Program-made: the position numbers and the translations under genes
The notes under the pieces: model-generated
Database searches by the model: none
Told to the model about the DNA's origin: nothing
The model's input: only the letters and a program-made list of their open reading frames with translations
Origin: Oscillospiraceae bacterium
GTDB lineage: Bacteria; Bacillota; Clostridia; Oscillospirales; Oscillospiraceae
NCBI GenBank assembly: GCA_022799035.1
Contig: JAAWNQ010000024.1
Location: 1-33,086, forward strand
DNA: 33,086 bases
Direction: 5' to 3'
Part shown: positions 1-33,086 of the stretch, piece by piece
Layout of the letters: each line of letters starts with the position of its first letter
How positions within the stretch are numbered: position 1 is the stretch's first letter

Positions 1-815
1 TCTCCTTCGAGATCAAGACCCGGGACTTTGGCCGTATCGCCGCCCAGACCGCCCGCCAGGTCATTATCCAGGGTATGCGGGAGGCGGAGCGGGGCATGAT
101 CTTCAACGAGTTCTCCTCCAAGGAGCACGAGATCGTCACCGGCCTTGTCACCCGCATCGACCCCCGGTCCGGGGGCGTCTCCCTGCGGATCACCTCGGGC
201 AGCGAGTTTACCGAGGCCTATCTGGCCCCCGGCGAGCAGGTGAAGGGCGAGACCTACATGGAGGGTATGCGGATCAAGGTCTACGTGGTGGAGGTCCGCA
301 ACGCCACCCGGGGTCCCCAGGTCCTGATCTCCCGGACCCACCCCGGCCTTGTAAAACGGCTGTTTGAGCTGGAGGTCCCCGAGATCTACGACGGCGTGGT
401 GGAGGTCAAATCCATCGCCCGGGAGGCGGGCAGCCGCACCAAGCTGGCTGTCTGGTCCGCCGACCCCAACGTGGATCCCATCGGCGCCTGCGTGGGCCCC
501 AAGGGCCAGCGTGTGAACAATATCGTGGATGAGCTCAAGGGGGAGAAGGTGGACATTATCAAGTGGTCCGAGGACCCCGCCGAGTATGTGGCCGCCGCCC
601 TGGCCCCCGCCGACGTGATCTCGGTCACCACCTCCGGGGAGAAGGACTGCCGGGTCATCGTCCCCGACGACCAGCTCTCCCTGGCCATCGGCAAGGAGGG
701 CCAGAACGCCCGTCTGGCCGCCCGCCTCACCGGCTTCAAGATCGACATCAAGCCCGCCTCCGCCCCCGACGAGGAGCCGGAGGACGAGGACGATCTGATC
801 GCGGAGGAGGAATAA
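1..815 (+). CDS. nusA: Transcription termination/antitermination factor NusA, C-terminal part (5' end outside window)
   Basis: NusA binds RNA polymerase and nascent RNA and modulates pausing, termination and antitermination. The reading frame is open from base 3, so the gene starts upstream of the window. Visible are the end of the N-terminal RNAP-binding domain (SFEIKTRDFGRIAAQTARQV), then the S1 domain, then two KH domains (IGACVGPKGQRV and LAIGKEGQNARLAARLTG), and a short acidic tail ending EEPEDEDDLIAEEE. There is no additional acidic-repeat domain, as is usual outside proteobacteria. It is the first visible gene of the nusA-ylxR-ylxQ-infB cluster. The TAA stop (813-815) touches the start of an inverted-repeat element. 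Identity is very secure; only the N-terminus is missing. Confidence 0.97.
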   Translation, partial: SFEIKTRDFGRIAAQTARQVIIQGMREAERGMIFNEFSSKEHEIVTGLVTRIDPRSGGVSLRITSGSEFTEAYLAPGEQVKGETYMEGMRIKVYVVEVRNATRGPQVLISRTHPGLVKRLFELEVPEIYDGVVEVKSIAREAGSRTKLAVWSADPNVDPIGACVGPKGQRVNNIVDELKGEKVDIIKWSEDPAEYVAAALAPADVISVTTSGEKDCRVIVPDDQLSLAIGKEGQNARLAARLTGFKIDIKPASAPDEEPEDEDDLIAEEE

Positions 816-937
816 GATAAAAGATAATAGAGAAAAGAGAAAAGATTTTGACCTGTGGCGGCCAAAGGCCGCTATTGAAAATAATCCGGCTTTGCCGGAC
901 ACCACATCTTTCATCTTTTATCTTTCATCTTTTATCT
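815..937. repeat. Miniature inverted-repeat element between nusA and ylxR
   Basis: The 157-bp nusA-ylxR gap is mostly one structured block. AGATAAAAGAT (815-825) is matched by ATCTTTTATCT twice on the far side (913-923 and 927-937), giving 11-bp perfect terminal inverted repeats within A/G-rich and C/T-rich tracts. Between them lie two small hairpins: GCGGCC-aaa-GGCCGC (858-872) and TCCGGC-ttt-GCCGGA (885-899). The block is AT-rich at its ends and unlike the neighbouring coding sequence. There is no ORF of note. It resembles a MITE or bacterial interspersed repeat, with a similar design at 14797-14909. Whether it is mobile cannot be told from one copy. Confidence 0.6.
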
Positions 938-972
938 CCCGGTATTACCTTTCCTGAAAGGAGTGGACTCAC

Positions 973-1248
973 ATGCCAAAAAAGATCCCCGTCCGCCAAT
1001 GTCTCGGCTGCCGGGAGCACAAGCCCAAGACCGATCTGATCCGGGTGGTCCGCTCCCCGGAGGGGGAGGTCTCCCTGGACTTCCGGGGCAAAAAGCCGGG
1101 CCGGGGGGCCTACGTCTGCCCCGACCCGGAATGCCTGAAAAAAGTCCGCAAGTCCAAAGCCCTGGAGCGGGCCTTCTCCGCCCCCCTTCCCGATGAGGTG
1201 TGGGAGGGGCTGGAGGAGCAGATGAAAGTGGGTGACGCCGATGGATAA
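973..1248 (+). CDS. rnpM: YlxR/RnpM family RNA-binding protein (DUF448)
   Basis: A 91-residue basic protein of the YlxR family, encoded almost universally between nusA and infB in Firmicutes; B. subtilis YlxR has been reported to bind and modulate RNase P and was renamed RnpM. Diagnostic motifs are the N-terminal RQCLGCREHKPKTDLIRVV and the central GRGAYVCPDPECL, with the paired cysteines typical of the family. The ATG at 973 follows AAAGGAG (957-963) by about 9 nt. The 3' end overlaps the start of the next gene, so the two are probably translationally coupled. Length matches the family (about 90 aa). Confidence 0.93.
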   Translation: MPKKIPVRQCLGCREHKPKTDLIRVVRSPEGEVSLDFRGKKPGRGAYVCPDPECLKKVRKSKALERAFSAPLPDEVWEGLEEQMKVGDADG

Positions 1249-1672
1249 CGGTCTCACCGGCCTCCTAGGCATCGCCCGGAAGGCGGGAAAGCTGGAGGTG
1301 GGGGAGGAGAGCGTCTCCTCCGCCGCCAAGGCCCACAAGGCCCGGGCCCTTCTCCTGGCCTCCGACGCCGGGGAGCGCACCCGCCGCCACGCCGAGAGCC
1401 TGGTCACCGGCAACTGCCCCCTCCTCCCCGCCCCCCTCACCAAAGCCGAGCTGGGTGGGGCCGTGGGCCGTGGCTCCTGCGCCATCCTAGCCCTCACCGA
1501 CGCGGGTCTGGCCAACGCCGCCGCCCAAAAGCTGGAGGGGGTGGATCCCCAGATCCGCCAACACCTGGAATACAAGGCAGAAAAGACCCTTCGCCGCCGC
1601 CGGGAGACCCGCCGGCGGGAGAAGGAAACCCAACGGGGCAAGCCCTGGGCCCCTCCCCCAGCCGATCAATGA
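1241..1672 (+). CDS. rplGA: L7Ae/L30e/S12e/Gadd45-family ribosomal protein (YlxQ-like)
   Basis: A predicted K-turn RNA-binding protein of the L7Ae family, the usual third gene of the nusA-infB operon. The 143-residue product carries GLLGIARKAGKLEVGEESV at the N-terminus and an ALTDAGLANAAAQKL segment corresponding to the C-terminal helix of YlxQ. A highly basic tail of about 30 residues (RRRRETRRREKETQRGK) goes beyond the roughly 100-residue B. subtilis protein and probably adds nonspecific RNA affinity. ATG 1241 is preferred; an in-frame GTG at 1232 is possible. It overlaps the stop of the upstream gene by 8 nt. Confidence 0.85.
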   Translation: MDNGLTGLLGIARKAGKLEVGEESVSSAAKAHKARALLLASDAGERTRRHAESLVTGNCPLLPAPLTKAELGGAVGRGSCAILALTDAGLANAAAQKLEGVDPQIRQHLEYKAEKTLRRRRETRRREKETQRGKPWAPPPADQ

Positions 1673-1690
1673 CCCGGCTTTTCCCATCCT

Positions 1691-1768
1691 GTGGGGACCC
1701 CGTCCCCATTTTCCACCAACCCACCGGTCCTGTTCCAATCAGAAAGGGGGAGACCCCTCTCCCCTTTT
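1691..1768 (+). promoter_or_regulatory. Two tandem hairpins in the infB leader
   Basis: The 132-bp gap before infB holds two GC-rich hairpins. The first is GGGGAC-ccc-GTCCCC (1693-1707), followed by ATTTTCC. The second pairs AAAGGGGGAGA (1743-1753) with TCTCCCCTTTT (1758-1768) across a CCCC loop, with one G-T pair. The second ends about 22 nt before the infB Shine-Dalgarno. Both resemble weak intrinsic terminators or an attenuator controlling how much transcription reaches infB. The structure is read directly; function is inferred. Confidence 0.45.
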
Positions 1769-1804
1769 CTCATTGGTGCAGGCCATCCAGAGGAGGTAGT
1801 TTTT

Positions 1805-4195
1805 TTGCTGAATATCAAGTATCGTGTTCATGAGGTGGCCAAGGACTTCGGGATCAACTCCAAGATCATCACCGATATCCTCACCAAGTACGACACCACC
1901 CCCAAGAACCATATGCAGGCTCTGGACGAGCGGCAGCTCTCCCTCATCTTCGAGTACCTGACCCAGCACAATCAGGTAGAGAGCATCGAGAGCATCTTCG
2001 CCGACGTCTATCACGAGCCCAAGACCGCCCAGCCCAAGACGGAGGAGCCCTCCCAGCCGGAGGAGACCCCCAAGGCCCCCAAGCCGGCCCCCGACGCCAA
2101 GGCCGCTCCCGCGGCGGGGGACGCCCCGGCCCGCCAGACCCCTCCCGCCCAGCAGCCGGCGGCTCAAAAGCCCCAGCAACCCACCCTCCAGCGTCCCGCC
2201 ACCCGGGTCCCCGAAAAGCGGGTGGTGGACACCCGGAAGGGCGGCGGGGTGAACCTGGACAAGTACGACGAGAAGCTGGAGCGCATCGCCTCCTCCAAGA
2301 CCAAGCAGATGGACGCGGGCCGGGAGAAGTTCCGCAACCGGGGCGCCAATCAGCGCCGGGCCAGCAGCTTCGGCGGCAACAAGCGCCGCCAGGAGGAGCA
2401 GGAGAAGATGCGCCGCCTCCAGCTGGAGATCGCCAAGAAGGCCCCCGTCACCGTGAAGATCCCCGACGAGATCGCCGTGAGCGAGCTGGCCTCCCGGATG
2501 AAGAAGACGGGCGCCGAGGTGGTCAAGACCCTGATGAAGAACGGGGTCATGGCCGCCATGAGCGACGTCATTGACTTTGACACCGCCGCCATCATCGCCG
2601 AGGAGATGGGCTGCAAGGTGGAGAAGGAGATCATCGTCACCATCGAGGAGCGGCTCATTGACGTCAGCGAGGACCGGGCCGAGGACCTGAAGCCCCGGGC
2701 CCCCGTGGTGGTGGTCATGGGCCACGTGGACCACGGCAAGACCTCCCTTCTGGACTATATCCGCTCCGCCCACGTCACCGCGGGAGAGGCCGGCGGCATC
2801 ACCCAGCACATCGGCGCCTACCAGGTGGACGTGAAGGGCAAGCCCATCACCTTCCTGGACACCCCCGGCCACGAGGCCTTCACCGCCATGCGGGCCCGGG
2901 GCGCCATGATCACCGACATCGCCATCCTGGTGGTGGCCGCCGACGACGGCATCATGCCCCAGACCGTGGAGTCCATCAACCACGCCAAGGCCGCCGGCGT
3001 CCCCATCATCGTAGCCATCAACAAGATGGATAAGCCCGAGGCCAACCCCGACCGGATCAAGCAGCAGCTCACCGAGTACGAGCTGGTCCCCGAGGAATGG
3101 GGCGGCGAGACCATCATCTGCCCCATCTCCGCCAAGACCGGCATGGGCGTCGACAACCTTCTGGAGATGGTCACCCTCACCGCCGACGTGAAGGAGCTGA
3201 AGGCCAACCCCGACCGCACCGCCCACGGCGCGGTGGTGGAGGCCCGACTGGACAAGGGCCGCGGCCCCGTGGCCACCCTTCTGGTCCAGAACGGCACCCT
3301 GAACCAGGGGGACGTGATCATCGCCGGCACCGCCGTGGGCCGGGTCCGGGCCATGACCACCGCCTCCGGGGAGAAGGTCACCCAGGCCGGCCCCTCGGTC
3401 CCCGTGGAGATCATCGGCATGGCCGAGGTCCCCTCCGCCGGCGACGACTTCCACGCCGTAGCCGACGAGCGGATGGCCCGTGAGCTGGCCGAGCAGAGAA
3501 AGGCCGACCAGAAGCTCTCCGCCGCCGGCCCCCAGGGCAAGGTGACATTGGAGGACCTGTTCTCCCAGATCCAGCAGGGGGAGATGAAGAACCTGAACGT
3601 CATCGTCAAGGCCGACGTCCAGGGCTCCGCCGAGGCGGTGAAGGCCAGCCTGGAGAAGATCACCAACGAGGAGGTCCGGGTCCGGGTCATCCACTGCGCC
3701 GTGGGCGCCATCAACGAGTCCGACGTGATGCTGGCCAACACCTCCAACGCCATCATCGTGGGCTTCAACGTCCGCCCCGACAACAACGCCAAGGCCTCCG
3801 CCGCCCGTGACCACGTGGATATGCGCATGTACCGGGTCATCTACGACGCCATCGAGGAGATCCAGACCGCCATGAAGGGCATGCTCTCCCCCAAGTTCAA
3901 GGAGGTGGAGCTGGGCCAGGCCGAGGTCCGGAACGTCTTCCGTATCACCGGCGTGGGCATGGTGGCCGGCTGCTACGTCATCAACGGCCGGATCCAACGG
4001 GGGGCCCAGATGCGGCTCCTCCGGGACAACATCGTCATCTACGACGGAGCCATCGCCTCCCTCCAGCGCTTCAAGGACAGCGTGAAGGAGGTAGCCCAGG
4101 GCTACGAGTGCGGTATCACCTTCGAAAAGTGGCAGGATATCAAGGAGGGCGACATCATCGAAGCCTTCCTCATGGAGCAGATCGAGGTCAAATAA
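1805..4195 (+). CDS. infB: Translation initiation factor IF-2
   Basis: IF-2 is the GTPase that delivers fMet-tRNA to the 30S subunit and promotes subunit joining. The 796-residue product has a short IF2_N segment ([20 protein letters not shown]), a long Pro/Ala/Lys-rich linker with low-complexity runs, a second IF2_N domain, and then the G domain: G1 GHVDHGKT (about residue 306), G3 DTPGHEAF, G4 NKMDKP, G5 SAKTGMG. Domains II, III and IV follow, ending in the fMet-tRNA-binding C2 region. Start choice: no ATG fits, but TTG at 1805 lies 8 nt after a perfect AGGAGG (1791-1796). The frame stays open upstream to 1691, but that part has no family similarity. Confidence 0.97.
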
Positions 4196-4199
4196 GCAG

Positions 4200-4231
4200 A
4201 CAGGGCGGGCCCCAACGCCCGCCCTGTTTTT
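4200..4231 (+). terminator. Intrinsic terminator of infB
   Basis: CAGGGCGGGC (4201-4210) pairs perfectly with GCCCGCCCTG (4217-4226) and is followed by TTTTT (4227-4231), 5 nt after the infB stop. It ends transcription that in most relatives continues directly into rbfA. The 58-aa gene on the opposite strand ends exactly at its T-run. Confidence 0.92.
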
Positions 4232-4407
4232 CAATCCGGCCAGTCCCACAGGCACCCGGCGGTCAGGCTCATCCCCAGCTGGACTCCCTTTCGAAACGCG
4301 TACATGCCATAGGCCTGCACCGGGTTATCCTCCAAATAGTCCGGGGCCATATCCGGACGGTAGCTGGGCACCCAGGCCAAAAAGAGCTGTTCAAAAAAGC
4401 AATCCAT
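4231..4407 (-). CDS. Small uncharacterised protein (58 aa), divergent from an XRE repressor
   Basis: An ORF of 58 codons on the minus strand, ATG at 4407, TGA at 4233-4231. It begins MDCFFEQLFLAWVPSYRPDM and ends MSLTAGCLWDWPD; it is rich in aromatic residues (four Trp or Tyr near each end) and slightly acidic. Support for it being real: a strong Shine-Dalgarno AAGGAGG 7-8 nt before the ATG, a near-consensus promoter (TTGACA, 17 bp, CATACT) directly upstream, and GC-rich third positions like its neighbours. I do not recognise the family. Its control by the adjacent repressor suggests a product that is kept off by default, for example a small toxin, antirepressor or phage-derived regulator; that is inference only. 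Confidence 0.72.
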   Translation of the reverse strand: MDCFFEQLFLAWVPSYRPDMAPDYLEDNPVQAYGMYAFRKGVQLGMSLTAGCLWDWPD

Positions 4408-4418
4408 TTTTATTCCTC

Positions 4419-4466
4419 CTTAAGTTAAACTGAAGTCAGTATGCTTCAGTTTAACTTAAGTGTCAA
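4419..4466. promoter_or_regulatory. Perfect 17-bp inverted repeat operator within a divergent promoter
   Basis: CTTAAGTTAAACTGAAG (4419-4435) and CTTCAGTTTAACTTAAG (4444-4460) are exact reverse complements separated by 8 bp. Reading the minus strand, TTGACA (complement of 4461-4466) and CATACT (complement of 4438-4443) form a promoter whose 17-bp spacer is exactly the second arm. Each arm contains an AGTT-N-AACT half-symmetric core, so two XRE dimers could bind with centres 25 bp apart. The promoter drives the 58-aa gene; a good plus-strand promoter for the repressor is less clear. Confidence 0.85.
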
Positions 4467-4477
4467 GGGGGCATTCT

Positions 4478-4696
4478 ATGCTTTCAAAAAAATTATTTGG
4501 CCAACGGCTTCGCCAACTGCGGATGGATCATCAGGAAAAGCAGGACGTGCTGGCCGACCTTTTGGACGTATCCGTTCCACAAATTAGCGGAATCGAAAAC
4601 GGATACAATTCCACCACCCTTGAAAAATTAGTCCTGATCTGCGAACACTACAAGGTATCCTCCGACTACCTCCTGGGCCTATCCGACACTCCCTGA
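4478..4696 (+). CDS. XRE-family HTH transcriptional repressor (72 aa)
   Basis: A single-domain Cro/C1-type DNA-binding protein. The helix-turn-helix runs from about residue 8 to 62, with the recognition region VSVPQISGIENGYNSTTLEK and the usual C-terminal YKVSSDYLLGLSD. ATG 4478 follows AAGGGGG (4465-4471) by 6 nt; an upstream in-frame GTG at 4460 lacks a site. There is no effector or oligomerisation domain. The perfect inverted repeat directly upstream is the likely operator, giving repression of the divergent 58-aa gene and probably autoregulation. The coding sequence is lower in GC than infB or rbfA, consistent with acquisition. Confidence 0.9.
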   Translation: MLSKKLFGQRLRQLRMDHQEKQDVLADLLDVSVPQISGIENGYNSTTLEKLVLICEHYKVSSDYLLGLSDTP

Positions 4697-4712
4697 CCCC
4701 GCCCTCTCCCTT

Positions 4713-4750
4713 CGTGGGGCGCGACGACCCGGCGCGCCATCTGGCAGGCG
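4713..4750 (+). repeat. Family-1 palindromic repeat (CGTGGGGCGCGACG type)
   Basis: CGTGGGGCGCGACGACCC followed by GGCGCGCCATCTGGCAGGC. The core GGCGCG...CGCGCC can form a hairpin. Four more copies are clustered at 7754-8122. The spacer and 3' tail vary between copies while the 5' 14 bases are nearly constant. Confidence 0.8.
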
Positions 4751-4804
4751 CTGCCGTTTGTCTGCTGGTTGCCATCAAATTTTCAACTGCGTAATTGCGA
4801 AAGA

Positions 4805-4829
4805 CTATCTTTTCCCGAGGAAAAGATAG
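4805..4829. repeat. Perfect 11-bp hairpin
   Basis: CTATCTTTTCC (4805-4815), CGA loop, GGAAAAGATAG (4819-4829). There is no T-run on the plus strand; on the minus strand the hairpin is followed by TCTTTCG, so it is not a strong terminator in either direction. It may belong to a dispersed repeat. Confidence 0.5.
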
Positions 4830-5042
4830 CCTCTCGCGCTCTCCAGAAAAGTCTAAGGTCAAAACCATGTGTTCTGAGGTCGGCTCTTAGCATCTTTACG
4901 CTCTCTATTCCCTCTTGTCCCGCACCCGTGCGGCCGCCTGTGGAACACAGATAAAGATGCCTCTGAAACAACGCCGCCTCTATTCTACCCAGCCCCGAGC
5001 CTGGTCCTTCTCAAGTTCCGACGAACCACCTACCATCTCCCC

Positions 5043-5069
5043 GTAGGGCGGGGGCTTTCCCCCGCCGCC
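5043..5069 (+). repeat. Family-2 palindromic repeat (GTAGGGCGGGGG type)
   Basis: GTAGGGCGGGGGCTTTCCCC followed by CGCCGCC: an 8-bp stem GGCGGGGG/CCCCCGCC with a CTTT loop. Near-identical copies occur at 7295-7321 (inside truB) and 8006-8032. Confidence 0.85.
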
Positions 5070-5089
5070 ACCTGCGCCCCGCACCACCT

Positions 5090-5340
5090 AGGCGGCGTGA
5101 ATTACAGCGCATGGCCCCATAGGTCACACTGTTGTCAGCGGCAGCGGCGCGAGAAGGACGGCGGGTCGCTGTGAGGGGGCCGCCGGTCAATAACGGGCGT
5201 AACCTTAGGGTTTTCATTCGAGGGATAACCTGACAGCGTTGGTGCTCTTTACGGTTGTACCGTAGCTCGCAGTTCCTTCCACTGGTCTTATGCCCGTAAA
5301 GATTCGGAGTCCAGAACCGCTTTTAAAGCGGTTTTGGCCC
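5090..5340 (+). ncRNA. Candidate structured non-coding RNA upstream of rbfA
   Basis: A roughly 250-nt block without a gene shows nested complementarity. A closing helix pairs CGGGCGTAA (5194-5202) with TTATGCCCG (5288-5296). Inside it is TACGGT-tgt-ACCGTA (5250-5264). A 5' domain stacks GGCCCC (5113-5118) with GGGGCC (5176-5181) and TCACA (5124-5128) with TGTGA (5170-5174). TGTCAG (5133-5138) can pair with CTGACA (5230-5235) as a long-range contact. A 12-bp 3' hairpin (5311-5337) has the form of a terminator. The closing and 3' helices each contain a G-U pair that would be an A-C mismatch on the other strand, so the plus strand is favoured. I cannot name the class; the raiA-motif RNA and other large Firmicutes RNAs are possibilities. 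Confidence 0.5.
5311..5337 (+). terminator. Terminator-like hairpin ending the candidate RNA
   Basis: CCAGAACCGCTT (5311-5322), TTA loop, AAGCGGTTTTGG (5326-5337), with one G-U pair. The TTTT lies in the 3' arm and is followed by GGCCC rather than more T, so termination may be partial and rbfA could be transcribed by read-through. Confidence 0.45.
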
Positions 5341-5439
5341 TCCGGCCGGGCAGGCCGAAAACTGATTTTCAAAAAGAAAAACCCGCCTTATTTTAAGTTA
5401 AAAAATAGCCCCTATCCATCACAAACGAGGTGAAAGCAT

Positions 5440-5790
5440 ATGTCCGCAACCCGCATGGGCCGCATCAACGAGGAGATCCAGCGATGTCTCAGTGACCTGA
5501 TCCGCACCGTGAAGGACCCCCGGGTCCACGGCCTGATCTCCATCACCGCGGTGGACACCACCGCCGACCTGAAATACGCCAAGGTCTATGTCAGCTCCCT
5601 GGACCAAAGCGACATGAAGGAGGTCCTGAAGGGCCTCAAATCCGCCTCCGGCTACCTCCGCCGTGAGCTGGGCCACACCCTCTCCCTCCGCTCCACCCCG
5701 GAGCTGACCTTCCTCCAGGACGATTCCATGGTGAAGGGGGCCCACATCCTCCAGGTCATGGAGGACCTGGACCGGGAGGGACGGCTATGA
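5440..5790 (+). CDS. rbfA: Ribosome-binding factor A
   Basis: RbfA is a small KH-fold protein that binds the 30S subunit and helps mature the 16S rRNA 5' end and central pseudoknot. The 116-residue product has the family pattern: MGRINEEIQRCLSDLIRTVK, then DPRVHGLISITAVDTTADLKYAKVYVS with the type II KH core, and the LRRELGHTLSLRSTPELTF helix-strand unit. The ATG at 5440 follows GAGGTG by 8 nt. Its stop overlaps the nrnA start in an ATGA junction, so the two are co-translated. In relatives rbfA directly follows infB; here 1.24 kb separates them. Confidence 0.96.
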   Translation: MSATRMGRINEEIQRCLSDLIRTVKDPRVHGLISITAVDTTADLKYAKVYVSSLDQSDMKEVLKGLKSASGYLRRELGHTLSLRSTPELTFLQDDSMVKGAHILQVMEDLDREGRL

Positions 5791-6755
5791 CCTGGGATCA
5801 TCAACAGGCCGCTCAGTTCCTCCACGACCGCGACGGCTTCCTCATCCTCACCCACCGCCGCCCCGACGGGGACACGGTGGGCTGCGCCATAGCCCTGTGC
5901 AAGGCCCTGCGTCGGCTGGGCAAGACCGCTTATGTCCTCCCCAACCCCGATGCCACCGCCCTCTTTGACCCCTACTGGGGGGACGTTCCGGCCCCGGCGG
6001 ATTTTCAGCCGGACACGGTGGTCAGCGCCGACATCGCCAGCGAGAGCCTCTTTCCCCCCAACGCCGAGGCGTATAAGGGTAAGGTGGACCTCTGCCTGGA
6101 CCACCACCCCTCCAACACCGGCTTCGCCCGGTATAACTGTGTGGAGGCGGACAAGGCCGCCTGCGGGGAGCTGATCTACCGTATCATCACCCAGTGGTCC
6201 CCCCTGGACCAGGAGACCGCCCTTCCCCTCTACCTTGCGGTGAGCACCGACACCGGCTGCTTCGTCTACTCCAACACCACCCCCCACACCCACCGGGTTG
6301 CGGCGGAGCTGATGGAGACGGGGATCGACTACGCCGGGGTCAACAAGCGGCACTTCCGCACCAAAAGCTACACCCGCCTCCGTCTGGAGAGCCGCATGGT
6401 GGAGACCATGGACCTCCACCACAGCGGGCGGACCGCCATCGCCGCCCTCTCCCTCCGGGATATGGCCGATTTCAGTGCCACCGAGGAGGATGTGGAGGAC
6501 ATCGCCGCGGTGGTGGGCCAGCTTGCCGGGGTCCATACCGCCGTGACCATCCGGGAGCTGAAACCCGGGGAGTGTAAACTCTCGGTCCGTACGGCGGCCG
6601 ACCTGGACGCCTCCAGGGTCTGCGCCCTCCTGGGCGGCGGCGGCCACGCCGCCGCGGCGGGTTGCACCGTCTACGGCTCCGTAGACGACGCCAAGGCCGC
6701 CATCCTCAACGCCATCGATCAGGTTCAGGGGGAGACCGGAGCCACGGGGGGATAA
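5787..6755 (+). CDS. nrnA: NrnA-type DHH/DHHA1 phosphoesterase (nanoRNase / pAp phosphatase)
   Basis: NrnA degrades 2-5 nt RNA fragments and dephosphorylates 3'-phosphoadenosine 5'-phosphate. The 322-residue protein has the N-terminal DHH domain with LTHRRPDGDT (21-30) and the metal-binding LDHHPSN motif (D105-H106-H107), then a DHHA1 domain with the glycine-rich LGGGGHAAAAGCTV near the C-terminus. Length equals that of B. subtilis NrnA (about 313). It starts by ATGA overlap with rbfA and is followed by truB, the standard Firmicutes order. Assignment to NrnA rather than another DHH phosphatase rests on context and length. Confidence 0.93.
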   Translation: MTWDHQQAAQFLHDRDGFLILTHRRPDGDTVGCAIALCKALRRLGKTAYVLPNPDATALFDPYWGDVPAPADFQPDTVVSADIASESLFPPNAEAYKGKVDLCLDHHPSNTGFARYNCVEADKAACGELIYRIITQWSPLDQETALPLYLAVSTDTGCFVYSNTTPHTHRVAAELMETGIDYAGVNKRHFRTKSYTRLRLESRMVETMDLHHSGRTAIAALSLRDMADFSATEEDVEDIAAVVGQLAGVHTAVTIRELKPGECKLSVRTAADLDASRVCALLGGGGHAAAAGCTVYGSVDDAKAAILNAIDQVQGETGATGG

Positions 6756-6785
6756 TATCTTCCCTACCCGTCCCTTGTCCCTCGC

Positions 6786-6810
6786 AGGGGCGGCTATCAG
6801 CCGCCCGCCC
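6786..6810 (+). repeat. GC-rich palindrome between nrnA and truB
   Basis: GGGCGGCT-atc-AGCCGCCC (6788-6806), perfect 8-bp arms. It starts with the same GCAGGGGCGG/GTAGGGCGGG style as family-2 repeats and ends 12 nt before the truB Shine-Dalgarno. It is probably another member of the palindromic repeat population rather than a terminator, since no T-run follows. Confidence 0.6.
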
Positions 6811-6829
6811 ATTTTCCGGAGGTGAACCC

Positions 6830-7723
6830 ATGCCCAACGGCATCCTCATCATAGACAAGCCCCAGGATTGGACCTCCATGGACGTCTGCGCCAAGCTCCG
6901 GGGCGTTTTCCATGAAAAGCGGATCGGCCACGGGGGGACCCTGGACCCTATGGCCACCGGGGTCCTCCCCGTCTTTATCGGCCGCGCCACCCGGGCCGTG
7001 GAGCTGGCCGCCGAATCCGATAAGGAATATATCGCAGGTATACAACTGGGCGTTATCGCCGATACCCAGGACGCCTGGGGCAATGTCCTGGAGCGCCGCC
7101 CCGTCCCCCCCGACGCCGGGGAGCGGCTCCGGGCCCTTCTCCCCCAATTCACCGGGGAGATCCAGCAGGTGCCCCCCATGTATTCCGCCGTCAAAATAAA
7201 CGGGAAAAAGCTCTACGAGCTGGCCCGAAAAGGCCAGGAGGTGGAGCGAAAACCCCGCCCCGTCACCATCCACACCCTGGATCTTTCCCCCTCCGTAGGG
7301 CGGGGGCTTGCCCCCGCCGCCCCCGATTCCTACTGCCTCCGTGTCCGCTGCTCCAAGGGGACCTACATACGCACCCTCTGCCACGACCTGGGCCAAGCCC
7401 TGGGCTGCGGCGCCGTCATGTCCTCCCTCTGCCGCGCCATGGCCGGAGGCTTCCCCCTGGCCCAGGCCCATCCCCTGGCGGAGGTCCTCTCCCACCCCGA
7501 CCCCGCCTCCCTTCTCCTCCCGGTGGACAGCCTCTTTTCAGGCTATCCCTCCCTCCACCTGAAGGCCCCGGGAGAGAAGAAGGTCCGTAATGGGGTCCCC
7601 CTTTCCACCCCCAAGCTGAAGGAGGGAACCTACCGCCTCTATGGCGAATCCGGGGACTTCCTGTCCCTGAGCCAATGTAAAGCCGGCAAACTAACCACCA
7701 TCAAAAGCTTCTACGAAGTATAA
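6830..7723 (+). CDS. truB: tRNA pseudouridine(55) synthase TruB
   Basis: TruB converts U55 of the tRNA T-loop to pseudouridine. The 297-residue protein starts at ATG 6830 after GGAGGTG (6817-6823). The catalytic motif HGGTLDPMATGVLP places the nucleophilic aspartate at D39; later motifs include QVPPMYSAVKINGKKLYELARKG and CSKGTYIRTLCHDLG. Residues 156-165 (VGRGLAPAAP) are encoded by a complete family-2 palindromic repeat, inserted where relatives have a variable beta-hairpin loop between TIHTLDL and the YCLRVRCSKGTYIR strand. The frame is kept, so the enzyme is probably active. The C-terminal PUA-like region is present. Confidence 0.96.
   Translation: MPNGILIIDKPQDWTSMDVCAKLRGVFHEKRIGHGGTLDPMATGVLPVFIGRATRAVELAAESDKEYIAGIQLGVIADTQDAWGNVLERRPVPPDAGERLRALLPQFTGEIQQVPPMYSAVKINGKKLYELARKGQEVERKPRPVTIHTLDLSPSVGRGLAPAAPDSYCLRVRCSKGTYIRTLCHDLGQALGCGAVMSSLCRAMAGGFPLAQAHPLAEVLSHPDPASLLLPVDSLFSGYPSLHLKAPGEKKVRNGVPLSTPKLKEGTYRLYGESGDFLSLSQCKAGKLTTIKSFYEV
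7295..7321 (+). repeat. Family-2 palindromic repeat lying inside truB
   Basis: GTAGGGCGGGGGCTTGCCCC followed by CGCCGCC, identical over this core to the intergenic copy at 8006-8032. It is read in frame as VGRGLAPAA within truB. The stem is GGCGGGGG/CCCCCGCC-like with a CTTG loop. Confidence 0.9.
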
Positions 7724-7753
7724 CCCTTCGCCCTTTCCCTTTTTTCCCTTCCC

Positions 7754-7783
7754 CCCGTGGGGCGCGACGCCCCCGGCGCGCCA
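7754..7783 (+). repeat. Family-1 palindromic repeat, copy A
   Basis: CCCGTGGGGCGCGACGCCCC then CGGCGCGCCA. The GGCGCG/CGCGCC arms are intact; the GGCATGGCACT tail of the longer copies is absent. Confidence 0.8.
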
Positions 7784-7805
7784 CCCCCTTCACTTTCCAC
7801 TTCCA

Positions 7806-7850
7806 CCCGTGGGGCGCGACGACCTCGGCGCGCCACCCAGGCATGGCACT
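7806..7850 (+). repeat. Family-1 palindromic repeat, copy B
   Basis: CCCGTGGGGCGCGACGACCT, then CGGCGCGCCACCCAGGCATG and GCACT. This is the long form, with the conserved tail following the hairpin. Confidence 0.8.
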
Positions 7851-7919
7851 TTCTTCCTACCCTCCTGTCGTATGGGACGGTTCCCCGCTTCACGAATCAC
7901 CCGCCCCTTGCCCTTTGCC

Positions 7920-7962
7920 CCCGTGGGGCGCGACGACCCGGCACACCGTCAGGTATGGCACT
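7920..7962 (+). repeat. Family-1 palindromic repeat, copy C (diverged)
   Basis: CCCGTGGGGCGCGACGACCC then GGCACACCGTCAGGTATGGC. The 3' arm reads CACACC instead of CGCGCC, so the hairpin is weakened, while the GGTATGGCACT tail remains. Confidence 0.75.
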
Positions 7963-8005
7963 CCCCCCTGCGGGTAAACCCGTCCGCCCCTTGACCCTGC
8001 CCCTT

Positions 8006-8032
8006 GTAGGGCGGGGGCTTGCCCCCGCCGCC
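8006..8032 (+). repeat. Family-2 palindromic repeat
   Basis: GTAGGGCGGGGGCTTGCCCC then CGCCGCC, the same sequence as the copy inside truB. Confidence 0.85.
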
Positions 8033-8078
8033 CCACCACCTTCTCTTTTCATTTTTCATTTTTAACTTTTCCCTTCCC

Positions 8079-8122
8079 CCCGTGGGGCACGACGACCCCG
8101 GCGCGCCATCCCGGCGTGGCCT
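8079..8122 (+). repeat. Family-1 palindromic repeat, copy D
   Basis: CCCGTGGGGCACGACGACCC, then CGGCGCGCCATCCCGGCGTG and GCCT. One 5' arm base is changed (GGCACG), with the tail present. Confidence 0.8.
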
Positions 8123-8228
8123 CACCCTTCCGCCAAAGCCCCCATTCCAATAACGCCCCCCAGCGGCGGCTCGCTGGCGCTCGCTGGTGAACGCCTCACA
8201 TAGATATACTGGCAAGGAGTTTCCCATT

Positions 8229-9131
8229 ATGGACACTGTAAACCGCGTCATCGCCCTCGGCTTCTTCGACGGCGTTCACCTGGGCCACGGCGCCCTCCTC
8301 TCCCGCTGCGCTCAGCGGGCCAGGGAGCTGAACGCCGTCCCCGCCGCCTTCACCTTCGACCTCCACCCCTCCGCCCTCATCCCGGGCAAGGAGCCGGTCC
8401 CCCTCCTCTCCACCCCCGCCGACCGGGCGGGGCTCATGGAGCGGCTTTACGGCATCCGGGAGGTCCTCATCGCCCACTACGACCAGGCCATGATGACCAC
8501 CCCCTGGCGGCAGTTTATCACCGACTACCTTCTCCGGGACCACGCCGCCGTCCATCTGGTGGTGGGCCACGACTTCCACTTTGGCTATAAGGGGGAGGGG
8601 GATCCCCAGAAGCTCCAGGCCCTCTGCCGAGAGCTGGGCGTCGGCTGTGATGTGATCCCCAAGGTGGAGCTGGAGGGGATCACCATCTCCTCCACCTACA
8701 TCCGCTCCCTCCTTTCCAAGGGGGACATGGACCGGGCCGCCCAGTTCCTGGGCCACCCCTACGTCCTCACCGATACCGTCTCCCACGGCAAAAAGCTGGG
8801 CTCCACCCTGGGCTTTCCCACCGTGAACCTCCACTTTGCCCCCGGCCTCCTCATCCCCGCCCACGGGGTCTACGCCTGCAAAGCGGTCTTTGAAAATGGG
8901 GACAGCCGCCTGGCCGTGACCAACATCGGTATCCGCCCCACCGTTCAGGACGGGGACTGGGTCACTGCCGAGGGCTTCCTCCTGGACTTCGACGGGGACC
9001 TGTACGGCCGGAAGGTCCGCATGGAATTCTTCCACTATCTCCGCCCCGAGCAAAAATTCCCCTCCCTGGAAGCCCTTCGCAGCGAGGTCATGCGCAACGT
9101 CCAGCAGACCCGGGCCTACTTCGCCCCCTGA
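8229..9131 (+). CDS. ribF: Bifunctional riboflavin kinase/FAD synthetase
   Basis: RibF phosphorylates riboflavin to FMN and adenylylates FMN to FAD. The 300-residue protein has an N-terminal nucleotidyltransferase domain with GFFDGVHLGH (the HxGH ATP site), VVGHDFHFGYKGEG and ISSTYIRSLLSKGD, then the riboflavin-kinase domain with LGSTLGFPTVNL (the PTxN motif) and NIGIRPTV. Start: ATG 8229 lies 9 nt after AAGGAG (8214-8219); the upstream in-frame ATG at 8187 has no site. Length is typical (about 310). It is the last gene of the translation cluster in the usual order after truB. Confidence 0.96.
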   Translation: MDTVNRVIALGFFDGVHLGHGALLSRCAQRARELNAVPAAFTFDLHPSALIPGKEPVPLLSTPADRAGLMERLYGIREVLIAHYDQAMMTTPWRQFITDYLLRDHAAVHLVVGHDFHFGYKGEGDPQKLQALCRELGVGCDVIPKVELEGITISSTYIRSLLSKGDMDRAAQFLGHPYVLTDTVSHGKKLGSTLGFPTVNLHFAPGLLIPAHGVYACKAVFENGDSRLAVTNIGIRPTVQDGDWVTAEGFLLDFDGDLYGRKVRMEFFHYLRPEQKFPSLEALRSEVMRNVQQTRAYFAP

Positions 9132-9209
9132 TCCCTCTTTTCTCCTCCCTAAGGGACCGCCTCCCTCCTCTCCCCTTCCATCTCTATTTTCATTCACCGG
9201 AGGTTTCCC

Positions 9210-10481
9210 ATGCCCACCAAACTTGAGAAAAACTCCTTCCAGCGCCGGCTCTACCCCCTGGCCCTGGGCTTCTGCGCCCTTCTGACCCTCCTGGCCCTTC
9301 TGCTGGACTCCCCCGCCCGGATCTGGACGGGCCTGGGGACCATCCTCACCTCCCAGAGCGTCCTCATCACCGATTACATCGCCCTGGCCGGGCCGGGGGC
9401 GGCCCTTCTCAACTCCGTCCTGGTGGTCCTGTCCTCCCTGCTGGTCCTCCGGCTGTCCAAAGCCCCCCTCAACGGCTCCACCCTCTCCACCCTGGGACTG
9501 ATGGCGGGCTTCTCCCTTTTTGGAAAGAATTTTTTCAATATCTGGCCCATTCTTTTGGGCTCCTTTCTCTCCGCCAAGGCCCGGCATGTCCCCTTCTCCT
9601 CCTGCGCCAACGCCGGTCTCATGGCCTCCACCCTGGGGCCTCTGGTCAGCTTTGTCTGCTTCTCCCAGAGCCATCCCTACCACCCGGTCCTGGGTCTGCT
9701 CCTCGGCGTCCTCATCGGCTTTGTGGTCCCTCCCCTGTCCCTGGGAGCCTTCCAAATGCAGAGGGGGATGAACCTCTATAACATCGGCTTCACCTGCGGC
9801 CTCACCGCCATGGTCCTCATGCCCGTCCTCCATGCCTCAGGCATTGACCCGGTCCCCATCTCGATCTGGTCCCCGGAGTACACCCGCCCCCTGGGGATCT
9901 TCGTGTCAGGGCTGTGTCTTCTCTGCTTGGCGGCGGGCTTTTTCTTCTCCGGCAAGCCCTCCCGGCAGGTCTGGACCGCCTTTCGATCCCTCTTGAAAAG
10001 CTCGGGTCAGGCCCCCTGCGACTTTCTGGCCTCCTACGGCGGCGGGGCGGTGCTGGTGAATATGGGGCTTAACGGCCTTCTGTGCCTGGGGTATCTCCTC
10101 CTCATCGGTGGGGATATCAGCGGCCCCACCCTGGGGTGTATCCTTACGGTCATGGGCTTTTCCGCCGCCGGAAAGCATCCCCGGAACATCCTGCCCATCA
10201 TGGCGGGGGTGGCTTTGGGGGGTGCCACCATGGGGTGGAATGTGACCGACCCGGCCTCCCAGATGGCGGCCCTGTTCGGCACCACCCTGGCCCCCATCCC
10301 CGGATGCTTCGGCGTTCCCGCGGGGATCCTGGCCGGGTTCCTCCACGGCTCGGTGGTCCTGCGGACCGGCGGGGTGGTGGGAGGCGTGAACCTCTACAAC
10401 AACGGCTTTGCCGGAGGGCTGGTGGCCCTGTTCCTCACCCCCATCCTCTCCGCCTTTCTCTCCCCCAAAAAGGATCCCTGA
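9210..10481 (+). CDS. DUF1576 polytopic membrane protein with internal duplication
   Basis: A 423-residue, very hydrophobic protein with about 10-12 predicted membrane segments, recognised as the DUF1576 family found in Firmicutes; function unknown. The sequence is a direct tandem duplication of about 210 residues: D55YIALAGPGAALLNS matches D271FLASYGGGAVLVNM, G105KNFFNIWPI matches G321KHPRNILPI, and G186MNLYNIGFTCGL matches G392VNLYNNGFAGGL. Two-fold repeats are typical of transporters and channels, so a transport role is plausible. ATG 9210 follows CCGGAGG by 7 nt. It is 78 bp behind ribF and shares the terminator at 10514. Confidence 0.85.
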   Translation: MPTKLEKNSFQRRLYPLALGFCALLTLLALLLDSPARIWTGLGTILTSQSVLITDYIALAGPGAALLNSVLVVLSSLLVLRLSKAPLNGSTLSTLGLMAGFSLFGKNFFNIWPILLGSFLSAKARHVPFSSCANAGLMASTLGPLVSFVCFSQSHPYHPVLGLLLGVLIGFVVPPLSLGAFQMQRGMNLYNIGFTCGLTAMVLMPVLHASGIDPVPISIWSPEYTRPLGIFVSGLCLLCLAAGFFFSGKPSRQVWTAFRSLLKSSGQAPCDFLASYGGGAVLVNMGLNGLLCLGYLLLIGGDISGPTLGCILTVMGFSAAGKHPRNILPIMAGVALGGATMGWNVTDPASQMAALFGTTLAPIPGCFGVPAGILAGFLHGSVVLRTGGVVGGVNLYNNGFAGGLVALFLTPILSAFLSPKKDP

Positions 10482-10513
10482 CCTCTCCCCGGGGTCCTCA
10501 AAAACAGCAAAAA

Positions 10514-10550
10514 AAGGAAACGGCTCATTTTAAGCCGTTTCCTTCTTTTT
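10514..10550. terminator. Bidirectional terminator between the DUF1576 gene and the ABC operon
   Basis: AAGGAAACGGCT (10514-10525) pairs perfectly with AGCCGTTTCCTT (10533-10544); CTTTTT follows on the plus strand, and an A-run precedes it that gives a U-run on the minus strand. It lies just 6 bp beyond the end of the converging ATPase gene. Confidence 0.93.
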
Positions 10551-10555
10551 ACTGG

Positions 10556-11119
10556 TTACAAACCGGTAGCAATAGTTACAATTCGGTTACATTTTTCTCC
10601 CAGGACTGGAGAATGGCCGGTGAGCAAAATGGGCTTGCCCAAATTTCGCAGCCGATCCAAAATTCGGAGGGAACAGTCCAGATCCACCCCGGAAAAAGGT
10701 TCGTCCAGCAAATAGATATCCCCCTCCACCGCCAAGGCCCGGGCCAGGGCCACCCGGCGGGCCATGCCCCCGGAGAGCTCCCGGGGCCGCTTGTCCAGGG
10801 AATCGGACAGCTCCACCAGCTCCAGCCACCTCTCCTCCGTCCCCCAGAGGGACTGGGGCAGAACGGCCCGCACCTGTTCCCGGACCCTGCGGCCGGGAAA
10901 GAGCCGGTCCTCCTGAAAAAGGATCACCGGTCTGCCCGGAAGGGAGACCACCCCCTCATCCGACTTCAAAAGTCCCGCCAGCACCCGCAGGAGCGTGGTT
11001 TTCCCCTCCCCCGAGGGGCCGGAGAGGTAGGTGATCCCCTCCGGGGGTATGGTTAACATAAGATTATCAAGGACCTTTCTCCCCTCAAAGGAGACGGTCA
11101 CATTCTCCACCCGGATCAT
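10556..11119 (-). CDS. ABC transporter ATP-binding protein (NitT/TauT type, short)
   Basis: The ATPase of a three-gene importer. Motifs: Walker A GPSGEGKTT, Q-loop LFQEDRLFPGR, signature LSGGMARRVALARAL, Walker B IYLLDEPFSGVD and switch histidine LLTGHSP. LFQEDRL is typical of the TauB/SsuB/ThiZ group. At 187 residues it is shorter than the usual 230-250 and ends soon after the H-loop, lacking the C-terminal extension. ATG 11119 overlaps the permease stop (ATGA) after a GGAGGAGAGG site. The frame stays open far upstream, but that stretch is the permease gene read in another frame. Confidence 0.93.
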   Translation of the reverse strand: MIRVENVTVSFEGRKVLDNLMLTIPPEGITYLSGPSGEGKTTLLRVLAGLLKSDEGVVSLPGRPVILFQEDRLFPGRRVREQVRAVLPQSLWGTEERWLELVELSDSLDKRPRELSGGMARRVALARALAVEGDIYLLDEPFSGVDLDCSLRILDRLRNLGKPILLTGHSPVLGEKCNRIVTIATGL

Positions 11120-11868
11120 TCCTCTCCTCCTCTCCAGCGGACAAGGATTTGACGAAGTATCCACTCTGTCACAATATTTAGCAGGATAATGGCCCCAGTC
11201 CAGGCGAAAAGCCCGGGGGCGTCCAGATAGGCCTTGGAGATCTGGAGCCCGGTTCCAATGGCCCATTTCGGTTGACATAATACTTCCGCCGCCACCCCGG
11301 ATTTCCAACTGAGGCCCAGGGCGGTCTCCCACCCGGCGGAGAGGGCCGGAAGGGCCGCGGGGAGATAGACATACCTGATCCGCCGCCAGGGGGAGAGGCC
11401 GTAGGCCCCCGCCAGCTCCAAAAGCTGTGGATCGGCGGCGGCGATCCCCTGCCGGGCGGAGCGCCAGGCCACGGGAAGGGCCATAAGGGCGGAGACCGCC
11501 ACAGGCACCTGACCGGTGGGAAGCCAGAAGTAGAGGATCAGGATGAAGGAGACCACCGGCACCGTCCGCACCGCCCGGAGGGCGGGGGTGAGGATGGGCT
11601 CCCACCAGGGGAGGGCGGCGGCCAGGACGCCCAGGCCGGTACCCAGCCCAGCCCCCAAAAGGAAGCCCAGAAGGGTCCGGCCCAGACTCCACAGGAGGGA
11701 GCGCCAGAATTCCCCTGTTCCCGCCAGCTCCAGAAAGGCCCGGGCCGCCGCCAGAGGGCCGGGGAGGAGAAGCTCCCTCCCCACCAGGGCGGCGCAAAGG
11801 GTCCACACTCCCAGCCAGAACAGGAGGGGGAGGAGGTATTTTTTTGGGTTGAGAGGTGGGCTTTTCAT
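11116..11868 (-). CDS. ABC transporter permease (NitT/TauT, BPD_transp_1)
   Basis: A 250-residue integral membrane permease with about six helices. It carries the EAA-loop region QLLELAGAYGLSPWRRIRYV followed by LPAALPALSAG, typical of SsuC/TauC-type permeases that import organic anions, sulfonates or thiamine precursors. The start (11868) follows a GGAGG site. It is ATGA-coupled to the downstream ATPase gene and 126 bp after the binding-protein gene. One permease gene implies a homodimeric channel. Confidence 0.93.
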   Translation of the reverse strand: MKSPPLNPKKYLLPLLFWLGVWTLCAALVGRELLLPGPLAAARAFLELAGTGEFWRSLLWSLGRTLLGFLLGAGLGTGLGVLAAALPWWEPILTPALRAVRTVPVVSFILILYFWLPTGQVPVAVSALMALPVAWRSARQGIAAADPQLLELAGAYGLSPWRRIRYVYLPAALPALSAGWETALGLSWKSGVAAEVLCQPKWAIGTGLQISKAYLDAPGLFAWTGAIILLNIVTEWILRQILVRWRGGEE

Positions 11869-11908
11869 TTTTGAGATCCTCCCTCTCCGTTCAGAATAAG
11901 GCGTAGCG

Positions 11909-11926
11909 TCAAGGCCGGGGCCTTGA
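11909..11926. repeat. Perfect palindrome between binding-protein and permease genes
   Basis: TCAAGGCC-gg-GGCCTTGA, 8-bp perfect arms in the 126-bp intergenic gap. As RNA on the minus strand it would form a stem after the binding-protein stop without a U-run. Such stems often protect the 3' end of the binding-protein message and set its excess over permease and ATPase; that role is inference. Confidence 0.45.
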
Positions 11927-11994
11927 TGGGATCAGGGAAAACCCCAGGCGGTCCCATGGCAGGCCATCCCGGAGGTTTTGGGGCCCCCGGCTTT

Positions 11995-13047
11995 TTAAGA
12001 CAGGCCGTAATAGAAGGCTCCGTCGGGGATGGAACCGCCGATGGAGGCGGGGTCGGCCTGGAACAGGACCTGATAATAGCCCTGGATGCCGTCCAGCATG
12101 TCCCGGCCGGTGACAAAGCAGAGGTTGGCGTCGGGGATGGCCTGCTGGGCCACAGCGGCCTTGGGAACGATCTCCCACTTCTCCGCCAGGGCGGCGGCCT
12201 CGGTGAGATTGCCGGGGTCGGACATGTAGGAGATGGAGGCCTCATATTGCTCCAGGAAGGTCTCCACCTCCTGGGGATATTCCTCAATGAAGGCGGTTCG
12301 GGCCACCAGACAGCCCATGGTGAGGACGCCGGAGGCTCCGGAGTCCTCCCACTCCTGGGTCAGGTCCAGGACGGAGCGGAAGCCGTCCTTCTTCATCAGC
12401 AGGCCGGCGGCGGCGGGGACGGGGAGCATACATACCGATCCCTCCTCCCCCTCTGCCATAAGGGCGGTGACCTCGTCGGTAGTCCCGTACCAGCGGAGGT
12501 CCACATCGGCCTTGGGATCCAGGCCGTTCTGCTCCAGCAGGTAATTCAGCACGAACTCCGGGTTGGCCCCCTGGCCGTAGGCGTGGATGGTCTTGCCCCG
12601 GAGGTCGGCCATGGTGTGGATGGAGTCCCCCCGCTCCAGGATATAGAGGACCCCGTAGGTGTTGAGGGCCAGGAGCCGGATGCCCCCGTCCAGCTTGTGG
12701 TAGAGGGTAGAGGCCAGGTTGGTGGGCAGGGCGGCGATATCCACCTCCCCCTTGGTGAGGGCGGCCACCGCCTGGGTGGGGTCGGCGTAGGTCTCAAAGG
12801 AGTAGGGATATTCCGGGTTTTCTCCCCCGGCGCTGTCCTCCATCAGCTTGGCCGCTCCCAGGCCGGTGGGACCCTTGAGCATGGCCACCCGGGTGTGGAA
12901 AAAGTCGGTGGGGGCCGGGGTGGCGGAGAGAGTGGGGAGGGCCGAGGGGGTGGGATCCGGGACGGCGGTGGGGGCGGGGGTCTTGGGGGCGCAGGCGCTG
13001 AGAAGGGCCGCGGCCAGGAGCAGGGGCAGTATCTTATTCCATTTCAT
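11995..13047 (-). CDS. ABC transporter substrate-binding lipoprotein (NMT1/SsuA-like)
   Basis: A 350-residue secreted lipoprotein. The signal peptide has a hydrophobic core and lipobox LLSAC with the lipidated cysteine at C19, followed by a Pro/Thr/Ala-rich linker to about residue 48. The mature domain has PTGLGAAKLMED, TKGEVDIAALPTNLAS and the GKTIHAYGQGANPEFVLNYL hinge segment, matching binding proteins of NitT/TauT importers. Substrate is not readable; related proteins bind sulfonates, nitrate, thiamine or riboflavin precursors. ATG 13047 follows AAAGGAAG, and a near-consensus promoter lies about 35 bp upstream. It is first in the operon, as usual. Confidence 0.9.
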   Translation of the reverse strand: MKWNKILPLLLAAALLSACAPKTPAPTAVPDPTPSALPTLSATPAPTDFFHTRVAMLKGPTGLGAAKLMEDSAGGENPEYPYSFETYADPTQAVAALTKGEVDIAALPTNLASTLYHKLDGGIRLLALNTYGVLYILERGDSIHTMADLRGKTIHAYGQGANPEFVLNYLLEQNGLDPKADVDLRWYGTTDEVTALMAEGEEGSVCMLPVPAAAGLLMKKDGFRSVLDLTQEWEDSGASGVLTMGCLVARTAFIEEYPQEVETFLEQYEASISYMSDPGNLTEAAALAEKWEIVPKAAVAQQAIPDANLCFVTGRDMLDGIQGYYQVLFQADPASIGGSIPDGAFYYGLS

Positions 13048-13081
13048 GGATAGGCTTCCTTTCTATTTAGGGATCGTGTTC

Positions 13082-13110
13082 AGTCTACCGTTTGGAGGGG
13101 GGATTGTCAA
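13082..13110 (-). promoter_or_regulatory. Sigma-A promoter of the ABC importer operon
   Basis: On the minus strand, TTGACA (complement of 13105-13110), 17-bp spacer, TAGACT (complement of 13082-13087). The predicted start is about 28 nt before the binding-protein ATG, leaving no room for a riboswitch. Confidence 0.82.
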
Positions 13111-13254
13111 GGACGTTGGGGGAAAAAGTGGAGGGAGAGAGATGGAGGGAAAAAAATTTGGCGGAGGAGACGGGGGGGTCTTATTGAGGGCCGGGATACC
13201 TGGGGCATTTTTTGGGGGGACGGCATAGGATGGGGTACGAAAGGAGGTCTTTTT

Positions 13255-13569
13255 ATGGCAAGACGTATGAACAGCCGTACATACCGGCCCGCCGCGGTGG
13301 CCGCCGCTCACTCCCGGGTCATGGCCGCCCGCCAGGAGCTGTTGAGCGCCGAGGAGGAGCCGATGCACCGATACGCCCATCCCATCCCCCGCTCCGGCTC
13401 CGGCGTGACCCAGACCGCCCCCCTTCCCACCTGCGGTCCGGAGGGGGATCCGGCGGCGATGACCCAGATCCTGGAGCAGCTCTCCTGCCAGAGCCAGCTT
13501 TTGGTGGATCTGCTGGGGGCGGTGAACTCCCTCACCGCCGCGGTGCTGTGCCAAAACGGCAGAAGCTGA
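13255..13569 (+). CDS. Small hypothetical protein (104 aa)
   Basis: Not a family I recognise. The N-terminus is basic and Arg/Ala-rich (MARRMNSRTYRPAAVAAAHS), the middle is Pro/Gly/Ser-rich and probably disordered, and the C-terminus is an amphipathic leucine-rich helix (ILEQLSCQSQLLVDLLGAV) of the kind that mediates self-association or coiled-coil contacts. ATG 13255 follows a perfect AAAGGAGG by 7 nt, so translation is likely. There is no signal peptide or membrane segment. It is followed by a strong terminator and is not clearly co-transcribed with the LCP gene. Confidence 0.75.
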   Translation: MARRMNSRTYRPAAVAAAHSRVMAARQELLSAEEEPMHRYAHPIPRSGSGVTQTAPLPTCGPEGDPAAMTQILEQLSCQSQLLVDLLGAVNSLTAAVLCQNGRS

Positions 13570-13597
13570 CTTTTTTCTTATTTTTCTCCCAAGGGTC

Positions 13598-13667
13598 TTG
13601 CGCCCCCGGAAAAATAAAAGTATAATAACCACCGTTGGTAAAATCCAGCGGTGGTTATTGTATTTTT
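13598..13667 (+). promoter_or_regulatory. LCP-gene promoter overlapping an intrinsic terminator
   Basis: TTGCGC (13598-13603), 17-bp spacer, TATAAT (13621-13626). Starting inside the -10 is a terminator hairpin: AATAACCACCGTTGG (13624-13638) pairs with CCAGCGGTGGTTATT (13645-13659) with one T-G pair, followed by GTATTTTT. Upstream transcripts stop here. Transcripts starting at about 13633 lose the outer 5' arm, so the new RNA begins with a shortened, weaker stem. Confidence 0.8.
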
Positions 13668-13701
13668 GGGGCATACTTGCCTGTGGAAAGGAGGGGTGGC
13701 C

Positions 13702-14796
13702 GTGGCTCAGAGACGGAGAAGAAGCCGAAAAAAGAGGCGGGGACGGCTGACTCCCCTCCAGCGGCTGGGGCGGGGACTGTATACCACCTTGGTGGTCTTC
13801 TCGGCCATCGTGGTGGGACTGTGGCTGGGATTCAAGATGGCCACCCGGAAGCCGGACATGGCCCAGCCCCCGGCCCGGCCCAACATCCCGGCGGTCACCG
13901 ACGACCCCAGCACCGAGATCGATGAAAGCCAGCAGACCCTGCAGAGAAGGGACGCCACCTGGACCTTCCTGCTGGCGGCGGAGGACCAGGTCAGCGGCAG
14001 CACCGACACCATCATGGTGTGCACCTATGACACGGTGAACCAGACCGTGGGGCTGGTCTCCCTGCCCCGGGACACCCTGGTGGACCGGGAGGGGTGGAAA
14101 TTCCACAAGCTCAACGAGGTCTACGCCGCGGGAAGCCACTATGATGTGGGGGGCGCCCCTTTGCTGATGGACGTAATCGGGGAAATGCTGGGCATCCCCA
14201 TCGACCATTATGTGCTCATCGACACCAAGATTTTTGTGGAGATCGTAGACGCGGTGGGCGGGGTAGATTTTAACGTGCCCGTCTATATGAACTATGACGC
14301 CCCCGACCAGGACCTGCACATCCACTACCAGCCGGGGATGCAGCATCTCACGGGAAAGCAGGCCCTGGAAGTGGTCCGGTGCCGGAAGAACTCCGACGGG
14401 CCGGGGGAGTATCCCAACAACATTTATGACGCCTACCCCGACGCGGACATCGGGCGGACCCGAACCCAGCAGGAGATGGTGAAGACCATCGTCAAGAAGG
14501 TGCTCTCCAACCCCCAGAAGGTGAATAGCTACATTGAGATCCTCTCCCGGTATGTGAAGACCGATCTGGAGCTGGGGAACCTACTGTGGTTCGGCCCCCA
14601 GGCCCTGAAGTTTGACTTTGCCGACCTGGAGACCGCCACCCTGCCCGGAAACGGGAACAGGAAGTTCGAGGGGGTCAAGTGGGTCTATGAGCTGGACATC
14701 GAGGGCAGTCTGGAGATCATCAACCGGTGCCTGAACCCCTACACCACGCCGGTCACCAGGGAGATGGTGCGGATGGTGCGGGGGGAAGCGATGTAA
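13702..14796 (+). CDS. LytR-CpsA-Psr (LCP) family glycopolymer ligase
   Basis: LCP enzymes attach teichoic acids or capsular polymers to peptidoglycan at the outer membrane face. The 364-residue protein has a strongly basic cytoplasmic tail (AQRRRRSRKKRRGR), one transmembrane helix (about 26-46) and an extracellular LCP domain with VGLVSLPRDTLVD, KLNEVYAAG, DAVGGVDFNVP, LTGKQALEVVRCRK and DIGRTRTQQEMV; the arginines that hold the polyprenyl pyrophosphate are present. Start: GTG 13702 sits 7 nt after AAAGGAGG; GTG 13696 is too close. There is no C-terminal LytR_C domain. Confidence 0.92.
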   Translation: MAQRRRRSRKKRRGRLTPLQRLGRGLYTTLVVFSAIVVGLWLGFKMATRKPDMAQPPARPNIPAVTDDPSTEIDESQQTLQRRDATWTFLLAAEDQVSGSTDTIMVCTYDTVNQTVGLVSLPRDTLVDREGWKFHKLNEVYAAGSHYDVGGAPLLMDVIGEMLGIPIDHYVLIDTKIFVEIVDAVGGVDFNVPVYMNYDAPDQDLHIHYQPGMQHLTGKQALEVVRCRKNSDGPGEYPNNIYDAYPDADIGRTRTQQEMVKTIVKKVLSNPQKVNSYIEILSRYVKTDLELGNLLWFGPQALKFDFADLETATLPGNGNRKFEGVKWVYELDIEGSLEIINRCLNPYTTPVTREMVRMVRGEAM

Positions 14797-14909
14797 GTGA
14801 AAAGTGAAAAATGAAAAGTTAAAAAGCTGGGCCACGCGGTACGGAGTACGGCGTGGCCCTTTGCTTTTTCACTGCTTTCTCTTTGGGGAGAAAGCCTTTC
14901 ACTTTTCAC
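14797..14909. repeat. Inverted-repeat element carrying a bidirectional terminator
   Basis: GTGAAAAGTGAAA (14797-14809) and TTTCACTTTTCAC (14897-14909) are perfect 13-bp terminal inverted repeats filling almost exactly the gap between the LCP stop and the argS stop. Inside are a 9-bp terminator stem and a second hairpin GCTTTCTC/GAGAAAGC (14874-14881, 14888-14895). The plan resembles the 815-937 element: A/G-rich ends with palindromes inside. Confidence 0.65.
14829..14867. terminator. Bidirectional terminator between the LCP gene and argS
   Basis: GGGCCACGC (14829-14837) pairs with GCGTGGCCC (14851-14859), with an inner GTAC/GTAC extension. TTTGCTTTTT follows on plus, and AGCTTTTT on minus. 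Confidence 0.9.
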
Positions 14910-14911
14910 TT

Positions 14912-16669
14912 TTACATCTTCTCCGGGGCGGTGACGCCCAGGAGGGTCAGGCCGTTTTGGAGGACGCTTCTGGCTGTGTCCGCCAGCTTGAGGCGGGCTT
15001 TTACCAGTTGGGGGGTCTCCCCCTTGATCCGGTGGGCGTTGTAGAAGCGGTGGAAGTCCCCGGCCAGGGTGGTCAGGTAGCGGTTCACCTGGGAGGGGTC
15101 GTAGTCCCGGGCGGCCAGCTTCAGCTCCTCGGGGAAGCGGGCGATGGTTTTCAGCAGGGAGAGCTCCTCGGGGCTGTTCAGGAGGCCGGCGTCCACCTCT
15201 CCCGCGGCGGGGACGGCTACCCTCTCCGCCTCCACCACCTTGGCGATGAGGGAGCAGATACGGGCGTGGGCGTACTGGACGTAGTAGACCGGGTTCTCGC
15301 TGTCCTCCCGGACCGCCAGGCCCAGGTCGAAGTCCAGGCCGCTGGTGGAGGAGCGGGAGTTGAAGAAGTAGCGGGCGGCGTCCACGCTCACCTCGTCCAG
15401 AAGGTCCCGGAGGGCGATGGCCTTGCCGGTTCGCTTGCTCATGCGGACGGGCTGACCGTCCTGGAGGAGATTCACCAGCTGCATGAGGACCACCACCAGA
15501 CGGTGGGAACCGTCCAGGCCCAGGCCGTCCAGGGCGGCCTGGAGACGGTGGACATGGCCGTGGTGGTCGGCCCCCCAGATGTTGATGGCGGTGTCAAAGC
15601 CCCGGACCTCCAGCTTGTTGCGGTGGTAGGCGATATCGGCGGCGAAGTAGGTGTAGAAGCCGTTCTGGCGGCGGAGCACGTCGTCCTTCAGGTCCAGCTT
15701 GTCCACCTGCTCCTGGGTCTTGCCCTCGGCCATGTATTTTTTCTTGAGAAGGCCGGTAGTGTCCAGCCAGAGGGCCCCCTCCTTCTCGTAGGTCCAGCCG
15801 GCGGCGGTGAGCTTGTCCACGGTATCCTGGACATAGCCGCTCTCATGGAGGGCGGATTCCAGGAACCACTCGTCATACTGGATCTTGTAGCGGCCCAGGT
15901 CCTCCTTCATCTTGGGGATGTTCACCTTCAGGCCGAAATCCGCCATGGCGTCCTGGCGCTCCTGCTCCGGTTTATCCAGCCAGGAGTCGCCGAACTGCGC
16001 CCGGAAGCCCTGGGCCAGCTCCTTGATGTCCTCCCCCTGGTAGCCGTCAGCGGGGAACTCCACCTTGTCCTCCCCCAGGAGGAGCTGCCGGTACCGGGCG
16101 TCGATGGACAGGGCGAACTTGTGGATCTGGTTGCCCGCGTCGTTGACGTAGAACTCCCGCCACACGTCGTAGCCCACCCGGTCCAGCACGGAGGCCAGAG
16201 CGTCCCCCAACACGCCGCCCCGGGCGTTGCCGATGTGCATGGGGCCGGTGGGGTTGGCGGAGACGAACTCCACCATCACCTTTCTCCCCCCGCCCAGGTC
16301 GCTTTGGCCGTAGGTGCGGCCCTGGGTCTCCACGGTGGAGAGGACCTCCCCGAACCACTTGGGGCCCAAGGTAAAGTTCAGAAAGCCGGGGCCGGCCAGC
16401 TCCACCTTGTCAAAGTAGGTGCCGCCCAGGTCCATGTTATCCGCCAGGGTCTGGGCGATGTCCCGGGGGGACTTTCCCAGGGCCTTGGCGGCGGCCAGGG
16501 CGTAGGAGGAGGCGTAGTCCCCGTTCTTGGCGTCCTTGGGGATATCCACCTTCACGGGGATGGACTCTCCCCCGGCGGGGAGTTGTCCGGCGGCGACGGA
16601 TTTCTGGTAGGCGGCCTGGGTCAGAGCAGCCACCTGGGCCTGGGCGGCTTCGATCATGTTAAGGGTCAT
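14912..16669 (-). CDS. argS: Arginyl-tRNA synthetase
   Basis: A class I synthetase that charges tRNA-Arg. The 585-residue protein has the N-terminal Arg-specific domain, the HIGH-type signature in NPTGPMHIGNARGG (HIGN at 145-148, with Asn in place of the final His), IWGADHHGHVHRLQAAL, a KMSKS equivalent VRMSKRTGKAIAL, and the DALR anticodon-binding C-terminus from about 470, ending LGVTAPEKM. The start at 16669 is ATGA-coupled to the DUF1934 gene, which lies upstream in the same operon. Length is normal (about 560-590). Confidence 0.96.
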   Translation of the reverse strand: MTLNMIEAAQAQVAALTQAAYQKSVAAGQLPAGGESIPVKVDIPKDAKNGDYASSYALAAAKALGKSPRDIAQTLADNMDLGGTYFDKVELAGPGFLNFTLGPKWFGEVLSTVETQGRTYGQSDLGGGRKVMVEFVSANPTGPMHIGNARGGVLGDALASVLDRVGYDVWREFYVNDAGNQIHKFALSIDARYRQLLLGEDKVEFPADGYQGEDIKELAQGFRAQFGDSWLDKPEQERQDAMADFGLKVNIPKMKEDLGRYKIQYDEWFLESALHESGYVQDTVDKLTAAGWTYEKEGALWLDTTGLLKKKYMAEGKTQEQVDKLDLKDDVLRRQNGFYTYFAADIAYHRNKLEVRGFDTAINIWGADHHGHVHRLQAALDGLGLDGSHRLVVVLMQLVNLLQDGQPVRMSKRTGKAIALRDLLDEVSVDAARYFFNSRSSTSGLDFDLGLAVREDSENPVYYVQYAHARICSLIAKVVEAERVAVPAAGEVDAGLLNSPEELSLLKTIARFPEELKLAARDYDPSQVNRYLTTLAGDFHRFYNAHRIKGETPQLVKARLKLADTARSVLQNGLTLLGVTAPEKM

Positions 16670-17097
16670 GGTTCGTTCTCCTTTGTTTTGACGGTGAGCC
16701 GCAGCCGGGTCTCTCCGGCGGCGCCCCCGATTTCCATTGTATAGTGGATGGTCACATGGCCCCCCCGCTCCCCCAGGTCGCTGCGCAGGGACAGGGTCCG
16801 CAGGGTCATGGGGATCCGGCCGTAGGGGGTCTGGTAGAGGGAGGTGTGGGTCTCGCCGGGTTGAAAGACCATACGGGAGGACAGTTCCCCGGTCCGGGTC
16901 AGGACGGCCCGGCGGGGGGCTATCTCCAGAGTGGTCCGGGTATCCCCCAGGCCGGAGGACTCCCCCTCCCGGTAGGTCAGCAGCCAGGTCTCCCCCTCCC
17001 GGCGGAGGTCTCCCCGGGCTTGCTGGGTCAGGACCTCCTTCCCCGTGTCCAGGGTCTGGAGGGAGTGGATGGTGACGGTCACCTTTGTATTGGACAT
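16666..17097 (-). CDS. DUF1934 (YwiB-like) domain protein
   Basis: A 143-residue protein of the DUF1934 family, a lipocalin/YwiB-type beta-barrel commonly encoded next to argS in Firmicutes; its biochemical role is unknown. Matching features are KVTVTIHSLQTLDTG near the start, the WLLTYREGE strand, VLTRTGELSSRMVFQPGETH and YGRIPMTLRT. Start: ATG 17097 follows GAGG by 7 nt; an in-frame ATG 21 nt upstream lacks a site. It is ATGA-coupled to argS. Confidence 0.88.
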   Translation of the reverse strand: MSNTKVTVTIHSLQTLDTGKEVLTQQARGDLRREGETWLLTYREGESSGLGDTRTTLEIAPRRAVLTRTGELSSRMVFQPGETHTSLYQTPYGRIPMTLRTLSLRSDLGERGGHVTIHYTMEIGGAAGETRLRLTVKTKENEP

Positions 17098-17127
17098 AGG
17101 AAAACCTCGAATTTCCAAAGTGCTCCT

Positions 17128-17156
17128 ATTATACCTGTATTTTCAGGTGGTGTAAA
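17128..17156 (-). promoter_or_regulatory. Promoter of the DUF1934-argS operon
   Basis: On the minus strand, TTTACA (complement of 17151-17156), 17-bp spacer, TATAAT (complement of 17128-17133). The spacer contains ACCTG-tatttt-CAGGT (17133-17148), a possible operator. There is no T-box-like leader: only about 25 nt separate the start site and the ATG. Confidence 0.82.
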
Positions 17157-17168
17157 GGGCGGATTTTT

Positions 17169-17558
17169 TCATTGCCCCCGGGGCCTGCGGCTCCAGCCGG
17201 CGATAAGCTCCGCCCCCAGGGTCACCGTCAGGGCGGCGCAGCCGGTCTCGAACCAGGTCCACAGGGAGGGGATGGCGTTCCACAGTCCGAACCAGGCCGC
17301 CAGGAAAAGCCCCCGGATCACCGCCGAGGCCGCCAGGAAGCCCCGCCGCCCGGTGCGGCGGAACAGGGACAGGAAAATGCCGCCCAGGAGCAGCAGGAAA
17401 AATCCGGTACGCTGGACCAGCCAGAGAAAAAGGGCTCCGAACCCGAAGAAACCCATACTGTTCCAGCTCTCCTCCGCGGCCCGGTGCAGCATGGCCATCA
17501 CCACCATGGTGGCCCCCAGGTCCAGCCACCAGAGGTACTCTTCTCTCTCTTTTTTCAT
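17169..17558 (-). CDS. Small integral membrane protein, unknown function
   Basis: A 129-residue protein with about three to four hydrophobic segments, for example MGFFGFGALFLWLVQ and FFLLLLGGIFLSLF, separated by short basic loops (RRTGRRG). The start MKKEREEYLWW is cytoplasmic by charge. I do not recognise a family. ATG 17558 follows GAGGAAAACGGG; the longer ORF upstream of it is the end of murI in another frame. It begins 10 bp after the murI stop and is almost certainly co-transcribed with it. Confidence 0.75.
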   Translation of the reverse strand: MKKEREEYLWWLDLGATMVVMAMLHRAAEESWNSMGFFGFGALFLWLVQRTGFFLLLLGGIFLSLFRRTGRRGFLAASAVIRGLFLAAWFGLWNAIPSLWTWFETGCAALTVTLGAELIAGWSRRPRGQ

Positions 17559-17568
17559 CCCGTTTTCC

Positions 17569-18381
17569 TCAACAGGTCCCCACGTCCGCCCGTTCCACCG
17601 TTCCCTCCACCGTCTCCCCCAGGAAGAGGGAGGCCAGGTGGGAGAAGTCCTGGGTGGAGTCGCTGACATAGAAGCGGCAGGAGCCCCTCTCCCGCTCGGC
17701 CAGGAGACCGTTCTCCCCCAGGACTTTGGCGGCGTGGGCGGCGCAGGCCGCCCCAGTGTCGATGAGCCTGACCGAGGGGCCCATGAAGGCGGCGATGGCG
17801 TCGGTGAGAAGGGGGTAATGGGTACAGCCCAGCACCAGGGCGTCCACCCCGGCGGCTTTGACGGGGGTCAGGTACTCCTCCACCACCAGCTCGGCCACCC
17901 TGTCCCCGGGGCGGAAGCGGCCGTTCTCCACCAGGGGGACGAAGAGGGGGCAGGCCCGGGCGGTGACGGTGACGGCGGGATCCAGGGCGGCCATCTCCCG
18001 CTCGTAGGCCCCGGAGCGGATGGAGGCGGAGGTGCCGATGAGTCCCACCCTTTTGGAGGGGGAGCTCTCCACCGCCGCCCGGGCCGCCGGGGAGACCACC
18101 CCGAAGATGGGCAGGGGGTTCTCCGCCGTCAGCTCGGTGAGGGCGTTGGCCGAGACGGTGCCGCAGGCCACCACGATGGCCTTGGGGTCAAAGGTCCGCA
18201 GGAAGGCCACGTCCTGGCGGGCATAGCGGAGGATGGTCTCCCGGCTCTTGGTGCCGTAAGGGACCCGCCCGGTGTCCCCGAAATAAACAAGGTCCTCCCC
18301 GGGCAGGATACGCTGTAGTTCCCGGAGGGCGGTGAGCCCCCCCAGGCCGGAATCAAATACGCCGATGGGACGGTTGTCCAT
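17569..18381 (-). CDS. murI: Glutamate racemase
   Basis: MurI converts L- to D-glutamate for peptidoglycan. The 270-residue protein starts at ATG 18381 after GGGAGAGG. Motifs: IGVFDSGLGGLTALREL at the N-terminus, YFGDTGRVPYGTKS, the first catalytic cysteine in VVACGTVSANAL (C73) and the second in LGCTHYPLL (C186), followed by LIDTG. One oddity: most MurI proteins read ACNT at the first cysteine, while here it is ACGT (Asn to Gly), removing a residue that usually contacts the substrate. Both cysteines are intact, so racemase remains the best call. Confidence 0.93.
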   Translation of the reverse strand: MDNRPIGVFDSGLGGLTALRELQRILPGEDLVYFGDTGRVPYGTKSRETILRYARQDVAFLRTFDPKAIVVACGTVSANALTELTAENPLPIFGVVSPAARAAVESSPSKRVGLIGTSASIRSGAYEREMAALDPAVTVTARACPLFVPLVENGRFRPGDRVAELVVEEYLTPVKAAGVDALVLGCTHYPLLTDAIAAFMGPSVRLIDTGAACAAHAAKVLGENGLLAERERGSCRFYVSDSTQDFSHLASLFLGETVEGTVERADVGTC

Positions 18382-18425
18382 TGGCCTCTCCCCTTCCAAA
18401 AAATCGAAAAATCGGTGTTTCCTCT

Positions 18426-18454
18426 ATGATATGCCGTTTTGGGCGGAAAGACAA
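18426..18454 (-). promoter_or_regulatory. Promoter of murI
   Basis: On the minus strand, TTGTCT (complement of 18449-18454), 17-bp spacer, TATCAT (complement of 18426-18431). A 9-bp hairpin CTCCCTTTT-ccaa-AAAAGGGAG (18466-18487) lies between this and the divergent promoter at 18499. Confidence 0.75.
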
Positions 18455-18498
18455 GGGGAATTTTTCTCCCTTTTCCAAAAAAGGGAGTGGATTCCTGT

Positions 18499-18526
18499 TT
18501 GACATTTCCTCCGCCCGCATTATAAT
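18499..18526 (+). promoter_or_regulatory. Promoter of the 138-aa gene and rhomboid gene
   Basis: TTGACA (18499-18504), 16-bp spacer, TATAAT (18521-18526): both hexamers match consensus, so strong constitutive expression is expected. Confidence 0.88.
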
Positions 18527-18572
18527 ATAGTAAGCACGGTCAGATTTCATTACGGCGAGGAGGTTGATTGCC

Positions 18573-18989
18573 ATGAAGCTGGAGCTGACCCAAAAGCAGT
18601 TTCGCCGTCTGCTGGACATGGCCTATATCGGAAACTGGATCCTGAACTCCACCCGGGGGGAGGACCGCTTTGCCGATTATGACCAGGTGGAGAGCCTTCT
18701 GTTCCAGAAGGCCAAGGAGCTGGGAATGGATACCCTGACGGAATACTGGCGCGGGGAGGCTGTTCCCTCCCAGGCCTTTGCCGAGGGGGGCATCCACGAG
18801 GCCATTATGGAGTATGAAAACAACGTATTTTTTGACATCCTGGCCGAGGATCTGGCCCGGAGGGATATGGACGACGTGCCCATCGACGAGAGCAACTACC
18901 AGGAGCTGACCCAGAGGATCGACGCCTATATCGCGGAGTTTGAGCAGCACGGCACCGACAACATTCTGGTGGACACGGAAAATCCGTAA
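18573..18989 (+). CDS. Conserved hypothetical acidic protein (138 aa)
   Basis: A soluble acidic protein starting MKLELTQKQFRRLLDMAYIG and continuing NWILNSTRGEDR. Proteins with this YIGNWxxN start are, from memory, common in Clostridia and Bacilli without assigned function. There is no signal peptide, membrane segment or catalytic motif that I can name; the C-terminus is a helix ending in Asp/Glu/Asn. ATG 18573 follows GAGGAGG (18557-18563) by 9 nt and a consensus promoter, so it is probably well expressed. The rhomboid gene follows 10 bp later. Confidence 0.82.
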   Translation: MKLELTQKQFRRLLDMAYIGNWILNSTRGEDRFADYDQVESLLFQKAKELGMDTLTEYWRGEAVPSQAFAEGGIHEAIMEYENNVFFDILAEDLARRDMDDVPIDESNYQELTQRIDAYIAEFEQHGTDNILVDTENP

Positions 18990-18999
18990 GGGAGGGGCT

Positions 19000-19569
19000 A
19001 TGAAAAGGATCCACTATAATTCCCCGGTGATCCTCACCTTTTTCTTTCTCTCCCTGGCCGCCCTGGCTCTGGGAGCGTTGACCCAGGGGTGGACCACCCA
19101 GAACCTGTTTTCCGTGTACCGCTCTCCCGCCGGCCCCCTGTTCTTTATACGTCTGGCGGGGCATGTGCTGGGACACAGCGGGTACGCCCATTTTGCGGGG
19201 AACATGGTCCTCCTTCTGGTGGTGGGACCTCCCATGGAGGAGAAGTACGGGAGCCGGGCTTTGCTGGCGGGGATCCTGCTCACCGCCCTGGTCTCGGGGG
19301 TCCTCCAGTGTCTTCTGTTCCCCGGGCGGGCCCTGCTGGGGGCCAGCGGCATCGTGTTTATGCTCATCCTCCTGTCCTCCCTGGCGGGGATGAGGGCGGG
19401 GTCCATCCCCCTGACCCTCATCCTGGTGGCCGCCATCTATCTGGGACAGGAGGTCTACGCCGCCCTCTTTGTGAAGGACAACGTGGCCCACTTCATGCAC
19501 CTGGTGGGCGGCCTGTGCGGCGCGGGGCTGGGACTGGCGGTCTTCCCGGGAAGGGGAAAAGCTGTCTGA
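19000..19569 (+). CDS. Rhomboid-family intramembrane serine protease
   Basis: A 189-residue membrane protein with about six helices, the minimal rhomboid core. The catalytic pair is visible: the serine in LLGASG (S116) and the histidine in VAHFMHLVGG (H167; H164 is also nearby). The HxxxN motif that lines the active site is HFAGN (H64 to N68). Rhomboids cleave membrane proteins near the outer face; the substrate here is unknown. ATG 19000 follows GGGAGGGG. It shares an operon with the 138-aa gene and ends at a strong terminator. Confidence 0.9.
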   Translation: MKRIHYNSPVILTFFFLSLAALALGALTQGWTTQNLFSVYRSPAGPLFFIRLAGHVLGHSGYAHFAGNMVLLLVVGPPMEEKYGSRALLAGILLTALVSGVLQCLLFPGRALLGASGIVFMLILLSSLAGMRAGSIPLTLILVAAIYLGQEVYAALFVKDNVAHFMHLVGGLCGAGLGLAVFPGRGKAV

Positions 19570-19577
19570 GAAAAGAG

Positions 19578-19619
19578 AACAGGAGCCACGCCGCGGACTG
19601 CGGCGTGGCTCCTGTTTTT
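19578..19619. terminator. Strong terminator between the rhomboid gene and the dehydratase gene
   Basis: AGGAGCCACGCCGC (19581-19594), GGACT loop, GCGGCGTGGCTCCT (19600-19613), a perfect 14-bp stem, then GTTTTT. It lies between converging genes and can serve both. Confidence 0.95.
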
Positions 19620-19625
19620 CGGCGT

Positions 19626-21302
19626 TTATTCTCCCCGGGTGGGGATATAGGCCCCCTTGGAGGCGGCGGAAACGTTTTTCCGGTACTGGTACAGGCAGCC
19701 GGCGGCGGGGCTGGGGGCGGTCCGCTCCATCTGGGTCCGGCGCAGGTCCAGGTCGGCGTCGGTCCGGAGGGTCCCGGCCAGCACATCCACGGTGATCCGG
19801 TCCCCATCCTTCAGGTAGGCGATGGGACCGTCGTCCAGGGCCTCGGGACAGATATGGCCCACGAAGCAGCCGTTGTTGGAGCCGGAAAAACGGCCGTCGG
19901 TGATGACGCAAACCTTGCTCCCCAGGCCCATGCCTACCAGGACCTTCATGATCTTATACATCTCGGGCATACCGGGGCCGCCCTTGGGACCCTCATTCCG
20001 GATCACCAGGACCTCCCCCTCCCTTACCCGGCCCGCCCGGACGCCCTCCAGGGCCTCCCGCTCGCTCTCGTAGATCCGGGCGGGACCCTGAAAGAGAAGG
20101 GCCTTCTCGGGAATGGCAGAGGGCTTGGTCACCGCCCCGTCGGGGGCCAGGTTGCCCCGAAGCACCGCGATGCCCCCCCGCTGGTGGACCGGGCGGTCCA
20201 GAGCCCGGATCACATCCCGGTCCCGGTTTTTCAGGGGGGCGATGTTCTCCCGGAAGCTCTGGCCGGTACAGGTAAGGCCATCCAGATCCAGAATGGAGGA
20301 GAGCTCCTTCATCACGGCGGGAACGCCCCCGGCCTCGTAAAAGTCAAGGAGGGTATACTGCCCCGCAGGGATCAGGGGGACCAGATGGGGCACCGACATG
20401 CTGATCCGGCCAAACTCAAAGATATCCAGATCCACCCCCGCCTCGTAAGCGATGGCCAGCAGGTGGAGCACCGCGTTGGTGGAGCCGCCGATGGCGGAAT
20501 TGACCTTGATGGCGTTGACCAGGGCGGCCCTGGTGACCAGGTCCCTGGCCCGGATATCCCGGCGGACCAGCTCCATGACCACAAGGCCGCTTTCAAAGGC
20601 CACGCTCTGCCGGCGGCTGTATACCGCGGGGATGGCCGCCGAGCCGGGCAGGGCCAGACCCAGGACCTCGGCCAGACAGCACATGGTATTGGCGGTACCC
20701 AGCATGGCGCAGGAGCCGACGGTGGGCACGGCGTTATTTTCGATCCAGTCAAACTCCTCCTGGGTGATGGCCCCGCTTTTCAGCGCCCCCTCGGACTGCT
20801 GGATGATGGAGTGGTCGATGTACTCCCCGCCGTAGGGATTGTTCTCCTTCATCCGCCCGGGCAGAGTGGGGCCGCCGTTGACAAAGACGGTGGGCAGGTT
20901 CACCCGGAGAGCCCCCAGGATCATTCCGGGAACGATCTTGTCGCAGGAGCCCAGAAGCACCAGACCGTCCAGCCGGTGGGCCTCCGCCATCACCTCTATG
21001 TCGTCGGCGATCATCTCCCGGCCGGGGAGGATGTACTGCATCCCCTTGTGGCTCATGGCCACCCCGTCGCAGGCCCCGATGGTGCCGAACTCAATGGGGG
21101 TGCCGCCGGCGGCGTAGATCCCCTCCTTCACCCGCTGGGTCATCTGCTTGAGGACCATGTGCCCCGGGCAGACCGTATTGTAGGCGTTCACCACAGCGAT
21201 GATGGGCTTTTGCAATTCCTCTCCGCTGAATCCGGAGGATTTGTAGAGGGCCCTTACGTTCGCCCACTCGGGCCCCCGCAGAATATCCTGACTTCTGGTC
21301 AT
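19626..21302 (-). CDS. IlvD/EDD-family dehydratase (dihydroxy-acid or sugar-acid dehydratase)
   Basis: An Fe-S dehydratase of 558 residues. Family motifs: GACDGVAMSHKGM, LLGSCDKIVPGM, VFVNGGPTLPGRM, VGSCAMLGTANTMCCLAE and ITDGRFSGSNNGCFVGHI. Candidate cluster cysteines include C45, C78, C120 and C198. IlvD makes 2-keto acids for branched-chain amino acids, but this gene sits 28 bp behind a DapA-family aldolase gene, and no ilvB/C/N genes are near. That pairing is typical of sugar-acid catabolism: dehydration to a 2-keto-3-deoxy acid, then aldol cleavage. I favour a sugar-acid dehydratase but cannot exclude IlvD. ATG 21302 follows AGGGAGGG. Confidence 0.85.
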   Translation of the reverse strand: MTRSQDILRGPEWANVRALYKSSGFSGEELQKPIIAVVNAYNTVCPGHMVLKQMTQRVKEGIYAAGGTPIEFGTIGACDGVAMSHKGMQYILPGREMIADDIEVMAEAHRLDGLVLLGSCDKIVPGMILGALRVNLPTVFVNGGPTLPGRMKENNPYGGEYIDHSIIQQSEGALKSGAITQEEFDWIENNAVPTVGSCAMLGTANTMCCLAEVLGLALPGSAAIPAVYSRRQSVAFESGLVVMELVRRDIRARDLVTRAALVNAIKVNSAIGGSTNAVLHLLAIAYEAGVDLDIFEFGRISMSVPHLVPLIPAGQYTLLDFYEAGGVPAVMKELSSILDLDGLTCTGQSFRENIAPLKNRDRDVIRALDRPVHQRGGIAVLRGNLAPDGAVTKPSAIPEKALLFQGPARIYESEREALEGVRAGRVREGEVLVIRNEGPKGGPGMPEMYKIMKVLVGMGLGSKVCVITDGRFSGSNNGCFVGHICPEALDDGPIAYLKDGDRITVDVLAGTLRTDADLDLRRTQMERTAPSPAAGCLYQYRKNVSAASKGAYIPTRGE

Positions 21303-21330
21303 GCTCTTCCCTCCCTTTTCTGTGGGGACC

Positions 21331-22230
21331 TCAGTCCACCACGCAGCGGGCCATGATCTCCTTCAGCCGCTCCTTCTCCCCGGCGGTGAGGAAGGTCATG
21401 GGCTTGGTGACGGCGGCGTGGCGCAGGATCCCCTTCTGGACCAGTCCCTCCTTCATGGCGGGGATGAAGGGGGAGCCCACGGAGTAGATATCCATGAGAG
21501 AGTCGGTGAGCTGCTGGAATTTCTGGGACCGGGCAAAATCCTTCTCCCGCAGAGCCTGTGCCCAGGCGGCGGCCAGTTCGGGGAACAGGTTGGACATGCC
21601 GGAGATGCAGCCGTTGCCTCCGCACATCACGTTATGGGCCAGGTTGTCGTCAAAGCCGGAGTATACGATGAAGTCGGGGCGGACGGGACGGACGGCCTTG
21701 ATGACCTCCCGGGTGTGGTCCACGCCGGGGACGGTGTCCTTCAACCCCACGATGTTGGGGTGCTTTTGGGCCAGGTCCCGGAGGACCTGGGGGGCGATGG
21801 AGTAGCCGGTGCGCTCGGGGAAATTATAAATATAGATATTGCCGTGGATGGCCTGGGCCAGCTCGTCATAGTAGCGGAAAACGCCGGCGTCGTTGAACCA
21901 GAAATAGTAGGGGGGGATGAGCATTACCCCGTCGGCCCCCTGGTCAATGGCAAAGTTGGACAGGTCCACCATCTCGTCAAAAACCATGGAGGTTGTCCCC
22001 ACGATAAGCTGGGTATCGCTGCCGATGGCCTTCCGGGCGCAGCGGATCAGCTCCTTCTTCTGCTCCGGGGTGAAACCGAAGAACTCGCCGATACTGCCCA
22101 GGATGAGGATGCCGTCCATGCCCTTGTCAATAAGGTAGCGGTACAGGGTCTCGCAGGAGGGGAAGTCGATCCCGCCGTCGGGCAGGAGAGGGGTCACCGC
22201 GGGGGTGATGTAGCGGATGGGCTGGTCCAT
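21331..22230 (-). CDS. DapA/NanA-family (class I, Schiff base) aldolase or synthase
   Basis: A 299-residue TIM-barrel enzyme of the dihydrodipicolinate synthase/N-acetylneuraminate lyase superfamily. The Schiff-base lysine is K164 in IVGLKDT, the proton-relay tyrosine is Y135 in YIYNFPERTGY, and the GxxGE loop reads GSIGE (45-49), where true DapA has GTTGE. These substitutions and the adjacent dehydratase gene point to a 2-keto-3-deoxy sugar-acid aldolase rather than lysine biosynthesis. ATG 22230 follows AAGGAGG; a promoter lies 34 bp upstream. It is the first gene of a two-gene operon. Confidence 0.88.
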   Translation of the reverse strand: MDQPIRYITPAVTPLLPDGGIDFPSCETLYRYLIDKGMDGILILGSIGEFFGFTPEQKKELIRCARKAIGSDTQLIVGTTSMVFDEMVDLSNFAIDQGADGVMLIPPYYFWFNDAGVFRYYDELAQAIHGNIYIYNFPERTGYSIAPQVLRDLAQKHPNIVGLKDTVPGVDHTREVIKAVRPVRPDFIVYSGFDDNLAHNVMCGGNGCISGMSNLFPELAAAWAQALREKDFARSQKFQQLTDSLMDIYSVGSPFIPAMKEGLVQKGILRHAAVTKPMTFLTAGEKERLKEIMARCVVD

Positions 22231-22263
22231 ATTGGGGTTCCTCCTTTTTATTTTTGTAACATT

Positions 22264-22292
22264 ATTATATCATCTCTTTTTTATTGCAACAA
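22264..22292 (-). promoter_or_regulatory. Promoter of the aldolase-dehydratase operon
   Basis: On the minus strand, TTGTTG (complement of 22287-22292), 17-bp spacer, TATAAT (complement of 22264-22269). The surrounding sequence is AT-rich in contrast to the genes. Confidence 0.75.
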
Positions 22293-22334
22293 TGACATTT
22301 CGGCTCTCTTTCTCTCCTTTCAGGTCTCTTTGCG

Positions 22335-22359
22335 CCGGACGGGGCGTCCGGTCCTTTTT
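22335..22359 (+). terminator. Terminator-like hairpin without an upstream gene
   Basis: CCGGACG-GGG-CGTCCGG (22335-22351), then TCCTTTTT. It has the form of an intrinsic terminator on plus. It may simply block antisense read-through toward the spore-protein gene. Confidence 0.5.
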
Positions 22360-22441
22360 CGGAAAGCCCTTTGAGAAGGGAGGCGTCCTTTGTCCGTCTT
22401 CCAGGGCTTACAGGCGGAGTTGCGCCTTTGACCGCGATACC

Positions 22442-22474
22442 TGAAATTGACAATTGTTTTTTTGCATATAAAAT
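22442..22474 (+). promoter_or_regulatory. Promoter of the spore-protein gene (possible sigma-G/sigma-F site)
   Basis: Two readings overlap. A forespore type: TGAAAT (22442-22447), 17 bp, CATATAA (22465-22471), resembling the sigma-G pattern TGAATA/CATACTA. A housekeeping type: TTGACA (22447-22452), 16 bp, TAAAAT (22469-22474). As SASP genes are forespore-specific, the first is biologically expected, but the second matches consensus well. Confidence 0.5.
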
Positions 22475-22557
22475 CTCTCCGGGGCAAAGATATGCTCGGA
22501 TTCTCGATCCGAACGAATCTCAGAGAGAGAACAAAAATGAAAAAGGAGATGCGAATT

Positions 22558-22746
22558 ATGAGCAACAAGTCTGTCGTCCCCAGCGCCCGCGAGGCCCTGA
22601 ACAAGTTCAAGATGGAGGCCGCCACCGAGGTGGGCGTGAACCTGAAGCAGGGTTACAACGGCGACCTGACCAGCAAGCAGGCCGGTTCCGTGGGTGGCCA
22701 GATGGTCAAGAAGATGATCGAGGCTTACGAGAACGGCATGAAGTAA
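22558..22746 (+). CDS. Alpha/beta-type small acid-soluble spore protein
   Basis: A 62-residue DNA-binding spore protein that coats and protects forespore DNA from UV and heat. The family signatures are visible: AREALNKFKMEAATEVGVNL, containing the GPR protease site KFKMEAATEVG, and the C-terminal GSVGGQMVKKMIEAYEN. ATG 22558 follows AAAAGGAG by 9 nt; an in-frame ATG at 22537 is not preceded by a site. It is a monocistronic gene ending in a strong terminator. It shows that the organism is a spore-former. Confidence 0.96.
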   Translation: MSNKSVVPSAREALNKFKMEAATEVGVNLKQGYNGDLTSKQAGSVGGQMVKKMIEAYENGMK

Positions 22747-22763
22747 GGTTTTCCCCTTACGGA

Positions 22764-22804
22764 GAGGAGCCCTGTCACGGTTTTGTGACAGGGCTCCTCT
22801 TTTT
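22764..22804 (+). terminator. Terminator of the SASP gene
   Basis: GAGGAGCCCTGTCAC (22764-22778), GGTTTT loop, GTGACAGGGCTCCTC (22785-22799), a perfect 15-bp stem, then TTTTT. Confidence 0.96.
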
Positions 22805-22815
22805 CTCCTTCCTTC

Positions 22816-22844
22816 TTGTATTTCTCCGCTTCACCGTTTATAAT
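22816..22844 (+). promoter_or_regulatory. Promoter of ppa
   Basis: TTGTAT (22816-22821), 17-bp spacer, TATAAT (22839-22844); the start site falls about 30 nt before the ATG. Confidence 0.82.
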
Positions 22845-22883
22845 AGAGACGGTTCACAATAAAAACCCCAAAAGGAGCCGATT

Positions 22884-23414
22884 ATGAGCAATATCTGGCA
22901 TGATGTGGATCCCAAGCGGATCGCCCCGGAGGATTTTTTGGCTGTTATCGAGATCCCCAAGGGCAGCAAAAAAAAGTATGAGCTGGACAAGCCCACCGGA
23001 ATGATCATCCTGGATCGGATCCTCTACACCTCCACCCGGTATCCCGCCAACTACGGCTTTATCCCCCGGACCTACGGGGACGACGGGGATCCCCTGGATG
23101 TGCTGGTGCTGTGCGCCGAGACCCTGGATCCCCTGACCCTGGTGCGGTGCTTCCCTATCGGCTACATATCCATGCTGGACGGAGGCAAGAGCGATGAGAA
23201 GATCATCGCCATCCCCTTTGCCGACCCCACCTACAACAATTATCAGGACATCTCCCAGCTGCCCGACCACCTGTTTGAGGAGATGAGCCACTTCTTCTCG
23301 GTCTACAAAGCCCTGGAGGGCAAGGACACGGTGGCCGGGGGCATCAAGAGCCGGGCGGAGGCGGTGGAGGTCATTCAGACCGCCATCACCAACTACCGGG
23401 ACACGTTCTGCTGA
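22884..23414 (+). CDS. ppa: Inorganic pyrophosphatase, family I
   Basis: A soluble Mg-dependent pyrophosphatase that hydrolyses PPi and drives biosynthesis. The 176-residue protein carries AVIEIPKGSKKKYELDK, YPANYGFIPRTYGDDG and the family signature DGDPLDVLVL with the metal-binding aspartates, plus KIIAIPFADP. Length is typical of the bacterial hexameric type. ATG 22884 follows AAAAGGAG. The gene has its own promoter; 87 bp separate it from glf. Confidence 0.95.
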   Translation: MSNIWHDVDPKRIAPEDFLAVIEIPKGSKKKYELDKPTGMIILDRILYTSTRYPANYGFIPRTYGDDGDPLDVLVLCAETLDPLTLVRCFPIGYISMLDGGKSDEKIIAIPFADPTYNNYQDISQLPDHLFEEMSHFFSVYKALEGKDTVAGGIKSRAEAVEVIQTAITNYRDTFC

Positions 23415-23501
23415 GCTTGACAAAAACTTAAGGAAATCTTTCTTTTTTGACCGGAGAACCCATGGTACAATGGGAGCATGACGAATCTGAAGGAGCAAGT
23501 T

Positions 23502-24737
23502 ATGGCGCAAGCATACGACTGTCTGGTCATCGGCGCCGGCTTTGCCGGGGCGGTGACCGCCGGGGAGCTGGCCCGGCGGGGGGGCAAGCGGGTCCTGGTG
23601 CTGGAGCGGCGGGAGCATATCGGCGGCAACGCCTACGACTGCCTGGATCCCTACGGCGTCCTCATCCACCAGTATGGGCCACACATCTTTCACACCAACG
23701 ACCAGCGGGTCTTTGACTATCTGAGCCGGTACACCGCCTGGAACGGCTATGAGCACCGGGTGGCGGCCAACGTCCCCGACGAGTCCGGCAGGGCTTGCCA
23801 GCGGCGGCAGTACCCCGTCCCCTTCAACCTCACCTCTTTGGAGGAGGCCTTTGGAGAGGCGGAGGGAAAACGGCTGGGGGACAAGCTCATCGCCGTCTAC
23901 GGGGCGGAGAAAAAGGTGACCATTCTGGAGCTGCGGCAGAACCCGGATCCCGAGATCGCCGCCCTGGCCGACTATGTCTACGACCACGTCTTTGTCCGCT
24001 ACACCATGAAGCAGTGGGGACAGAAGCCGGAGGACATCGACCCGGGCACCACCGCCCGGGTGCCCATCTTCCTCAGCCGGGACGACCGGTATTTCCAGGA
24101 CAGGTATCAGGGCCTGCCCGCTGACGGGTACACCCCCATTTTTGAGAAGATCCTGGATCACCCCAACATCACGGTGGAGACGGGCTGTGACGCTTTGAAG
24201 CGGCTGTCGCTGGCGGAGGGTGTTGTCAGGCTGGACGGGGAGCCATTCTCCGGAGCTGTGATCTACACCGGCCAGGCCGACGAGCTTTTCGGCTTCCAAT
24301 TCGGCCCCCTTCCCTACCGCACCCTGGATTTTGAGTTTGAGACCTGGGTGGAGCGGATCCCCGGCCAGCTTACCCCCCGGGGCTGCGTGGCCATGAGCGA
24401 GGGGGACTTTTACCAGACCCACGGCACGGTGAACTACACGGTAGACCGGCCCTACACCCGGATCACCGAGTTCAAGCATATGACCCTCCAGAAGCTGCCC
24501 GGGGTGACCACCATCGTCAAGGAATATTCCAAGGCCTACTCCGCCGCCCCGGGGGAGATCCCCTATTATGCCATCATCAATCCGGAAAACAACGCCCTTT
24601 ACGGCCGGTACAAGGCGGAAGCGGAAAAGTATCCCAGCCTGCGTCTGCTGGGCCGACTGGCGGAATACAAATATTACAACATGGATGCCATCGTAGCCCG
24701 GGCCCTTGCCCTGGCGGATGAATTGTTGGATAAATAA
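23502..24737 (+). CDS. glf: UDP-galactopyranose mutase
   Basis: This flavoenzyme interconverts UDP-galactopyranose and UDP-galactofuranose, the donor for Galf in surface glycans. The 411-residue protein has the FAD-binding Rossmann motif VIGAGFAGAVTAGELA, ERREHIGGNAYD, the conserved YGPHIFHTND and VRYTMKQWGQKPEDID regions, and RITEFKH near the C-terminus. ATG 23502 is preferred, 6 nt after AAGGAG; the upstream ATG 23478 is only 1 nt from a GGGAG. A TACAAT -10 (23466-23471) fits a start near 23478. The product is about 20-40 residues longer than E. coli Glf. A glycosyltransferase gene follows. Confidence 0.95.
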   Translation: MAQAYDCLVIGAGFAGAVTAGELARRGGKRVLVLERREHIGGNAYDCLDPYGVLIHQYGPHIFHTNDQRVFDYLSRYTAWNGYEHRVAANVPDESGRACQRRQYPVPFNLTSLEEAFGEAEGKRLGDKLIAVYGAEKKVTILELRQNPDPEIAALADYVYDHVFVRYTMKQWGQKPEDIDPGTTARVPIFLSRDDRYFQDRYQGLPADGYTPIFEKILDHPNITVETGCDALKRLSLAEGVVRLDGEPFSGAVIYTGQADELFGFQFGPLPYRTLDFEFETWVERIPGQLTPRGCVAMSEGDFYQTHGTVNYTVDRPYTRITEFKHMTLQKLPGVTTIVKEYSKAYSAAPGEIPYYAIINPENNALYGRYKAEAEKYPSLRLLGRLAEYKYYNMDAIVARALALADELLDK

Positions 24738-24744
24738 GAAGCGT

Positions 24745-24761
24745 GCGGGTCCGGGACCCGC
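24745..24761 (+). repeat. Perfect palindrome before the glycosyltransferase gene
   Basis: GCGGGTCC-g-GGACCCGC, followed by CCCTACGAGGTG, whose GAGGTG is the ribosome binding site of the next gene. It is GC-rich and resembles the other palindromic repeats of the window. Confidence 0.65.
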
Positions 24762-24780
24762 CCCTACGAGGTGAAACCGC

Positions 24781-25809
24781 ATGGAAAAGATACTTACCTT
24801 CGCCGTGCCCTGCTACAATTCGGCGGCCTATATGGATCACTGCATCGAGACCCTTCTTACCGGGGGGGAGGACATTGAGATCATCCTGGTGGACGATGGC
24901 TCCACCAAGGACGACACCCCCGCCATCTGCGACGCCTGGGCGGAAAAGTACCCGGATATCATCCGGGCCATCCACCAGGAAAACGGGGGCCACGGGGAGG
25001 GGGTCAACCAGGGCCTTCGCAACGCCCGGGGGATGTACTACAAGGTGGTGGACTCCGACGACTGGCTCAACGAGGAGGCCCTCCAGAAGGTACTGAATAA
25101 GCTCCGGGAGTGCGCCCGGTGGCCCAAGCCTCTGGATCTGATGATCGCCAACTATGTCTATGAGCACGTGGAGGACAATACCCAGAAGGTCATGGGCTAC
25201 CGGAACGTGTTTCCCCAGGACAAGGTGTTTACCTGGGAGGAGATCGGCCGGTTCCGGGCCTCCCAATACCTGCTGATGCACTCGGTGATCTACCGGACCC
25301 AGCTTTTGCGGGATTCCGGGCTGGAGCTTCCCAAGCACACCTTCTATGTGGACAATATCTTTGTCTATCAGCCCCTGCCGTGGGTGGAGAGCATCTATTA
25401 CATGGATCTGGACCTCTACCGCTACTTCATCGGCCGGGCAGACCAGTCGGTGAACGAGAAGGTGATGGTGGGCCGGGTGGAGCAGCAGGTGCGGGTGACC
25501 AAGCAGATGATCTCAGCCCCCGACCTCCGGAAGGTGAAGGCGGCCCACCCCAAGCTGGGGCGGTATATGCAGAACTATCTGGCCATGATGATGACCATCT
25601 CCTCCATCTTCCTGAACATCGACGGGACCCCGGAAAAGCTGGGGATGAAGACCGAGCTGTGGGAGTATCTGCGGACGGTGGACCCGGCCCTCCACCACAA
25701 GCTGAAGTACCGGGCCTTGTCCATGGTGGGCACCATCCCGGGGTATCAGGGGCGGAAGCTGTCGGTGTCTCTATACCGGCTGGCAAGAAAGATCTATAAA
25801 TTCAACTGA
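24781..25809 (+). CDS. Family 2 glycosyltransferase (GT-A fold)
   Basis: A 342-residue cytoplasmic glycosyltransferase. The GT2 core is clear: FAVPCYNSAAYMDHCIETLL, IILVDDGSTKDDT with the nucleotide-binding aspartates, HQENGGHGEGVNQGLRNARG, and the metal-binding VVDSDDWL. There is no membrane segment. Its position 43 bp after glf suggests that it uses UDP-Galf or builds the same galactofuranose-containing glycan, but donor and acceptor cannot be read from sequence. ATG 24781 follows GAGGTGAAACCGC. It ends at a strong terminator. Confidence 0.93.
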   Translation: MEKILTFAVPCYNSAAYMDHCIETLLTGGEDIEIILVDDGSTKDDTPAICDAWAEKYPDIIRAIHQENGGHGEGVNQGLRNARGMYYKVVDSDDWLNEEALQKVLNKLRECARWPKPLDLMIANYVYEHVEDNTQKVMGYRNVFPQDKVFTWEEIGRFRASQYLLMHSVIYRTQLLRDSGLELPKHTFYVDNIFVYQPLPWVESIYYMDLDLYRYFIGRADQSVNEKVMVGRVEQQVRVTKQMISAPDLRKVKAAHPKLGRYMQNYLAMMMTISSIFLNIDGTPEKLGMKTELWEYLRTVDPALHHKLKYRALSMVGTIPGYQGRKLSVSLYRLARKIYKFN

Positions 25810-25824
25810 ATATGGCAAGACAGA

Positions 25825-25859
25825 AGGTCCCCAGGCCATTCCGGCCTGGGGACCTTTTT
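25825..25859 (+). terminator. Terminator of the glf-GT2 operon
   Basis: AGGTCCCCAGGCC (25825-25837), ATTCC loop, GGCCTGGGGACCT (25843-25855), then TTTT. The stem could also stop the converging GIY-YIG-like transcript. Confidence 0.94.
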
Positions 25860-25876
25860 CTCCGTTTCTGTTTCTG

Positions 25877-26224
25877 TCAATGTACGCCACCTGGGCGCAT
25901 GGGCTGGGCCTGGGGGTATTCCTCCTGGCAGAGGAGGTAGAGCAGCTCCAGCTCCTCCCTGTGATCCTCCTCCCGCTCCTCGTAATCCAGGCGTTTGAGG
26001 AGAGACCACCGGAAGGACTCCGGATCGGCGGTGAAGGCCGCCTGAAGCTCCTTATTGGGCCAGGAGCCAAGCCGGAGCTGGAAGAGGGATCTATTATAGT
26101 CGGCCTTGGCGTCCTTGGACACAGCCATCCACAGCCTGTCCCCACTCTGCCAGCAGACGACCCCCATGTCCGGTTTTCTCTGGTCGTATTCCTCCCGAAG
26201 GGCTTTCTTCCGGGCCTGATCCAT
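25877..26224 (-). CDS. GIY-YIG-like (LuxR-associated type) small protein
   Basis: A 115-residue protein resembling the short GIY-YIG-superfamily proteins of Firmicutes: an N-terminal helix (MDQARKKALREEYDQRKPDM), GVVCWQSGDRLWMAVSKDAK in place of the GIY strand, DYNRSLFQLRLGSWPNKELQAAF, and FRWSLLKRLDYEE. The canonical GIY and YIG tripeptides are absent, so nuclease activity is doubtful. ATG 26224 follows AAGGAG by 9 nt. It begins 35 bp after the HTH-superoxide reductase gene and is probably in the same transcript. Family assignment is from recalled pattern. Confidence 0.7.
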   Translation of the reverse strand: MDQARKKALREEYDQRKPDMGVVCWQSGDRLWMAVSKDAKADYNRSLFQLRLGSWPNKELQAAFTADPESFRWSLLKRLDYEEREEDHREELELLYLLCQEEYPQAQPMRPGGVH

Positions 26225-26259
26225 GTCTTTTTCTCCTTCCTGCTTTTGTGACCGTTCCC

Positions 26260-26841
26260 TCATTTTACCTGGAACAGTCCGTGGCGGTTGCAGTAGGCGT
26301 AGATCTCCCCGCCGGGCCAGTAGCTCAGGCGAACCTGGGGGAGCTGCTCGGGGTAGAGCTTTACCAGCTCCATCCGGTCATAGCGGATCTGGGCGATAAA
26401 GGAGATGTAGTGATCCTTTCTCATGGGGTGGTCCAGGGACACCAGGGTCTGGAGATCCCAGGTCTCCACCTTGATCTCGTGATCTCCGTCGCACTCCTCC
26501 GCCTCCAGGGGAGGCAGGGCCACCCCGCAGCAGTGGAAGGCCCCTTCCCCCATGGCGTGGATCACGTTGCCGCAGACGGGGCAGACGTAAAATTTTCCCC
26601 GGAGGGGGTTGGCGGACCGGTTCTGGTTGGTGATCTGCTCCCCGGAGAGGAGCTCAGCCACCGACACCCCCAGGGCGGAGGCCAAGGGCTCCAGCAGGCT
26701 CAGGTCGGGAAGGCCCCGGCCGGTCTCCCATTTGCTGATGGTCTTGTCACTGACGGCCAGACGGTCGGCCAGCTGCTTTTGGGTATAGTTCTTTTTCTCC
26801 CGCAGGGCCTTGATCACAGGGCCTGTCACATAGCTGTTCAT
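26260..26841 (-). CDS. HTH-desulforedoxin-superoxide reductase fusion (HTH-Dx-SOR)
   Basis: A 193-residue fusion. Residues 1-66 form an XRE HTH (YTQKQLADRLAVSDKTISKW). Residues 83-110 form a desulforedoxin-type rubredoxin-like site with C87, C90, C104 and C105 (CPVCG...CCG). Residues 115-193 match the superoxide reductase domain: H121, H138 in DHPMRKDHYISFI, H144, then C184 and H187 in YCNRHGLF, supplying the four His and one Cys of the catalytic iron. SOR reduces superoxide to peroxide in anaerobes. The EKH residues before the first His are replaced (GDH). The fusion suggests a redox-sensing regulator or an enzyme tethered to DNA. ATG 26841 follows AAAGGAG. Confidence 0.9.
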   Translation of the reverse strand: MNSYVTGPVIKALREKKNYTQKQLADRLAVSDKTISKWETGRGLPDLSLLEPLASALGVSVAELLSGEQITNQNRSANPLRGKFYVCPVCGNVIHAMGEGAFHCCGVALPPLEAEECDGDHEIKVETWDLQTLVSLDHPMRKDHYISFIAQIRYDRMELVKLYPEQLPQVRLSYWPGGEIYAYCNRHGLFQVK

Positions 26842-26843
26842 GG

Positions 26844-26912
26844 TTGGTACGCTCCTTTCTGTGACAACAGCATACCAAAAGGAGGGGAAAAGGGCAACCT
26901 ACGCTCCGTAGG
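26844..26912 (-). promoter_or_regulatory. Promoter and possible operator of the HTH-SOR operon
   Basis: On the minus strand, TTGCCC (complement of 26892-26897), 17-bp spacer, TATGCT (complement of 26869-26874). TTGGTA (26844-26849) and TACCAA (26873-26878) form an inverted repeat bridging the -10 and the start region, and CCTACG-ctc-CGTAGG (26898-26912) abuts the -35. Both are candidate sites for autoregulation by the HTH domain. Confidence 0.62.
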
Positions 26913-26920
26913 GGAATTTA

Positions 26921-27520
26921 TCATATGGCAGAGGGTGGCGTTTCGGTAAACGCTTGCCCTTGCAACAGGGCTCTGCCCCGCTTTAAGAGTTTTATGTAAA
27001 CTTCATCCATCTGCCACTCGTTGGTCAGCTCCAGGAGCCGATCCGCCGGGAGCCAGGCCACTTTGGTGTTCTCCCCCTCCCGGACGGTGAGGGGACTGTC
27101 CCGGTCGGCGGTGAGAAGGTAGGACACGTTCAAATGCTGGTGGGCACAGACATATTTTCCCCGCTTCACATGGCCCCAGACGGGCAGGATCTCCACCGAG
27201 GCGATCTTTTCAGACAGGGGGAGGATGTGCTCCGCCCCCGTCTCCTCCCGGGCCTCCCGGAGGGCCACCGAGAGAAGGTCCCTCTCCCCGTCGGCGTGGC
27301 CCCCGGTCCAGGCCCACACCTTAAAGATATTGTGATGGGCCATCAGGACCCACTCCCCGTCCCTGCTCAGGATAAAACCGGAGGCGGTGATATGGGCAAT
27401 GGGGTTCTGCCGGGTCAGGATAGTGTCAGGAAATCGGTTGACATAATCCAAAATCTGTTCCTTGTCCGCCTCCTCCGCCGGGGTCTGGGGACAATAGGCC
27501 CGGATGTGGTCCAGATACAT
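26921..27520 (-). CDS. Nudix hydrolase
   Basis: A 199-residue Nudix-superfamily pyrophosphohydrolase. The Nudix box GX5EX7REUXEEXGU is complete: GGHADGERDLLSVALREAREETGA spans it from the first Gly, with the metal-binding REAREE. An N-terminal extension of about 45 residues precedes the fold (ITASGFILSRDGEWVLMAHH). Substrate is unknown; its place after thyA-folA suggests housekeeping of nucleotides or a folate-pathway pyrophosphate, which is inference. Its ATG (27520) overlaps the folA stop as TAATG, so it is translationally coupled. Confidence 0.92.
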   Translation of the reverse strand: MYLDHIRAYCPQTPAEEADKEQILDYVNRFPDTILTRQNPIAHITASGFILSRDGEWVLMAHHNIFKVWAWTGGHADGERDLLSVALREAREETGAEHILPLSEKIASVEILPVWGHVKRGKYVCAHQHLNVSYLLTADRDSPLTVREGENTKVAWLPADRLLELTNEWQMDEVYIKLLKRGRALLQGQAFTETPPSAI

Positions 27521-27999
27521 TATTTCACCCTCTCATAGGTCACGTACCGGAAGGTCAGGCCCTTCTCCTCCAAGGGATCCTCCTCCCCGGTCACCTGCCA
27601 GGCCGGATCTTCGTCCAGATCGGGAAACCAGGTGTCGGCGGGAAAGCTGTGGGCGATCTTGGTCACGTACACGGTATCACAGCGGTCCAGCAGGGAGCGG
27701 TAAACGCTCTCCCCCCCGATGACAAAGCTATCCTCGGGAGCCTGGGAGAGAAGGCTCTCCAGATCGTGGTACACCTCCGCCCCCCCTATGTGGAGCTCCC
27801 GGTCCCGGGACAGGACAAGATTCCGCCGCCCCTTCAGGGGCCGGCCGCCGGGGAAGGTGGCCAGAGTCTTCCGGCCCAGGATCACCGGGTGGCCCAGGGT
27901 CAGCTCCTTGAACCGCTTCAGGTCGGCGGAGAGATAGCACAGCTGATCCCCCTCCTTCCCGATGGCCCAGTTCTGATCCACCGCTACGATGGCGTTCAT
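27520..27999 (-). CDS. folA: Dihydrofolate reductase
   Basis: Reduces dihydrofolate to tetrahydrofolate with NADPH. The 159-residue protein has MNAIVAVDQNWAIGKEGDQL at the start, LGRKTLATFPGGRPLKGRRN, and FVIGGESVYRSLLDRCDTVYVT around the NADPH-binding Gly-Gly. The length is standard. ATG 27999 follows GGAGGAGACGCC. It lies 25 bp downstream of thyA, the classic pairing in which FolA regenerates the folate oxidised by ThyA. It is also the target of trimethoprim. Confidence 0.96.
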   Translation of the reverse strand: MNAIVAVDQNWAIGKEGDQLCYLSADLKRFKELTLGHPVILGRKTLATFPGGRPLKGRRNLVLSRDRELHIGGAEVYHDLESLLSQAPEDSFVIGGESVYRSLLDRCDTVYVTKIAHSFPADTWFPDLDEDPAWQVTGEEDPLEEKGLTFRYVTYERVK

Positions 28000-28024
28000 G
28001 GCGTCTCCTCCAGGTTTACATAAT

Positions 28025-28855
28025 TTATATGGCTACAGGAATCTTCCCCTCCAGCTCGTGGTACTGGTAGCCCTCCACGGTAAAGCTGGACTTGGTGAAG
28101 GCGTAGAAATCCGTCACTGTGGGATCCAGGGTCACCCTGGGGGCGGCGTAGGGCTCCCGCTTGAGAAGCTCCTCCACCACGGGGACGTGGCGGTCATAGA
28201 TATGGGCATCGGCGATGACGTGGATCAGCTCCCCCGCCTCCAGGCCGGAGACCTGGGCGAACATCATCAGAAGGGCGGCGTACTGCATCACGTTCCAGCC
28301 GTTGGCGGTGAGCATATCCTGGCTTCTCTGGTTCAAAATGCCGTTCAGCACCTTCCCCGACACGTTGAAGGTCATGGAGTAGGCGCAGGGCTGGAGGGCC
28401 ATGTCCTTCAGGTCATGGTGGTTGAAAAGGTTGGTGACCATCCGCCGGGAGGCGGGGCTGCGCTTCAGGGTGTGGAGGATCCAGTCCACCTGATCCATCT
28501 CCCCCTCGGGAAAGTCGTACTTCACCCCAAGCTGATAGCCGTAGGCCTTGCCGATGGAGCCCTCCTCGTCGGCCCAGGCGTCCCAGACGTGACTTGACAG
28601 GTCGTGGATGCTGTTGGACTTCTTCTGCCAGATCCACAGCAGCTCGTCGATGGCGCTTTTCAGATACTGCCGGCGCACTGTAAGGATGGGGAACTCCTCC
28701 CGCAGGTCATAGCGGTTCACCACCCCGAACAGCTTCACGGTATGGGCGGGGGTTCCGTCCTCCCAACGGGGGCGGACGGGCAGGTCGGTGTCCCAGACCC
28801 CCTTGGAGAGGATATCCCGGCAGTTTTGAAGGAACAGTTGGTCGGCACGGCTCAT
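28025..28855 (-). CDS. thyA: Thymidylate synthase
   Basis: Methylates dUMP to dTMP using methylene-tetrahydrofolate. The 276-residue protein has the catalytic cysteine C157 in MALQPCAYSMTF (many ThyA have PPCH here), RRMVTNLFNHHDLKDM before it, LNQRSQDM with the dUMP-binding RSxD, and IHVIADAHIYDRH with the substrate-binding HxY. ATG 28855 follows AAAAGGAG. It heads the thyA-folA-Nudix operon from a clear promoter. Confidence 0.96.
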   Translation of the reverse strand: MSRADQLFLQNCRDILSKGVWDTDLPVRPRWEDGTPAHTVKLFGVVNRYDLREEFPILTVRRQYLKSAIDELLWIWQKKSNSIHDLSSHVWDAWADEEGSIGKAYGYQLGVKYDFPEGEMDQVDWILHTLKRSPASRRMVTNLFNHHDLKDMALQPCAYSMTFNVSGKVLNGILNQRSQDMLTANGWNVMQYAALLMMFAQVSGLEAGELIHVIADAHIYDRHVPVVEELLKREPYAAPRVTLDPTVTDFYAFTKSSFTVEGYQYHELEGKIPVAI

Positions 28856-28887
28856 GGCGGTTTCTCCTTTTTTGTTTTCTGCCCTCT

Positions 28888-28916
28888 ATCATATCAGACC
28901 GGGGGCCCGGTTGCAA
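28888..28916 (-). promoter_or_regulatory. Promoter of thyA-folA-Nudix
   Basis: On the minus strand, TTGCAA (complement of 28911-28916), 17-bp spacer, TATGAT (complement of 28888-28893). The spacer contains the palindrome CCGGGCCCCCGG, with self-complementary ends. Confidence 0.8.
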
Positions 28917-28929
28917 GAATGGTGAAAAA

Positions 28930-28964
28930 AATTACAGAGGGGGCGGACAAAAGTCCGCCCCCTC
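28930..28964 (-). terminator. Terminator of the MFS gene
   Basis: GAGGGGGCGGAC (28937-28948), AAAA loop, GTCCGCCCCCTC (28953-28964). On the minus strand it is followed by TGTAATTTTTTT, a good U-run. It isolates the MFS transcript from the thyA promoter. Confidence 0.92.
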
Positions 28965-28971
28965 CGCTCTC

Positions 28972-30255
28972 TTATTTTTCCAGCTCCCAGATATGCCTGT
29001 CCCACCGGGCGGGGAGACAGCTCAGAGCTCCGAACACCCCGATGACCAGGAAAAACAGGGCGGCTCCCGCCCCCTTCCCCGTTCCGAACAGGCCGCAGAG
29101 AAGCCCGCCGGTGGCCTGGGCGGCCATGAAGGGCTCAAAGACCCGATCCACCAGGGCCCCGCCCAGAAGATAGCCCACCGGGATGGTAAAAAACTGCAGG
29201 GCGTTCCGGGCGGAGTAGACCCGCCCCTGCATCTCCAGGGGGATGCTCAGGCGCAGAAGGGCGTCCAGGTTGGCGTTCATCACCGGGATGAACAGCCACC
29301 CCAGCACCGCCCCCAGGCACCAGACCGGGAGCCCCCGGCCCAGGGCCAGCAGGAAATTCTCGGTGCTCATGGAGAACAGCAGGCTGTCGCAGATGACCCG
29401 CACCCGGCTCCTGGGCGCGGGGAGGGCGGCGGCCAGCAGTCCCCCCGCCAGGGAGGCCGCCCCGGCGAAGGTCTCCACCAGCCCCAGGGCCCTCTCCCCT
29501 CCCTTGGGGATCAGGAGCGCGGGGAGGGCGGCGTGGAACATGGAGGCGGTGAGATTGATCACCGCCAGAAAAAGGATCACATCCAACACCCCCCGGTGCT
29601 CCCGGAGGTAGCGCAGACCGCTCCCGGCGGCGGAAAGTACCGTTTCGGACTGTTCCGCCCTCCCGCTCTGCCGGGGAAGGCGGATCCGGAACAGCAGGCA
29701 CACCGCCGCCAGGGCAAAGGTCCCCAGGTCGAAGGCGATGACCGTCCCCAATCCCCCCAGTCCATAGAGGGCGGCGGCGCACATGGGGGTGAGGAGGCTC
29801 ACCAGGGAGCCCGAGAAGGCCCGGAGGCCCCCCACCCGCTGGTAGTGCTCCGGGGGAGTGAGAAGGCTCACCGCCACGTCGGAGGCGGGCTGCTGCACCG
29901 TGTTCATCAGCCCGTTAAGGGCATTTATCAAATAGAGATGCCAGATCCGCAGCGCTCCCATCCACCACAGCCCCAGCACCCCCAGGGTACACGCCGCCGC
30001 CAGGGTATCGCAGGCCAGCATGGTGCGCTTCTTATCCCACCGGTCACTGAGGGCTCCGGCGAAAACGCTCATGACCACGTAGGGGGCATAGGAGCACACC
30101 GTCAGAAGGGCGGTGGTGAGGGCGGAGCCGTACCGGCTGTACGACCACAGCACCAGGGCGAAGCCCGTCATAGAGCTGCCAAGCTGGGACAGGGACTGGG
30201 TGGACCAGAGGATCAGCAGATCCCGGCAATCGGACAAAAATTTCTTGGAAAACAT
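28972..30255 (-). CDS. Major facilitator superfamily exporter (MFS_3/Mef-like)
   Basis: A 427-residue polytopic membrane protein with about 12 helices, of the MFS group that includes macrolide-efflux (Mef) and enterobactin exporters. It starts MFSKKFLSDCRDLLILWSTQ and shows the loop 2-3 signature GALSDRWDKKRTM, plus LRAFSGSLVSLLTP and LEMQGRVYSARNALQF in the second half. The cargo is not readable; drug efflux is the usual role of the group and is supported by an attenuator-like leader. ATG 30255 follows GAGGGAGC by 7 nt, inside a predicted stem. It is monocistronic. Confidence 0.9.
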   Translation of the reverse strand: MFSKKFLSDCRDLLILWSTQSLSQLGSSMTGFALVLWSYSRYGSALTTALLTVCSYAPYVVMSVFAGALSDRWDKKRTMLACDTLAAACTLGVLGLWWMGALRIWHLYLINALNGLMNTVQQPASDVAVSLLTPPEHYQRVGGLRAFSGSLVSLLTPMCAAALYGLGGLGTVIAFDLGTFALAAVCLLFRIRLPRQSGRAEQSETVLSAAGSGLRYLREHRGVLDVILFLAVINLTASMFHAALPALLIPKGGERALGLVETFAGAASLAGGLLAAALPAPRSRVRVICDSLLFSMSTENFLLALGRGLPVWCLGAVLGWLFIPVMNANLDALLRLSIPLEMQGRVYSARNALQFFTIPVGYLLGGALVDRVFEPFMAAQATGGLLCGLFGTGKGAGAALFFLVIGVFGALSCLPARWDRHIWELEK

Positions 30256-30320
30256 GACTTTGCTCCCTCTTTCATTTCATAATGTGAGATGAAAGCGCAA
30301 AGCCTGGGGGACGTGGACAT
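30213..30320 (-). CDS. Upstream ORF 2 overlapping the MFS start (35 codons)
   Basis: ATG at 30320, 8 nt after GGAG, stop TGA at 30215-30213, so it runs across the MFS start codon in another frame. It begins MSTSPRLCAFISHYEMK. Translation of it would disrupt the stem that encloses the MFS ribosome binding site. It may be a second regulatory peptide or chance; there is no family match. Confidence 0.4.
   Translation of the reverse strand: MSTSPRLCAFISHYEMKEGAKSCFPRNFCPIAGIC
30258..30302 (-). promoter_or_regulatory. Stem enclosing the MFS Shine-Dalgarno
   Basis: In the minus-strand RNA, CTTTGC (complement of 30297-30302) pairs with GCAAAG (30258-30263), and CTTTCAT (30289-30295) pairs with ATGAAAG (30269-30275). 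The GAGGGA ribosome binding site falls in the internal loop between the helices, the geometry of translational attenuation. Confidence 0.65.
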
Positions 30321-30347
30321 TCTTTCAGCTCCGAGGCAAGGCGTCCC

Positions 30348-30395
30348 TCAGGCCCTGCGCGGAGCGGAGACAATGCAGAGGGGCAGACGAATCAT
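30348..30395 (-). CDS. Leader peptide of the MFS gene (15 aa)
   Basis: ATG ATT CGT CTG then a TGA stop after 15 codons, encoding MIRLPLCIVSAPRRA. A perfect AAGGAGG (complement of 30403-30409) lies 7 nt before the ATG, stronger than the site of the MFS gene itself. It starts about 40 nt after the predicted transcription start. Downstream, CCTGAGGGACG (30342-30352) can pair either with CGTCCCCCAGG (30303-30313, one mismatch) or, via CTGAGG, with CCTCGG (30333-30338 region), while GCTCCG inside the peptide gene can pair with CGGAGC (30328-30333). Such exclusive pairings are the hallmark of ribosome-stalling attenuators. Confidence 0.68.
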   Translation of the reverse strand: MIRLPLCIVSAPRRA

Positions 30396-30442
30396 GGAAA
30401 ACCCTCCTTCTTTCCCGATTCCGGTCTTTCGCCGGTACGTCC

Positions 30443-30471
30443 ATCATACCACAACTGTCCCCGGTGGGCAA
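30443..30471 (-). promoter_or_regulatory. Promoter of the MFS leader
   Basis: On the minus strand, TTGCCC (complement of 30466-30471), 17-bp spacer, TATGAT (complement of 30443-30448). The start site near 30436 gives a leader of about 180 nt before the MFS ATG. Confidence 0.82.
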
Positions 30472-30503
30472 GAAAAAGGACGTCCCGGTTTCCCGGGGCG
30501 TCC
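30472..30503 (-). terminator. Terminator of ilvE
   Basis: On the minus strand GGACGCCCCGG, GAAA loop, CCGGGACGTCC (complements of 30493-30503 and 30478-30488, one mismatch), then TTTTT. It abuts the -35 of the MFS promoter. Confidence 0.88.
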
Positions 30504-30520
30504 TCTCGAAGACTTATCTT

Positions 30521-31588
30521 TCAGCAGACCTTCACCGTCCACCCGTAGGGATCGGGGAGGATCCCCCACTGGATCCCCGTCAGGGTGTCGTAGAGCTTTT
30601 GAGTCAGGGCGCCGATCTTGCCGCCGCTCACAGTGATATGCTTGCCCTCCCAGCCCATCTCTCCGATGGGGGAGACCACGGCGGCGGTGCCGGTGCCCCA
30701 GGCCTCGTCCAGCTTGCCGGCCCCGGCGGCGTCAAAAAGCTCCTGGGCGGTGATGAGCCGCTCCTCCACCGGGATGCCCCAGCTCTTGATGAGCTCAATG
30801 CAGCTTTTCCGGGTGATACCAGGAAGGACAGAGCCGGTCAGCTTGGGGGTGATGACCGTGCCGTCCACCTGGAACATCACGTTCATGGAGCCCACTTCCT
30901 CGATATACTTCCGCTCCACGCCGTCCAGCCAGAGGACCTGGGCGTAGCCCTTCTCCTCGGCCCGCTCGCCGGCCCGGATGGAGGCGGCGTAGTTGCCGCC
31001 GCATTTGGTGTAGCCCGTACCCCCCCGGACGGCCCGGACATCCTCGTCCTCCACATAGATCTTCACGGGGTTGATGCCCTCCTTGTAATAGGCTCCCACC
31101 GGGCAGCAGATCACGGAGAAGATATAGGTCTGGGAGGCGTGGACCCCCAGGGCGGGGTCGGTGGCGATGATAAAGGGCCGGATATAGAGGCTGGTCCCCG
31201 GCTGGTCGGGCACCCAGTCGGCCTCCAGCTTCACCAGCTGGGTGATGGCGTCCACCACGGTCTGGGGCTCGATGGGAGGGATGCACAGCCGCTGGCAGGA
31301 GGACTGGAGGCGCAGGGCATTCTCCATGGGCCGGAACAGCTGCACCCCGCCGTCGGGGGTACGGTAGGCCTTCATCCCCTCGAAAACCTCCTGGGCGTAG
31401 TGGAGCACCATGGCGCTGGGATCCAGCTCAAAGGGGCCGTAGGGCACGATCCGCCCGTCATGCCAGCCCTTGTCCGGGGCGTAGTTCATGACAAACATAT
31501 GGTCGGTAAAGCTTTGCCCGAAAACCAGGGTCTTGGGGTCGGGCTTGGGCTTCAGGGTCTTGGCCCGGGTGATGGGAAATTCCTGCAT
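30521..31588 (-). CDS. ilvE: Branched-chain amino acid aminotransferase
   Basis: A fold-type IV PLP enzyme interconverting leucine, isoleucine and valine with their 2-keto acids. The 355-residue protein belongs to the longer (type II, eukaryote-like) BCAT group: FGQSFTDHMFVMNY, VLHYAQEVFEGMKAYR, SLYIRPFIIATD, the PLP-lysine region GTGYTKCGGNYAAS, ERKYIEEVGSMNVMF, and EAWGTGTAAVVSPIG. ATG 31588 follows GAGGAGG. It has its own promoter and terminator, and no other ilv gene is adjacent. Confidence 0.95.
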   Translation of the reverse strand: MQEFPITRAKTLKPKPDPKTLVFGQSFTDHMFVMNYAPDKGWHDGRIVPYGPFELDPSAMVLHYAQEVFEGMKAYRTPDGGVQLFRPMENALRLQSSCQRLCIPPIEPQTVVDAITQLVKLEADWVPDQPGTSLYIRPFIIATDPALGVHASQTYIFSVICCPVGAYYKEGINPVKIYVEDEDVRAVRGGTGYTKCGGNYAASIRAGERAEEKGYAQVLWLDGVERKYIEEVGSMNVMFQVDGTVITPKLTGSVLPGITRKSCIELIKSWGIPVEERLITAQELFDAAGAGKLDEAWGTGTAAVVSPIGEMGWEGKHITVSGGKIGALTQKLYDTLTGIQWGILPDPYGWTVKVC

Positions 31589-31622
31589 GATAACGACCTC
31601 CTCGGGGGCTTGATTTTCTCCG

Positions 31623-31651
31623 ATTATACTCCCATTTTTTGTCCTCCGCAA
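31623..31651 (-). promoter_or_regulatory. Promoter of ilvE
   Basis: On the minus strand, TTGCGG (complement of 31646-31651), 17-bp spacer, TATAAT (complement of 31623-31628). The start lies about 30 nt before the ATG, so no T-box leader is present. Confidence 0.8.
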
Positions 31652-31664
31652 GAGGCAATCACAC

Positions 31665-31699
31665 AAAAAAGCCCTCCCATTCCTTTGGAATGGAAGGGC
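31665..31699 (-). terminator. Terminator of the padR operon
   Basis: On the minus strand, GCCCTTCCATTCC, AAA loop, GGAATGGGAGGGC (complements of 31687-31699 and 31671-31683, one T-G pair), then TTTTTT (complement of 31665-31670). Confidence 0.94.
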
Positions 31700-31708
31700 C
31701 GCAAAGCA

Positions 31709-32146
31709 TCAGGAGAGGGTGCCATTGGGGGAGCAGGTGAGGGTGAGAACAAGGGATCTGGTGCTGCTGCCCATCTCAAAGACCGCCGTGCCGGTGGCCT
31801 TGTTGCCGGAGAGAGAGGTGGTTCCATTTTTGTAGCCCCATCCGTTATAGCCAGTACCGGAGATAACGGCCCTTGTTGCTTTTGCGGAAGAACCAGATAT
31901 ATCAAAATATCCCAACAAAGTCGCCTTTCCAATCATTGTTGAGCCCTGATAAAGTTCTGCATCTTTTGTACCATTTACGCTGTTTCCCGCACGGGCAACA
32001 GGTCCATAGGTAATTCTCTCTACCAGATAGAATCCATCCCCTAAGTCAATCACTGTTTCTTTGGACTCTGCCGCAGAAGCCGGAATAACTAAAGCAGTTG
32101 TCAAAACAGCGGCCAACAAAAGGGAAAACAATTTTTTTATTTTCAT
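31709..32146 (-). CDS. Secreted small protein, unknown function
   Basis: A 145-residue exported protein. The signal peptide is clear: MKIKKLFSLLLAAVLTTALV followed by IPASAA, a likely AxA cleavage site. The mature part (about 120 residues) is Gly/Ser/Thr-rich with alternating hydrophobic residues, suggesting a small beta-sandwich (ATRAVISGTGYNGWGYKNGT, STRSLVLTLTCS). No lipobox, sortase motif or enzymatic motif is seen and I do not recognise the family. It begins 2 bp after the stop of the HAAS-like gene, with its ribosome binding site (AAAGGAG) inside that gene, so the three genes form one operon. The coding sequence is less GC-rich than its neighbours. Confidence 0.82.
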   Translation of the reverse strand: MKIKKLFSLLLAAVLTTALVIPASAAESKETVIDLGDGFYLVERITYGPVARAGNSVNGTKDAELYQGSTMIGKATLLGYFDISGSSAKATRAVISGTGYNGWGYKNGTTSLSGNKATGTAVFEMGSSTRSLVLTLTCSPNGTLS

Positions 32147-32148
32147 TT

Positions 32149-32595
32149 TTATTCTCCTTTTTGCGCTTGGTTCTCTTTTATCATTTGTTGCTCTCGTTCA
32201 TATGCCTCTTCCTCTGTCAGAACATTGACCGTCTCCACCACATAGAAATCACCCCGGAGCACTTCCTGGGCCTTGGCCCATTTCACCGCCCAGTAGACCG
32301 TGCAGGAGATCAGCGCAAGGGCGATGACAGCCGCCAACGCCCGCCGTATGTACTTCCGCTGTCTCCCGGCCCGCTCCACTTCCCCCGGGTCCAACCGGGA
32401 GAGCATCTCAGCGGCCAAGTCCCCAGGCGGTCCATAGGCCGCCGCAAGGTCCTCATACCGGGCGTTGGGATTCTCCTCCAAGAACTCGCCCAACAGGGTC
32501 CTCCCCTGGGTGAGGAACCGGGCCCGGTCTACTCCGGAACAGACCAGCTCCCGCCGGAGCAGGACAAGATACCGCTCCACCGCCTTATTCTCCAC
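32149..32595 (-). CDS. HAAS-like (DUF1700-type) membrane protein
   Basis: A 148-residue protein with an N-terminal helical domain of the HAAS/DUF1700 type (VERYLVLLRRELVCSG, ending LAAAYGPPGDLAAEML) and one transmembrane helix (about 84-105, RRALAAVIALALISCTVYWA), then a short acidic outside tail. HAAS domains are habitual partners of PadR regulators and are thought to transmit membrane signals. The start is GTG 32595, overlapping the padR stop by 11 nt, so translation is coupled. The exact family name is less sure than the domain type. Confidence 0.82.
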   Translation of the reverse strand: MENKAVERYLVLLRRELVCSGVDRARFLTQGRTLLGEFLEENPNARYEDLAAAYGPPGDLAAEMLSRLDPGEVERAGRQRKYIRRALAAVIALALISCTVYWAVKWAKAQEVLRGDFYVVETVNVLTEEEAYEREQQMIKENQAQKGE

Positions 32596-32953
32596 AGGTC
32601 TTCCCCCCTTCCAGCAGTATCTCCACCCCGCCGATGAACCGGCGGTACAGGTCGGTCAACTCTAAAACATGCCGCCGTCCATCCTCGGTGATCTGGTAAT
32701 ACTGCCGTCTGCGTCCATCGGGGGCGATCTTCTTGTAGGCCTCCATAATGTAACCGTTGCCGATAAGACGGTAGAGGACCGCGTAGGGAAACACGATGGA
32801 CAGGGCTCCCCCGGATCGTTTCTCCATCTCCTCCAGGATCTGCCCAGCATACATATCCTCACCCTTCAGCAAGGTGAGGACCAACATCTCGGTCACGGCT
32901 TTTTTCAGATTGTCCTCCATCCCTTGGATGGAGCCGCTTTTTATTTCGGACAT
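32585..32953 (-). CDS. PadR-family transcriptional regulator
   Basis: A 122-residue winged-helix repressor. PadR features: LKKAVTEMLVLTLLKGEDMYAG with the GxMY-like turn, ILEEMEKRSGGALSI, VLYRLIGNGYIMEAY and the wing PDGRRRQYYQITEDGRRHV. It is a PadR-s1 (short C-terminal helix) member, a dimer that commonly represses its own operon and stress or envelope genes. ATG 32953 follows GAGGG; an in-frame GTG 12 nt upstream is less likely. It is the first gene of the padR-HAAS-secreted protein operon. Confidence 0.94.
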   Translation of the reverse strand: MSEIKSGSIQGMEDNLKKAVTEMLVLTLLKGEDMYAGQILEEMEKRSGGALSIVFPYAVLYRLIGNGYIMEAYKKIAPDGRRRQYYQITEDGRRHVLELTDLYRRFIGGVEILLEGGKTCGE

Positions 32954-33004
32954 GGGATCCCTCACGCGAGTATGTGGATTTGTGGAGCATCTATAGACAA
33001 ATTT

Positions 33005-33049
33005 ATTATATCAAATGTGATTCCCCTTTTCAAGATTCTTTCTTGAAAA
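33005..33049 (-). promoter_or_regulatory. PadR operon promoter overlapped by an inverted repeat
   Basis: On the minus strand, TTGAAA (complement of 33028-33033), 17-bp spacer, TATAAT (complement of 33005-33010). TTTTCAAGA (33027-33035) and TCTTGAAAA (33041-33049) are a perfect 9-bp inverted repeat with a 5-bp centre that covers the -35. It is the likely operator of PadR or of another repressor. The 5' UTR is about 45 nt. Confidence 0.8.
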
Positions 33050-33086
33050 TTTTGTGTTATTATTTTTTCTTTTTTATTGACAAATT

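Follow-up and report, generated by a model that had tools for sequence, protein, structure and literature searches.

In the phenicol-inducible attenuators of cat, cmlA, and fexA, as described in the consulted sections of two reports, a ribosome stalled by the drug on a short leader ORF releases a sequestered Shine-Dalgarno (SD) sequence, and the gene controlled is a phenicol acetyltransferase or an exporter (PMC5418344, PMC12190993). The ermC-type attenuators are outlined in excerpts of the former report in similar terms: with the ribosome stalled in a short leader ORF, alternative pairing exposes or hides the SD (PMC5418344). Induction of an MFS or ABC-F resistance gene through an upstream ORF (uORF) is likewise described, in partial accounts, for mef(E)/mel and for the ABC-F leaders of cplR, vmlR, and lsaA. 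Here, we describe a leader with the same elements, in which a short uORF precedes an MFS exporter gene whose SD can be closed by mutually exclusive RNA pairings. It lies within a 33,086-nucleotide stretch of DNA (hereafter, the window) corresponding to positions 1 to 33,086 of contig JAAWNQ010000024.1 of an Oscillospiraceae bacterium (GCA_022799035.1), with leader and exporter both on the minus strand. We consider it reasonably probable that this leader belongs to a translational attenuator family spread through Clostridia that senses drugs acting on the peptidyl-transferase center; induction and the nature of the inducer are what we infer from sequence comparison. The features to which the text refers are as follows.

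30443..30471, minus strand: promoter-like site, TTGCCC (30471-30466), 17 nt, TATGAT (30448-30443), with extended -10 TG; 9/12 matches
30403..30409, minus strand: Shine-Dalgarno AAGGAGG of the uORF
30348..30395, minus strand: uORF MIRLPLCIVSAPRRA plus stop, 15 codons; ATG at 30395, stop codon 30350-30348
30360..30365, minus strand: segment 1 (GCUCCG), within the uORF; pairs with segment 2 or, as GCUCC, with the SD of the exporter
30342..30358, minus strand: segment 1L GCAGGGCCUGAGGGACG, forming the loop side of hairpin 1:2; partner of segment 3 in the form predicted to be ON
30328..30333, minus strand: segment 2 (CGGAGC), partner of segment 1
30213-30320, minus strand: second ORF (ORF2), 35 aa, overlapping the MFS start
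30297..30313, minus strand: segment 3 CGUCCCCCAGGCUUUGC, partner of segment 1L or segment 4
30269..30295, minus strand: inner hairpin CUUUCAU/AUGAAAG between segments 3 and 4; the UUCAU/AUGAA part is from the window fold
30263..30266, minus strand: SD core GGAG of the MFS gene
30256..30263, minus strand: segment 4 GCAAAGUC, which covers the last part of the exporter's SD and extends up to the start codon; 95.4% of cells paired
28972..30255, minus strand: MFS exporter, 427 aa, TIGR00900/Mef-like; PF07690, E 1.4e-22

The exporter passes the Pfam cut-off for PF07690 and falls under every NCBIfam cut-off compared (11 families), including those of TIGR00900 (H+ antiporter subfamily; 165.4 bits, cut-off 319.6) and Mef(A) (NF000245; 92.3 bits, cut-off 675). 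On the latter score we rejected a Mef(A)-family macrolide exporter, and a macrolide is therefore not the obvious inducer. A sequence search of the PDB returned no match. Further 5', the 15-codon ORF behind a perfect AAGGAGG that the initial annotation had reported is present at 30395-30348, with its SD at 30409-30403. The promoter proposed there takes the form of a promoter-like pair with 9/12 matches and an extended -10, and the transcription start (approximately 30436) and the resulting leader length of about 180 nt are predictions. Two such sites occur on both strands of 29800-32000, where 0.5 are expected; among the 140 leaders with enough upstream sequence, a site of at least 9/12 stands just 5' of the uORF in 44, compared with 12 in control stretches further upstream. 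The gene ilvE lies upstream of the leader in the window, with a terminator-like site between the two; in one annotated record, the gene upstream of the leader is a glycosyltransferase gene.

Neither in the window nor in any of 8 related loci did a family of Rfam release 15 reach its gathering score, and the E-value mode gave four weak matches within 30200-30500, all far under the gathering scores. Folded alone, the window leader is modestly better than chance (z = -1.64; 9/200 shuffles equally good). We therefore compared relatives, and significance rests on that comparison. With the exporter protein as query, at E values up to 1e-60, 8 of 16 genomes of the genus and 19 of 300 of the family gave matches; since three of the 19 family matches are the same genomes as genus matches, this yielded 24 loci, including the window's own. 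The same leader precedes 22 of the 23 testable exporter homologues found in this way by protein alone. The sole homologue without it is L022, and L025, whose MFS start is off the contig, was left out. One of the outcomes that the initial annotation had named as refuting, a lack of conservation of the peptide or stems in relatives, is thus not what we observe: the leader recurs in these homologues, and its helices co-vary.

The converse search, using the RNA pattern without protein information, found at least 118 stretches in named genomes and two in viral contigs. An exporter homologue lies downstream in 118 of these 120 loci (among the matches listed), in four cases as matches in two pieces (L072, L073, L079, L129); two loci that end within about 90 nt past the leader (L094, L095) were counted as untestable. 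Lachnospiraceae, Oscillospiraceae, Ruminococcus, and unplaced Clostridia account for most hosts among 80 of the 118 titles; Erysipelotrichaceae, Christensenellaceae, and Treponema are represented by one assembly each. A culturable commensal with both leader and exporter is Ruminococcus callidus ATCC 27760 (L031). A blastn search of plasmids and phages with the leader gave no match, and searches of viral contigs by CAT or MFS protein confirmed none, even though two had come up there with the RNA pattern.

The leader is not confined to exporters. A covariance model built from the 22 protein-found leaders (R1) had matches in samples from the order (36/394 genomes), the class (22/391), and the phylum (3/299), the window's genome being included in each; a second model of 41 rows (R2, from alignment A3, with L221 and L196 left out) matched in 26 of 207 and 12 of 196 genomes from overlapping samples. 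We inspected 70 model-found places, including the window's own (place G355:C32 stands outside the 70). MFS genes follow the leader in 49, and other genes in 21, counting among the latter one MFS remnant behind an intact leader (L196). The others comprise CatA-like acetyltransferases (six), a Cfr methyltransferase (one; L214, 599 bits, passing the NCBIfam cut-off of 530), a Lsa-family ABC-F protein (one; L241, 763 bits, passing the NCBIfam cut-off of 750), CD3324-family small HTH proteins (six; the four scanned are above the cut-off, and L232 and L233 are assigned by likeness), SAM methyltransferases (three), ceramidase-like proteins (two; L170 is under the Pfam cut-off), and an alpha/beta hydrolase (one). 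No erm gene is found downstream among the 70 places.

These assignments differ in firmness. The CatA-like genes are at L192, L193, L194, L216, L217, and L220; the frame of L217 is broken, and it was left out of the family scan. The three proteins scanned (L192, L216, L220) score 202-211 bits and do not reach the CatA cut-off of 270, and that of L192 matches PF00302 with an E value of 4.3e-57. A second acetyltransferase-like gene follows in L192 and L193; for the one in L192, the best model is Vat (245 bits, cut-off 300). Beside Cfr in L214 there is a Lsa-like ABC-F frame, which covers only the last two thirds of the model. The weakest leader matches, L235 (E 0.0015) and L241 (E 0.0035), have E values calculated per genome in sets of 207 and 196 genomes and are doubtful alone; L241 gains support because a complete ABC-F resistance gene begins exactly at its end. 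Resistance genes that lack it are also common: the leader was not detected at the nearest CatA-like plasmid relative (L210), at 12 other CAT loci (L198-L209), or around the cfr(C) (L224) and cfr(B) (L225) plasmid loci, and searches for further CAT leaders in the families of G889 (2/20 genomes) and G731 (1/18) recovered only those already known.

Alignment of the relatives points to three helices. In alignment A1, 87.2% of cells are paired in helix 1:2, 94.8% in 1L:3, and 95.4% in 3:4, with 15, 28, and 6 cells, respectively, changed on both sides. The covariation scores were matched by 0, 0, and 2 of 500 shuffles, which ignore relatedness. Counted by further pair types, 1:2 is no better than shuffles (355/500 as high), and 3:4 is matched by 40/500. 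Pairing drops to 22.8-54.2% once the helix partners are displaced by one, two, or three columns. For each helix, the own-partner duplexes of the 22 protein-found leaders, a set compiled without selection by RNA, are better in energy than all 5000 permutations, a result repeated in 15 non-redundant and 60 random leaders; the own partner is the single best partner in only 8, 9, and 5 of the 22 rows (1:2, 1L:3, and 3:4). The three helices exclude one another, in agreement with the mutually exclusive pairings suggested at the outset. Within the window's free fold, CCTGAGGGACG (30352-30342) pairs with 30306-30303 and 30313-30308. The final stem that had been described as enclosing the MFS ribosome binding site, GGCUUUGC (30304-30297) with GCAAAGUC (30263-30256), takes in the last part of the SD (GGAG, 30266-30263) together with the spacer to the ATG at 30255. 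This stem is taken from the relatives' alignment, where it is seen, but it is absent from the window's own free minimum-energy fold, which closes the exporter SD by other pairings. RNAalifold adds a further SD closure, GCUCC:GGAGC.

From these pairings we propose the following mechanism. With no ribosome on the uORF, the SD would be closed by 3:4 or by GCUCC:GGAGC, the latter closing the 1L:3 arm. A ribosome that reaches the uORF stop would cover 1L, so that 3:4 could form and the SD would remain closed. A drug-stalled ribosome with its P-site about three to four codons 5' of segment 1 would instead cover GCUCC and leave 1L free to capture segment 3, whereupon the SD would open and the exporter would be made.

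Fold calculations on 142 leaders are consistent with this switch. A ribosome footprint of -14 to +15 around the P-site was blocked at each uORF codon, numbered from the GCU of segment 1, and the cost of opening the SD-AUG stretch was computed; the energies ignore pseudoknots and co-transcriptional order. The mean cost is 8.3 kcal/mol without a ribosome, 4.8 with the P-site at codon -4, 4.2 at -3, 8.1 at -2, and 10.5-11.0 from -1 onward (10.9 at +4), and the minimum falls at codon -4 or -3 in 133 of the 142. When the stretch from the GCU of segment 1 to the SD was shuffled (426 shuffles), the mean steps fell from 4.15 and 6.78 kcal/mol in real leaders to 0.28 and 0.14, and the share of leaders with both steps above 2 kcal/mol was 81% for real and 5% for shuffled ones. 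Chimeras of two leaders behave much like real ones (5.4 at -3 vs 9.2), a control that says little because the conserved halves still pair. A cruder measure, the probability that the SD GGAG is unpaired, also peaks at -3 (0.36 vs 0.14 without a ribosome). For the window itself, the values of 10.4 (no ribosome), 5.8 (-3), and 8.5 kcal/mol run in the right direction and are weaker than the mean; one of its three shuffles gave 7.8, 6.6, and 9.2 kcal/mol. The window's region of low cost is wide (5.3 kcal/mol from codon -6 through -4, 5.8 at -3), and its SD-unpaired probability at -3 is low (0.02). The predicted stall in the window has I8 (codon -3) or C7 (codon -4) in the P-site. Ribosome-mediated attenuation of exporter translation, the central proposal of the initial annotation, thus has strong comparative support from the conserved SD, uORF, and spacing, the exclusive, co-varying helices, this computed fold switch, and the occurrence of the leader in front of CatA-like, Cfr, and Lsa genes as well.

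Which drug might stall the ribosome can be approached through the codons around the predicted arrest. After duplicate removal, 193 leaders gave 183 distinct ones (L156 and L164 were left out). Codon -4, which is position -1 if the P-site is at -3, encodes Cys in 113, Ala in 33, Ile in 11, Thr in 8, Met in 8, and others in 10. A small residue (C, A, T, G, S) is present there in 157 of the 183, and Ala, Ser, or Thr in only 42. Codon -3 is Ile in 119 and never Gly (0/183), and Gly at -2 occurs in 6/183, in agreement with the reported Gly effect. According to excerpts of the published work, chloramphenicol arrest is best with Ala at position -1 and less so with Ser or Thr, and large side chains there can clash (PMC11832420); linezolid arrest likewise favors Ala (PMC8987054, in part). 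The residues at codon -4 thus resemble contexts of chloramphenicol and linezolid arrest, although the dominant Cys is not a documented context there. A tree of 95 MFS exporters requires at least 13 changes between small and other residues at -4, and the small-residue constraint is therefore not strict. Four of six CatA-like leaders carry Gly at codon -4 (MK[RQ]GLD), and the CatA-like switch is weak (L192, 4.3 at -3 vs 5.9 without ribosome; L193, 6.7 vs 8.1).

Given the undocumented Cys, the state changes, and the CatA-like Gly, we regard the inducer class as likely, namely drugs that bind the peptidyl-transferase center, and phenicols as favorite only. Within that class, an inducer of phenicol or oxazolidinone type, for which a small residue at -1 is the context, appears most likely, given that CatA-like, Cfr, and Lsa genes also stand behind this leader. 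The initial annotation had supposed that the inducer may be a new one. We judge a wholly new inducer less likely than a known peptidyl-transferase drug class, yet Cys at the predicted stall is undocumented.

A variant that we consider rather unlikely keeps the attenuator and assigns the stall to a context-free drug of early elongation (a lincosamide, pleuromutilin, or streptogramin A) or to an unknown natural inhibitor, the uORF serving just to place the ribosome. The wide variation at codons -6 and -1 would fit, as would the Vat-like and Lsa genes found with the leader. However, codons -4 to -2 are constrained, and a ribosome at codons -7/-6, the first codons of a 12-codon uORF, leaves the SD closed (8.6-8.8 kcal/mol).

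Stalling might also be caused by an uncharged tRNA (Ile, Cys, or Val) during amino-acid starvation. The frequent Ile at -3 (119/183) and Cys at -4 (113/183) could be read in this way; a ribosome awaiting Ile would hold codon -4 in its P-site, a position at which the SD is almost equally open (4.8), and ilvE is upstream in the window. But both positions vary among relatives (codon -3 can also be Asp, Ser, Leu, Glu, or Asn, among others, and codon -4 Ala, Ile, Thr, or Met, among others), a terminator-like site separates ilvE from the leader, and the downstream genes are exporters and drug-resistance genes, which leaves this explanation very improbable. Amino-acid control linked to ilvE was rejected, as the sequence 5' of the leader differs by eye in most relatives.

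The uORF itself bears on whether a peptide is needed at all. It usually has 12 codons with the pattern M x x C I x x A P C/R K/R V/A, and 15 codons in 5/8 of the window's genus. In the leaders of Cfr, Lsa, the six CD3324 genes, and the two SAM methyltransferases examined, the RNA motif is read, as scored, in a different frame (L H A K P, for instance, in place of A P C K V), and some uORF starts among them are uncertain. The 3' half of the peptide therefore seems to be conserved for the RNA and not for the peptide. Together with strong base conservation in segments 1, 1L, and 4, these other-frame readings might suggest an RNA switch that binds a ligand or protein, with the uORF incidental. Against this stand the SD-like 4-6mers found 5' of the uORF in 136 of 142 leaders versus 167 of 1134 control stretches, a count that is favored because uORF starts had been picked partly by SD strength; the spacing of exactly 7 codons between uORF start and hairpin in 102/142; and the observation that, in those other frames, the open uORF still extends to the hairpin. 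We think such a switch highly unlikely. The second ORF noted initially does exist and overlaps the MFS start, but it is not conserved: a similar SD-led ORF overlaps the start in only 19/142 leaders, on which count we rejected it as a functional part, and it probably arose by chance. Transcription attenuation, through which the leaders of mef(E)/mel (PMC4335068) and cplR (PMC10201436) and several other ABC-F genes are described, in part, as working, has almost no probability in our estimate, and we rejected it because a U-rich run right after the start codon occurs in only 1/142 leaders and no terminator-like site was called within the window leader on the leader strand.

Returning to the attenuator reading, a broader and more tentative possibility is that the leader is a plug-in sensor of peptidyl-transferase inhibitors in Clostridia. 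It may have been moved before exporters, CatA-like, Cfr, and Lsa genes and could mark unrecognized resistance or response genes (CD3324-family HTH proteins, SAM methyltransferases, ceramidase-like proteins, and alpha/beta hydrolases), with L-[CAT]-I-|-[AV] at the stall site as a new drug-arrest context. If so, commensal Clostridia would share one cheap ribosome-based drug sensor for an exporter family and sometimes for Cfr, Lsa, or CatA-like genes, all on only under drug. The leader would then mark silent inducible resistance that routine screens may miss and would offer a handle on unknown resistance genes, a form of guilt by leader. It also raises a testable question: can chloramphenicol, linezolid, or a natural inhibitor arrest the ribosome when the penultimate residue is Cys?

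The erm leader peptides presumably differ in sequence from the peptide found here. We found no description of this leader in the open-licence literature as far as consulted. The nearest studied clostridial case found is cplR of C. difficile, which, in the sections consulted, has another uORF and a terminator besides translational attenuation (PMC10201436). According to partial accounts, both mef/mel and cplR use transcription attenuation, whereas the leader here is without a U-run (PMC4335068, PMC10201436). The uORF consensus sequences given in the same source for CplR (MR[I/M]), VmlR (MIN), and LsaA (MAGN) (PMC10201436) also differ from MxxCIxxAPC[KR][VA] here. Nearest in logic and target, on the accounts consulted, are the attenuators of cat, cmlA, and fexA. 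Compared by description, peptide and layout differ from theirs: the switching segment, 1L, belongs to the loop side of the first hairpin and shares bases with the 3' end of the uORF, and a single RNA family stands before MFS, CatA-like, Cfr, and Lsa genes. On the best reading of the comparison, these leaders form a family of classical translational attenuators that is new and widespread and that precedes an unusual selection of genes.

Two bases of the upstream open reading frame that precedes the exporter vary little among the 183 distinct leaders compared. They flank the border between codons -3 and -2, counted back from the GCU of segment 1 in hairpin 1:2, and despite varying residues the U ending codon -3 is unchanged in at least 153 leaders and the G beginning codon -2 in 178. 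The corresponding ATT|GNN border in the window lies at 30372-30371 (-). Inspection by eye recognized no pairing partner for the conserved U and G, which coincide with the predicted border between the ribosomal P-site and A-site.

The leader and exporter are flanked on the same strand by the following features:

27520-27999 (-), dihydrofolate reductase-like gene, just downstream of the exporter
28025-28855 (-), thymidylate synthase-like gene, just downstream of the exporter
30484-30497 (-), short terminator-like hairpin, between ilvE (30521-31588) and the leader promoter

Elsewhere, the leader and exporter occur together on two IMG/VR contigs (L144 and L145), which are candidate viral sequences. 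At another locus, L196:1501-1753, the leader is intact and the exporter gene is deleted except for its C-terminal end. The exporter homologue 3' of the leader matches as two separate pieces at L072, L073, L079, and L129, reflecting either a broken gene or an assembly error.

Several other types of gene are also found behind this leader. In six genomes it is followed immediately by a gene for a small CD3324-family helix-turn-helix (Mor-like) protein of 87-91 residues (L221, L230, L232, L233, L235, and L240). SAM-dependent methyltransferases of about 260-275 residues lie 3' of the leader at L218, L231, and L238, as do ceramidase-like proteins (PF04734) in two genomes (L239 and L170, the latter matching below the cut-off). 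One genome, G355, contains five matches to the leader.
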